Virus record (IMG/VR): IMGVR_UViG_3300042549_008656 | Coordinates: 1-45,431 of that record | Direction: 5' to 3' (one strand) | DNA: 45,431 nt | From: a virus | In this document: positions 1-45,431 of the stretch, piece after piece | Position numbering within the stretch: the stretch's first letter is position 1 | Layout of the letters: each line of letters starts with the position of its first letter | Notes under the pieces: generated by a model | Seen by the model: the letters and a program-made list of their open reading frames with translations, nothing else | The model's database searches: none | What the model was told of the DNA's origin: nothing | Position numbers and translations under genes: made by a program

Positions 1-312
1 GGCGATCCGAGACAAGTATCTTCATCATTAACATATTACCCAGATTTTAATGTGTTAAGAAATAGTTACTTCTCTAAATACACTAGTAATTACAATTTAT
101 GGGATTATATAAGATTAATTAAATTTTATGATAACTCATTGTTTAAAATGATTCAAGATTTTACACCTGCAAGAGCAGGTTTAGCAACAGGAATTGTTAT
201 AAAACAAACATTATTAGAAAGAAATAAATACCCGTTACCACAAGCTACTACTAATAGCGAAATAGCATTTGTAGGTAGTCCAACAACAAAAACAATAAAT
301 ATAGCATATTAA
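1..312 (+). CDS. Virion structural protein, C-terminal part (5' end outside window)
   Basis: Reading frame 1 is open from the first base to the TAA at 310-312, so this is the C-terminal 103 codons of a gene that starts upstream; a GTG at 52 is unlikely to be the real start. The residues LIKFYDNSLFKMIQDFTPAR are followed by an alanine/glycine-rich stretch and GIVIKQTLLERN. From memory this pattern resembles the C-terminal part of a large conserved tail or baseplate-type protein of phages of marine and freshwater Bacteroidetes, but the exact role is unknown. The stop codon overlaps the next start (TAATG), so it is translated in series with the structural genes that follow. Confidence 0.75.
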   Translation, partial: GDPRQVSSSLTYYPDFNVLRNSYFSKYTSNYNLWDYIRLIKFYDNSLFKMIQDFTPARAGLATGIVIKQTLLERNKYPLPQATTNSEIAFVGSPTTKTINIAY

Positions 313-2966
313 TGGCTTTAAAGAATATTATAATAACCGGGTCAATAGGAACTTACCCTACTTTATCTTATGGACAAAAAATGTATGTTTCGTCAACAGA
401 TGAACAGTCATTTCCTATAGAAGAAGTAATAGGAAGTAATGGAGGATCTTTACCTAATTTATTTGGACAAACATCATCAGTAGATTTATATGTAAATATA
501 GATCAAAAATGGTCTGGGTATAATGATACACAAGCCGGATTAGTAGCATATACTCAATCATTTCAAAATGAATTTGTAAATGGGGAATTTAGTGGCTCAG
601 TACTAACTGTTTCTAATGGGAATTTAAATGATCCATATTGTCAAGAACTATTAGAAGTCAGTACAGTAGATATAGATTATGATATATTTGTTTATAATTC
701 ATTATATTCTAAATATGACTCAGCACCAGGTCTAAAAGACGGAGATTTTACAAACTCAGTTGTCACTCCAAATAATGGAGAAATATTCATATTAAACTCA
801 GCAGTTGCTAAAGCAAAACCTTACCCAGTAACTGGTTTTTATGAAACATCAAATTCTCTTACTTATATTAAAATTAATAGATTTGATAAGCAAGGTAACG
901 ACAATACTATATCATTACAAGAATTAACTAAATTAATAGTTAAATTCACAGATATTGGAATAATTGATTTACCATTATTTACAATATCAGAATACCCAAC
1001 ATATTATCTTTATACAACATATTATCCAACAGGCACTGGATATGTGCTTCCTCCAGACACAATCTACCCATTTGTTACAGCTGACAATAATGTTATAATG
1101 CATCAACTGGAAACTTCAGCTGGAACATATTATATATCTGCCTATTCAACATATAATGGAAATACTTTAGTTGCATCTATTGATAATAATTCATGTTTCA
1201 ATTCAATAACAGGACTGTATACTTTTAATGATACTCCTAATGTAGAAATATACTACACAGCGTCATTTAGAGCAGGTAATTCATTTGTTGGCTCTATGCA
1301 ATTATATGGTGACTCATCATTTATAGGATCCTCAGTCTCTTTTATTGCGGGGACTGGCTATAAAATTACAGGTTCAATTTTTCCAATAGAAAATCAACAG
1401 TATACATTTAAAATAACTAATGCTGGAGGTACTGTAGCTAATATTGATAGTATATCTTTTGATCTTACTCAATCTGTAACTCCTAACACCTCATCCAATT
1501 TAATAGTTTTAGAACCGTATCTAACCCAAAATTTTGCATATAGTGATTGTAATGCTTTATATGGTAATGCTTTAAATTTAGAATATGATAGTAAATTTTA
1601 TCAAGTAAATTACGAAGGAACAACAATCCCAACTAATCAACAACAAATATTAAATGGTACAGCAGAAATAGCTCCTGTGAAATCATATAACTACTCAGCA
1701 ACAGCTCAAATTCTTCCAAGATATAAAGGGAGTAGATTTACATCTGATGCATATAATACTAGTTCAATAGTTACAGCTTCAATTATTCAATCTTCATATC
1801 CACAATATTTAAATGCTAAGTCATATGGTTATACTCCTATTAATACTTATGATACAGCAATTTTTGAATTTAACGGAGGAAATCCAACAGTTGAAGTATC
1901 TAAAACAAGTAGAGTAGATATAGCTAATATTTTAAATGTAGATAATACAGCATCTGTCTCAACTATATATTCTTCAGATTCTGCTTTTGGTGAAATAATT
2001 GAAGAAAAAATACAATTAAGAACTACTCCTGTTATTACTCAATACTCAACAAATGAAATTATAGTTCCAGCAGATATTAAAGTAGTTACTAACGACATTT
2101 CCCCAACTCCAGTATTTATGAATACTGGTTATCCACAAGATTGGTCATATATTTCTGGTTCACAACAAAATAATACACCTAAGTTTTTAGTAACTGGTTC
2201 TTTCTATAAAATAAATAATTTTATAGATGGTGATGATTTTAAAAAAATTGCATATGTTTTTGAAGGAACAATTAATACTGATGGTTGTATATTTTTATGT
2301 CCAAAGTATCTAACTCAAGCATTTGTTGATGCTAATTTTACATGGACTGGGGGCTCTAAATTAAGTAGAATAGTAGCTGATTCATATGGATTTCAAATAG
2401 GTAATAATCCAAATTCTATGGCTATATTTGAAAGATCGTGGTATGTTTATAAAGATCCAAATGGAGATTACTATCCTAAGGGTTCAGTAACTGCCCTAAA
2501 TATTAGTCAATCAATATCAACAGGAGTTAATAATGGAGAAAGATGGTTTGTTACAGCATTTGATACTTCGTTTCAAGCTCCTATTAATGTAAATACTGTA
2601 ACTCCACTACCAAATACATTTACTGGAAGCTCAGATGCAATAAATCAACCTTTAGGTTTTAGTTCAGCATATGAAATAGCATCAGCACAAATGTCAGGAC
2701 CTTTAATTCAATTCTACTTTAAATACCCCGTAGATGCACATGAATATAATATTATTCAAGGTCCTGTCCCAAGTATTATATATGGTGGAAATAATGGTAA
2801 TGGTGGTTTATTAATATGGAAATCACCAGCTAATACAAATACTATATTATTTAATGGTACTAATTTAGTAAATTTAGGATTAGGAAATATTATAACCGCT
2901 GATTCATCACCAACAATTAAAAACAATTTAAATTTAATTTCAAAAACATTTGGCTCAAAACCATAA
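312..2966 (+). CDS. Large virion structural protein (tail/baseplate type)
   Basis: This 884-aa protein is rich in Ser, Thr, Asn, Tyr and Ile with few charged residues, the composition of a beta-rich extracellular virion protein. No catalytic motif is visible. It starts MALKNIIITGSIGTYPTLSY and contains many short GS-type turns (TGSI, SGSVL, TGSF), which are common in the tail-fibre and baseplate genes of this phage. Its start overlaps the upstream stop by one base, and it precedes three further structural genes, so a tail or baseplate appendage role is inferred from composition and context. A receptor-binding or baseplate-wedge component cannot be separated from a fibre without structure prediction. 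Confidence 0.75.
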   Translation: MALKNIIITGSIGTYPTLSYGQKMYVSSTDEQSFPIEEVIGSNGGSLPNLFGQTSSVDLYVNIDQKWSGYNDTQAGLVAYTQSFQNEFVNGEFSGSVLTVSNGNLNDPYCQELLEVSTVDIDYDIFVYNSLYSKYDSAPGLKDGDFTNSVVTPNNGEIFILNSAVAKAKPYPVTGFYETSNSLTYIKINRFDKQGNDNTISLQELTKLIVKFTDIGIIDLPLFTISEYPTYYLYTTYYPTGTGYVLPPDTIYPFVTADNNVIMHQLETSAGTYYISAYSTYNGNTLVASIDNNSCFNSITGLYTFNDTPNVEIYYTASFRAGNSFVGSMQLYGDSSFIGSSVSFIAGTGYKITGSIFPIENQQYTFKITNAGGTVANIDSISFDLTQSVTPNTSSNLIVLEPYLTQNFAYSDCNALYGNALNLEYDSKFYQVNYEGTTIPTNQQQILNGTAEIAPVKSYNYSATAQILPRYKGSRFTSDAYNTSSIVTASIIQSSYPQYLNAKSYGYTPINTYDTAIFEFNGGNPTVEVSKTSRVDIANILNVDNTASVSTIYSSDSAFGEIIEEKIQLRTTPVITQYSTNEIIVPADIKVVTNDISPTPVFMNTGYPQDWSYISGSQQNNTPKFLVTGSFYKINNFIDGDDFKKIAYVFEGTINTDGCIFLCPKYLTQAFVDANFTWTGGSKLSRIVADSYGFQIGNNPNSMAIFERSWYVYKDPNGDYYPKGSVTALNISQSISTGVNNGERWFVTAFDTSFQAPINVNTVTPLPNTFTGSSDAINQPLGFSSAYEIASAQMSGPLIQFYFKYPVDAHEYNIIQGPVPSIIYGGNNGNGGLLIWKSPANTNTILFNGTNLVNLGLGNIITADSSPTIKNNLNLISKTFGSKP

Positions 2967-2972
2967 ATTCAT

Positions 2973-2983
2973 TATATTTATAA
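2973..2983 (+). promoter_or_regulatory. TATATTTATAA motif (putative late promoter or start-proximal signal)
   Basis: This is a perfect copy of the recurrent TATATTTATAA motif. It lies in the 32-base gap between two structural genes and ends 15 bases before the ATG at 2999. The core TATTTATA is the reverse complement of the T4 late promoter TATAAATA, and TATATTTA partly fits the Bacteroidetes -7 box TAnnTTTG. Function is inferred from repeated placement only. Confidence 0.5.
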
Positions 2984-2998
2984 TAAAAATCAATAAAA

Positions 2999-3652
2999 AT
3001 GGGATATTTAAATAATAGCGTCGTAACAGTAGATGCAATTTTAACAACAAAAGGAAGACAATTATTAGCACAAAATAATGGATCTTTCACAATTACTCAA
3101 TTTGCAATGGCAGATGACGAAGTAAATTATACATTATATAACCCAAACCACCCATCCGGTTCTGCATATTATGGTGAAGCAATTCAAAACATGCCATTGT
3201 TAGAAGCATTTCCTCAAGAAACACAAATCATGAAATATAAGTTAGTTACGTTACCAAGAGGAACAACTAAATTACCAATTTTAGATTTGGGCTACTCAGC
3301 TATCGTAATTAAACAGGGTGCTTCATTAGCTATTACTCCTCAAACATTAAATTATTTTGGTGGAAATACTTATGAAACAGCTGGTTATACAGCAACAATT
3401 TCTGATGTACGTTTGTGTAATACATTTGAAGGTGTAGGTATTAATACCCCAGCAGCTTTAGCGTTAAATTCAACTACTACATTAGGTACAAGTGTTTCTA
3501 AAACGGTTGTTGGAACTACTATTAATATTAGAGCAACGACGTTAAATACGTTGTTTGGTTCAACTACACAATTACAAGCTACATTAACTGTAGAAGGTAG
3601 AGATAGTGGAGCTAGATTAACAATTCCAGTAACTGTACAAAAAATATCATAA
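2999..3652 (+). CDS. Conserved T4-like phage virion structural protein
   Basis: The 217-aa product begins MGYLNNSVVTVDAILTTKGR and continues with QLLAQNNGSF, FAMADDEVNYTLYNP, and SAYYGEAIQNMPLLEAFP. I recognise this from T4-like phages of marine bacteria as a conserved virion structural protein without an assigned function. The N-terminal 110 residues are the conserved part; the C-terminal half is Thr/Val rich and Ig-like in pattern (LTVEGRDSGARLTIPVTVQ), so a two-domain protein is likely. It follows a TATATTTATAA motif and an A-rich leader (AATCAATAAAAATG) with no Shine-Dalgarno. A baseplate or tail location is inferred from neighbours. Confidence 0.75.
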   Translation: MGYLNNSVVTVDAILTTKGRQLLAQNNGSFTITQFAMADDEVNYTLYNPNHPSGSAYYGEAIQNMPLLEAFPQETQIMKYKLVTLPRGTTKLPILDLGYSAIVIKQGASLAITPQTLNYFGGNTYETAGYTATISDVRLCNTFEGVGINTPAALALNSTTTLGTSVSKTVVGTTINIRATTLNTLFGSTTQLQATLTVEGRDSGARLTIPVTVQKIS

Positions 3653-3674
3653 AATAAATTAAAAATATAAAAAC

Positions 3675-4682
3675 ATGTCATTTAACCGTTTAGCACCTGA
3701 AGATTTTGTAGTAAGTTCTGACTCAATTACGTCTACATTATGGACTGGAGGATTAACATCTTTAACTACTTTCAATACTTCATCTACACAAGAAGCAGGA
3801 TCATCTGGAGATTTTTACTTAAATGTATATCAAACAGCTTCAACAAATGCTTTAGCAGAAGTACAATTCGCTATAGCATATGGTAATCAATATGGTAGTG
3901 GAAGTTCATGGTACAATGCTTCTGTTGCAGGAGCTTCTCCAACTAAAACAACTTATGGTCAATATCAAGTTTTAGTATTAGGAGACGAAAATTCAGGATT
4001 TGTATTTGGAGGTGTTTCATCTTCAGACTTTTGGGTATTATCAATTGATAGAACTAGATATAAACAAAGTATCTTACCAGGATCTATGGCGTTAGTATTA
4101 TCTGGAAGTACAGGTAGAATTACCTTAACAGATAATAGTCAAGTATCTCCATCAGTAATATTTAATGAAGCAGGTAGAGTATACCAATTAGTAAGTGGAT
4201 CTCAAGGAGTAGTTAACACTACAAACCCAAATGGGTATAGTGTAGCGTCAGGATCTTATGGATGGTTATTACCAGATATTGGAACTATTATCTTAAATCC
4301 AACTGCATTATCAGCATCAATAGGTTTATCATCTAATAAAACATCTAATTCTGATGGTTTAAATTACCAAAGAATGTTTAACGCTATTAATGGAGCTACA
4401 GCAAAATCATTTTTCTTAAATAGCCAAGAAACAATATCCTCAGATTATATTTTTGTTAGAGCTAGAAATGCTGAATTTAACTATTCAGAAAACCCAAGCT
4501 TCATATCAGGAAGTACAGGTGAAATATTATTTAGTTCATTTATAAATAATCCACAAACATATCCAACAACAGTTGGTTTATATAACGATACAAACGAATT
4601 GTTAGCAGTTGCTAAACTTTCAAGACCATTATTAAAAGATTTCACAAAAGAAGTATTAATACGAGTTAAATTAGATTTTTAA
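3675..4682 (+). CDS. Virion structural protein, shares a C-terminal module with the next gene
   Basis: This is a 335-aa Ser/Thr/Gly-rich protein beginning MSFNRLAPEDFVVSSDSITS. The C-terminal 45 residues (TTVGLYNDTNELLAVAKLSR, then PLLKDF and VLIRVKLDF) are closely matched by the end of the protein encoded at 4688. That suggests two paralogues built on a common C-terminal module that may dock both to the same partner. I recognise this terminal module from structural proteins of marine T4-like phages, but its role is not established there. No enzymatic motif is visible. The start has the usual A-rich leader (AAAAACATG). Confidence 0.7.
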   Translation: MSFNRLAPEDFVVSSDSITSTLWTGGLTSLTTFNTSSTQEAGSSGDFYLNVYQTASTNALAEVQFAIAYGNQYGSGSSWYNASVAGASPTKTTYGQYQVLVLGDENSGFVFGGVSSSDFWVLSIDRTRYKQSILPGSMALVLSGSTGRITLTDNSQVSPSVIFNEAGRVYQLVSGSQGVVNTTNPNGYSVASGSYGWLLPDIGTIILNPTALSASIGLSSNKTSNSDGLNYQRMFNAINGATAKSFFLNSQETISSDYIFVRARNAEFNYSENPSFISGSTGEILFSSFINNPQTYPTTVGLYNDTNELLAVAKLSRPLLKDFTKEVLIRVKLDF

Positions 4683-4687
4683 AATGA

Positions 4688-5596
4688 ATGGGTGCTTACA
4701 AACAATTTCTTGCTTCGGACATAATAGTTACTCCGTTTGAAGTAAATAAAGGATTTACATTCCAAGGAACAGAATTAACTGACCCAGATGTATCAATAGA
4801 TAGATTTTTAGGAACGAATATTGTATCACCAATATTCAATCCTTTATCTGACCCTACAACTGGTCAAATGTCAACTCAATACCAACGATTGGTATATAGT
4901 TCAATACAAGAACTTTATTATTCTAATTATTTAAGCTCAAGTTATGGGGATGTAGTTAATAGACCTATTTTAATTCCTGGATTTGATACTTCAGGAGATA
5001 AATTAATAGGCTCAACAAGTAACCCATCTTACAATAACTATTTACAAACTACACTTTCATACCCTAAATTTTTCCCTTCAGCATCTAACTCAATAATAGG
5101 AGTAATATCTATTCCAGTTAGATTATTTGGTGATTATATTCAACCAAGCTCATTTAAGTTTAGTACTTCAACAGATAGTATAACAGATGATGGAGAAGGA
5201 AATATTCTTAATGAAGTTGGAGCTATAGTAGGAAATATATTTTATCCTCATGGTTTAATTACTATTACATCTGAATCAAATTTTACTACAAATGATTTTG
5301 TAACTTCTTCATTCGTAACTTGTTCATTTTCAAGTTCATATACTATACAAGAAACACAATATAAAGTAACTATTAGAGAAAATGAATTTAGTTTTACTTT
5401 AAACCCAAGTGTAGTATCCAGCAGTGCTGAAGGTACATTATATGGATTTGTAACTGAATCTTATTTTTCACCTTACATTACTACAGTAGGTTTATATGAT
5501 GAAGCACAAAATTTATTAGCAATAGGTAAATTAGCTCAACCATTACCTTCCTCCCCAACAACAGATACAACAATATTAATTAATCTGGATAGATAA
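4688..5596 (+). CDS. Virion structural protein, paralogue of upstream gene at its C-terminus
   Basis: This 302-aa protein starts MGAYKQFLASDIIVTPFEVN. Its C-terminus (ITTVGLYDEAQNLLAIGKLA, then QPLPSS and ILINLDR) is the counterpart of the C-terminal module of the preceding gene. The N-terminal region FLASDIIVTPFEVNKGFTF is a pattern I associate with structural proteins of marine T4-like phages. Two ATGs lie close together (4684 and 4688); only 4688 opens the long frame. The stop overlaps the ATG of the following ADP-ribosyltransferase-like gene (TAATG), so a structural operon leads straight into the accessory block. Confidence 0.7.
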   Translation: MGAYKQFLASDIIVTPFEVNKGFTFQGTELTDPDVSIDRFLGTNIVSPIFNPLSDPTTGQMSTQYQRLVYSSIQELYYSNYLSSSYGDVVNRPILIPGFDTSGDKLIGSTSNPSYNNYLQTTLSYPKFFPSASNSIIGVISIPVRLFGDYIQPSSFKFSTSTDSITDDGEGNILNEVGAIVGNIFYPHGLITITSESNFTTNDFVTSSFVTCSFSSSYTIQETQYKVTIRENEFSFTLNPSVVSSSAEGTLYGFVTESYFSPYITTVGLYDEAQNLLAIGKLAQPLPSSPTTDTTILINLDR

Positions 5597-6036
5597 TGAT
5601 AAAATTAATAAATCTATTAAAAGAAATCACTGAGGGTAAACAAGTTGGTACATTATATCATTATACTGAAAATTGGTTATTAAAACAGATAATAGAGACT
5701 AATACTCTATTAGCACCTGTTAGTTTTACTAGACGTCAAAGTAATTGGGTAAGAGATTTTACTAATGGGGAATCTATAATGGTTATTGATGGAGATAAAT
5801 TATCTAACAATTATAAAATTCGGCCATACCAAGATATTAACCCATTTTTAGCTGATATAGATGATGAGTCACCTTCTTTTGAAGGTGGGAAAAATGAAGA
5901 ATATGAAGAACGTGTTGATAGAGACATTACTAATTTAAACAAATACATCATTAAAGTTATAATTTTAATACCTAATTCTGAAATAGAATCTTTATTAAAA
6001 GAAAAAAATATTTTATACGAAATAAAAAATGAATAA
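5596..6036 (+). CDS. Putative ADP-ribosyltransferase-like protein with N-terminal capsid-tag-like peptide
   Basis: The first 13 residues, MIKLINLLKEITE, match the tag shared by many proteins here and end in an I-T-E|G site that a gp21-type protease could cut. The rest carries LYHYTENWLLKQIIETNTL, then VSFTRRQSNW, IMVIDGDKLSNNYKIRPY and EYEERVDRDI. An early H-x-T, a central S-F-T-R and a late E-x-E-R element recall small phage and toxin ADP-ribosyltransferase-fold proteins. This is fold-level resemblance from motifs, so NAD+ use is not proven. T4 packages the ADP-ribosyltransferase Alt in its head, which makes a tagged ART-like protein suggestive. The gene overlaps the next by 8 bases. Confidence 0.5.
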   Translation: MIKLINLLKEITEGKQVGTLYHYTENWLLKQIIETNTLLAPVSFTRRQSNWVRDFTNGESIMVIDGDKLSNNYKIRPYQDINPFLADIDDESPSFEGGKNEEYEERVDRDITNLNKYIIKVIILIPNSEIESLLKEKNILYEIKNE

Positions 6037-6475
6037 TTGGTTATACGAAAATAAAGTTATAGAAAAAATTGAAGATTTTCCTGAGGGAACTTTTGGATTT
6101 GTATATGTAATTAAAAACCTAACAAATGGTAAATTTTATATAGGTAAAAAACAATTACTATCTCAAACTAATGTTAAATTAGGTAAAAAAGAAATAGCAG
6201 CACTTCCAACTCAACGCGGTAGAACACCATCTAAAAAATTAGTAGTTAAAGAATCCAACTGGCAAGAGTATTGGGGTAGTTGTAAACCGTTACATGAAGA
6301 TCTTAAAAAACTAGGTGAAGACCAGTTTAAAAGAGAAATAATAATGATATGTAAATCAAAGAAATTACTTACATATTATGAAGCTGCATTCCAGATTAAA
6401 GAAAATGTATTGTTAAATGAAAACTATAACGATACAATTCTAGGTCACTACTACAGAAAAGACTTCCTAGCTTAA
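6029..6475 (+). CDS. GIY-YIG family endonuclease-like protein
   Basis: The 148-aa protein carries FGFVYVIKNLTNGKFYIGKK at residues 20-39. This is the FVY...YIG form of the GIY-YIG signature, with the usual 10-11 residue spacing. Downstream basic segments and ESNWQEYWGSC and EAAFQIKENVLLNE fit the rest of the fold: a Glu near the end of the domain and an Asn at the C-terminus of the core. GIY-YIG proteins in T4-like phages are often freestanding homing endonucleases (Seg family). Here the gene sits between an ART-like gene and the primase and overlaps its upstream neighbour by 8 bases. Homing activity versus a repair-type nuclease cannot be decided. Confidence 0.7.
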   Translation: MNNWLYENKVIEKIEDFPEGTFGFVYVIKNLTNGKFYIGKKQLLSQTNVKLGKKEIAALPTQRGRTPSKKLVVKESNWQEYWGSCKPLHEDLKKLGEDQFKREIIMICKSKKLLTYYEAAFQIKENVLLNENYNDTILGHYYRKDFLA

Positions 6476-6482
6476 ACTAGGA
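6465..6482 (+). terminator. Weak hairpin at the end of the GIY-YIG gene
   Basis: TCCTAG and CTAGGA form a 6-bp stem around the stop codon with a loop of about 6 bases. No T-tract follows, so it is a weak or non-functional terminator. It marks the boundary before the primase gene, whose 45-base leader contains a degenerate relative (TATATTAATTC) of the recurrent upstream motif. Confidence 0.25.
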
Positions 6483-6520
6483 TTCCTCAATTCACTTGCG
6501 TATATTAATTCTAATAAGTT

Positions 6521-7456
6521 ATGGATAATTCTGCACTAACATATCTGATTGACTCTGTTTTAGGACATGGTAAATCATCATCTAAGGGTAACAAGGCCTA
6601 TCATTGCCCTGAATGTAAACACCATAAATTAAAGTTAGAAGTAAATTTAGATATCAATTCACCTCATTTCCAGTCATATAATTGTTGGACGTGTGGTTTT
6701 AAAGGTAAAAAATTAACTACATTATTTAAAAAATTAGAAATAGATTCTGATAAAGTAGAGCAATTACGATTTTTAGTTAAGTCATCATCTAAAGAATATA
6801 CTGGACAAACTGTTATTAGTAAAAAGATAACTTTACCTAAAGAATTTATTTCATTAGCATCACCACCAAGTAGTTTAATGGCTAAAAAAGCAATACATTA
6901 TTTAACCACTCGTAATATTACTCAAAACGATATTATTAAGTACAATATAGGATATTGTGAATTTGGTATTTACTCAAATATGATTATTATACCATCATAT
7001 GATGCTGAAGGTAACTTAAATTATTTTATATCCAGAAATTTTAATAAAAACTCAAAAATTAAATATAAAAATCCAGATGTATCAAGAGATATAATTGGAT
7101 TAGAATTGTTTATAAATTGGAATACTCCAATCGTGTTATGCGAAGGAGTATTTGATGCCATTGCTATCAAGCGAAATGCTATTCCATTACTTGGAAAAAC
7201 AATTCAAAACAATTTAATGAAAAAAATTATTAATTCAACAGTACAAAATATATACATTGCATTAGATAAAGATGCAATGAAACAAGCTTTAAATTTTTGC
7301 GAGAATTTAATGAATGAAGGTAAAGAAGTTTATTTAGTTGACATTGACGATAAAGATCCTAGTGATATGGGATTTGTTAAATTCACTAATCTAATTCAAA
7401 ACACTTTACCTCTAACCTTCTCAAATTTACTTGAGAAAAAATTACAAAGAATATGA
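6521..7456 (+). CDS. DNA primase (T4 gp61-type, zinc finger plus Toprim)
   Basis: The 311-aa protein has an N-terminal zinc-binding motif, CPECKHHK at 29-36 and CWTCGF at 55-60, giving four cysteines (C29, C32, C55, C58). It is followed by a DnaG-like catalytic region. The Toprim motifs are visible as IVLCEGVFDAIAIK (E208) and YIALDKDA (D249 and D251, the DxD). It would synthesise RNA primers for lagging-strand replication with the phage helicase. Length is close to the T4 primase. It overlaps the following exonuclease gene by 4 bases (ATGA), making a small replication/recombination pair inside a virion-protein region. Confidence 0.88.
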   Translation: MDNSALTYLIDSVLGHGKSSSKGNKAYHCPECKHHKLKLEVNLDINSPHFQSYNCWTCGFKGKKLTTLFKKLEIDSDKVEQLRFLVKSSSKEYTGQTVISKKITLPKEFISLASPPSSLMAKKAIHYLTTRNITQNDIIKYNIGYCEFGIYSNMIIIPSYDAEGNLNYFISRNFNKNSKIKYKNPDVSRDIIGLELFINWNTPIVLCEGVFDAIAIKRNAIPLLGKTIQNNLMKKIINSTVQNIYIALDKDAMKQALNFCENLMNEGKEVYLVDIDDKDPSDMGFVKFTNLIQNTLPLTFSNLLEKKLQRI

Positions 7457-8247
7457 TAGAAAAAAATGTAAATGTCTTTAAGAAAAGCGTTAAACGCCTA
7501 GTAGAAGTAGATATGGAATCCAAAAGGGTTAATATCTTAGACAACAGGTACTACACTAGAAATGACAAGTATTACCCATCAGTAACTAGTATTTTACAAT
7601 ATATGCCTAAGGGTAAATTTTTTGAAAACTGGTTAAAAGATGTAGGCCACAATGCTGACGTTATAGCACGAAAAGCAGCAGATGAAGGTACACAAGTACA
7701 CGATGCAATTGAAAGATATCTTCAAGGTGAAAAAATATCATTAATTAATGAAGAAGGATATTCAAAATACAATTTAGATGTCTGGAAAATGATATTGAAA
7801 TTTCATGAATTTTGGACAGTATATAAACCAACATTGATTGAAAGTGAAATACATCTATTCTCAGATATATACACATTTGCAGGTACGTGCGATTTAGTAC
7901 TAGAAATCAATGGTGAAAAATGGTTATTGGATATTAAAACATCAAATTCATTACATGCTAGTCAAGATTTTCAATTGTCAGCATATGCTCAGGCATGGAA
8001 TGAATTATATGAAGAAAAAATTGATCGCATTGGTATATTATGGATGAAGTCATCTAAACGTGGCGAAGATAAAAAAGGCGAAAAGATCCAAGGTAAAGGC
8101 TGGGAAGTACATGAACCAAGCAAATCAATTGAAGAAAATTTAAAAATATTTGAATATATACATGAGTTGTATAAATTGGAACACCCCAACCCAACTCCGA
8201 AGAGTAATGATTTCCCTACAGAAATCCAAATAGAACCAACTATTTAA
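7453..8247 (+). CDS. PD-(D/E)XK nuclease (RecB/Cas4-like exonuclease)
   Basis: The 264-aa protein contains DEGTQVHDAIERYLQGE at 77-93, the helical H-containing motif of RecB-type nucleases. A catalytic core follows with E132, D147 (TFAGTCDLVLEI), D160 and K162 (WLLDIKTSN) and a Q-x3-Y helix (FQLSAYAQAW). These make up the GxxD, DxK and QxxxY elements of the Cas4/RecB/lambda-exonuclease group. A role in DNA processing for recombination or end trimming is inferred. It starts inside the primase stop (ATGA), so the two are translationally coupled. A 22-base gap with a TATATTTATAG motif separates it from the accessory block. Confidence 0.83.
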   Translation: MIEKNVNVFKKSVKRLVEVDMESKRVNILDNRYYTRNDKYYPSVTSILQYMPKGKFFENWLKDVGHNADVIARKAADEGTQVHDAIERYLQGEKISLINEEGYSKYNLDVWKMILKFHEFWTVYKPTLIESEIHLFSDIYTFAGTCDLVLEINGEKWLLDIKTSNSLHASQDFQLSAYAQAWNELYEEKIDRIGILWMKSSKRGEDKKGEKIQGKGWEVHEPSKSIEENLKIFEYIHELYKLEHPNPTPKSNDFPTEIQIEPTI

Positions 8248-8258
8248 TATATTTATAG
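8248..8258 (+). promoter_or_regulatory. TATATTTATAG motif upstream of nucleotidyltransferase operon
   Basis: This copy of the recurrent motif ends 11 bases before the ATG at 8270. It overlaps the end of a gap after the exonuclease gene and heads the uninterrupted, overlapping gene run 8270-13234. A promoter function is inferred. Confidence 0.45.
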
Positions 8259-8269
8259 TAAATATTGGG

Positions 8270-9232
8270 ATGATCTCTTTAATTAAGATTTTAAATGAAA
8301 TAATTAATGAAGGAGGTAATGTCTTTGGCACTACTTCCTCCATTAAAAAAGAATATATACAACCAACACTAGCCAAATTTACTGCTGAACTTAAGAAAAT
8401 TTACCCAAAAGTAGATTTTAAATTTAACACATTGGGGTCTGTTGGTAAAAAAGACGAATCTGGAGATATAGATTTAGGTATGAGTGTTGATCAATTTATG
8501 ACTAAAGATGGTACACCATTATTAGCTAATTGGAATATTGATAAAGCTCAATTTGAGGCTTTATATGATAAAATTAGAAAACGTACAAGATCAGCTACTG
8601 AAGCTCAAAGTAAATTGAGAGCTATGTTAGAATTAATTGCTATTAACATTGAAGAAAAATCTCAATTTATAGATACTGATTTAAAAGCAGCGGGTGGTGG
8701 TTCAATATTTTGTACTTCTCCACAATATAACGAAAAGGGAGAAGCAATAGACGAAAAATCAGTACAAATTGATATCAATGTAGGTAATTTAGATTGGTTA
8801 AATTTTAGTTACTATTCAAACACATATAAAGACAATGTTAAAGGTTTACATAGAACACAGTTAATGTTATCTATGTTTCAAGCTTTAGGTATGACTTTTA
8901 ATCATGGTACAGGTGTTAAAGATAAAACAACAGGAGAAATAGTTGCTACTACACCTAAAGAAGCATTAGATGTATTAAATAAAGGATATGGTCTTAGTTT
9001 ATCTCAGGATATATTAAATGACTATTTTGAATTAATAAATTCTTTAAAGAAAAACTTATCTAAAGATAAATTAAATCAAGTATTAGATACATACTTAAAA
9101 ATATTAGATTCAACAAGAGCGGATATTCCATTTGACATTCAAGACTATTGGATTGCAAATCAAGATCGTTTAGGACTTAAAGGTAAATTTTTACCAGATG
9201 ATTCCAAATTAACTAAATACAAAAAAGCATAA
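8270..9232 (+). CDS. Pol-beta-type nucleotidyltransferase with capsid-tag-like N-terminus
   Basis: The N-terminus MISLIKILNEIINEGGNVFG carries the shared tag and two (L/I)-N-E sites (E10, E14). The nucleotidyltransferase core is LGSVGKKDESGDIDLG at 55-70: G56-S57 followed by the D66-x-D68 metal-binding pair. From memory, GGNVF followed by GKK..SGD(I/L)DL is also found in a nucleotidyltransferase conserved among cyanomyophages. The nucleotide and acceptor (RNA, protein or small molecule) are unknown. The gene is directly followed, with a one-base overlap, by a second nucleotidyltransferase domain at the start of the 984-aa protein, so the two probably act together. Head packaging is inferred from the tag. 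Confidence 0.75.
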   Translation: MISLIKILNEIINEGGNVFGTTSSIKKEYIQPTLAKFTAELKKIYPKVDFKFNTLGSVGKKDESGDIDLGMSVDQFMTKDGTPLLANWNIDKAQFEALYDKIRKRTRSATEAQSKLRAMLELIAINIEEKSQFIDTDLKAAGGGSIFCTSPQYNEKGEAIDEKSVQIDINVGNLDWLNFSYYSNTYKDNVKGLHRTQLMLSMFQALGMTFNHGTGVKDKTTGEIVATTPKEALDVLNKGYGLSLSQDILNDYFELINSLKKNLSKDKLNQVLDTYLKILDSTRADIPFDIQDYWIANQDRLGLKGKFLPDDSKLTKYKKA

Positions 9233-12186
9233 TGAGTGGATCTGCAGGTGGTAATCGAATTACAAGAGCGGTAGTAGAAGATACTGTTCAAGATTATATA
9301 AAAAAAGTATTATCTAAATTTCCAGGATTTAAAACAGCTAAAGTAACAGGTTCATATAACGCTGGTACTAAGCAAGATTTTGGAGATATAGATTTAATTG
9401 TTCAATTAGATGGTACAGATAAAAAGATAATCAAACAGGATTTAGCAAAGTATTTTGCTACTTTACCTGACTCAATAATTGTACCGTTTAAAAGCGATAA
9501 ATACAAAGGTAAAAAATCACTTAGTAGTGGTGAATTAGTTACTGTATTATACCCAATAGCTGGAGTACCAGGTGATTACGTTCAAATAGATAATATTGTA
9601 TCTATTAGTGAAGAAGAATCTACATTTAAAAATACATTTTTAGATTACTCAGCTGAAGTACAAGGTTTACTTTTAGGTTTAGCTAAAGTAGTATGTTTAG
9701 AAGAAGATCCTAAAGAAATATTTAAACGTTTAGGTATTACTAATGTGCCTGCACTTGAACCAAATCAAGAATATGAATTTAATTTGTCAGGTGCTGGATT
9801 AACATTACGTATAGTAACATTAGATAATTTTAAAGAAACTGAACGAACAGATGTTTGGAAATCCTCAGATTGGAGTACAGTTAAAAAATTATTTGCTAAT
9901 TACAATATAGATGTTGATTTTAAAACATTATTAAAAGAATTAGTTTCTAAATTAAAAAATCAACGTTCAAAAAATAGAGTTAAAGGTATATTTAAATCAA
10001 TGGTATCTATTAAAAGTGGAGAAGTTGGTACACCTAAAGGAGATAATAAACAAATATCTTTAGACGCCGTAGATAGTATGTTAGAAAATACATTATTTAA
10101 AGGTTTAGTTAAAGAATTACTATCAGGTTTTATAGCTGAAGAAATTACAAAAGAATCTATCGCTTTATACCCAGGTAAATTTAAACCACCTCATAAAGGC
10201 CATTTTGAAGTAGCTAAACAATTACTTGAAAAAGTAGATAAAGTAGAAATAATAATATCTCCTAAAGAAGTTGAAGGTATAACTGCTGAAAAAAGCAAAG
10301 CAGTTTGGGAATTATATAATAGATTATTAGGTGGAAAACTTGATATTAAAATTATCAACGAATCACCAATTAAATATGTTTTAGATACTATTGAAGCAAA
10401 CCCAAACAATCATTACGTAGCAGTATATGGTAAAGGAGAAGAAAGCAGATATAGAAACATAGGTAAAGATCCCCGTTATATGAATGCTGAAGTATTTGAT
10501 GGAGGAACTACTACTTCAGATGGTGAAAATATCAATGCTACTGACTTTAGAAATGCAATTAAAACAGGTGAAGACATTTCCCGCTTTATTCCAGATGGTA
10601 TAAATAAAAAAGTTGTATCTAAAGATTTAGAAACAGACAGTATAAACGAACATTGTGGATGTGATGATTCATTACCAACTACATTAAAGGATGCAATGTT
10701 ATCATTGACTACTTATATGATAGAAAATGATATGAATATAACACCTTTACCTAAAATTAGAATAATAGACGACGATTCTAAAAACGCTGAGGGTATATTT
10801 GGTAGTACTGCTTATTATAACCCAAATGAATGTTCGATAACGTTGTATACGTTGAATCGCCACCCAAAAGACATATTACGTTCATATGCTCACGAAATGA
10901 TCCACCGAATTCAAGATAATGAAGGTAGATTAAAAAATGTTGCTACTACTAATACAAATGAAGATAGCGACTTACTTGAACTAGAAAAAGAGGCTTACTT
11001 AAATGGAAATATTACGTTTAGAAATTGGGAAGATAGTTTAAAAAATCCAAAACCTGTAAAGGAAGTATATTTTTTAGATACAGAAAAGTATAATCGCCCA
11101 AGAACAATACATGAAAATCTTTGGCATACTTTAAATGAAATTACTTTAACATCAGATAATGCAGTTGAAATAAATGGTGATTTAACTAAAGGTAAATTTC
11201 AAGTAGGAAATATTAAATACACATATGATATAAAACAAGTATCAAATCCATATGATGATGGAGGAAGATTTTTTAATATAATGTTTCATCCTGAAGATAA
11301 TATAACTTCTACTCCTCAAGAAGGAAAAGAAAATTACATTAAAATTTTATCTACAATGTATAAAGTTATACTAGATTTTGCTGAAGAAGCAGAACCTGAG
11401 TATATTGGAATATCGTCATTAGATAATAATAAAAACTATCACATGGTATATGCTAATCTAACAGATAATAAATCTAATAGAATACCAGGATACTTTAGAA
11501 AAGATGTAAATTTAGAATTTAATACTCCTCAAGGTAAAGGTAGATTTGTGGTATTAAAAAGAAAAGATGAATCATTAAATGAAGGCAGATACGATACAGT
11601 GTCAAACAAATCATCATCAATGATTTTTAATAAATGGAAACAAGATTTTTTAGCAGGTAAAAAACAAAGTGTATTAAAAACATTTGTTGAAAGTGAGGAT
11701 GTAGAATTTGGTTTAGTTGCAACGCTTAAATTTAAAAATGAAGGTGAAGATCTACAAGTAGATGGTGGATTAGAAGAAACAGAAGATGGAAATGTCATTT
11801 ATGTTGATTTTAAAGTAGACAGAAATATACTACCAGAAATGTGGTCTGAAATATCAATGAATCTTAAAGACGTAATGCGTCATGAAATTGAGCATATAAC
11901 CCAAAATGATGAATTAAATTATCCATCTAAATTTATGGAAGACGATTTAATAGCTAGAATAGCAATTAATCAAGATCTTTTACCTAGAGGTGAATATTTT
12001 AAACTTGAAAAAGAAATAGATGCTAATTTACAAGGAATGTATTTTAGAGCTAAAAAGGAAAGACGTCCATTCACAGATATTATAAATGACTATCTTGACG
12101 CACAATCATTAACTCCTGAACAGAGAGAAGAAGTATTAAATCTTTGGAGACCTAGAGCAATTAAATTATCTTTACCAAAATTTTAA
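9232..12186 (+). CDS. 984-aa multidomain protein: nucleotidyltransferase, NMNAT-like, two HExxH-type modules
   Basis: Domains in order are as follows. Residues about 1-303 hold a pol-beta-type nucleotidyltransferase (TGSYNAGTKQDFGDIDLIVQ near 40-59). Residues about 309-473 hold a cytidylyltransferase/NMNAT-like domain, with YPGKFKPPHKGH (HxGH class) near 314-325 and INATDFR near 432-438 matching the ISSTxxR motif. Residues 474-636 have HEMIH (554-558), a zinc metallopeptidase motif. Residues 637-784 are unassigned. Residues 785-984 have HEIEH (884-888), a second peptidase-like motif. Candidate gp21-type sites FIAE303, SINE473, TLNE636 and SLNE784 fall near these boundaries, so the protein may be a polyprotein cut in the prohead. 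Parts of the domain set are known in marine T4-like phages; processing is inferred. Confidence 0.7.
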   Translation: MSGSAGGNRITRAVVEDTVQDYIKKVLSKFPGFKTAKVTGSYNAGTKQDFGDIDLIVQLDGTDKKIIKQDLAKYFATLPDSIIVPFKSDKYKGKKSLSSGELVTVLYPIAGVPGDYVQIDNIVSISEEESTFKNTFLDYSAEVQGLLLGLAKVVCLEEDPKEIFKRLGITNVPALEPNQEYEFNLSGAGLTLRIVTLDNFKETERTDVWKSSDWSTVKKLFANYNIDVDFKTLLKELVSKLKNQRSKNRVKGIFKSMVSIKSGEVGTPKGDNKQISLDAVDSMLENTLFKGLVKELLSGFIAEEITKESIALYPGKFKPPHKGHFEVAKQLLEKVDKVEIIISPKEVEGITAEKSKAVWELYNRLLGGKLDIKIINESPIKYVLDTIEANPNNHYVAVYGKGEESRYRNIGKDPRYMNAEVFDGGTTTSDGENINATDFRNAIKTGEDISRFIPDGINKKVVSKDLETDSINEHCGCDDSLPTTLKDAMLSLTTYMIENDMNITPLPKIRIIDDDSKNAEGIFGSTAYYNPNECSITLYTLNRHPKDILRSYAHEMIHRIQDNEGRLKNVATTNTNEDSDLLELEKEAYLNGNITFRNWEDSLKNPKPVKEVYFLDTEKYNRPRTIHENLWHTLNEITLTSDNAVEINGDLTKGKFQVGNIKYTYDIKQVSNPYDDGGRFFNIMFHPEDNITSTPQEGKENYIKILSTMYKVILDFAEEAEPEYIGISSLDNNKNYHMVYANLTDNKSNRIPGYFRKDVNLEFNTPQGKGRFVVLKRKDESLNEGRYDTVSNKSSSMIFNKWKQDFLAGKKQSVLKTFVESEDVEFGLVATLKFKNEGEDLQVDGGLEETEDGNVIYVDFKVDRNILPEMWSEISMNLKDVMRHEIEHITQNDELNYPSKFMEDDLIARIAINQDLLPRGEYFKLEKEIDANLQGMYFRAKKERRPFTDIINDYLDAQSLTPEQREEVLNLWRPRAIKLSLPKF

Positions 12187-12713
12187 TGTACAAACTAACA
12201 GACATATATAGACAAATTAAAGAAGAAGAAACACTTCCAAAACAACAGTATAAAATATACTGTGATATGGATGGTGTATTGTGTGACTTTGATAGACAAT
12301 TTGAACAATATGCTAAAATGAGTCCTAAAGCATTTGAATCTAAATTTGGAACAGATAAATTTTGGGAATTAATAGATAAGATAGGTTATATATTTTGGTC
12401 TAAAATGCCTTGGATGCCAGATGGAAAAAGTTTATGGGAATATATTAGTAAATACAAACCAGATTTATTATCAGCTCCATCACAAAAGGCATCATCACGT
12501 TATGGAAAACGTTTATGGGTAAGTGAAAATGTACCAGGAGCTAAATTAATATTAGCTGACAGAGAGAAAAAACAAAATTATTCAAAGAAAAATTCAATAC
12601 TTATTGACGATCGCACTGACACCATTAGTGAATGGAATAGTAATGGCGGTGTAGGAATATTATATACATCAACAACTAACACAATAGAAAAATTAAAAGA
12701 ACTAGGACTATGA
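12186..12713 (+). CDS. HAD-family phosphatase (5'-nucleotidase-like)
   Basis: The 175-aa protein has the HAD motif I YCDMDGVLCDFD (nucleophile D27, acid/base D29) and motif IV ILIDDRTD (D141, D142). This resembles the small 5'(3')-deoxyribonucleotidase-type HAD proteins common in phages, so nucleotide dephosphorylation is the best guess. Residues 1-13, MYKLTDIYRQIKE, resemble the shared N-terminal tag and precede the catalytic domain, which starts near residue 22. The start overlaps the stop of the 984-aa gene (TAATG) and its stop overlaps the next start (ATGA), so all are read as one operon. Confidence 0.78.
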   Translation: MYKLTDIYRQIKEEETLPKQQYKIYCDMDGVLCDFDRQFEQYAKMSPKAFESKFGTDKFWELIDKIGYIFWSKMPWMPDGKSLWEYISKYKPDLLSAPSQKASSRYGKRLWVSENVPGAKLILADREKKQNYSKKNSILIDDRTDTISEWNSNGGVGILYTSTTNTIEKLKELGL

Positions 12714-13234
12714 GTTACAAATATAAATTAGTAGAACAAGAAATGGATGGAGATAATGCAATGCAAAAAGCTTCATATGATTTAGTTCTTACTCCAACTG
12801 CCTTATCTGCTGAAGAAGTAGCTAAAGCACTAGAAAATATTGATAACTACGGAGCGTATGTATCTAACTTAAGAAACTCAGCAGTTGACGTAAATAAAGC
12901 TGTTGAGGCACATTTTGGACCTAGTCAACCTTGGGCTAAAAAAGCTAAAGAAAAAGAAAATGGTAAACCATTTCCAATCAAAACAAAACAAGCACAAGAT
13001 GATTTTATTAAAACATTAAAATCAAAACCTACCCTGTTAAATTGGACTATTAAAGGAGAAGTATTACATTTCCCAACAAGTAAAAATCCATCTAAGCAAG
13101 TAACTAAAAACATTATTGATACAGTTATGAATAATGCTGGAATTGACTATACTATAGAGGATAAAGAAGCAATGAGTGAAAATTCATTACGCGAAACTAT
13201 TAAAGAAATCATTAGAAAAAATATTAAGAAATAA
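12710..13234 (+). CDS. Hypothetical protein with tag-like C-terminal helix
   Basis: I do not recognise this 174-aa protein. It is soluble and charged, with an N-terminal acidic segment and a middle region DVNKAVEAHFGPSQPWAKKA rich in Lys/Ala. The last 17 residues, NSLRETIKEIIRKNIKK, look like the N-terminal tags of neighbouring proteins (alternating hydrophobic positions, Lys/Arg/Glu between, I-K-E site) but lie at the C-terminus. Its start overlaps the HAD stop by four bases (ATGA), which puts it in the same transcriptional unit and suggests a related role. Confidence 0.6.
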   Translation: MSYKYKLVEQEMDGDNAMQKASYDLVLTPTALSAEEVAKALENIDNYGAYVSNLRNSAVDVNKAVEAHFGPSQPWAKKAKEKENGKPFPIKTKQAQDDFIKTLKSKPTLLNWTIKGEVLHFPTSKNPSKQVTKNIIDTVMNNAGIDYTIEDKEAMSENSLRETIKEIIRKNIKK

Positions 13235-13236
13235 TT

Positions 13237-13806
13237 ATGTCTGAAAACGTTTTAAAAAAGGATTTCAAGCAAAAAGATATTCAACGTATACGTAATCTCG
13301 TTCAAAATAAACATGGCGAGAGAACCACCACAGGTGTAGGTTATGAAAAGCAAAAAGACTTTCATGAGGAAGGTGATGTATGGGAAGTAGATGGAAGACA
13401 ATGGACCATCAAAAACGGCATCAAACAAAATATTACTAAATTAGATAAAGCAAAAAAGGAGGTTACGCTTCCCTTATTTTGTCCTTGTTGTTCTAATTTA
13501 ATGAAAAACAAATACGATAAACTATTTTACATTCAGTATAAAAGATGCTTCAATTGCCAAATTGACTTTGAAACAGAATTGCGTGTATTAGGTTTATGGG
13601 AAGAATATGAGAAAAATATTATCAACTCAGATATAGAACATGTAATTACAGATTATAGTGTTTGGATGGATGAAGTTATAAATGGTTCAAATGAAAGTTT
13701 TATTACAGAAGCAGGTGATATCGAAAAATGGGTAGGATCATCAAAAAATAAGTTGTTAGAAAATAAAGAAGAAACAATTAAGTACTTACAAGGCCTCAAA
13801 AAATAA
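13237..13806 (+). CDS. Conserved phage zinc-ribbon protein
   Basis: The 189-aa protein starts MSENVLKKDFKQKDIQRIRN and has a glycine-rich middle (TTTGVGYEKQ, VWEVDGRQWTIKNGIKQNIT). It then has a zinc ribbon: C-P-C-C near residue 83-86 and C-F-N-C near 105-108. I recognise the N-terminal and ribbon pattern from a conserved protein of unknown function in T4-like marine phages. DNA, RNA or polymerase binding is possible for a ribbon, but nothing in the sequence decides it. It lies two bases downstream of its neighbour without overlap, in the same operon run, and is followed at once by a membrane-anchored GAF-like gene. Confidence 0.65.
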   Translation: MSENVLKKDFKQKDIQRIRNLVQNKHGERTTTGVGYEKQKDFHEEGDVWEVDGRQWTIKNGIKQNITKLDKAKKEVTLPLFCPCCSNLMKNKYDKLFYIQYKRCFNCQIDFETELRVLGLWEEYEKNIINSDIEHVITDYSVWMDEVINGSNESFITEAGDIEKWVGSSKNKLLENKEETIKYLQGLKK

Positions 13807-13807
13807 T

Positions 13808-14422
13808 ATGAACACTATAACTGTAACAATTTTAATAGCATTTTTAACAGCAATACTCGGACCCATAATTGTAGAATGGGTTAAGATAAAATTCATAACT
13901 AAGGAAAATAGAGATGTAGTAGGTGAGTCTATTGATATTAATGAAAAAGTAGATATACAACTTGAACTTCTTTTAGAGGAATTAGAATGTGATAGAATAT
14001 GTATCTCTCAATTTCATAATGGAGGTCATTTTTACCCAACAGGTAAATCTATTAAAAAATTTAGTATATTTTATGAGCGAGTTACTGAAAAAGCATCATC
14101 AATAAAAGAAACATTTCAAAATATACCTGTATCTTTATTCCCAAAAATATTCTCTTATTTGTACAAAGATAGTGAATTAGTTATCCCTAACTGTTCTAAC
14201 AACGATTTAGATTGTGGTATATTTCAGGTTAAAGGTAAAAAATATAAAACTAAATCAATGTATATGCTAGCTATAAACGATCTAAATGATAACTTCATTG
14301 GGTCATTAACTATATCATATTATGGTAAAGAGCATAAACTTTCATTAGATGAATGGATTTTAATAAGACAAAAAGTAGGTGCAATAGGTACAATCCTTAC
14401 AGATTATTTGCATAGACATTAA
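13808..14422 (+). CDS. Membrane-anchored GAF-like domain protein
   Basis: Residues 3-24 (TITVTILIAFLTAILGPIIV) form one strong transmembrane segment. A cytoplasmic-type domain follows with CDRICISQFHNGGHFYPTGK near 59-78, and a later strand pattern DNFIGSLTISYYGK. This layout, one helix followed by an F-H-N-G...T-G motif and hydrophobic strands, resembles GAF-type small-molecule sensor domains seen in some phage and plasmid proteins. No kinase or cyclase output domain is attached. Insertion in the host inner membrane is inferred. It could sense a ligand or modulate lysis or exclusion; the evidence does not choose. A TA-rich motif and an operon break follow. Confidence 0.5.
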   Translation: MNTITVTILIAFLTAILGPIIVEWVKIKFITKENRDVVGESIDINEKVDIQLELLLEELECDRICISQFHNGGHFYPTGKSIKKFSIFYERVTEKASSIKETFQNIPVSLFPKIFSYLYKDSELVIPNCSNNDLDCGIFQVKGKKYKTKSMYMLAINDLNDNFIGSLTISYYGKEHKLSLDEWILIRQKVGAIGTILTDYLHRH

Positions 14423-14428
14423 AAACAC

Positions 14429-14439
14429 AATATTTATAA
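14429..14439 (+). promoter_or_regulatory. AATATTTATAA motif
   Basis: A copy of the recurrent motif in a 29-base gap, ending 12 bases upstream of the ATG at 14452. It separates the nucleotidyltransferase operon from the acidic structural-protein genes that follow. Confidence 0.45.
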
Positions 14440-14451
14440 TAAAACATTAAA

Positions 14452-15036
14452 ATGACTAATTCATTCGAAAATATGCAAAAATTGGCTTTTGGTAAAATAC
14501 TTATCAAAGAGTCGATGGAAAGTAAAAAAATGTCTAAATCTGCCTTAAAAGCACACATCCGTGAAATGATTTTAGATGAAGCTAAAAAGAAAAAAGATAA
14601 GCCCGAAGATGTAGCTCCACAAGAAGATGTAGACATCGATCTTAACATGGGTAATGAACAATTACCAGCCGAACCAGCAGGTGAAGAAGCACCACCAATG
14701 GATACAATAGCTCCAGAAGCTGATACAATTGGAGATATCGATCCAACAGTAAAATCTATACAAGATTCATTGCAAAAAGCGTTTGCTCAAGCTAAAACAT
14801 TAGGTGACGAGAAACTAATGAACCAAATAGGTAATACTATTACAATGCTTGTACGCACTCAAGTATTGGGTCAGCAAAATGTTGCTGAAAATTTAAATGA
14901 GGAGAATTGGAGAGGTAAAGAAAATAAACTTTTAATACATATAGCAAGTAAACTTAAAGAAATAAACGGAGCAACTTGGGATACAACAATAAAAGAATTA
15001 TTAGCAGATTTAAAAACAGCAGGATATGGAGTGTAA
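14452..15036 (+). CDS. Acidic virion-core-like protein with MQKLA motif
   Basis: The 194-aa protein begins MTNSFENMQKLAFGKILIKE. This is a variant of the F-x-x-M-Q-K-L-A-G motif found also at 24053 and 36905, and it ends in an I-K-E|S site. A second tag-like helix (SALKAHIREMILDEAKKKK) is followed by a long Glu/Pro/Ala-rich acidic linker (about 50-105) and a helical C-terminal domain ending in TIKELLADLKTAGYGV. Acidity, helicity and the motif suggest a prohead core or internal protein, but there is no direct family assignment. The start follows an A-rich leader (ACATTAAAATG). Confidence 0.55.
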   Translation: MTNSFENMQKLAFGKILIKESMESKKMSKSALKAHIREMILDEAKKKKDKPEDVAPQEDVDIDLNMGNEQLPAEPAGEEAPPMDTIAPEADTIGDIDPTVKSIQDSLQKAFAQAKTLGDEKLMNQIGNTITMLVRTQVLGQQNVAENLNEENWRGKENKLLIHIASKLKEINGATWDTTIKELLADLKTAGYGV

Positions 15037-15091
15037 GCAACTCCATTCAACAATAAATTAACAGTTATAAACCAATAAAAACAAAAACAAA

Positions 15092-15265
15092 ATGAACAGT
15101 CAAGAACTATTTGAACAAATTAGTGGGTTGTATGAAACAGCAAAAACTAATCACGAAGAAACAAGCAAAGCAGCAAAAGGAAGAGCTAGAAAAGCATTAA
15201 GCGAAATGAAAAAAGTTATCGCTTCTTATAATAAAGCATCTGTTGCAGAAGCTAAAGTAAAATAA
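15092..15265 (+). CDS. Histone H1-like DNA-binding protein (57 aa)
   Basis: This small gene encodes 57 residues beginning MNSQELFEQISGLYETAKTN. A basic Lys/Ala/Arg stretch, KAAKGRARKALSEMKKVIAS, is followed by YNKASVAEAKVK. The pattern K-A-A-x-x-R-A-R-K-A-L-x-E-x-K-K, then K-A-S-V-A-E-A-K, is what I know from the histone H1-like (Hc1-type) proteins of Bacteroidetes. Binding and compaction of DNA in the host or in the head is the likely role. The 55-base leader is A-rich (ACAAAAACAAAATG), and a strong terminator follows directly, so it can be expressed strongly and separately. It also supports a Bacteroidetes host. Confidence 0.72.
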   Translation: MNSQELFEQISGLYETAKTNHEETSKAAKGRARKALSEMKKVIASYNKASVAEAKVK

Positions 15266-15272
15266 TTATAAA

Positions 15273-15298
15273 GGGGAGGCATCACCTCCCCATTATTT
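15273..15298 (+). terminator. Intrinsic terminator after histone-like gene
   Basis: GGGGAGG and CCTCCCC form a perfect 7-bp GC stem with the 5-base loop CATCA, followed by ATTATTT. It lies 8 bases after the stop of the histone-like gene. Confidence 0.75.
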
Positions 15299-15310
15299 AA
15301 AAATTATAAA

Positions 15311-15490
15311 ATGGGACCAATAGAAAAAGCATGTTTAGACGCTGAAAATAATAGAAAATCTAAACCTATTAACGAAAGTGAAAAAATATCACCTCGAATT
15401 CAGTCATTTTTAAATGAATGCGCTAGAATAATTGCTATTCTTAAGGATGATAATTTATTAGAAAAAGAAAGAGCTAAACATTCAAAATGA
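15311..15490 (+). CDS. Small hypothetical protein (59 aa)
   Basis: A 59-residue frame starts MGPIEKACLDAENNRKSKPI and ends in KERAKHSK. It is charged and helical, with N-E-S and L-N-E-C segments resembling gp21-type sites (I-N-E|S at about residue 20-22). I do not recognise it. Support comes from the A-rich leader (AAATTATAAAATG) after the terminator, the ATGA overlap with the next gene, and the lack of any other use for this stretch. Confidence 0.55.
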   Translation: MGPIEKACLDAENNRKSKPINESEKISPRIQSFLNECARIIAILKDDNLLEKERAKHSK

Positions 15491-16188
15491 GTAAATTAAC
15501 AGATTTAGGTAAAAGATTAGATAATATAAGTAACTATATTAAAAAAGACGTACCTAAGGATATTTGGATATTAAGAGCTATAATTCCTGAATTTATTAAT
15601 GATATTAAAACTGAAGCGACGGAATTTGAAGAACAAAAAATGATTGAAATATTGAATGAATTATTAGATCAATATGAATTTAGATTTAATAAAACATTTG
15701 AAAACTTAACTGAAGCAACATTAACTCCACGAGAATTGGAATTAAAAAACCAACTTTATAGTCAATATAAACAAAATAAAGAAAAGTTTATAAAAGATTA
15801 TGGTGGGGAAGCTGAAGCTGTTATGACTGGTAGAGCAATTAAATTAGCAAAGAATATGTCTGAAAAAGAAAGTAAACAAAAAATAAAAGAGATGATTAAG
15901 CAAGCCTTAACTAAATCTCCTGTTGAAGAAATTAATTCAGCTGAATACGTTCAAACACGCAAACCGGTAGCCCCAGTTAAAGACAAAGAAAAAAATCCTG
16001 AAGACGTAATTATGATGGATGTTCCATTATTAATTCGCATATTAGAATATGCTAGAGAAGATGCTAAAACAGATATGGATTTACATTTTGTAGCTGAAAA
16101 CTTAATTGAGTTATGTAAAAAAGGTGTAACATTAACTATGGATGATTACGACACAATAATCACCCCAGACGAAGCTAAAAATGACTAA
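15487..16188 (+). CDS. Hypothetical helical protein of the accessory/core block
   Basis: The 233-aa protein begins MSKLTDLGKRLDNISNYIKK, which partly resembles the shared N-terminal tag. A helical, charged middle region (FNKTFENLTEATLTPRELEL) is followed by a short conserved-looking module near residues 175-225 (MDVPLLIRILEYAREDAKTD, then MDLHFVAENLIELCKKG). I have seen that last module as a recurrent unit in marine T4-like phage proteins but know no function. The gene overlaps both neighbours (ATGA at the start, 8 bases at the end), so it is translated as part of a run of structural or internal proteins. Confidence 0.6.
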   Translation: MSKLTDLGKRLDNISNYIKKDVPKDIWILRAIIPEFINDIKTEATEFEEQKMIEILNELLDQYEFRFNKTFENLTEATLTPRELELKNQLYSQYKQNKEKFIKDYGGEAEAVMTGRAIKLAKNMSEKESKQKIKEMIKQALTKSPVEEINSAEYVQTRKPVAPVKDKEKNPEDVIMMDVPLLIRILEYAREDAKTDMDLHFVAENLIELCKKGVTLTMDDYDTIITPDEAKND

Positions 16189-16708
16189 AAACGAATTACG
16201 AGATAGAATTAAAAGTATAGTTAAAAAAGTATACTCAACCACAACGTCAGATTCAACTGATAAAGTGGATTTAGATTCACCAGAAGCAATATCATTAGAT
16301 ACTGCTCGTTTTCCTGTATTAGTTAAATTTCCAACATTACTTGACACTATAGTAAAATTATTAACAGATCAATATGATTTGTTTATTAAAGACATTGAAT
16401 GGGTAGCACCACGCCCAACTACATTTCGTATTGTATTAGCAAATGATCAGGTATTTTACTTGATTTATACTGATAGAACATGGATTGGCAAAGTGGAAGG
16501 CAAAAAATACTACTTATTAAATTTAAGTGAAGAACAAAATTGTGTAGAATCAATAGCTAGAATTTTAGCATATGGTGTTAGAATTGAGAAAACAGAAGAA
16601 GGAGCGCCAGTTGATACTTCAGCAGACGCACCAGTTGATACATCAATAGCACCAGAAACACCAATCGATGAAGTTCCTCCAACAGAAGAAACACCACCAA
16701 CAGCATAA
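16181..16708 (+). CDS. Hypothetical protein with acidic Pro/Thr-rich tail
   Basis: The 175-aa product begins MTKNELRDRIKSIVKKVYST, an amphipathic helix like the shared tag but without an obvious (L/I)-x-E site. A globular middle (residues about 40-135) contains ARFPVLVKFPTLLDTIVKLL, FRIVLANDQVFYLIYTDRTW and KKYYLLNL. The last 40 residues are Glu/Pro/Thr/Ala repeats (APVDTS twice), a flexible tail. I do not recognise the fold. It overlaps the upstream gene by 8 bases and the downstream one by one base (TAATG). Confidence 0.6.
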   Translation: MTKNELRDRIKSIVKKVYSTTTSDSTDKVDLDSPEAISLDTARFPVLVKFPTLLDTIVKLLTDQYDLFIKDIEWVAPRPTTFRIVLANDQVFYLIYTDRTWIGKVEGKKYYLLNLSEEQNCVESIARILAYGVRIEKTEEGAPVDTSADAPVDTSIAPETPIDEVPPTEETPPTA

Positions 16709-17751
16709 TGGATACATTAGATATATTTTTAAAAAAATATTCATATAAATTTACCAAAGGATATCCTGACATGAATAATGAGCAGGATATTTTGTTAATG
16801 GAAAGTATATTAAATGAATTAGGTATAAATTTAGATGAAGTGAATTATTTACAAGGATCACAACTTAAAAAAAGAGATAATCTTGATAAGTTTTTAAATA
16901 TGTTTTACAATCAAGAACCATTTGATACGGATAATGGCACAGTTATTTTATCTAAAATAACAATCCAAACTGACTCATTTGATAATCAAGATATAAATAA
17001 AAAAGATATGTTAAAAAACAAAATACTGTCAGGTAATAATCGAATAGTTACTTCAGGAAAATTTGTTGAAACTGAAGATCCATTTACTGGAACTACAGGT
17101 AACTTACATAAAACTTCAGAGTTTGGAGGTAAAAAAGTAGCAGTAGGTATGGATATTGAAGAAGCTGAACTTAGTACTATAAATAAAGTTATTGAAGACA
17201 ATGGTGGTTCAATAGATATAAAATTAGATAATAATTTATATAAAAATATAACTAAAGCAGTAAAAATCTCAGGTAATAAACAAGCAGATTTTGAACTTAT
17301 AGGAGACCATAATTTATATGTCCAACATAAGGATTTATCATCATCACAACAATACTCAGGAGTATCTCGTTTAAGTGATAATGATGAAGTTAAAGATTTT
17401 GTTGAAACAGTTAGAGCTCAATCTAATGGTGAACTTCAATCAAAACAAAATTATAAAAGAAAAATTAAAGGTGATGATTTAAAACTTTTAGCAGCATACG
17501 GAGTTGGTAATGAATTTGGACCTGATAAAGTAGAATTAATTTGTTTTGGTAATATATCTTTAGAAAAAATTGAAGATGGTACTTTTACCATAAAAAGTGC
17601 AACTCACTTTACATACCCCGAAGTACCATCAGGTGACTATGAACCATATATTTATGTAACATTTAGAACCGGTATGAACCAACAAGGTATTAAAAATGCT
17701 AGATTTGGATTTTACCCAGAAAAGTATTATAGAGCAGCTAAAGAAATATAA
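16708..17751 (+). CDS. Putative PD-(D/E)XK-like nuclease or hypothetical protein
   Basis: The 347-aa protein has no strong family signature that I can name. Around residues 190-212 the sequence KQADFELIGDHNLYVQHKD has the D-(x8-10)-Q-x-K spacing of restriction-type PD-(D/E)XK nucleases. It is followed by a Ser/Gln-rich loop (SSSQQYSGVSRL) and GNISLEK and SATHFTYPEVP segments. A type II restriction-like or homing nuclease is possible. The N-terminal 90 residues are acidic and include LMESILNELG, a tag-like segment at an internal position. The start overlaps the previous stop (TAATG) and the gene ends directly before a TAATATTTATAA motif. Confidence 0.5.
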   Translation: MDTLDIFLKKYSYKFTKGYPDMNNEQDILLMESILNELGINLDEVNYLQGSQLKKRDNLDKFLNMFYNQEPFDTDNGTVILSKITIQTDSFDNQDINKKDMLKNKILSGNNRIVTSGKFVETEDPFTGTTGNLHKTSEFGGKKVAVGMDIEEAELSTINKVIEDNGGSIDIKLDNNLYKNITKAVKISGNKQADFELIGDHNLYVQHKDLSSSQQYSGVSRLSDNDEVKDFVETVRAQSNGELQSKQNYKRKIKGDDLKLLAAYGVGNEFGPDKVELICFGNISLEKIEDGTFTIKSATHFTYPEVPSGDYEPYIYVTFRTGMNQQGIKNARFGFYPEKYYRAAKEI

Positions 17752-17760
17752 TATTTATAA
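17750..17760 (+). promoter_or_regulatory. AATATTTATAA motif overlapping a stop codon
   Basis: The motif overlaps the TAA of the preceding gene and ends only 2 bases before the ATG at 17763. If it were a -10 element, the next gene could only be made from a leaderless transcript or from upstream transcription, so this copy tests the promoter reading. Confidence 0.4.
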
Positions 17761-17762
17761 CT

Positions 17763-18476
17763 ATGAAACACGCAGATCTTATAAAACGATTAATCAAAGA
17801 GGCATTATCTAAGCCCCTTAAAGAAGATACATGTAATTGCGGTTGTCATTCATGTGAAAATGTAGGTAATAAAGGCCCCGTACTTAATGAAAGTTTAGGT
17901 GCTCGTATATTAATGACTGAAAACATGCAATACCATGTTAAAAATAAATTAGCAATTACTGAAAATACATTTAGATATGGTTCGCAAGCATTTTTAGATT
18001 TATGGGCTGAAGCACGTTATTTATATTCTCGCAATGCTATTCATTTAAATGATGACGATAAAGCAATTATATTAGAAACAAATTTAGGTGAATATGGAAT
18101 GTTTGAAGGTAAAAAAGTAGCCTTAGACATACCTATGTTAGAAGATGATGCATTAGTAGCAGATGAAGAAGAAATTGCTGATGAACCTATAGCAGAAGCC
18201 GAAAAAAAGAACCCACCATTAAATAAACCAAAACGTGGTGGATCTAAGAAATTTTATGTATATGTAAGAGACAAAGGTAAAATTAAAAAAGTTAGCTTTG
18301 GTGATACATCAGGATTATCTGCAAAGATAAATAATCCTCAAGCACGTAAAGCATTTGCTGCTCGTCATGATTGTAAAAATAAAACAGATAAAACAAAAGC
18401 ATCATATTGGAGCTGTCGCTTACCTAGATATGCTAAATTATTAGGAATTAAATCAACATTTAGTGGATATTGGTAA
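17763..18476 (+). CDS. Tagged virion-type protein with conserved basic C-terminal domain
   Basis: The N-terminus MKHADLIKRLIKEALSKPLK is a tag-like helix with an I-K-E|A site, followed by a small Cys/His cluster (CNCGCHSCEN, residues about 24-33). The middle (60-150) is acidic. The C-terminal 80 residues are basic: GGSKKFYVYVRDKGKIKKVS, then FGDTSGLSAKINNPQARKAF, AARHDCKN and YWSCRLPRYAKLLG. I recognise this C-terminal domain as a frequent module in T4-like marine phage structural genes, of unknown function; the conserved Cys pair could bind metal. A virion internal location is inferred. Confidence 0.65.
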   Translation: MKHADLIKRLIKEALSKPLKEDTCNCGCHSCENVGNKGPVLNESLGARILMTENMQYHVKNKLAITENTFRYGSQAFLDLWAEARYLYSRNAIHLNDDDKAIILETNLGEYGMFEGKKVALDIPMLEDDALVADEEEIADEPIAEAEKKNPPLNKPKRGGSKKFYVYVRDKGKIKKVSFGDTSGLSAKINNPQARKAFAARHDCKNKTDKTKASYWSCRLPRYAKLLGIKSTFSGYW

Positions 18477-18847
18477 TGGATAAACTTAGAAAATTAATAA
18501 GAGAAGAAGTAATCAAAGCTTTAAAAGAAGGCTCTGAAGAAAAACTATATAGAGTTGATGGATTACTTGTTTCAGATAATAACAAGAAAACACAATCACA
18601 ATTATTATCAGATATCCGCGCGATAACTGGTATTACTACTATTGATGCAAACGAATACACACCTCGCTTACCTAAGGAGGACCGTTCGTATAATCGATTA
18701 ATGGTTAAAATTGACCCATATCCATATTTAAAAAATGGAGAATTTAATATAGAGACACTTAATCAAGTTATTGATAATATCAATAATATAGTTGGTGTAG
18801 TTACATTTAAAGTTGAAAATCCTCAATTAATTAATATTGGAATATAA
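18476..18847 (+). CDS. Small tagged protein, unknown globular domain
   Basis: The start was set at the ATG at 18476, which overlaps the upstream TAA; a TTG two codons earlier is less likely. The first 22 residues, MDKLRKLIREEVIKALKEGS, are the helical tag with I-R-E|E and L-K-E|G sites. The following 100 residues (LYRVDGLLVSDNNKKTQSQL, DIRAITGITTIDAN, LMVKIDPYPY, VVTFKVEN) look like a small alpha/beta domain with a ferredoxin-like strand order. I do not recognise its family. It is coupled to both neighbours by one-base overlaps. Confidence 0.6.
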   Translation: MDKLRKLIREEVIKALKEGSEEKLYRVDGLLVSDNNKKTQSQLLSDIRAITGITTIDANEYTPRLPKEDRSYNRLMVKIDPYPYLKNGEFNIETLNQVIDNINNIVGVVTFKVENPQLINIGI

Positions 18848-19188
18848 TGATTAAATTAACAGATATTTTAAACGAAATTAAATGTTGGGATGGTTACAAA
18901 CCAGGTACCCCTAAAACTAAAATTTCTTCTAAAACAGGTGAACGAATAAACAATTGTGTTCCCATTAAAGAACAATCCGAAGAATATCCCCCATATATGT
19001 ACTCGCCAGTTGGTTTTAGCTGCAAAGTATGTAAATATGTTGCATTCAACAAAGATGAAGACAGATGGACATGTAGTAATTCAAATTACCAAGAGTATAT
19101 GGGTACTCATTATTTAGTAGATAGTAATGGTGAACCGATTAAAGATCCATCTAAATGGTGTTCAAATTGGTTTTTACCTAAAAAATAA
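18847..19188 (+). CDS. Tagged small Cys-rich (zinc-ribbon-like) protein
   Basis: The 113-aa protein begins with the archetypal tag MIKLTDILNEIK. A short motif, CWDGYKPGTPKTK...NNCVPI, follows (residues about 13-38), a Trp-Gly-Tyr-Lys unit I know from other T4-like phage virion genes. A Cys-rich domain comes next: F-S-C-K-V-C-K-Y, W-T-C-S-N and W-C-S-N-W, four or more Cys that could bind zinc or iron-sulfur in a rubredoxin-like way. Two small modules joined behind a tag support the view that the tag is transferable. It follows its neighbour with TAATG overlap. Confidence 0.6.
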   Translation: MIKLTDILNEIKCWDGYKPGTPKTKISSKTGERINNCVPIKEQSEEYPPYMYSPVGFSCKVCKYVAFNKDEDRWTCSNSNYQEYMGTHYLVDSNGEPIKDPSKWCSNWFLPKK

Positions 19189-19189
19189 G

Positions 19190-19200
19190 TATATTTATAG
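19190..19200 (+). promoter_or_regulatory. TATATTTATAG motif directly before ATG
   Basis: The motif overlaps the 15-base gap before the 934-aa gene and ends 3 bases before its ATG at 19204. As at 17750, the short spacing would demand a leaderless transcript if the motif is a -10 box. Confidence 0.4.
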
Positions 19201-19203
19201 TAG

Positions 19204-22008
19204 ATGGAAAACACGTACAAACTCATAACACACATAATAGGAAATTTATTCCCACTTAACGAATACTCAGATGGTGAGATGAATAGGTTAATGGATAAGT
19301 TTAAGGAGGAAGCAGATGATTTAAATATTAAAATTTCAGACGATCAACTTAAAAAATATATTGAACGTTTTGATCAATTAAAAAATTCACCTAAAATTGA
19401 GGAAAAAGATTTACGTAGATGGCCTTTATCTAAATTAATTAAATTAGTATCTTCATCTGAAGGAGCAGATTCTGAAGAAGAAGAAGGGCCAGATGTGCTT
19501 TATAGTGATAACGGATATACAATTTATAGCGGTGGAAATGAAGAATTATGTCAAAGACATAGAAATGATGTTCCATGGTGTATAACTAGAGGTTCATTTG
19601 GAAACTATAGATATAATGCTGGTAAAGAGTATCCATCCTTCTATTTAATTAAAAACACTAACCTACCTGAAAGTAATAGATTAAGTTTTGTTGCTATTCA
19701 AGTTATGAGTAATGGTCAATATGTTTGGACTGCTAGAGATAATAGCCCCAATGAATCTTCAAGAATGGGATGGAGTAGCTTAACTTCAGATATTCCTTGG
19801 TTAAATGAAATTCCTAATATTAGAAATATACTTAAAAATGTTCCTTTGTCATCAAAAGAAAAAGCAACTCAAGTATATAGTAAATCAGGAAGTGAAATAT
19901 CTATACGTGAATGGGTAAGTATGCCTTTTAATGAAAAAAAGCAATATTTAGTAGTTAGAAAAAAAAGTAAAATATTTAATGATATTACAAATGAAGAATT
20001 TGTAGCTAATTACTTACCTAACTATCCTCAATTAGCGGCATTCGCAGCCGTTACTCCTGGTGTAGTAGATCCATTATTATTACTTAAGAATTTAGATAAA
20101 TTTTCGGCTAATGATAGAAAATCTATAACTGCTAATTTACATAACTTAGTAGATACAAAAGAATTATCAAAAAATATTTTACCATTTGATGTTAAAAAAT
20201 TATTGACTGCTTTAAATAAGTGGGATATCAAAAATGACGAAAGAATATATGTAACTAAAAATGGTGAAGCTATAGTTAAATTAACATTTGGCTCAGACAT
20301 TAATGTAGGAGTTTTTACAGCAGAAGATGATTATCCAAGTATTAAGTTAAATAAAAGAACAGCTAAATTTTTATTAGATTACCCTAAAATAGATGAAATT
20401 CCATTTAATAATTTAATTAAATTAGCTAGCGATGATGTAATAGATAAAGATTTTATCACTAAAGTTATTCAAAAAGCAGAACAAGATCCAAACTCAGCTA
20501 TTATAGTTAAAGATACGGAAAATGGTAAAATATTATTAGATTCAAATTCATTTACTTCTTATGAAATTGAAGGAGACAAAATTTTACCAATCCCATTTAG
20601 TAGTGATGAAGTACAAAATATATTATCTTCAGAAACTGAAAATAGTGGTTTTCAAAAATCAGCAGTAGATTTAGTATTTACTAAAGAAAATATACCAACT
20701 CAAATAGATAAAGATTCATTTCTTAGTATATTAAAAAATACTCCATATGATAAAAGAACAAAAGATGGTCAGGTAATACTTCCTTTAGAAAATGGTATAG
20801 TGGCATTTAATACATATGACGATCCATCTCAAACTTCTCCATTTTCATTTGCATATGGTATGGGTAATTCTTCGTGGAATATGTTTAATAGATATGGTGT
20901 AACCTTAACTGCAGATGTTTGGAGAGAATATTTTAACTATTTAAGAAATAAAAATTTCTCATACACTGATGAACAATTAATGAGAGTTCTTAATAGTTTA
21001 AGTCAAAATAAAAAAGCATTTATAGAAGCATTGCCACCAATGGTTGCTAATAGTATGTACAAACCAGCAATTTTTAATGATACAGCTTATCTTGTTAATA
21101 CTGGAAGTCCAAGAGATAGTAAGATGATATCTAATACATCTGGAAAAATAGTTAAAGGAGCATTATCATCATCTCAAGCAAGTACAGCATTAGGAATAAC
21201 AGTTCAAGCACCAGCAGGACAAGCTCAAGCAGCACCTGCAGCAGCACAAGCAGGAGAACCTAGAAGAGGAAGACCAGCAGGAGTACCAGGTGCACCTAGA
21301 CCAGCAGCAGCACCAGTAGAAGGAGCTTTAGAAACATCTAGATTAATGTCTGCAAGAGGTTTAGAAACAGCATTTAATGGTTTACCTAGAGCAGTTAGAG
21401 TTAGATTAGCAACAGCAGTACAAGAAACTGGAATATCTAGAGGAGCTTCTCGTCGTAATAATCAATTAGGAAATAGAGGTAGAGTTGCAGCAACTTATAA
21501 TTCTGGACCTAGTAGCATATATTTTATTACATTAGCTAATGGTGCTAGAGTAGCGTCAATTAATATACAACCTGGAAATGGTAATTATGTACTCATTCCA
21601 GGCCAAGAATATGTTAGATTAAATTCACCAACTGAATTATTATCAGCATTACAAGCAAGAGAGCTAGCTGAAGTATTAATTGCTGAATTTATGTCTTCAA
21701 ACCCAACAATGATTGACGAAACTAAAAAAGTAGTAGATTTTTACAATAGAAAAATTAAAAACAAATCAAATATGAAATTAAATGAATTAAAAAATCTTAT
21801 TAAAAATGAGATTAGAGCTATACTAGCTGAAAACGCACCTGCAAAGGAGAAAGAAAAAACAACTACTCCAACTAAAACCCCAAGTAAGAATCCATTACAC
21901 CCAAATCCTAATACCACTCCAAAAACTGCTCCAAAAGCACAAAAAGAAGGTATGTCTAAAGGAATAGCTGATATTGTAAAAAAATATAAATCATTAAAAA
22001 AGAAATAA
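19204..22008 (+). CDS. Large internal/structural protein (934 aa) with Ala-Pro-rich segment and internal tag
   Basis: N-terminal MENTYKLITHIIGNLFPLNE resembles the tag and ends in L-N-E|Y. Residues 110-129 (GGNEELCQRHRNDVPWCITR) start a domain with the W-C-(I/T)-(T/S) pattern known from phage proteins of unknown function. The centre (200-650) is Lys/Asp/Asn-rich and may hold repeats. Residues 667-706 are a low-complexity Ala/Gly/Pro/Gln stretch, GC-richer than its surroundings. A small domain follows (RAVRVRLATAVQETGISRGA). Residue 857 is an in-frame Met starting MKLNELKNLIKNEIRAILAE, a complete tag-like segment, then a Lys/Pro/Thr tail. A large head-core or ejected protein is inferred. Confidence 0.6.
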   Translation: MENTYKLITHIIGNLFPLNEYSDGEMNRLMDKFKEEADDLNIKISDDQLKKYIERFDQLKNSPKIEEKDLRRWPLSKLIKLVSSSEGADSEEEEGPDVLYSDNGYTIYSGGNEELCQRHRNDVPWCITRGSFGNYRYNAGKEYPSFYLIKNTNLPESNRLSFVAIQVMSNGQYVWTARDNSPNESSRMGWSSLTSDIPWLNEIPNIRNILKNVPLSSKEKATQVYSKSGSEISIREWVSMPFNEKKQYLVVRKKSKIFNDITNEEFVANYLPNYPQLAAFAAVTPGVVDPLLLLKNLDKFSANDRKSITANLHNLVDTKELSKNILPFDVKKLLTALNKWDIKNDERIYVTKNGEAIVKLTFGSDINVGVFTAEDDYPSIKLNKRTAKFLLDYPKIDEIPFNNLIKLASDDVIDKDFITKVIQKAEQDPNSAIIVKDTENGKILLDSNSFTSYEIEGDKILPIPFSSDEVQNILSSETENSGFQKSAVDLVFTKENIPTQIDKDSFLSILKNTPYDKRTKDGQVILPLENGIVAFNTYDDPSQTSPFSFAYGMGNSSWNMFNRYGVTLTADVWREYFNYLRNKNFSYTDEQLMRVLNSLSQNKKAFIEALPPMVANSMYKPAIFNDTAYLVNTGSPRDSKMISNTSGKIVKGALSSSQASTALGITVQAPAGQAQAAPAAAQAGEPRRGRPAGVPGAPRPAAAPVEGALETSRLMSARGLETAFNGLPRAVRVRLATAVQETGISRGASRRNNQLGNRGRVAATYNSGPSSIYFITLANGARVASINIQPGNGNYVLIPGQEYVRLNSPTELLSALQARELAEVLIAEFMSSNPTMIDETKKVVDFYNRKIKNKSNMKLNELKNLIKNEIRAILAENAPAKEKEKTTTPTKTPSKNPLHPNPNTTPKTAPKAQKEGMSKGIADIVKKYKSLKKK

Positions 22009-23057
22009 TGAACGAAGCACAATATAAGGATATATTCAAAGACCCAGAAACAATCCAAAACCTAAAAGGTAAAAGCGTTTCATCAAGAGAAAGAATGCTT
22101 GGTAACGAAAAGTTAATGAAGATTCTTCAACGCTCTAAAGTGTTGATAGATCAATTAGCTCAAGATGAAGCACCTCACAGAGCAGCATTGGAAAAATTAG
22201 CTGTAGATATGGTTAAGAAAATGTACCCGGTTATTGATGAATTCGGTATTGAGATAGAAGCGTCATTAGGTAATGATCAATTACCTCCATCTTCACCCCC
22301 AGAAGAAGAAGATGAATTTCCATCAATTGATTTACCATCTACAGAGGTAATGAATGATGAAATAGCTAAAAGAAGACTTATAAACGCTATTACTCAAGGT
22401 GCTTCAATTAGAGGTGCTTTAGATAAACCATTTATGGATTTCTTAAATGAAGTTCCTGACAATTTATTAGATAGCTATAGTGAAACTTTAGCTGGTATAG
22501 ATAACAGTGTAGACAAATATGGTGAAACATTAAAGAAAGTATTTGGTATATTTCATGATGAAGAAGCAATAGCAATGTTTTTAGCTATGTTAGCTGGCGG
22601 TGCTGGTGGTGGAGACAAAGGTGGAGAATCAGAAGCTGAATTTGATGAAGAAGAAGGTAAATTAAAAATTAGAGCAACTGGTATTATTTTTCCATTTTTA
22701 GTTCATGAAATTATTAAAGGTTTATATGAAATTGTATCGTTACAAGGATTTACTAAAAGCAAAGAACAAAATCAAGCAACAGTAGCAGCTACAGACAAAT
22801 TAGAATACGAACCAGAAGATTTTTCTGTAGGTACACACATTCAAGAAGCATTAGAAAGATTATATAATGAAGCTAATGTTCGTGATAAAGTAGCATTTGA
22901 ATTATTTTTAGCTAATTTATATAGAGAAGACGATGCAGCAGCATTTGTTTCATTTATTGAAAATATTATCAATGATAGATTAACATCATCTCAAAAACGT
23001 AAGGCTCTGGATTATATGGAACCAACAAAAGAAGAAGGTGAAGAAGAAGAATACTAA
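22008..23057 (+). CDS. Conserved acidic virion-associated protein
   Basis: The 349-aa protein is helical and acidic. It contains IIFPFLVHEIIKGLYEIVSL near residues 225-245, a Gly-rich loop (MLAGGAGGGDKGGESEAEFD), an N-terminal charged domain (ERMLGNEKLMKILQRSKVLI) and an acidic C-terminal tail (EPTKEEGEEEEY). The hydrophobic helix in the middle could be membrane-active or a buried core. I recognise the arrangement FPFLVHE(I/L)xKG from T4-like phage structural proteins of unknown role. It begins in the stop codon of the 934-aa gene (TAATG) and precedes a tagged zinc-ribbon miniprotein by no gap. Confidence 0.6.
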   Translation: MNEAQYKDIFKDPETIQNLKGKSVSSRERMLGNEKLMKILQRSKVLIDQLAQDEAPHRAALEKLAVDMVKKMYPVIDEFGIEIEASLGNDQLPPSSPPEEEDEFPSIDLPSTEVMNDEIAKRRLINAITQGASIRGALDKPFMDFLNEVPDNLLDSYSETLAGIDNSVDKYGETLKKVFGIFHDEEAIAMFLAMLAGGAGGGDKGGESEAEFDEEEGKLKIRATGIIFPFLVHEIIKGLYEIVSLQGFTKSKEQNQATVAATDKLEYEPEDFSVGTHIQEALERLYNEANVRDKVAFELFLANLYREDDAAAFVSFIENIINDRLTSSQKRKALDYMEPTKEEGEEEEY

Positions 23058-23204
23058 ATGATTAAACTAATAGATATATTAAAAGAATTAGTAACTAAAA
23101 CCGAAATCATCTGTGATAAATGTGGATGGAGATGGAAAATTGCAGATGGCGGTGATGATTTATATATTTGTCATAAATGTAATCACGATAATACTCCAAA
23201 ATAA
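23058..23204 (+). CDS. 48-aa tagged zinc-ribbon miniprotein
   Basis: The 48-residue product starts MIKLIDILKELVTKTE, the consensus tag, and then has a complete small zinc ribbon: C-D-K-C-G-W (19-24) and C-H-K-C-N (38-42), around WKIADGGDDLY. The protein is essentially tag plus ribbon. Similar CDKCGW...ICHKC modules recur in T4-like phage proteins. The start follows the preceding TAA with no gap, and its TAA overlaps the next ATG, so translation is coupled. Binding of nucleic acid or protein is possible; no function is shown. Confidence 0.72.
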   Translation: MIKLIDILKELVTKTEIICDKCGWRWKIADGGDDLYICHKCNHDNTPK

Positions 23205-23797
23205 TGATCAAATTACTTGATATATTAAAAGAAATAAACAATCCTTCACCTGAAAATCTTTTAGGACAAGAACTTACTGATGATGAGAAAGGACGATATA
23301 GTGCGGTTTATTTATATAAACCCGATCCTTCTAAAGTCATCAAAGTTAATAAAAAAGGAATTGATAAAAAACTTAACCCTCAAGTAATAAAGGATCTTAA
23401 ATTAATGAATCAACACCTAGATATAGCTGCTGAAACATTTGAAATCACCCCACATTATGCAGTTATAGAAAAACTGAATCAACAAAAAACTAATGTAGAT
23501 ATGTGGGAATTTAGAGAAGAAATTAAAAAATATAGATCCACCAGCAAAATTCCTTATGATTTTAAGAAACATTATGATAGTGATTATTTTGTTTTAGAAT
23601 ACATAAAATTATATTTAATTAAAGGACAAATAGATAAAATGTTATCTAAAATAAATTCTCCAAAACTATTAAGTAAAATAAAAAAATACATAGTATTCAT
23701 TGATAAAGCTATTAAAACTTTTGGAGAAAATGTTGATATACATGCTGGAAATATAGGGTATGATGATAAAGGAAATTTAAAATTATTAGATATTTAA
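23204..23797 (+). CDS. Tagged protein-kinase-like protein
   Basis: The first 12 residues, MIKLLDILKEIN, are the tag. The remainder resembles a compact protein-kinase-like fold. GRYSAVYLYKPDPSKVIKV (30-48) ends in a beta-3 Lys candidate (K47), HYAVIEKLN (84-92) looks like a hinge, and DIHAGNIGYDDKGNLKLLDI (178-197) gives a catalytic-loop-like D178, N183 and a metal-binding D196. The chain ends right after the last Asp, so the C-lobe is truncated compared with full kinases. This fits phage kinases or pseudokinases; activity is not shown. With the tag it could be delivered with the DNA, as T4 delivers Alt. Confidence 0.6.
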   Translation: MIKLLDILKEINNPSPENLLGQELTDDEKGRYSAVYLYKPDPSKVIKVNKKGIDKKLNPQVIKDLKLMNQHLDIAAETFEITPHYAVIEKLNQQKTNVDMWEFREEIKKYRSTSKIPYDFKKHYDSDYFVLEYIKLYLIKGQIDKMLSKINSPKLLSKIKKYIVFIDKAIKTFGENVDIHAGNIGYDDKGNLKLLDI

Positions 23798-24060
23798 TGA
23801 AACCATACACCGACATAGAAGTTACTGATAAATACATTATTCGTGAATTTGATGAAAACATCGATCCAATCGAATTAATGTGGCATCGTGATAATGAAAG
23901 TCGTACATTAGAAATAATTGGTGAAACAGATTGGAAAATACAGTTAGATAATAAATTACCGATCTTACTAGAAAGCCATATATTTATACCAAAACACGAG
24001 TATCATAGAGTAATTAAAGGTACAAAAATATTAAAACTAAAAATACATAAAAATGAGTAA
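23797..24060 (+). CDS. Small cupin-like conserved phage protein
   Basis: The 87-aa protein has FDENIDPIELMWHRDNESRT, ETDWKIQLDNKLPILLE and FIPKHEYHRVIKGT. The WHRD and YHR histidines flank beta strands, the spacing of a single-domain cupin. I know this pattern as a small conserved T4-like phage protein of unknown role. It begins in the stop codon of the kinase-like gene (TAATG) and ends 8 bases inside the next gene. It has no tag, which is informative because its neighbours do. Confidence 0.62.
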   Translation: MKPYTDIEVTDKYIIREFDENIDPIELMWHRDNESRTLEIIGETDWKIQLDNKLPILLESHIFIPKHEYHRVIKGTKILKLKIHKNE

Positions 24061-24649
24061 ATTAAGACAACTAATCCGCGAATCGATTAATGAATATATT
24101 CGTGATATTGACGAAGCTGGAACAAAAGCCGGTTTAGGAGCTAAAATAGAAGCAACTGAAAGCGCTATTAGTAAACGTGAAAAAATGGCTGCTATGGAAG
24201 GCATCGATGAAGCTTATCATGAAATGCTTGATAAAGGCAAAATGAAAGAAATTGGTGGTGAAGTTAAAGCATTGAAAAAAAGTTTAGAAAAATTGAAAAA
24301 ACAATTAGACAAACTTAATTCAAAAGGAGGCAATAAAAGCGAAGAAAGCGAAGTAGAAGAAAAAGAAATCGTTGACGAAGTTAATGTTGACTTAGATGAA
24401 AACGAAGAAATGGAAACTGAAGGAATGGAATACGAAGGGATGGAAGAAGATGAAGAAAGATTTGATGCTGACGGTACTCCAAACGAAGAAGGAATGTATG
24501 ATGCAGAAGGAAATCGTATTTCATTTGCAGATATTGATAAAGCAATGTATGATGGAGAAGCAGAATATATGAATGAATCATTTTTACACATGCAAAAATT
24601 AGCTGGTGTAATTACTGAAGCTCAATACAAAGCTAAGTTAAATAAATAA
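24053..24649 (+). CDS. Acidic coiled-coil protein, tagged N-terminus and MQKLAG C-terminus
   Basis: The N-terminus MSKLRQLIRESINEYIRDID carries the tag with I-R-E|S and I-N-E|Y sites. A Lys/Leu coiled coil follows (KKSLEKLKKQLDKLNSKGG, residues about 77-95), then a very acidic segment (about 98-145) and the C-terminus FLHMQKLAGVITEAQYKAKL. The same motif in reversed position starts the protein at 36905. Composition is that of a phage core or scaffold protein, so a head-interior location is inferred. It overlaps the previous gene by 8 bases and is followed by two hairpins. Confidence 0.6.
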   Translation: MSKLRQLIRESINEYIRDIDEAGTKAGLGAKIEATESAISKREKMAAMEGIDEAYHEMLDKGKMKEIGGEVKALKKSLEKLKKQLDKLNSKGGNKSEESEVEEKEIVDEVNVDLDENEEMETEGMEYEGMEEDEERFDADGTPNEEGMYDAEGNRISFADIDKAMYDGEAEYMNESFLHMQKLAGVITEAQYKAKLNK

Positions 24650-24657
24650 ATTTTACA

Positions 24658-24678
24658 GAACACATTCATTGCGTGTTC
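24658..24678 (+). repeat. Inverted repeat GAACAC/GTGTTC after acidic protein gene
   Basis: GAACAC (24658-24663) pairs with GTGTTC (24673-24678) across a 9-base loop just after the stop codon. It may be a transcript-end stabiliser preceding the stronger terminator downstream. Confidence 0.35.
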
Positions 24679-24704
24679 GAATATAACAAAGTTAAAGGAG
24701 TAGT

Positions 24705-24740
24705 GGCCTGATCTTTTTTAAGATCGGGCCTCTTTAATTT
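24705..24740 (+). terminator. Strong intrinsic terminator
   Basis: GGCCTGATCTT (24705-24715) pairs with AAGATCGGGCC (24720-24730), 11 bp with one G-T wobble and a TTTT loop, then TCTTTAATTT. It ends the 19204-24649 gene run. The 135-base gap 24650-24784 otherwise holds only the promoter-like motif at 24762. Confidence 0.8.
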
Positions 24741-24761
24741 GGCTTACTTAATAAAATAACT

Positions 24762-24772
24762 TATATTTACAA
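24762..24772 (+). promoter_or_regulatory. TATATTTACAA motif
   Basis: A one-base variant of the recurrent motif after the terminator, ending 12 bases before the ATG at 24785. The position right after a terminator is what a true promoter would need. Confidence 0.5.
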
Positions 24773-24784
24773 AAAATAAAGGTT

Positions 24785-25261
24785 ATGAATATATTTTACA
24801 TTAATGAAGATCCAATTGTAGCTGCACGTGAATTGGCAGACGATCATATTAGAAAAATGCAAATTGAAAGCGCACAAATGTGCTGTACAGCACATTGGGA
24901 AACAGGTAAAGAAGCACCATATAAACGTGCTCATAAAAATCATCCATCAACTATATGGGTAAGACAGTCTATACAACATTATAAATGGCTTATAGCTCAC
25001 GGTTTAGAAATTTGTAATGAATTTGAAAAACGTTATGGTAAAATTCATAAAACAAAAGAAGTATTAGAATGGTGTAAAACAAATGAACCAAATATACTAG
25101 ATAACGGATTTATAGCTCCTCCACAATGTATGCCTGATGAATTCAAAGGACCAGATACTTTGGAAGCTTATAAAAGATTTTATATATTAGATAAAGTAAA
25201 AATTAAACAATTAGATTGGAAAAAATTAAATAACAAACCAGAATGGATAAAAAAATCGTAA
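24785..25261 (+). CDS. Conserved phage protein, possible DNA-repair-related
   Basis: The 158-aa protein starts MNIFYINEDPIVAARELADD, then HIRKMQIESAQMCCTAHWET, WVRQSIQHYKWLIAHGLEIC and EKRYGKIHKTKEVLEWC. I recognise this N-terminal pattern (MNIFYL(D/N)xDP..AA..x.DKH..KM..E.AQ) from conserved proteins of T4-like phages. Its helical layout and Lys/Trp-rich end are somewhat like T4 endonuclease V, but I cannot claim homology. It precedes, with a 19-base overlap, the FAD oxidoreductase, which suggests co-expression. Confidence 0.5.
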   Translation: MNIFYINEDPIVAARELADDHIRKMQIESAQMCCTAHWETGKEAPYKRAHKNHPSTIWVRQSIQHYKWLIAHGLEICNEFEKRYGKIHKTKEVLEWCKTNEPNILDNGFIAPPQCMPDEFKGPDTLEAYKRFYILDKVKIKQLDWKKLNNKPEWIKKS

Positions 25262-26553
25262 TCATAGGAGCAGGAGTAGCTGGTATAAATGCGGCTACTA
25301 AATTAGTGGATAATGGGTATCCAGGAGAATTAATCACAATTATTGATAAAGGAAATGATCCACATAATCGTTTACCTGAAGAAGTAATGACAGGAATGTT
25401 AGGTGCTGGTGGTTGGAGTGATGGTAAATTAACTTACCACACCGAAATCGGAGGACAATTATCAAAATATTGTGGTGAAGAAAAAGCAATGGATTTAATG
25501 AAACAAGTAGTAGATAACTTTACTCGTTTTCACCCTAAACCAGATGAAATATCTTTATCTAACCCAGTTGAAGAACCAGAATTTATTAAACCATATTTTG
25601 GATTACGTTTATTCCCAGTATGGCATATTGGTTCAAATTATCTACATGAGATAGCAGTTGCTTGGTATAAGTTTTTAACTGATAAAGGTGTAAAATTTGA
25701 ATGGAGAGCAGAAGTAAAAGCTATAGATTTTAATAATAATATAATTAAAATTGTAAATTTAACACATCCTGAACCTCAAGCTAGTATAAATTACGATGAA
25801 CTTATATTTGCAGTAGGCAAATCAGGTATTGATTTTGCTCAAAAATTAGCAGATGACTATAAATTACCTAATGAACCTAAATCAGTACAAATAGGTGTTC
25901 GATTTGAAGCACCACAAAAATATTTTCAAAAACTAATCGATGTATCTTATGATTTTAAACTTTATCAGAAATTTAATAATATTTCTTTACGTAGCTTTTG
26001 TACTAACAATAACGCTGCTTATGTGGCTGTTGAAGAAACTTACGGTGATGTTAGTTACAATGGTCACGCTAAAAAAGGGGAACAATTCAGGAACAATATG
26101 ACCAACTTTGGTATTTTAATGGAAATTAAAGGTATTGAAGATCCATTTAAATGGTCAAGAGATGTAGTATCTAAAATACAAAAACATAGTACTGGATTAT
26201 ATTATTCACCCAACAACTTTAGAACACCATCTCAAACATCTGAAGACAATACAGTATCTGCTACACCAATTAATTGGGCCGAGTTACATAAAGTATATGA
26301 TGAATTTGATGGATATTTTGGACATATAACTAACTTTATTGATCAAATGGATAAAGTATTTGGATTTGGAAATGATTATGGAATATACATACCTGAAGTA
26401 AAATATTTAAGTCCTGAACCATTAGTAAACTATACTGATTTATCATTAAATGACTATCCAAATGTACACTTTGTTGGAGATGCATTATCAGCTAGAGGTA
26501 TTACAGTTAGTGGAGCGCATGGAATTTATGTTGCAGAAGCCTTGCTTTTATAA
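25243..26553 (+). CDS. FAD-dependent oxidoreductase
   Basis: The 436-aa protein starts MDKKIVIIGAGVAGINAATK, a perfect Rossmann dinucleotide motif (G-A-G-V-A-G at 9-14), and ends with NVHFVGDALSARGITVSGAH, the C-terminal GD motif that contacts FAD. Internal motifs HIGSNYLHE, FAVGKSGIDF, VQIGVRFEAP and LRSFCTNNNAAYVAVEE resemble the COG2509-type FAD-dependent dehydrogenases. The substrate is unknown. Such an enzyme inside a phage morphogenesis region is unusual and reads as an auxiliary metabolic gene. No tag is present, so it probably acts in the infected cell. Confidence 0.8.
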   Translation: MDKKIVIIGAGVAGINAATKLVDNGYPGELITIIDKGNDPHNRLPEEVMTGMLGAGGWSDGKLTYHTEIGGQLSKYCGEEKAMDLMKQVVDNFTRFHPKPDEISLSNPVEEPEFIKPYFGLRLFPVWHIGSNYLHEIAVAWYKFLTDKGVKFEWRAEVKAIDFNNNIIKIVNLTHPEPQASINYDELIFAVGKSGIDFAQKLADDYKLPNEPKSVQIGVRFEAPQKYFQKLIDVSYDFKLYQKFNNISLRSFCTNNNAAYVAVEETYGDVSYNGHAKKGEQFRNNMTNFGILMEIKGIEDPFKWSRDVVSKIQKHSTGLYYSPNNFRTPSQTSEDNTVSATPINWAELHKVYDEFDGYFGHITNFIDQMDKVFGFGNDYGIYIPEVKYLSPEPLVNYTDLSLNDYPNVHFVGDALSARGITVSGAHGIYVAEALLL

Positions 26554-26562
26554 TATTTATAT
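26552..26562 (+). promoter_or_regulatory. AATATTTATAT motif
   Basis: A variant copy overlapping the oxidoreductase stop. It sits 2 bases before a 13-codon mini-frame at 26565 and 53 bases before the ATG at 26616. Confidence 0.35.
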
Positions 26563-26564
26563 TC

Positions 26565-26606
26565 ATGGAAAACAACGACTACCCAGATTTTATAGAAAAT
26601 TTTTAA
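26565..26606 (+). CDS. Possible 13-aa leader peptide
   Basis: A 13-codon frame encodes MENNDYPDFIENF and ends TAA, directly behind a motif copy and 9 bases before the next gene. It is acidic and aromatic. It could be a leader peptide or chance; size alone makes it weak. Confidence 0.2.
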   Translation: MENNDYPDFIENF

Positions 26607-26615
26607 ACATAAATT

Positions 26616-26918
26616 ATGAAAAACCTTAAAGAACTTATACAAAACCAGTTAAAGGAAATGGCTCGGCCAGCTCAATCTTATACAATTGGAGACTTAACAA
26701 AAGCTAATGCGCTAATCAGTTCATATGCTCAAACTGAAAGATTTAAGTGGATAGGTAATGCAATCCAAGCTATTAAAGATGCAGGTGAAACTGGTATTTT
26801 ACTTATGGATTTATTAGATAAATTATCTGAAGAACATAGACAAAACAAAACATCACAAGAAATTAATCCACCATTAGGACGTTTAGTAGATAGTGGAGTA
26901 TTAAGAAGAGGTAGATAA
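26616..26918 (+). CDS. Tagged small winged-helix-like protein
   Basis: The 100-aa protein starts MKNLKELIQNQLKEMARPAQ, a tag-like helix with an L-K-E|M site. Residues about 45-98 look like a winged helix (AIQAIKDAGETGILLMDLLD, then NPPLGRLVDSGVLRRGR). A related helix pair occurs in the protein at 27530 (ILNKIEEAGDAGVTPKEIMV, PIMRELMELGAISG), so the two are probably paralogous modules. DNA binding is possible. It is bounded by an A-rich leader and a terminator directly after the stop. Confidence 0.6.
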   Translation: MKNLKELIQNQLKEMARPAQSYTIGDLTKANALISSYAQTERFKWIGNAIQAIKDAGETGILLMDLLDKLSEEHRQNKTSQEINPPLGRLVDSGVLRRGR

Positions 26919-26924
26919 AATTAG

Positions 26925-26950
26925 AGGGCTTGGATTACCAAGCCTTCATT
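26925..26950 (+). terminator. Intrinsic terminator after winged-helix gene
   Basis: GGCTTGG (26927-26933) and CCAAGCC (26938-26944) form a 7-bp stem with loop ATTA, followed by TTCATTTG. It lies 6-9 bases after the stop codon, with a promoter-like motif directly downstream. Confidence 0.7.
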
Positions 26951-26952
26951 TG

Positions 26953-26963
26953 TATATTTATAA
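26953..26963 (+). promoter_or_regulatory. TATATTTATAA motif
   Basis: A perfect copy of the motif, immediately after the terminator at 26925 and ending 11 bases before the ATG at 26975. The terminator-motif-gene order supports a promoter. Confidence 0.55.
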
Positions 26964-26974
26964 AAACAAAAGTT

Positions 26975-27505
26975 ATGAAAATAGGATTTACAGGAACAGT
27001 CTCGGTTGGAAAAACCACATTAGTAAAATCATTACAAGAATTACCTGAATTTAAACATTACAATTTTTCTACTGAACGTAGTAAATATTTACGTGATTTA
27101 GGTATACCTTTAAATACAGACAGTACATTAAAGGGACAAACAGTATTCTTAGCAGAAAGATGCAGTGAATTAATTCAAACAAACGTTATAACGGATAGAA
27201 CAGTGATAGATGTTATGGCATTTACACTTAATGCTCAATCAATTGACATCGCAGATAAAAATGGATTTGAACAATATGCTTCACGTTTTATCGATGAATA
27301 TGATTGGATATTTTATGTTAGCCCATCAGGTGTTGATATTGAAGATAATAACGTACGTACTACTGATGCTGAATATCGTAAACAGATAGATAAAACCATT
27401 AAGCATTTATGTTCTTTAAATTTAGACCGTATTCAAAATTTTGGTATTATAACGGGTTCTAATGAGGATAGAGTTAGACAAATACAATCTTATTTAAACT
27501 TGTAA
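26975..27505 (+). CDS. P-loop NTPase/kinase (AAA_28/NadR-like)
   Basis: The start was placed at the ATG at 26975, 11 bases after the motif; the longer frame from 26930 begins inside the terminator and is rejected. The 176-aa protein has a Walker A GTVSVGKTT at 7-15, then FSTERSKYLRDLGIPL and VITDRTVIDVMAFTLNA (Walker B-like D) and DEYDWIFYVSP. The E-R-x4-L-R-D and D-R-x-x-x-D elements resemble the ribonucleoside kinase domain of NadR and phage AAA_28 proteins. Nucleoside or NAD-precursor phosphorylation is a guess. No tag is present. Confidence 0.68.
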   Translation: MKIGFTGTVSVGKTTLVKSLQELPEFKHYNFSTERSKYLRDLGIPLNTDSTLKGQTVFLAERCSELIQTNVITDRTVIDVMAFTLNAQSIDIADKNGFEQYASRFIDEYDWIFYVSPSGVDIEDNNVRTTDAEYRKQIDKTIKHLCSLNLDRIQNFGIITGSNEDRVRQIQSYLNL

Positions 27506-27514
27506 TATTTATAA
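27504..27514 (+). promoter_or_regulatory. AATATTTATAA motif
   Basis: The motif overlaps the stop codon of the P-loop kinase and ends 15 bases before the ATG at 27530. Confidence 0.45.
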
Positions 27515-27529
27515 TAAAACTCTACATAA

Positions 27530-28465
27530 ATGAAACGCAAAGATTTATATGAATACGTTCGTCAAGAAATTATTAACGAATTATCACCAGCTGAATTAAA
27601 AGCCAATCAGCTAACTATACAATTAAATAAGCAAAAATTAGCTGATGCTAATAAACAATTAGCAATTACAAAAGATCCATTAGAAAAAGCACAAATTGCT
27701 GCTACTATAGCTGTAAACAAAGAAAAATTAGCAGCGTCAGTAGTTGATGCATCTACAAAAACATCTACAAATGAATCTGATCTTGAAGAAGCTCGTAAAG
27801 GTAATAATCTTAAAGCCGGCCCTAATTTTGCTGCTATTAAAAGTGCGTATGCAGGTAGTATAATTGAAAGAATTTTAAATAAAATTGAAGAAGCAGGTGA
27901 TGCAGGTGTAACACCAAAAGAAATAATGGTGGCTGTAGGTATTAAAGCTCCATCTCAATTAAATCCAATCATGAGAGAACTTATGGAATTAGGTGCTATT
28001 TCAGGACCACCTCCAAGAGAAGAAGCAGAACCAGAAGAAATTACACCTGAAGATGATTTAGCAAATATTGGTATCCCAAAAGTAACTGACAACCCAGAAG
28101 ACAAAGAAGTAGATGATGATGAATTAGTTGCAGCTGATGATGAATATTATAAACCAGAAGAGGAAGATTCAACTGAAGAAGAACCTAAAGCAATAGATAT
28201 TAAAGCTGCAGATAAAGAAGCTGAAAAAGTAGTAGGTGGAAAATCAAATGCTAAAAAATTATCTCCAGCAGATGAAGAAAAATATACTAAACTTAAAGCA
28301 GGTATAGCAGCAAAAGTAGGGAAAATCAAAAAACTACCATCTGCAAAACGAGTAGCATCAGATGACTTTAAAATTTTAAAACAATTAATCGCAAGAGAAG
28401 ATGTTAAAAAATTATTTAAAGATAAAGGTGTTAGCTTAAAAGACGTAGTTTCAGACGTAATGTAA
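27530..28465 (+). CDS. Tagged acidic protein with winged-helix module
   Basis: The 311-aa protein starts MKRKDLYEYVRQEIINELSP, a tag with an I-N-E|L site. An Ala/Lys-rich helix (about 25-75) is followed by a winged-helix-like module (ILNKIEEAGDAGVTPKEIMV, then APSQLNPIMRELMELGAISG, about 115-160), an acidic linker (165-240) and a Lys-rich C-terminal domain (LKAGIAAKVGKIKKLPSAKR). The winged helix is similar to the small protein at 26616. This looks like a capsid-internal or nucleoid-type protein; no catalytic motif is visible. Confidence 0.6.
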   Translation: MKRKDLYEYVRQEIINELSPAELKANQLTIQLNKQKLADANKQLAITKDPLEKAQIAATIAVNKEKLAASVVDASTKTSTNESDLEEARKGNNLKAGPNFAAIKSAYAGSIIERILNKIEEAGDAGVTPKEIMVAVGIKAPSQLNPIMRELMELGAISGPPPREEAEPEEITPEDDLANIGIPKVTDNPEDKEVDDDELVAADDEYYKPEEEDSTEEEPKAIDIKAADKEAEKVVGGKSNAKKLSPADEEKYTKLKAGIAAKVGKIKKLPSAKRVASDDFKILKQLIAREDVKKLFKDKGVSLKDVVSDVM

Positions 28466-28466
28466 T

Positions 28467-28808
28467 ATGAAGAATAAATTTTATTTTATTATTATTGTTG
28501 CATTGGTTATTGTTATAATATTTCAATACTTTAAACCTAGTGGAAATAAATTTGAAGATCAAATTAATGAACTTCATCGTAAAAATGATTCTTTAGTATT
28601 AGGTATAAAACAAAATAAAATAGAAATTCTAAGATTAGATTCGTTGTCTAATACTTATAAACTTAAAGTAGAAGCAGATAAAAAAGAATTAGCTAATTTA
28701 AAATATGTTGCTGAAAAAAATAAACAAAAATATAATGAAGAACATAATCGCATTAGTGCTCTTTCTAACACTGCCGTTGTTAGTGAATTCACAGACATCT
28801 TTAAATAA
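28467..28808 (+). CDS. Probable i-spanin (Rz-like) membrane protein
   Basis: The 113-aa protein has one N-terminal transmembrane segment (FYFIIIVALVIVIIFQYF, residues 5-22) and then a long coiled coil (about 30-100) with regularly spaced Leu/Ile. This is the layout of an Rz-type inner-membrane spanin. The following gene starts inside it in another frame, 74 bases before its stop, as Rz1 genes do in Rz. Spanins join the inner and outer membranes for the last step of lysis. No holin or endolysin gene was found nearby in the window. Confidence 0.6.
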   Translation: MKNKFYFIIIVALVIVIIFQYFKPSGNKFEDQINELHRKNDSLVLGIKQNKIEILRLDSLSNTYKLKVEADKKELANLKYVAEKNKQKYNEEHNRISALSNTAVVSEFTDIFK

Positions 28809-29139
28809 AGATAGCTGTTGTGTTCCTTGTAGCACATTAAAACATGCTTTGCTTATGAAGGCGGATTTTGATTTTACAAAATCTCAATTAAGTATTGCTC
28901 GTGATTCTGTATCTATATTAAAACGTATTTCTAATACACAAGATTTAGATATTAAAGCAAAAAATTCTACCATTATGCTATTCATGCAAAATGAAAGTAA
29001 ATACGATCAACTTCTTTTAAATAAAGACGAGGAAATTGATTTATTTAAAAAACAACTTAAAAAACAAAAACTGAGTAAAAGAGTAATTATTACAATAGGT
29101 GTAGCATCTCTATTATTTGGAGTATATAAGACCCTATGA
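28735..29139 (+). CDS. Probable o-spanin partner with signal peptide and C-terminal membrane segment
   Basis: The start was set at the ATG at 28735; the longer frame from 28705 adds a poorly supported N-terminus. The 134-aa protein begins MKNIIALVLFLTLPLLVNSQ, a good signal peptide, followed by DSCCVPC, a charged helical region (40-110) and a C-terminal hydrophobic segment (VIITIGVASLLFGVY). The overlap with the Rz-like gene in a different frame supports a spanin pair. Unlike classical Rz1 it has no clear lipobox and ends in a membrane segment, so it may be a variant anchored at both ends. It overlaps the terminase by 4 bases. Confidence 0.5.
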   Translation: MKNIIALVLFLTLPLLVNSQTSLNKDSCCVPCSTLKHALLMKADFDFTKSQLSIARDSVSILKRISNTQDLDIKAKNSTIMLFMQNESKYDQLLLNKDEEIDLFKKQLKKQKLSKRVIITIGVASLLFGVYKTL

Positions 29140-30707
29140 GTCAAGATTTAAAACAAATAATAAGGGACGAATACATTAAGTGTGCAAAAGATCCTGCTCA
29201 CTTTATGCGTAAGTACTGTAATATCCAACATCCTCAAAGAGGACGAGTTATATTCAATTTATATCCATTTCAAGATAAAGTATTAAATTTATGGAAAGAT
29301 AATCCATATTCTATAGTATTAAAATCTAGACAGTTAGGTATATCAACATTAGCAGCAGGATATTCTTTATGGTTAATGACTTTCCATAAAGACAAAAACG
29401 TACTTTGTTTAGCTACCAAGCAAGAAACTGCTAAAAACATGGTAACTAAAGTAAAATTCATGTACGACAATTTACCATCATGGTTAAGAGTACCACATGA
29501 AGAAAATAATAAATTAACATTAAGATTAACTAATGGATCACAAGTTAAAGCTGTATCAGCAGCTGGTGATGCAGGTAGATCTGAAGCCGTATCTTTATTA
29601 ATAATAGATGAGGCTGCGTTTATTGAAAACATTGAACCAATTTGGGCTTCAGCTCAACAAACCTTAGCTACTGGTGGTGGAGCGATTGTATTATCAACTC
29701 CATTTGGTACAGGTAACTGGTTCCATAAAACATGGGTTGAAGCAGAATCCCAAAATAATGACTTTTTACCAATTAAATTACCTTGGTATGTACATCCAGA
29801 ACGAGATGAAAGTTGGAGAAAAGAACAAGATAGAAAATTAGGTGATCCTAGATTAGCAGCTCAAGAATGTGATTGTGACTTTACAACATCAGGTGATGTA
29901 GTATACTATCCTGAACATCTTGAATATATGAGTACTACTCATGTAGTTGATCCAATGGAAAGAAGAGGAGTAGACAGAAACTTATGGATATGGGAATCTC
30001 CAGATTACACAAGAAATTATATAGTATCAGCTGACGTTGCTAGAGGAGATGGAAAGGATTATTCCGCATTCCATATATTCGATTTAGAAACTAATGCACA
30101 AGTAGCTGAATATAGAGGACAAATATCCCCTAAAGAATTTGGATATATGTTAGTAGGTATAGCAACCGAATATAACGAAGCAATGTTAGTAGTTGAAAAT
30201 GCAAACATTGGTTGGTCGACATTAGATTCAATTATAGAAAGAGGATACAGAAATTTATATTATTCATCTAAGAGTGATTCCTCAGCTTCTGATTCGTATC
30301 TTAGTCAATATGAAGATCAATCTAAATTAACACCCGGTTTTACTATGTCATTAAGAACTCGTCCATTATTAATTAATAAAGGAAGAGAATATTTTGGCGA
30401 TCACAGTGTTATACTTAGATCAAAACGTTTGATAGAAGAAATGAAAGTATTTATCTGGAGAAACGGTAGAGCAGAAGCACAATCAGGATACAATGACGAT
30501 TTAGTTATGTCTTATAGTATAGCAATGTACGTTAGAGATACAGCATTAAGAAATAAACAACAAGGAATAGAATTAACTAAAGCAGCAATAAACAATATAT
30601 CAAGACCAACTCCACATCAAGGGGCTTATTTCGCATCGGGAAAGGATAATCCATACTCTATGATTGTAGGTAACAACCAAAGTGAAGATATTTCTTGGCT
30701 TTTTTAG
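29136..30707 (+). CDS. Terminase large subunit (gp17-like packaging motor and nuclease)
   Basis: The 523-aa protein has a Walker A-like SRQLGIST at 64-71, Walker B LLIIDEAAF with D158-E159 and the coupling motif STPFGTGNW near 188-195. The C-terminal RNase H-like nuclease carries D300 (SADVARGDGKDYSAF), E354 (LVVENANIGW) and D454-D455 (GYNDDLVMSY). It drives DNA into the prohead with ATP and cuts genome ends. It starts in the stop of the o-spanin-like gene (ATGA). T4 gp17 is somewhat longer (610 aa); here the N-terminus is short. Confidence 0.95.
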   Translation: MSQDLKQIIRDEYIKCAKDPAHFMRKYCNIQHPQRGRVIFNLYPFQDKVLNLWKDNPYSIVLKSRQLGISTLAAGYSLWLMTFHKDKNVLCLATKQETAKNMVTKVKFMYDNLPSWLRVPHEENNKLTLRLTNGSQVKAVSAAGDAGRSEAVSLLIIDEAAFIENIEPIWASAQQTLATGGGAIVLSTPFGTGNWFHKTWVEAESQNNDFLPIKLPWYVHPERDESWRKEQDRKLGDPRLAAQECDCDFTTSGDVVYYPEHLEYMSTTHVVDPMERRGVDRNLWIWESPDYTRNYIVSADVARGDGKDYSAFHIFDLETNAQVAEYRGQISPKEFGYMLVGIATEYNEAMLVVENANIGWSTLDSIIERGYRNLYYSSKSDSSASDSYLSQYEDQSKLTPGFTMSLRTRPLLINKGREYFGDHSVILRSKRLIEEMKVFIWRNGRAEAQSGYNDDLVMSYSIAMYVRDTALRNKQQGIELTKAAINNISRPTPHQGAYFASGKDNPYSMIVGNNQSEDISWLF

Positions 30708-30714
30708 ATTTTAA

Positions 30715-30725
30715 TATATTTATAA
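30715..30725 (+). promoter_or_regulatory. TATATTTATAA motif before HNH gene
   Basis: A perfect motif copy that ends 4 bases before the ATG at 30730. It lies in the 22-base gap between terminase and the HNH endonuclease. Confidence 0.4.
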
Positions 30726-30729
30726 TAAA

Positions 30730-31404
30730 ATGAAAGAATGTATTAAGTGTAAAAAAATTGAAGATTTATCAAAATTTTATAAATCAAATAAGAATAAAAC
30801 AGGATACGAAAATACATGCAAATCATGTAAAAACAAATATAGTAAAAAAAATAGTATAAAATATAAAGAATATTATAAAGAATATTTTAAAAAATGGGGA
30901 GATCAAAATAAAGAAAAAATATCCAATTATAATAAAGAATATTATAATAACAATAAACAACATTTTTTAGAATATAATAAAAAAAATAAAGAAGTTTTAA
31001 AAAACTGGAGAAAAGATAATAGAAAAAAATTAAATAAATACCAAAAAAATAAATACCATGAAAATCCTCAATTTAAATTAGGAATACTATTAAGACAAAG
31101 ATTTAAATTAGCTATAAAAGGATATAAAATAAAAGAAATTAAAAATCTAATAGGGTGTACAATTGAAAAATGTAAATTACATTTAGAACAACAATTTAAA
31201 CCTGAAATGACTTGGGAAAACCATGGAACAATGTGGGAAATAGATCATATAAAAGCTTGTGCAAATTTTGATTTAACAAAATTAGAAGAACAAAAACAAT
31301 GCTTTCATTATACAAATTTACAACCATTATTTAAAACAACAGAAATAGCAGAATCCTTTGGTTATATAAATCAAATAGGAAATAGAAATAAAAATAAATA
31401 TTAA
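30730..31404 (+). CDS. HNH homing endonuclease-like protein
   Basis: The 224-aa protein has an N-terminal zinc-ribbon-like pair (C-I-K-C-K-K and C-K-S-C-K-N), a very Lys/Asn/Tyr-rich helical middle and a C-terminal HNH-type motif: MWEIDHIKACANFDLTK (DH pair) and CFHYTNLQPLFKTTE (N). A paralogue lies at 41068. It is inserted between terminase and portal, a classic site for freestanding homing endonucleases in T4-like phages. The gene is markedly richer in A (long runs of AAA and AAT) than the flanking packaging genes, so acquisition from another source is likely. Confidence 0.8.
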   Translation: MKECIKCKKIEDLSKFYKSNKNKTGYENTCKSCKNKYSKKNSIKYKEYYKEYFKKWGDQNKEKISNYNKEYYNNNKQHFLEYNKKNKEVLKNWRKDNRKKLNKYQKNKYHENPQFKLGILLRQRFKLAIKGYKIKEIKNLIGCTIEKCKLHLEQQFKPEMTWENHGTMWEIDHIKACANFDLTKLEEQKQCFHYTNLQPLFKTTEIAESFGYINQIGNRNKNKY

Positions 31405-31406
31405 TT

Positions 31407-33275
31407 ATGGCAAATACAGACATATTTTCAAGACTAAAAAGATTATTTTCAACGGATGTAATTATCCGAAATGAAGGTGGAAACGACATTAAAGTAGTTG
31501 ATGTTAACTCTATTCAAAATAGTGGTCAATATCAAACCAACTCATTAAGTGATAAGTATAGCAGAATTTATTCTCAAAACGCTACCTCACTTTATGGTCA
31601 ACAGTTAAATGTTAACTACCAATACTTAAGAGCACAATTATACTCTGATTATGATGTAATGGATACTGACGCTATTATCGCTTCAGCATTAGATATTATC
31701 GCTGATGAATGTTCATTAAAGAATGAAATGGGTGAAGTATTACAAATTCGTAGTTCAGATGAAGATGTACAAAAAATATTATATAACTTATTCTATGATG
31801 TTTTAAACATAGAATTTAACATGTGGTCATGGGTTAGACAAATGTGTAAATATGGGGATTTTTTCTTAAAATTAGACATTTCAGAAAAATTTGGAGTATA
31901 TAATGTTATTCCTTACACTGCATATCACATCATGCGTCAAGAAAATTATGACAAAGAAAATCCACAAGCAATAAGATTCGTATTCAGCCCGGATGGTTAT
32001 GTTGGAGGTACAGGACAATTTACAGTTCCAAACCAACAATATAATAACGAAAATGCAATTACTTTTGATAACTTCGAAATGGCTCATTTTAGGTTATTAA
32101 CTGATGTTAACTATCTTCCTTATGGTCGTTCATATCTTGAACCAGCTCGTAAGTTATTTAAACAATATACATTAATGGAAGATGCTATGTTAATTCATAG
32201 AATCTCTCGCGCACCAGAAAAACGTGTATTTTACATCAATGTAGGAGCTATTGCCCCAAATGAAGTAGAAAACTTCATGAAAAAGACAATATCTACAATG
32301 AAGAAAACTCCATATATGGATCATCAAACTGGTGAATATAATTTAAAATATAACATGCAAAACATGTTAGAAGATTTTTATATCCCGGTTCGTGGTAATG
32401 ATACATCAACTAAAATTGATACTACTAAAGGCTTAGAATATGATGGTATTAAAGATGTTGAATATTTAAGAGATAAATTGTTTGCTGCCCTTAAAGTACC
32501 TAAAGCATTTATGGGTTATGAAAAAGATTTAACTGGTAAAGCAACATTAGCAGCTGAAGATATTCGTTTTGCTCGTACAATTGATAGAATTCAACGTATT
32601 ATATTATCTGAATTAAATAAGATAGCATTAGTACATTTATATACTCAAGGATTTACAGGCGAATCATTAACTAATTTTGAGATTTCATTAACAACTCCAT
32701 CAATTATTTACGATCAAGAACGTATTGCGTTAATGAAAGAAAAGGTTGATTTAGCTAAAAATATTATGGAAGCTCAATTGTTACCAACTGATTGGATTTA
32801 CCACAATGTATTCCACTTCAGTGAAGATCAATTTGATGAATATAGAGATTTAATATTACAAGATGCTAAACGTAAATTCAGATTAGGTCAAGTAACTGAA
32901 GAAGGTAATGATCCATTAGAAACAGGTAAATCTTATGGTACACCACATGATTTAGCTTCATTATATGGTAAAGGTAGAACAATGTCTGACCCGGGAAATG
33001 TACCAGCGGGATATGGAGATGATGCTACTTTAGGACGTCCTGAGAAAAAAGTATCAAATATTAATACACAAGATAATGTGTTTGGTAAAGATAGATTAGG
33101 TAGAGATTCAATGAAAAACGATGATCAACAAAAATACAATGGTAAAATCAATGAAAATGCTCAAATTACATACCTAAAAAATAAACAATTCTTAACTGGG
33201 TTAGATAAAAAATTAGTATTCCAAACTGATAAAGCTAAAGAATCACTACTTGATACTAATCAATTGCGAGATTAA
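31407..33275 (+). CDS. Portal vertex protein (gp20-like)
   Basis: The 622-aa protein carries the gp20-type pattern: YDVMDTDAIIASALDIIADE (residues about 80-99), FEMAHFRLLTDVNYLPYGRS, then LEPARKLFKQYTLMEDAMLI and HRISRAPEKRVFYINVG. A further segment is KVPKAFMGYEKDLTGKATLA, then AAEDIRFARTIDRIQRIILS. It forms the dodecameric DNA entry channel at one capsid vertex, binds terminase during packaging and the neck afterwards. Length is above T4 gp20 (524 aa), mostly in the C-terminal tail. It lies three bases after the HNH gene; the normal order terminase-portal is interrupted only by that insert. Confidence 0.95.
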   Translation: MANTDIFSRLKRLFSTDVIIRNEGGNDIKVVDVNSIQNSGQYQTNSLSDKYSRIYSQNATSLYGQQLNVNYQYLRAQLYSDYDVMDTDAIIASALDIIADECSLKNEMGEVLQIRSSDEDVQKILYNLFYDVLNIEFNMWSWVRQMCKYGDFFLKLDISEKFGVYNVIPYTAYHIMRQENYDKENPQAIRFVFSPDGYVGGTGQFTVPNQQYNNENAITFDNFEMAHFRLLTDVNYLPYGRSYLEPARKLFKQYTLMEDAMLIHRISRAPEKRVFYINVGAIAPNEVENFMKKTISTMKKTPYMDHQTGEYNLKYNMQNMLEDFYIPVRGNDTSTKIDTTKGLEYDGIKDVEYLRDKLFAALKVPKAFMGYEKDLTGKATLAAEDIRFARTIDRIQRIILSELNKIALVHLYTQGFTGESLTNFEISLTTPSIIYDQERIALMKEKVDLAKNIMEAQLLPTDWIYHNVFHFSEDQFDEYRDLILQDAKRKFRLGQVTEEGNDPLETGKSYGTPHDLASLYGKGRTMSDPGNVPAGYGDDATLGRPEKKVSNINTQDNVFGKDRLGRDSMKNDDQQKYNGKINENAQITYLKNKQFLTGLDKKLVFQTDKAKESLLDTNQLRD

Positions 33276-33285
33276 TATTTCCTTA

Positions 33286-33296
33286 TATATTTATAA
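33286..33296 (+). promoter_or_regulatory. TATATTTATAA motif
   Basis: A perfect copy in the 38-base gap after the portal gene, ending 17 bases before the ATG at 33314, with the A-rich leader typical of this phage. Confidence 0.5.
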
Positions 33297-33313
33297 CAAA
33301 ATAACTATTTTAA

Positions 33314-34174
33314 ATGCTAATAAAACATTCTAAGTACAAAAACACGGGCATTTTATTCGAATTGTTAGTTAGACAGATTACAGCAGATACATTATCTGGT
33401 AAAAATTCTGAGGCAACTAACATACTAAAGAAACACTTTAGTAAAACAGAATTAGGCCGTGAATACAAATTATATGATAGCTTACTTAAGCGCACCAATT
33501 TGTCAGAAGGTAAAGCAGAACTTATAATTAATACAGTACTAGAAAGTGCTAAACAATTAAATCGTACGTCGCTTAAAAAACAAAAGTATAATTTAATTAA
33601 TGAGATTAAAAAACATTATAATTTAGAAGAATTCTTTAAAATTAAACTTCCAAATTACAAATCTCAGGCTGCAATTTACACGTTAATTGAGTCATATAGC
33701 GATAGTAAAAACGCATCTCACGAACAAACAATAACTAATAAATTAGTATTATTAGAACATTTATCTGCAGCTACTAAATCTGCTAAACCAACGGATACAT
33801 TCATGAATGAATTTGCTAAGGAAGATAAAGATACTCGTATTTTAGCTTATAAAATTTTATTAGAAAGATTTAACGATAAGTATGCTGATTTCAATGCTAA
33901 TAAAAAATCTATTCTTAAAGAATACATTAACAATGTAGATAACACTAGTAAATTAAAAGAATTTTACAATAGTAAAATTAACGAAATTAAAAGTGAACTT
34001 GTTACATTAAATAAAACAACTAAAAATAAAGTTACTAAAATTAAAATTAACGAGGTAGCAACAACATTATTAGTTGAATTAGGTAAAAATGATAAAGTAA
34101 CTAACGATCAAATAGTAAATTTACTTCAATACTGTGATTTACTAGAAGAACTACATTTAACTAATGGAAGATAA
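33314..34174 (+). CDS. Conserved head-cluster protein of unknown function
   Basis: The 286-aa protein starts MLIKHSKYKNTGILFELLVR and continues QITADTLSGKNSEATNILKK. It is helical and Lys/Leu/Asn rich throughout, with a middle stretch KLPNYKSQAAIYTLIESYSD. I recognise the start (KYKNTG(I/L)LFELL.RQIT.D.L.G) as a protein conserved in T4-like phages between portal and protease, of unknown function. A head-assembly role is inferred from position. Its end overlaps the next gene by 11 bases. Confidence 0.65.
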   Translation: MLIKHSKYKNTGILFELLVRQITADTLSGKNSEATNILKKHFSKTELGREYKLYDSLLKRTNLSEGKAELIINTVLESAKQLNRTSLKKQKYNLINEIKKHYNLEEFFKIKLPNYKSQAAIYTLIESYSDSKNASHEQTITNKLVLLEHLSAATKSAKPTDTFMNEFAKEDKDTRILAYKILLERFNDKYADFNANKKSILKEYINNVDNTSKLKEFYNSKINEIKSELVTLNKTTKNKVTKIKINEVATTLLVELGKNDKVTNDQIVNLLQYCDLLEELHLTNGR

Positions 34175-34967
34175 AGAAATAACTGGATTTGATACTACCC
34201 AACCTGAAACCGACCCGGAAACTGGTAGGATTTCTTGGGATGTTAAATACAAAGCTGACTATGCATTAGTATACAAAAGATTTAAGGAACTTAATAAAGC
34301 TCTTAAGGATTTTGTAACGTACGAAGAAGTTAGAAAAGATCCTAAATTAATGGAAGTAGGTAGATGGTTTAATACTTTATACAATACATTCAGAACTCAC
34401 ATTAGAAGAGAATATCCAAACCAATACAAACAACTTCAGACAATAGATGAAAATGTAGTTAGAGATCTTGTACGTAAAGCATTGGAAGAAGAAAGTTCTA
34501 CTGGTGCGGGTGCAGGTGCTGGTTCATTTTCACCTGGTGAAGGTGCTAATTATGCTACCAAATATGCATTCAATCCAAACAAAAAAGCTAAAGGTGCTAA
34601 AAACATTTATTACTACAAATTAGGTTGGAAACCAGTTGACGCTGAAAAATTACATAAACAAGCTAAAGGATTAGAACATAAAGATTTATGGACTAAAAAA
34701 CTAGAAGAAAATGAAGAATCTTCACAAGCATATGTTGATTCATTAAATTTATCAGACCCAGCTTTAAAACAATTTGTAGATACTAGAATAACAGATTTTG
34801 ATAAAATAGAAGATAAGATAAACACTTTACTTCCGTTACTAAAAAAAGCTAAAACAGAAACTATGGAGTACTATAAAATGTCTCCTGATTTTAAAATTAA
34901 ATATGGCACGGATTTAGCAGTAGATTATTTAAACGACTTAATAACATTATTTAAAGACAAAAAATAA
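34164..34967 (+). CDS. Head-cluster protein with MCP-like Gly/Ala cleavage-site motif
   Basis: The 267-aa protein has a helical N-terminal domain (FKELNKALKDFVTYEEVRKD; RREYPNQYKQLQTIDENVV). A linker EEESSTGAGAGAGSFSPGEG (about 108-127) follows, then ANYATKYAF and a C-terminal helical domain. The linker closely resembles the MCP segment SATGAGSSAGSFTVG that follows the predicted MCP cleavage site, so the same protease may act on both. The role is unknown; the location between portal and protease suggests a prohead component. Confidence 0.62.
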   Translation: MEDKEITGFDTTQPETDPETGRISWDVKYKADYALVYKRFKELNKALKDFVTYEEVRKDPKLMEVGRWFNTLYNTFRTHIRREYPNQYKQLQTIDENVVRDLVRKALEEESSTGAGAGAGSFSPGEGANYATKYAFNPNKKAKGAKNIYYYKLGWKPVDAEKLHKQAKGLEHKDLWTKKLEENEESSQAYVDSLNLSDPALKQFVDTRITDFDKIEDKINTLLPLLKKAKTETMEYYKMSPDFKIKYGTDLAVDYLNDLITLFKDKK

Positions 34968-34968
34968 A

Positions 34969-36276
34969 ATGGCAACATTACAAGAACACTACAACCAAAT
35001 TAACGAAGGTAAAGGAAACAAGGCTCAGTTTTTAAAACAAGCTAGAGCATTATTCCCTCAACACTTTAATCAATATTCTGATTTCAATACCGTTACAAAC
35101 GTATTAAAATCTAAACAAATCATCAGTGAATCAAAGACTAATGTTGTCACTAAAGGATTTGATATCTACAATTGGAAAAAAATATTAGCTGAAGAAGTTA
35201 AAGCAGAGGAAAAAACAACATCTAAAGGTGTTATTGATATTCAAAAACATGCTTATGATAATGTAGACATGAAAAACGCTGATAATATTAACTTTAATGA
35301 AATCATGAAAGGATTTTATGCTGAGTTAAAAGATCCAAAAAACCACGACAAAACAGGTGATGAAATTAAAGCTATGGTTGTTAAAAACTTAGCTAAAGAT
35401 TGTTTACACTATACTAAAGATGGTATGTTTGGTGAAAAAGGATTAGGATTTACTACTGAAGCACCAGGTTTAGGTACTCCAAAAGAACCTAAAGGTAAAT
35501 TTAAATCATCAGGATATGGTGATTTGGATACTGAAGTAAAAATCAAAGAACCAAAATCAAACACTCAAGACTCATTAGGTGATAAAGAAGCTAAAACCTC
35601 AGATCCTAAAAAAGTTAAAGAAATGCCTACAACTCCTCAAAATTCAGCTGGTGTTAAAAAAATGAAAACACCTGGTACTGAAAAAACAATGAAGTTACAA
35701 GAAGGTGTAGTTAATGAAAACGAAGCAGTTTACGATCAAATAGCTGATTTAGAACATGACTTAATGTTAGCTAAAAACGACGAACATAAAGCTGAAATTG
35801 AAGCAAAAATTAAATCATTAGAAGCAGAATTATTAAAAGAATCTAAATTAATTTCTTTGGTTAGAACAATGATTAGAGAATCATTAAACGAAGGTGCTAA
35901 TGATTGGAATACATTATTTGATTGGTTAAAACAATTTTCAACTGATAAAGGAGAATTTTTATCAAAAAACAACATATCCTCAGGAGTATTTTTAGAAAAA
36001 AAATTAACATCTGGAGAAGTAAAAGTTGAAGATTTAGATAAAATAGCTAAAAAAGACGGTACGGTTTTCTCTAAATTACCAGTATACAACAGAAATATAA
36101 CTGAAAATGAAACTGATTTAGATGCTAGATTAAAAAAATATGTAGAAAACGAAGTACCTACAGGTAACTGGAAATCTATCAAAAATTATTATAGAGAAAT
36201 GACCCAAGATAAACCAGACCCTAAAAGAAGATATTTTGAATTAGTTGATGGAATTTTAAAAAAACACGGATATTAA
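34969..36276 (+). CDS. Prohead core-like protein with gp21-type cleavage site
   Basis: The 435-aa protein starts MATLQEHYNQINEGKGNKAQ, a tag-like helix with I-N-E13|G14. Residues about 80-165 form a domain (NADNINFNEIMKGFYAELKD, LHYTKDGMFGEKGLGFTTE), followed by a low-complexity Lys/Pro/Thr linker (165-245), a coiled coil (257-290) and RTMIRESLNEGANDWNTLFD. Its S-L-N-E308|G309 is a strong gp21-type site. After that comes a small C-terminal domain ending KRRYFELVDGILKKHGY. Two predicted sites around a linker suggest processing in the prohead. The gene is next to the protease. Confidence 0.6.
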   Translation: MATLQEHYNQINEGKGNKAQFLKQARALFPQHFNQYSDFNTVTNVLKSKQIISESKTNVVTKGFDIYNWKKILAEEVKAEEKTTSKGVIDIQKHAYDNVDMKNADNINFNEIMKGFYAELKDPKNHDKTGDEIKAMVVKNLAKDCLHYTKDGMFGEKGLGFTTEAPGLGTPKEPKGKFKSSGYGDLDTEVKIKEPKSNTQDSLGDKEAKTSDPKKVKEMPTTPQNSAGVKKMKTPGTEKTMKLQEGVVNENEAVYDQIADLEHDLMLAKNDEHKAEIEAKIKSLEAELLKESKLISLVRTMIRESLNEGANDWNTLFDWLKQFSTDKGEFLSKNNISSGVFLEKKLTSGEVKVEDLDKIAKKDGTVFSKLPVYNRNITENETDLDARLKKYVENEVPTGNWKSIKNYYREMTQDKPDPKRRYFELVDGILKKHGY

Positions 36277-36277
36277 T

Positions 36278-36880
36278 ATGAAACCATTACTTATAGAAGT
36301 TACTCCATTTGCTATATCACCACAGTCTCTTAACGAGTCTCGTGATAGAGTATCTGGTAACCCATTAGTTGAAGGTATATTAGCTACGTGTGAAGTGAAA
36401 AACGGAAACGGTAGATACTATCCAAAAGAATTATGGGATCGCGAAATTGATAAATACAACGTTTTGGTTAGAGAAAATAGAGCATTAGGTGAATTAGATC
36501 ATCCAGACTCTCAAATCATTAACTTAAAAAACGTATCTCACAACATCAAGAAAATTTGGTGGAACGGAGATAAAGTAATAGGTAAAATAGAAATATTACC
36601 AACACCATCAGGAAACATCTTAAAAGCACTTATTATGAGTGGTATTAGCGTAGGTGTATCATCTCGTGGAATGGGTAGTTTAAAACAAGTAGGTGAAGTA
36701 TTAGAAGTACAAGATGACTTTGAATTATTATGTTGGGATTTTGTTTCAACACCATCTAACCCAGGTTCATATATGACTCCATTAAACGAAAGTAAAATAA
36801 CAACATTAAATCCATATAATAAAGTAGATTCTATTGTAACAGAAATACTTTGTTCGAATGGCGCTTGTCCAATATTTTAA
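36278..36880 (+). CDS. Prohead core protease (gp21-like)
   Basis: The 200-aa protein is a T4 gp21-type serine protease. It shows GELDHPDSQI with catalytic His75 and SGISVGVSSRGMGS with a Ser at 128/129, plus a beta-strand core (KIWWNGDKVIGKIEILPTPS). Near both ends are (L)-N-E sites: S-L-N-E20|S and P-L-N-E171|S. These match self-processing at both ends, as in T4. In T4 it cuts scaffold, capsid protein and tagged internal proteins after (L/I)-x-E; the many such sites in this window suggest a large substrate set. It begins two bases after the upstream gene. Confidence 0.93.
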   Translation: MKPLLIEVTPFAISPQSLNESRDRVSGNPLVEGILATCEVKNGNGRYYPKELWDREIDKYNVLVRENRALGELDHPDSQIINLKNVSHNIKKIWWNGDKVIGKIEILPTPSGNILKALIMSGISVGVSSRGMGSLKQVGEVLEVQDDFELLCWDFVSTPSNPGSYMTPLNESKITTLNPYNKVDSIVTEILCSNGACPIF

Positions 36881-36891
36881 TATATTTATAA
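36881..36891 (+). promoter_or_regulatory. TATATTTATAA motif
   Basis: A perfect copy directly after the protease stop codon, ending 13 bases before the ATG at 36905. Confidence 0.5.
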
Positions 36892-36904
36892 ACAAAACAT
36901 AAAA

Positions 36905-38017
36905 ATGAAAAAATTAATAAACGAACAATTTAAAAGAATGCAGTTATTAGCTGGATTAATTACTGAATCACAGTTAAACGAAGCAGCAACTGCTGAAGAT
37001 ACTATAGATAAAGCTGCCTCAAATTTAGCTATAAAAAAGTTAAATGATATGGGTGTTAAAATAGATAATATGAAAGGAGCAGAATTAATGAAAAAATTAG
37101 ATAGTTCTCGTTATTCTGAGATGTTCCAAATTATGGCATCATATTTTCAAGATCAGGATGCTTTAGAAAAAGTAAAAGCTTCAATGGTATCTGATGGATA
37201 CCCAGTAGGAGGTAATGTTGCTGGATCCCAACCAACAAATGAATTATTTGGAATGGGGAAATCAAAAAGCCAATTCACTCCGGGACAAAAAGTTACTTAT
37301 ACTGCAAGTAATGGGAGTACTGCTTATAATAAAGATTATATGGTAGGTAAAGTATTTCCTAATGGAGAAATAGGTCTTTATGAACCAAATGATGAATTAA
37401 AAAAGATGGGAATAACTGCAAAATCTACAGAATTAAAATTAGCTGAATCAACCGATATCGAAAAATCAGTAAACGAAGCATTAAGAAAATTTCGTAGAAT
37501 GTTAAGTGAAAATCCTGTAAAGATGAGTATGCAGGAATTTATGCCTAAAATAGATGAAATAACTAAAAAAATGAACATCCATCTAATACCTCAAGTATTA
37601 GAATATAATGATTTTATTTCTAAAATGAAAAGTATAAAGGGAGATTTTAGTAAGGCAGGAGTAGCAGGTGATAAAACAGCAGTGATAGCAGCTACAGGCC
37701 CTAACGGCCAAGCTGATAGCTTGTGTTGTTTTAGTCTATCTGACGATCCAACCAATCCTAAAGATTCATTTAAGTTAATTGACAATTTTTACGAGGTAGT
37801 TAAAAAAGAATTTCCTACCACTACATTTAAACAATATGGTTCAACACCTTATGATGTAACCGGTGAATTTGCAAAGCTACATGGTGAGAAAGTCGTGGTT
37901 GGAATGGCTGTGATTACAAATTTTGTAAAACCTGCAGCAGCAGCCCCAACATCTGAATCAACTAATATTGAAAAATCAGTAAATGAAGCATTAAGAAAAT
38001 ATCGTAATAAAAAATAA
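36905..38017 (+). CDS. Head-cluster protein with MQLLAGLITE tag and duplicated helix
   Basis: The 370-aa protein begins MKKLINEQFKRMQLLAGLIT, then ESQLNEAA, giving I-N-E, I-T-E|S and L-N-E|A sites within 27 residues. A helical N-terminal domain (about 35-100) and a beta-rich segment (FTPGQKVTYTASNGSTAYNK) follow. The helix EKSVNEALRKFRR (about 183-196) is repeated at the end as EKSVNEALRKYRN. Between the copies lies a separate globular domain of about 150 residues (LCCFSLSDDPTNP, TTFKQYGSTPYDVTGEFAKL). It follows the protease and precedes the scaffold, so it is probably a substrate or core protein. Confidence 0.6.
   Translation: MKKLINEQFKRMQLLAGLITESQLNEAATAEDTIDKAASNLAIKKLNDMGVKIDNMKGAELMKKLDSSRYSEMFQIMASYFQDQDALEKVKASMVSDGYPVGGNVAGSQPTNELFGMGKSKSQFTPGQKVTYTASNGSTAYNKDYMVGKVFPNGEIGLYEPNDELKKMGITAKSTELKLAESTDIEKSVNEALRKFRRMLSENPVKMSMQEFMPKIDEITKKMNIHLIPQVLEYNDFISKMKSIKGDFSKAGVAGDKTAVIAATGPNGQADSLCCFSLSDDPTNPKDSFKLIDNFYEVVKKEFPTTTFKQYGSTPYDVTGEFAKLHGEKVVVGMAVITNFVKPAAAAPTSESTNIEKSVNEALRKYRNKK
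37444..37496 (+). repeat. Direct repeat, first copy (partner 37954-38006)
   Basis: A 53-base segment coding ESTDIEKSVNEALRKFR recurs 510 bases (170 codons, in frame) downstream with 5 differences. It brackets a domain-sized insert within the same gene. Confidence 0.85.
37954..38006 (+). repeat. Direct repeat, second copy (partner 37444-37496)
   Basis: The second copy codes ESTNIEKSVNEALRKYR and ends the gene. Most of the differences from the first copy are synonymous or conservative, which points to purifying selection on both copies since duplication. Confidence 0.85.
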
Positions 38018-38032
38018 CCCCCCTCTATATAA

Positions 38033-38042
38033 TATATTTAGG
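38033..38042 (+). promoter_or_regulatory. Degenerate TATATTTAGG motif
   Basis: A partial copy after the stop of the 36905 gene but upstream of a terminator, so it would not drive the next gene. It may be decayed. Confidence 0.25.
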
Positions 38043-38044
38043 CC

Positions 38045-38081
38045 AAAGCGTTCCCTTAAAAAAGGAGCGCTTTTACTTTTT
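38045..38081 (+). terminator. Intrinsic terminator before scaffold-capsid operon
   Basis: AAAGCGTTCCCTT pairs imperfectly with AAAAAAGGAGCGCTTTT, with a strong GCGCTTTT/AAAGCG base, and is followed by ACTTTTTCTG. It separates the protease cluster from the scaffold-capsid unit. Confidence 0.65.
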
Positions 38082-38221
38082 CTGCGTTTTTGATATATTC
38101 GCATATATGTATATTAGATAATGTGCCCAATTCTATGAGGCGCTGAATTTATAAAACTTATTACGCTTCGAAGATCCCTTCACATTAAGCGTATTTCCAA
38201 CAAAAACAAATTAAGGAAAAA
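38082..38221 (+). promoter_or_regulatory. Promoter-like region and structured leader of the scaffold-capsid unit
   Basis: This 140-base stretch has no gene. TATATTCG at 38094-38101 resembles the Bacteroidetes -7 box TAnnTTTG and is followed by AT-rich repeats. TACGCTT (38162-38168) and AAGCGTA (38187-38193) form an inverted repeat around the palindrome CTTCGAAG (38166-38173). The leader ends ACAAATTAAGGAAAAAATG. It differs from the short leaders elsewhere, which fits special control of very abundant head proteins. Confidence 0.45.
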
Positions 38222-39220
38222 ATGGCAACAAACAGAGACTTGCTTGCAGAAGCAATCGCAGATGCTAAGACTGTTAAAGCAACAGCAATCGCAAATGCAA
38301 AAGCTGCTTTAGAAGAAGCGTTTACTCCACATTTAACTCAGATGTTATCTGCTAAACTTCAGGAAATGGAAGTTGAAGAAGACTATGATACAGATATGGA
38401 TGATGCAGAAGCAGATGTAAACTCAATGGATGAAGTTACTTTAGACGAACTTTTAGCTGAATTAAACTCAGATGATGAGAAAATGAATGAAGCAAAAGGT
38501 GAAGAAAAAGAAGAAGAAGAATCTGAAGAAATGTCTATCGAAGATATGGATGAAGATGATTTAAAATCATTTATTGAAGATGTTATTAAAGACATGGTAA
38601 GCGCAGGGGAACTTGAGGCTGGACATGAAGGAATGGAAAACGAAGAAGGCGCTGAAGAACATGAAGCTGGAGAATCTGAAGCTGAAGAAGCTGAAGAACA
38701 ACCAGAAGAAGGTGAAGAAGAAGAAATCGACGTTGACGCATTGTTAGAAGAAGAGGAAATGGAAGAAGAAGTTACTTTAGACGAACTTTTAGCTGAGCTA
38801 GAAGGAATGGAAGAAGAAGAAACTGAATCTTTAGAAGAAAAAGTTGAAGACGAAGAAATGAAAAAAGAATTAGAAGAAGCTATGGCTACAATTGCAATTC
38901 TTAAAAAAGATCTTAACGAAATCAATTTATTAAACGCCAAATTACTTTACACTAACAAAATTTTCCGTAACAAATCTTTAACTGAATCACAAAAAGTTAA
39001 AGTATTAACTGCTTTTGATAAAGCAACAACTAAAAAAGAAGTTGAATTAGTTTATGAAACTTTAAGTGAAGGATTAAAAGTATCTACTATTAGTACTAAA
39101 TCACCAATTAAAGAATCATTAAGTTCAGCATCAAGAATTTTAGGTAGTAAAGTATCAAAACCAATTATCGAAAACGATGCTTTCGCACGTATGCGTGAGT
39201 TAGCAGGATTAAAAAAGTAA
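38222..39220 (+). CDS. Prohead scaffolding protein (gp22-like)
   Basis: The 332-aa protein is strongly acidic in residues about 50-215, with repeats of VTLDELLAEL (twice) and Glu runs, and has an Ala/Lys-rich helical N-terminus (AIADAKTVKATAIANAKAAL). The helical C-terminal part ends in NDAFARMRELAGLKK, a relative of the F-x-x-M-Q-K-L-A-G motif of the other head proteins. Acidity, coiled-coil character and its place directly before gp23 match the T4 scaffold gp22, which builds the prohead core and is destroyed by gp21. Identity is by context and composition; gp22 proteins diverge quickly. Confidence 0.82.
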   Translation: MATNRDLLAEAIADAKTVKATAIANAKAALEEAFTPHLTQMLSAKLQEMEVEEDYDTDMDDAEADVNSMDEVTLDELLAELNSDDEKMNEAKGEEKEEEESEEMSIEDMDEDDLKSFIEDVIKDMVSAGELEAGHEGMENEEGAEEHEAGESEAEEAEEQPEEGEEEEIDVDALLEEEEMEEEVTLDELLAELEGMEEEETESLEEKVEDEEMKKELEEAMATIAILKKDLNEINLLNAKLLYTNKIFRNKSLTESQKVKVLTAFDKATTKKEVELVYETLSEGLKVSTISTKSPIKESLSSASRILGSKVSKPIIENDAFARMRELAGLKK

Positions 39221-39252
39221 AAACAATTTAAAAACAATTAAAAACAAAAAAC

Positions 39253-40983
39253 ATGAGTTCAATTCAATCATTATTAGAATCAGCTAATCCCTGGAAATCA
39301 TTACAAAGTGATGCTTCCAAATTAGCTACCAAGTGGTCTAAAACAGGCTTACTTGAAGGCTGTGGTTCAGAAGTCGACAAAAATAACATGGCGATTATCT
39401 TGGAAAACCAAGCAAAACAATTAGTAGTAGAACAAAGCGCAACAGGTGCAGGTAGTTCAGCTGGTAGCTTTACAGTAGGTCAGTCAGAAAACTGGGCTGG
39501 TATTGCTTTACCAATGGTACGTAAAGTATTCGGTTCAATCGCAGCTAAAGAATTCGTTTCTGTTCAACCAATGAACTTACCATCAGGTCTAGTGTTCTTC
39601 TTAGATTTCCAATACGGAACTGACAAGAGTCCATTTGCTTCTGGTAACTCTTTATATGGTGCTAAAAACGCAACTGGTCAATTTCCATTCCAATCAACTG
39701 GTACAACAGGTGGTTTATATGGTGCAGGTCGTTTCGCATATTCTACAAACCAATTCTCAGCATCTGTTCCTTTAACTGGTTCAGCTAATGGTGGTGCATT
39801 GCCTACAGTAGGAACAGGAACAGGTTCATTTATTGATGCTACATGGGCAGAATTAAATTTTGATTCTGATTTATCAGCTTCAATATCTGCAGGTACAGTA
39901 TATAAAATTACCGTACCAACATCTTCTTTAACAGCATTTGATCCAGATGGAGTTCGTGCATTTGTAGTATTAACAGGTTCATTAGCTACTGTAGCTTCTG
40001 CTTTACCTGCATTTACTACTTATAACTACACTGCAGGTACAATTGCATTCTTTGTAACAGCATCATCTACATTAGCAGCAGGCGCTGCTGGTCAGTATAT
40101 GACAGTTGAATACAACAAAATTACTGCTGATAACAATCGTGGTGATTTTGAAGATACTGCTGCTACATCATTCTCAACTCCGAATGCTGAAAGTGCATCT
40201 ACAATTGTTATCCCTGAGATCAACATTAAAATGCAATCACAAGCAATCGTTGCTAAGACTAAAAAGTTAAAAGCTGTATGGACTCCTGAGTTCGCACAAG
40301 ATTTAAATGCTTACCAAAACATCGATGCTGAAGCTGAATTAACTAACGTAATGAGTGAATACATTTCAATGGAAATTGATTTGGAGATCTTAGATATGTT
40401 AATTGAAGATGCAGCTGCTGCAACTGAATATTGGACAGTATTAAACAATGGTGTTTATAACCCAGCTAACGCTAATGGATTTGATTTTCCAACTTCAACT
40501 AGCCAAACAGGATTCTATAACACTCAAGGTGGTTGGTTCCAAACTTTAGGTACTAAAATGCAAAAAGTAAGTAACAAAATTCACCAATTAACAATGCGTG
40601 GTGGTGCTAATTTCTTAGTATGTTCTCCAACAGTTGCTACTGTTTTAGAATCTATCCCAGGATTTGCAGCTAACACAAATGGTGATGTTGCTAACATGGA
40701 ATATGCAATGGGTGTACAAAAAGTTGGTGCTATTAACAACCGTTACACAGTATACAAGAACCCATATATGACTGAAAACGTTATTTTAATGGGCTTCCGT
40801 GGTAAACAATTCTTGGAAACAGGTGCAGTATTTGCTCCATACATTCCATTAATTATGACTCCATTAGTTTATGATCCAAATACATTCACTCCACGTAAAG
40901 GTTTAATGACTCGTTACGCGAAGAAAATGTTACGTCCTGAGTTTTATGGAAAAATTTATGTAGCAGGTTTAAACAGCTTGTAA
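39253..40983 (+). CDS. Major capsid protein (gp23-like)
   Basis: The 576-aa protein starts MSSIQSLLESANPWKSLQSD and has the gp23 N-terminal layout. The acid/helical prepeptide ends about LVVE60|QSATGAGSSAGSFTVG, a plausible gp21 cut like T4 gp23 at residue 65. Then come WAGIALPMVRKVFGSIAAKE, FVSVQPMNLPSGLVFFLDFQ and the HK97-like core with IPEINIKMQSQAIVAKTKKL, then KAVWTPEFAQDLNAYQNIDA. The C-terminus VYDPNTFTPRKGLMTRYAKK is a gp23 hallmark. A Ser/Thr/Gly-rich insertion sits at about residues 130-310. Codon use (more AAC, TTC, GGT) suggests high expression. An intrinsic terminator follows. Confidence 0.95.
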   Translation: MSSIQSLLESANPWKSLQSDASKLATKWSKTGLLEGCGSEVDKNNMAIILENQAKQLVVEQSATGAGSSAGSFTVGQSENWAGIALPMVRKVFGSIAAKEFVSVQPMNLPSGLVFFLDFQYGTDKSPFASGNSLYGAKNATGQFPFQSTGTTGGLYGAGRFAYSTNQFSASVPLTGSANGGALPTVGTGTGSFIDATWAELNFDSDLSASISAGTVYKITVPTSSLTAFDPDGVRAFVVLTGSLATVASALPAFTTYNYTAGTIAFFVTASSTLAAGAAGQYMTVEYNKITADNNRGDFEDTAATSFSTPNAESASTIVIPEINIKMQSQAIVAKTKKLKAVWTPEFAQDLNAYQNIDAEAELTNVMSEYISMEIDLEILDMLIEDAAAATEYWTVLNNGVYNPANANGFDFPTSTSQTGFYNTQGGWFQTLGTKMQKVSNKIHQLTMRGGANFLVCSPTVATVLESIPGFAANTNGDVANMEYAMGVQKVGAINNRYTVYKNPYMTENVILMGFRGKQFLETGAVFAPYIPLIMTPLVYDPNTFTPRKGLMTRYAKKMLRPEFYGKIYVAGLNSL

Positions 40984-41008
40984 TCATAAATTAACATAGT
41001 TTCTAAAG

Positions 41009-41035
41009 AGAGCCGCATTTTGCGGCTCTTTTTTA
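41009..41035 (+). terminator. Intrinsic terminator after major capsid gene
   Basis: AGAGCCGC (41009-41016) and GCGGCTCT (41022-41029) form an 8-bp GC-rich stem with loop ATTTT, followed by TTTTTT. It is the strongest terminator in the window and suits the end of the capsid transcript. Confidence 0.9.
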
Positions 41036-41067
41036 ATATGTATGGCCGACACGAATATTCGGGAAAT

Positions 41068-41649
41068 ATGAAAAAATGTAGAGAATGTAATATTGAAAAA
41101 TCTTTAAATGATTTTTTTAATAAAAAAGATGAAGTAGATAAAAAACATAGATATTGTAAATCATGTTTAAAAAAGAAAACTGATAAATGGTATCAAGATT
41201 CTAAAGAACAAAGAAAAGATTACTACAAACAATATAGAGTAGAAAATAAAGAATACTACAATAAATACAACCACACCCACTATCACACAAACAAAGATCT
41301 ATATAGAGAATGGAATCGTAATCAATACGATACTAATATAGAGTATAAAATTAAACATATTGTATCATCTCGCCTCCACGAAGCACTTAAAACATATAAT
41401 GAACTTAAGAAAAATAGAACGATTGAATATTTAGGTTGCTCAATAGGTGAATATGTTATATATTTAGAATCTAAATTTACATCTGAAATGAATTGGGAAA
41501 ATCAAGGAACGTATTGGGAAATAGATCATATTAAACCAATCGATAAATTCGATTTAACAAACTCAGATGAACTAAGTGAATGCTTCCATTATTTAAATAC
41601 TCAACCCTTACACTGGAAAGACAACAGAGAAAAAAGCAATAAGTTTTAA
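41068..41649 (+). CDS. HNH homing endonuclease-like protein (paralogue of 30730)
   Basis: The start was set at the ATG at 41068, which makes the protein begin MKKCRECNIEKSLNDFF like its paralogue (MKECIKCKK). An ATG at 41038 is an alternative, giving 10 more residues just after the terminator. The 193-aa product has a CxxC pair (C-R-E-C and C-K-S-C), a Tyr/Asn/Lys-rich middle and a C-terminal HNH motif: YWEIDHIKPIDKFDLTN and CFHYLNTQPLHWKDN. It lies directly after the capsid gene, another typical homing site. Confidence 0.8.
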   Translation: MKKCRECNIEKSLNDFFNKKDEVDKKHRYCKSCLKKKTDKWYQDSKEQRKDYYKQYRVENKEYYNKYNHTHYHTNKDLYREWNRNQYDTNIEYKIKHIVSSRLHEALKTYNELKKNRTIEYLGCSIGEYVIYLESKFTSEMNWENQGTYWEIDHIKPIDKFDLTNSDELSECFHYLNTQPLHWKDNREKSNKF

Positions 41650-41660
41650 TCCATTACACC

Positions 41661-41671
41661 CATATTTATCA
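41661..41671 (+). promoter_or_regulatory. CATATTTATCA motif
   Basis: A variant of the motif 9 bases before the ATG at 41681 of the PhoH gene. Confidence 0.4.
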
Positions 41672-41680
41672 ATAAAATCT

Positions 41681-42364
41681 ATGTCTCAAACTCCAAACGA
41701 AGAGGTTTTCCAAAACAAAAAGAAACCCAAAGGCCCTATTAAATTCAAAATTGAACTTAATTCTGAGCAAAAAGAAGCAAAACAAGCTATATTAGATTGC
41801 CCAGTAGTATTACTTAAGGGAATGGCTGGTAGTGGTAAAACATTAGTTGCATGTCAGGCAGCTTTAGATTTAGTTTTTAAAAAGGAACTTGAAAAAATTA
41901 TTATTACAAGACCTACTGTATCTAAAGAAGAGATAGGATTTCTACCAGGCGATTTAAAAGAAAAAATGGATCCATGGTTGGCTCCAATTTACGCTAATTT
42001 ATATCTATTATACGATAAAGAAAAAATCGATAAAATGGTTATAGAAAATCAAATTGAAATAGTGCCATTTGCATTCATGAGGGGCAGAACGTTTCCTAAT
42101 GCGTTTGTAATCGTTGATGAATGCCAAAATATAACGCATTCGCAAACTGAGATGATGTTAGGTCGTTTAGGTAAAGGTGGTAAAATAGTGTTTTGTGGTG
42201 ATTTAGCTCAAGTCGATTTAAAAAGCAAAAAAGATTCTGGTATTGGATTTTTTCCACGCCTAGAAGAACGAATTAAAGGTGTTAGAATTATATCTTTAAA
42301 GAAAAATCATAGACATGAAATAGTAGAAGAAATTCTAAAAACATACGAAGAATTCCGAGATTAA
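41681..42364 (+). CDS. phoH: PhoH-like P-loop ATPase
   Basis: The 227-aa protein has Walker A GMAGSGKT at 47-54, Walker B FVIVDECQN with D146-E147 and RPTVSKEEIGFLPGDLKEKM between them. The late motif GKIVFCGDLAQVDL and the terminal KNHRHEIVEEILKTY complete the PhoH fold. PhoH proteins are widespread in marine and host-adapted T4-like phages. Their function in phages is unresolved, with suggested roles in RNA metabolism or phosphate stress. It stands alone between an HNH endonuclease and the fibre genes, with its own motif and terminator. Confidence 0.92.
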   Translation: MSQTPNEEVFQNKKKPKGPIKFKIELNSEQKEAKQAILDCPVVLLKGMAGSGKTLVACQAALDLVFKKELEKIIITRPTVSKEEIGFLPGDLKEKMDPWLAPIYANLYLLYDKEKIDKMVIENQIEIVPFAFMRGRTFPNAFVIVDECQNITHSQTEMMLGRLGKGGKIVFCGDLAQVDLKSKKDSGIGFFPRLEERIKGVRIISLKKNHRHEIVEEILKTYEEFRD

Positions 42365-42381
42365 AATATTAACATTAAATT

Positions 42382-42410
42382 AAGCTACTTCATATAGAGG
42401 TAGCTTTTTT
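42382..42410 (+). terminator. Intrinsic terminator after phoH
   Basis: AAGCTACTTC (42382-42391) and GAGGTAGCTT (42397-42406) form a 10-bp stem with one wobble and loop ATATA, followed by TTTTT. Confidence 0.85.
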
Positions 42411-42411
42411 T

Positions 42412-42422
42412 AATATTTATAA
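42412..42422 (+). promoter_or_regulatory. AATATTTATAA motif
   Basis: The motif begins right behind the phoH terminator and ends 16 bases before the ATG at 42439. The terminator-motif order supports a promoter. Confidence 0.55.
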
Positions 42423-42438
42423 CAAAAATACATTTAAC

Positions 42439-42819
42439 ATGAGCGCAGGAAGATATAGTTTTGTTATAGAGCAAGGAGCTACATTAAGTTTAGAACTTCA
42501 ATATAAAGATTCTACAGGAAATCCAATAAGTTTAGCGGGTTGTGGGGGTAAAATGCAAATTAGACAATCAACAACTTCCCCAACAGCTTATATAACATTA
42601 AGTAGTTCTTTAGCAGCTGATGGAACTGGATTAAATTTTAGTGGTTCTCATGGAACTACTCCCCCAACATCAGGTTCAATTGGTGTATTTATATCAGCTG
42701 TGTCTTCATCATTATTAGATTTTAGTACTGGAGTATACGATTTAGAAATCACGTCAGGTAGTTTTGTAACAAGAATTTTAGAAGGTCAAGTAAAATTATC
42801 ACTTAACGTCACTCGCTAA
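42439..42819 (+). CDS. Small virion structural protein (BppU-like beta-sandwich)
   Basis: The 126-aa protein begins MSAGRYSFVIEQGATLSLEL and contains LAGCGGKMQIRQSTTSPTAY and DFSTGVYDLEITSGSFVTRI. That is the strand pattern of the small beta-sandwich known from the N-terminus of BppU-type baseplate/fibre attachment proteins, and I also recall it from cyanophage structural genes. It probably anchors or decorates the fibre base. Its stop overlaps the start of the next fibre gene (TAATG). Confidence 0.68.
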   Translation: MSAGRYSFVIEQGATLSLELQYKDSTGNPISLAGCGGKMQIRQSTTSPTAYITLSSSLAADGTGLNFSGSHGTTPPTSGSIGVFISAVSSSLLDFSTGVYDLEITSGSFVTRILEGQVKLSLNVTR

Positions 42820-43439
42820 TGGCAGACAATAATTGTGGTCAAACAACAATAATACCTGATAACAATCAAGTCAATTTACAGGATGTTAATAGAACAATAA
42901 CTGTAACCGATAATAATTGTTGTACTACTATTGATGTAATCCAACCAATAACTCAAGTAGTCCAGGTCTTAACTGGTCCGGTTGGTGCAACTGGAGCAGC
43001 AGGAGTTTTACCTACTTCAGGTTCACTTAACCTTACAGGTTCGATTAACGTATCAGGAAGTGTTACAGCTAATAGTTTTTATGGTGATTTATTTGGAACA
43101 GCTTCATTTGCTTTAACTGCATCTTATGTTTTAAATAGTGGATTAACTTATGCTATAGTAACAGGAAGTATAACAGCAAGTGTTGATGTAGGAAATACTA
43201 TATTTTTAGTAAAATCCGGTTCATATACTCCATTTAGTATTAGTAATGCAGGAGCAGTAATAATTTCAGGTAGTGCATCTACATTACTTTCAGTTAAAAA
43301 TGCAAACGATACAAATGTATTAACAGTAAGTCAAAGTGGAGTAATTGTATTAGCTACTTCATCAATTGAATTATCTTCACCAGCCCCTAATGGTGGTATA
43401 TATTTCACTTCTTCTTCATTATTTATTGGATTAGATTAA
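42819..43439 (+). CDS. Tail-fibre protein with collagen-like segment
   Basis: The 206-aa protein has a Cys/Asn-rich N-terminus (NRTITVTDNNCCTTIDVIQP), a collagen-like Gly-x-y stretch (GPVGATGAAG) and then repeats SGSLNLTGSINVSGSVTANS. The motif DLFGTASFALTASYVLNSG is the same fibre element as in the last gene of the window. A trimeric fibre subunit is the likely role. A host-binding tip is not evident. Confidence 0.72.
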   Translation: MADNNCGQTTIIPDNNQVNLQDVNRTITVTDNNCCTTIDVIQPITQVVQVLTGPVGATGAAGVLPTSGSLNLTGSINVSGSVTANSFYGDLFGTASFALTASYVLNSGLTYAIVTGSITASVDVGNTIFLVKSGSYTPFSISNAGAVIISGSASTLLSVKNANDTNVLTVSQSGVIVLATSSIELSSPAPNGGIYFTSSSLFIGLD

Positions 43440-43445
43440 TTTTAA

Positions 43446-43456
43446 CATATTTATAA
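43446..43456 (+). promoter_or_regulatory. CATATTTATAA motif
   Basis: A copy 23 bases upstream of the ATG at 43480, in the 40-base gap between fibre genes. Confidence 0.45.
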
Positions 43457-43479
43457 ATAAACAAAATAATATAACATAA

Positions 43480-44532
43480 ATGGCAACTTGGAAAAAAGTA
43501 ATAGTCTCTGGTTCAGCAGCCGAACTTAGTCAATTAAATGTAAATTCTAACCAACAAATAACTGCAGTACAAGCAACAACATTCTTAACAGGTTCATTTA
43601 CTGGATCTTTTGAAGGTGATGGTACAAATTTAACAGGTGTAACTGCAACTGCAACATTCCCAACAATACAAACAACCCCAATATCATCAACAACTAAGAT
43701 ATTTAGTAATGATGGTGTAACTAATACTTTTGTTTTTGCAGGTCAAATTACAGCATCAACATATGCTGGTATAACAGGTGATGTTACTATTAATACAGCA
43801 GGTGTTTCAGCGATTGGTTCTGGAGTAATTGTAAATGGAGATATCAATGCTTCTGCAGCAATTGATTATACTAAATTAAATTTTACAGGATCAACAATTT
43901 TATCAGGTTCAAATACTATTACAATTGCTGGTGTTTCAACTGCATTAGGTGGCACAATTACACAAGCTACTATATTAGCAGGTTCAGGTGTATTTTCAGG
44001 TTCAGCCCAATTACCATCAGGAATTATTTCCTCATCAGCAACTGGTGCAACACAAGGAGCAATTGCTTTAAATGGTGTTGATGTAAATATTAATGGGTTA
44101 ACAACTGCAGGAACTCCAACATTTTCTGGATTAAATATTACTAATGATGTATCAATTACAGGTAACTTAACAGTTGCAGGTACAGCTTCATTTACTAATA
44201 CTGATAACTTAAATGTTAAAGATAAATTCATTTTAATTAATAGTGGTTCATCTACATTAGCAGATTCAGGTTGGATTACCCAATATAATGTAGCTGGATC
44301 AGGTTCAGCATTTTATTTAGAAGCAGCATCAACTGGAACATATGGTCGTTTTGCAGTAGCATACGATGCAATAGGTACTTCAACATCAATAACTCCAGAT
44401 GAATTTGTAGTTACAGCTCGTGTATCAGCTTCAGCAACTATACCTGCTAACCCAACATGGGGTGGTTCAAGTAATGGTTCAGGTAATATGTTCATTAATA
44501 GTTTAAATGGAGATATTTATATTTATTCATAA
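43480..44532 (+). CDS. Tail-fibre protein
   Basis: The 350-aa protein begins MATWKKVIVSGSAAELSQLN, an N-terminal module shared with the protein at 45118 (MPNWRKVITSGSDASLNTLT). It then has LTGSFTGSFEGDGTNLTGVT repeats and Ser/Thr/Gly/Ala-rich beta structure. NLNVKDKFILINSGSSTLAD is a segment I know as common in fibres of marine phages, where it precedes the C-terminal region. The shared N-terminus may be an attachment domain. Host recognition is inferred from type. Confidence 0.75.
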   Translation: MATWKKVIVSGSAAELSQLNVNSNQQITAVQATTFLTGSFTGSFEGDGTNLTGVTATATFPTIQTTPISSTTKIFSNDGVTNTFVFAGQITASTYAGITGDVTINTAGVSAIGSGVIVNGDINASAAIDYTKLNFTGSTILSGSNTITIAGVSTALGGTITQATILAGSGVFSGSAQLPSGIISSSATGATQGAIALNGVDVNINGLTTAGTPTFSGLNITNDVSITGNLTVAGTASFTNTDNLNVKDKFILINSGSSTLADSGWITQYNVAGSGSAFYLEAASTGTYGRFAVAYDAIGTSTSITPDEFVVTARVSASATIPANPTWGGSSNGSGNMFINSLNGDIYIYS

Positions 44533-44551
44533 AATACTTAAAAAAATAGTT

Positions 44552-44758
44552 ATGGCATTCACATCAGGTAATGTAATAGTAAATAATGTAAGTGAAGTGG
44601 AGAAATCCACTTCACCTATTAATGATAACTTGACTCCCGAAGAAATTCAACTTATATTAGTAACATTACGTAATTCAACTTTTAAAGGAGAACACGTAGA
44701 ATTATTTTATAATACAGTAGTCAAATTACAAAAACAATATACTAACCAACAAAAATAG
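44552..44758 (+). CDS. Small hypothetical protein (68 aa)
   Basis: The start was set at the ATG at 44552 with the A-rich leader (AAAAAAATAGTTATG); a longer frame from 44507 overlaps the fibre gene and is unlikely. The product MAFTSGNVIVNNVSEVEKST is Asn/Thr rich at first and then helical (LTPEEIQLILVTLRNSTFKG). I do not recognise it. From position it could be a chaperone or adaptor of the fibre. Confidence 0.55.
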   Translation: MAFTSGNVIVNNVSEVEKSTSPINDNLTPEEIQLILVTLRNSTFKGEHVELFYNTVVKLQKQYTNQQK

Positions 44759-44760
44759 TT

Positions 44761-44967
44761 ATGAATATATTTTCAATAGACCTAGATTTTAACGAAATTC
44801 AATTCCTAAGACAAGCATTAGATATAGTATCAATTAAAGGTACTGATGCTAAATTTGTAGCTAATCTTCAAATAAAACTTGAAAATGAATTAATTCAAAT
44901 TCAAGAAATTATAAAACAAGAAGAAACTAAAAAACAAGAAGGATTAGTTAAAATATCTAAGAAATAA
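44761..44967 (+). CDS. Small helical hypothetical protein (68 aa)
   Basis: The 68-aa product begins MNIFSIDLDFNEIQFLRQAL and is highly helical with a Glu/Lys/Gln-rich coiled-coil C-terminus (IKQEETKKQEGLVKISKK). It follows the previous small gene by two bases and is probably co-translated. Size and place beside fibre genes suggest a fibre-assembly helper, by analogy only. Confidence 0.55.
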   Translation: MNIFSIDLDFNEIQFLRQALDIVSIKGTDAKFVANLQIKLENELIQIQEIIKQEETKKQEGLVKISKK

Positions 44968-44976
44968 AATTCTTAT

Positions 44977-44987
44977 CATATTTATAA
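44977..44987 (+). promoter_or_regulatory. CATATTTATAA motif
   Basis: A motif copy at the start of the 150-base gap 44968-45117. The ATG of the next fibre gene is 130 bases downstream, the longest leader in the window after that of the scaffold gene. Confidence 0.45.
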
Positions 44988-45074
44988 TAAACCACATTAT
45001 CGGCCTGAAAAGGAAGTAGGCATTTATACGGCATAAGTATTTGTACCTAACCATAATGTAAATAAAGATATAAG

Positions 45075-45125
45075 ATGCCAATATATTATACAACACGCGT
45101 TCAGAAGGAGGTAAATCATGCCTAA
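45075..45125 (+). CDS. Possible 16-aa leader peptide before fibre gene
   Basis: A frame of 16 codons encodes MPIYYTTRVQKEVNHA. It ends inside the start region of the fibre gene at 45118 and its codons contain the purine-rich AGAAGGAGG tract. It may be a coupling or leader peptide, but its size gives little support on its own. Confidence 0.25.
   Translation: MPIYYTTRVQKEVNHA
45105..45111 (+). promoter_or_regulatory. Canonical Shine-Dalgarno (AGGAGGT), exceptional in this genome
   Basis: AGAAGGAGGTAAATCATG places a near-perfect anti-16S tract 6-7 bases before the ATG at 45118. Nearly all other genes here have A-rich leaders with no such tract, so its presence is unusual and may mark a specially translated or acquired gene. 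Confidence 0.6.
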
Positions 45126-45431
45126 TTGGCGTAAAGTCATTACGTCTGGATCAGACGCTAGTTTAAACACATTAACCGTAGTAAACGGTATAACAGGTTC
45201 ATTATTTGGAACCGCATCTTATGCTTTAACAGCAGGTAATGGTGGTGTAACAAAAATTATAGCAGGAGCAAACATAAATTTATCTCCAGTAAATGGTTTA
45301 GGAGATGTAACTGTCACTGCTTTTGGTACTAACTTATATAATACAGCTACTGGATCATATGGTAGTTTTTACGATACTGGATCAGTAACAGCAACTTCAG
45401 CTACTACTATATATTCAATGTCTTTAAGTAC
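45118..45431 (+). CDS. Tail-fibre protein, N-terminal part (3' end outside window)
   Basis: The frame is open from the ATG at 45118 to the window end (104 codons). It begins MPNWRKVITSGSDASLNTLT, matching the N-terminal module of the fibre at 43480. It contains GSLFGTASYALTAGNGGVTK, the fibre motif also in the 42819 gene, then IIAGANINLSPVNGLGDVTV, typical of fibre repeats. The gene is truncated by the window. It carries the only good Shine-Dalgarno seen. Confidence 0.75.
   Translation, partial: MPNWRKVITSGSDASLNTLTVVNGITGSLFGTASYALTAGNGGVTKIIAGANINLSPVNGLGDVTVTAFGTNLYNTATGSYGSFYDTGSVTATSATTIYSMSLS

Follow-up and report, generated by a model that had tools for sequence, protein, structure and literature searches.

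A five-module enzyme chain predicted to be a polyprotein cut by a phage prohead protease

The window analysed here, which is the full 45,431 nucleotides of IMG/VR virus record IMGVR_UViG_3300042549_008656, contains one ORF (9232–12186) whose product is, with a probability of about 0.8 as judged from sequence and structure models, a polyprotein of enzymes destined for packaging and cut in the prohead by an S77-family protease. From the N- to the C-terminus, the chain is composed of a Pol-beta nucleotidyltransferase (NTase), an NMNAT-type adenylyltransferase, a HEMIH zincin-like domain, a weakly GNAT-like module and a HEIEH zincin-like domain. Disparate activities (NTase, NMNAT and two zincin-motif domains) are joined in a single ORF, and four of the five proteins appear to be recognisable or probable enzymes. 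The gene has a one-base overlap (TAATG) with both the preceding and the following gene and sits among head genes, between two genes with targeting-like peptides (Table 1). The gp20 portal, the S77 protease and gp23 are all encoded in this same window.

A preliminary description of this DNA had reported a chain of 984 aa with four parts. The length is confirmed by the translation, and so are the motifs HKGH (321–324), INATDFR (at 434), HEMIH (at 554) and HEIEH (at 884), as well as FIAE303, SINE473, TLNE636 and SLNE784; the number of parts is corrected to five.

Table 1. Features of the window that bear on the chain; a slash marks a predicted cut.
Feature	Residues of chain	Position	Strand	Basis or location
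Small protein, exact T4-spaced targeting-like peptide MIKLINLLKE		5596..6036	+	
Second NTase-like protein, N-terminal targeting-like peptide MISLIKILNEIINE/GGNVF		8270..9232	+	directly upstream of chain
Candidate polyprotein gene, 984 aa		9232..12186	+	ORF translation
Module 1, Pol-beta-type nucleotidyltransferase (GS..DFGDIDL..QIDN)	1–285	9232..10086	+	Foldseek, pattern count
Capsid-targeting-like 10-mer KELLSGFIAE, ends in predicted cut E303	294–303	10111..10140	+	
Module 2, NMNAT-type adenylyltransferase (HKGH, INATDFR)	306–460	10147..10611	+	Pfam, NCBIfam, Foldseek
Predicted cut SINE473/HCGC		10639..10650	+	separate relatives, low pLDDT
Module 3, zincin-like metallopeptidase (HEMIH and downstream conserved Glu)	480–606	10669..11049	+	motif, model
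Predicted cut TLNE636/ITL		11128..11139	+	module-4 border in relatives
Module 4, alpha/beta domain, weak GNAT-like fold similarity	637–780	11140..11571	+	Foldseek
Predicted cut SLNE784/GRYD		11572..11583	+	module-5 border in relatives, low pLDDT
Module 5, HEIEH zincin-like domain	785–984	11584..12183	+	motif, model
5'-nucleotidase with N-terminal targeting-like peptide		12186..12713	+	directly downstream of chain
Small protein, exact T4-spaced targeting-like peptide MIKLTDILNE		18847..19188	+	
Kinase-like protein (weak ABC1 match), exact T4-spaced targeting-like peptide MIKLLDILKE		23204..23797	+	
Protein with exact T4-spaced targeting-like peptide MSKLRQLIRE		24053..24649	+	
Prohead protease, Peptidase_S77 (T4 gp21) family, proposed cutter		36278..36880	+	Pfam PF03420, PHROG

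Modules of the chain and the genes around it

The region of module 1 matches DNA polymerase lambda in a Foldseek search of the AlphaFold model (best E 7e-6), and its catalytic pattern is retained in 28/28 relatives; the Pfam match to NTP_transf_2 falls below the cut-off. No targeting peptide precedes this module at the N-terminus. Module 2 matches the CoaD/NadD/NadM adenylyltransferases in the same search (best E 1e-5) and carries the only Pfam family passing its cut-off in the chain, CTP_transf_like (PF01467). TIGR00125 of NCBIfam is likewise above cut-off, with the equivalog cut-offs not reached. With its HxGH motif, C-terminal S/T-rich R motif and Rossmann-like fold, module 2 is identified, at the level of the family, as an NMNAT/CoaD-type adenylyltransferase.

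The remaining three modules received no name from Pfam, NCBIfam or PDB-profile searches. Module 3 gave weak Pfam metallopeptidase matches; its HExxH is kept in 78/78 module-3 sequences and a later Glu is invariant. In module 5, HExE[HY] is kept in 27/27 sequences. The presence of HExxH followed by a downstream acidic ligand points to zincin-like domains in both cases, and comparison with the PDB did not confirm the zincin fold. Module 4 weakly resembles NatE, SpeG, AtaT and PA3944 (Foldseek E 0.04–0.4, TM about 0.3–0.4). A second structure model was used for modules 3 and 4 only, since module 5 was poorly confident there.

The 36278–36880 product belongs to PF03420 (E 9.8e-31, above cut-off) and is assigned by PHROG as a head maturation protease. 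The exact spacing of the IPIII peptide (hydrophobic at 4, 7 and 8; E10) occurs in 5 of the 50 window proteins against 0.11 expected, and a looser motif in Flavobacterium phage vB_FspM_immuto is found in 16/30 proteins of the head-gene region versus 26/188 elsewhere. Four relatives of the upstream NTase-like protein begin M-GGN[VI]F, just past the predicted cut. A domain related to the 5'-nucleotidase encoded downstream is fused into the chain itself in relatives L047, L052, L055, L056/L057 and L064.

Predicted cut sites at module borders

The AlphaFold model of the chain falls below a pLDDT of 50 only at residues 286–306, 469–479, 608–629, 780–783 and 893–903. E303 and E473 lie within these stretches, E784 is one residue off and E636 seven residues off, so the four sites that had been placed near domain boundaries are in or beside low-confidence inter-domain stretches and not in folded cores. 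With a family protease encoded in the window and aliphatic-x-Glu sites predicted to be outside folded cores, the chain has the features of a candidate S77 substrate. Four border sites in one sequence are not significant alone, because the chain holds 23 [LIVMF]xE triplets (LxE) and a random 38-aa segment of such chains contains one with a probability of 0.49. Column-wise conservation of the 23 triplets was rejected as a discriminator, since core triplets such as LEE158 are also conserved and BLAST alignments break at the borders, and junction-centred counts were used instead. The four sites stand out through where they lie: at the borders between modules in relatives of differing module order, and in or beside the low-confidence linkers of the model.

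The comparison set is composed of 91 non-redundant relatives of the chain, in which the modules occur in 17 orders. This refines the preliminary picture, since the order of the modules is shuffled and not fixed. Immediately before module 5, [LIVMF]xE is found in 24/24 non-redundant occurrences, and immediately before module 4, [LIVM]xE is found in 14/14 (background 2.1% per position for each), though the relatives are not independent, which makes such counts higher than the true number of events. The residues preceding module 5 comprise 13 different tripeptides, in which E is fixed, P3 is always I/L/M/V and P2 is free; constraint of P1 and P3 with a free P2 is what the gp21 rule would predict. 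The [LIVMF]xE/G[x]YD at the start of module 5 persists behind many different upstream contexts. LxE is absent at 10/76 module-3 junctions in the interval tested.

Where a module ends the chain, a stop follows, and LxE lies beyond the module end in 3/74 cases; where another module comes after, LxE is found within 26 aa in 48/50, the compared stretches being unequal in length. One example is SLPKF-stop versus SLPLFE/NEE and SLPLQE/NLI. The NMNAT, HEMIH and HEIEH modules are also found at the start of separate proteins, in which the site forms the end of a capsid-targeting-like peptide at the N-terminus. The segment at residue 303 can be aligned to the start of NMNAT proteins beginning at this point, such as MNQLVKELVKGLFE/QEKPKVIALYGGG, and in some NMNAT-first proteins LLD replaces the expected E. 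The 473 site aligns with the N-terminus of a separate relative, MLSLVKELIQPLLQE/GCGC, and separate module-3 relatives begin '...LLQE/GCGC', '...ILQE/NCGC' and '...ILQE/DCGC'. A separate module-5 relative (L059) begins MIKLIDILKE/GAYD.

Positions 4, 7 and 8 of the 10-mer at residues 294–303 are hydrophobic and position 10 is Glu, as in T4 IPIII. This full targeting-plus-processing pattern occurs at the E303 junction only, and a reading of every junction as a complete embedded targeting sequence was rejected. E473, E636 and E784 have the processing residues 8 and 10 and lack the targeting half, and therefore could be linkers with another role.

Proposed processing and alternative explanations

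Junction conservation, the alternation of LxE with a stop, and the separate relatives support the earlier reading of a prohead-processed polyprotein. The analysis establishes what modules 1 and 2 are, the zincin motifs of modules 3 and 5, the location of the sites at linkers and the conservation of junctions despite shuffling, whereas cleavage itself, packaging, injection and the targets of the modules are inferred. Recruitment of the chain into the assembling prohead core would depend mainly on the amphipathic capsid-targeting-like segment 286–303. Once activated, the gp21-type protease would cut after E303, E473, E636 and E784, and perhaps additionally after E295, freeing the Pol-beta nucleotidyltransferase, the NMNAT-type enzyme, the HEMIH zincin, the GNAT-like module and the HEIEH zincin inside the head. 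These would be delivered into the next host alongside the DNA, together with the targeted 5'-nucleotidase, the second NTase and the kinase-like protein, and would immediately affect host proteins and the pools of nucleotides and NAD. A search of the open-access literature returned no proteolysis or packaging data for this phage or immuto (immuto virion proteomics included), and no description of multi-enzyme chains released by a prohead protease. Counting against the proposal are the missing N-terminal targeting peptide of module 1, the 26 NMNAT-first relatives that begin without one, the module-3 junctions that have no LxE, the LLD in some NMNAT-first proteins and the incomplete pattern at E473, E636 and E784.

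The modules exist also as separate genes with targeting peptides and the E303 segment resembles a complete one, as would be expected of a stable, uncut multi-enzyme chain in which LxE is left over from N-terminal targeting peptides after gene fusion. This is unlikely, however, given that E473, E636 and E784 keep the processing half and lose the targeting half, which is the opposite of random decay, that LxE is present at module ends that elsewhere bear just a stop, and that the residue type at P1 and P3 never changes, in contrast to the variable P2. It is also quite unlikely that the chain is a packaged polyvalent protein (Iyer et al.) in which its own zincins (modules 3 and 5) free the parts in the head or in the host. 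Multidomain phage proteins that contain one or several zincins have been proposed to process themselves (PMC5512222), and relatives retain both zincin motifs intact, but the same LxE ends the N-terminal peptides of small neighbours that have no zincin and lies between the NMNAT module and its upstream part regardless of which zincins follow. Furthermore, hydrophobic-x-Glu with a free P2 is the shape reported for prohead proteases.

The chain might also be an unpackaged intracellular multi-enzyme, expressed late, with sites arising from composition bias of the linkers. Although 26 NMNAT-first relatives begin M-IALYPG and have no targeting peptide, this explanation is very improbable: linker composition does not account for sites exactly at the borders in every occurrence before modules 5 and 4, and the gene is located among head genes and flanked by the two genes with targeting-like peptides.

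If this reading holds, the chain would be an example, in a tailed phage, of a polyprotein processed by the capsid protease that the virus itself encodes. It seems reasonably likely that a widespread aquatic T4-like lineage of tailed dsDNA phages uses a true polyprotein strategy, in which cargo modules are interchangeable, capsid-protease sites serve as standard connectors, a single targeting signal brings in several enzymes at a fixed ratio, separation occurs only inside the prohead and recombination at the connectors yields new cocktails. LxE at module borders and the 10-residue IPIII-type peptide would then provide a rule for spotting injected enzymes and their mature ends. A packaged NMNAT is also suggested, which, speculatively, could restore NAD+ in the first minutes of infection against NAD-depleting defences.

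Comparison with known systems

A tblastn search of phage records identified relatives in immuto only, along with weak module-3 matches in two Synechococcus phages. The immuto homologue (QQO92100.1; MW353176) is also encoded between NTase-like and 5'-nucleotidase genes and is annotated only as nicotinamide mononucleotide adenylyltransferase NadR. It contains modules 1-2-3-5 with the junction VMAE/GRYD and without module 4, and its upstream NTase-like neighbour has no targeting peptide, unlike that of the window. The lineage's one cultured member infects Flavobacterium.

The ejection proteins of the phiKZ-like giant phages SPN3US and phiKZ are head proteins that are likewise cut after Glu (x-x-E) by a gp21-like protease and ejected into the host. 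Unlike in the chain, individual cargo proteins lose long propeptides there, and the account consulted describes no release of several enzymes from one chain (PMC5694885). In T4, the capsid targeting sequence is a short N-terminal peptide with targeting residues 4 and 7 and processing residues 8 and 10 (Glu) (PMC9026906). IPI-III and Alt share with the chain a 10-residue peptide with hydrophobic 4/7/8 and Glu 10, N-terminal in T4, and an S77 prohead protease, with Alt cut at both termini (PMC9026906, PMC9958956). Each T4 cargo has one targeting peptide, whereas the chain has five cargo modules with intervening sites and the T4-type pattern at E303 rather than at every junction.

Polyvalent proteins occur in phages and conjugative elements (Iyer et al. 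2017, PMC5512222), and their authors liken them to viral polyproteins. Like the chain, they combine in a single polypeptide two or more enzymatic domains of unlike activity (zincins, Pol-beta NTase, possibly GNAT), are encoded near late or head genes, are shuffled among relatives and are predicted to be injected with the DNA (PMC5512222). In those proteins, liberation of the parts is attributed to zincin or assemblin-like domains within the polypeptide (PMC5512222). The present chain differs in that its junctions bear the site of a gp21-family protease that is separate and acts in trans, in that one of its linkers resembles a capsid-targeting sequence, and in that its modules are also found individually as targeted proteins. 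The chain is rated as a combination of polyvalent proteins and T4 internal proteins, its closest known systems, and the polyprotein reading, if true, would join these two previously separate groups of injected and capsid-targeted proteins.

Predicted modules and genomic setting of the chain

The window derives from a T4-like phage and is a 45.4-kb virus record (see table). The gene of the chain (P0001) overlaps its neighbour on either side by one base (TAATG); the upstream neighbour is NTase-like by motif, without a Pfam match, and the downstream neighbour encodes a 5'-nucleotidase. Translation of the ORF recovered, each in its place, all of the motifs that the preliminary description had assigned to the protein.

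The AlphaFold model of the chain, built on 51 relatives, has a mean pLDDT of 82.5 and a pTM of 0.37, indicating that the domains are well folded and that their mutual placement is not fixed. The pLDDT falls below 50 only at residues 286-306, 469-479, 608-629, 780-783 and 893-903, and four of these five stretches lie between modules. The predicted cut sites had been placed near domain borders, and the model agrees: E303 and E473 lie within low-pLDDT stretches, while E784 is one residue off and E636 seven. Foldseek places module 1 in the Pol-beta fold, its top match being DNA polymerase lambda (7e-6), whereas the matches of module 2 are NMNAT/CoaD/NadM enzymes (about 1e-5). The HExxH of module 3 is kept in 78/78 relatives and the HExE[HY] of module 5 in 27/27, one of which has HEIEY. 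Fold comparison gave module 4 a weak likeness to GNATs, and no solved relative of modules 3-5 was found by sequence or fold.

Features of the window, with predicted cuts marked by a slash
Feature	Position	Observation
Putative ADP-ribosyltransferase-like protein	5596-6036	Exact IPIII-type peptide; likeness by eye, without family match
The chain	9232-12186 (+)	984 aa
934-aa neighbour	19204-22008	PLNE/YSDG at residue 20; N-terminal module of ~190 residues common to the chain of relative L017 (645-850, 27% identity, E 1e-16); may be another targeted multi-module protein
Protein with weak ABC1-kinase match	23204-23797	Exact IPIII-type peptide
gp20 portal	31407	
435-aa protein beside the protease	34969-36276	Internal TMIRESLNE/GANDW, a candidate further cut site
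Peptidase_S77 protease	36278	
Core/scaffold-like protein	36905-38017	Starts MKKLINEQFKRMQLLAGLITESQLNE; EST[DN]IEKSVNEALRK twice, once internal and once C-terminal
gp23 capsid protein	39253	

Sequence at module junctions and ends

Among its 984 residues the chain contains 23 [LIVMF]xE triplets (LxE, the gp21-type motif, P3-P2-P1); the probability that a random 38-aa stretch of such chains holds at least one is 0.49. Sites in the single sequence are thus not above chance, and relatives were therefore used for testing. These were sampled from 36 loci for the whole chain, 21 for module 5, 8 for module 4 and 80 for module 3, together with the cultured Flavobacterium phage vB_FspM_immuto (MW353176); relatives of the chain were condensed to 91 non-redundant proteins, which display 17 module orders.

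In junction counts that take in related sequences, [LIVMF]xE followed directly by G[x]YD precedes module 5 in 24/24 occurrences, [LIVM]xE precedes module 4 in 14/14, and LxE precedes module 3 in 66/76 and the NMNAT in all 47 occurrences having upstream sequence (34 of them with full targeting spacing; random windows, 10%), the LxE background being 2.1% per position. A few predicted sites in relatives have Asp instead or are without LxE. Thirteen tripeptides are seen ahead of module 5, with Glu invariant, P3 always aliphatic and P2 free, and the upstream partner may be module 3 or 4, a zinc-ribbon-like stretch, a nucleotidase or other unnamed stretches. In relative L059, module 5 is preceded by nothing except a 10-residue start peptide (MIKLIDILKE/GAYD).

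Chain-terminal modules 3, 4 or 5 are followed by a stop within a few residues, without LxE in 71/74 cases, whereas the same modules with another module after them have LxE within 26 aa in 48/50; no P value is attached to this contrast because the two groups differ in the sequence length available and the relatives are not independent. Module 4 ends in VLKRKDV-stop in several relatives versus VLKRKDESLNE/GRYD in the window chain, and module 5 in SLPKF-stop in the window chain versus SLPLFE/, SLPLQE/ or LPAIQE/ where more sequence follows.

A zinc-ribbon-like stretch (~35 aa; C..CGW.W...DGG.D.Y.CHKCGHDN or near variants) recurs between modules of differing chains (L004, L022, L026, L045, L051, L118, L123) and resembles a movable insert.

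Targeting-like peptides and separately encoded modules

Ten residues of T4 IPIII are enough for packaging, with residues 4 and 7 serving targeting and 8 and 10 processing, which Asp at residue 10 stops (PMC9026906). The exact pattern (hydrophobic 4, 7, 8; Glu 10) is found in 5/50 window proteins, MIKLLDILKE being one example, versus 0.11 expected from shuffles. In immuto, a looser version is carried by 16 of the 30 proteins encoded in the head-gene region versus 26/188 elsewhere (total 42 versus 22 expected from shuffles). The 18.6-37 kb region of immuto carries annotated 7-deazaguanine DNA-modification genes (QueC/D/E/F, FolE, DpdA).

Within P0001, the 10-mer at E303 (KELLSGFIAE) fits the targeting peptide in full, and E473, E636 and E784 fit the processing half only; module 1 is without a targeting peptide. 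The NMNAT or module 3 starts exactly at these sites in several relatives (MNQLVKELVKGLFE/QEKPKVIALYGGG, MLSLVKELIQPLLQE/GCGC). The upstream gene has four relatives whose products begin M-GGN[VI]F, exactly at the residues that follow the predicted cut MISLIKILNEIINE/GGNVF. In five relatives the chain itself includes a 5'-nucleotidase module akin to the product of the downstream gene. A group of 26 NMNAT-first chains (L111-L147 group, e.g. L131 3143, L117 3296) have no targeting peptide and start directly M-IALYPG; four of them were checked for an in-frame extension upstream, and none had one. The NTase module of L029 and L031 is a separate protein ending in NLIQELISGFIKNNK, a decayed targeting-like helix, and the NMNAT opens its own gene with its own peptide.

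Proposed packaging and known systems

These comparisons show the sequence anatomy of the chain and support, as the simplest reading, a set of enzymes made for packaging; cleavage, packaging, delivery and targets are inferred. Less easily fitted to this reading are module 1 and the 26 NMNAT-first chains, with their lack of a targeting peptide, and the few sites with Asp or without LxE. The chain would be drawn to the prohead core and cut by the S77 protease, and its enzymes would enter the host along with the DNA. There, NAD metabolism would be the expected target of the NMNAT, and host proteins that of the zincins (modules 3 and 5). The literature searched, which covered few subscription journals, yielded no account of several enzymes being freed from one chain by a prohead protease. 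The polyvalent proteins (PMC5512222) have their architecture and presumed use in common with the chain; in contrast to the proposed cutting by S77, zincin or assemblin-like domains within these proteins are credited with the release. The T4 internal proteins and Alt share both the peptide and the protease with the phage of the chain, and the ejection proteins of giant phages (PMC5694885) are trimmed by a related protease.
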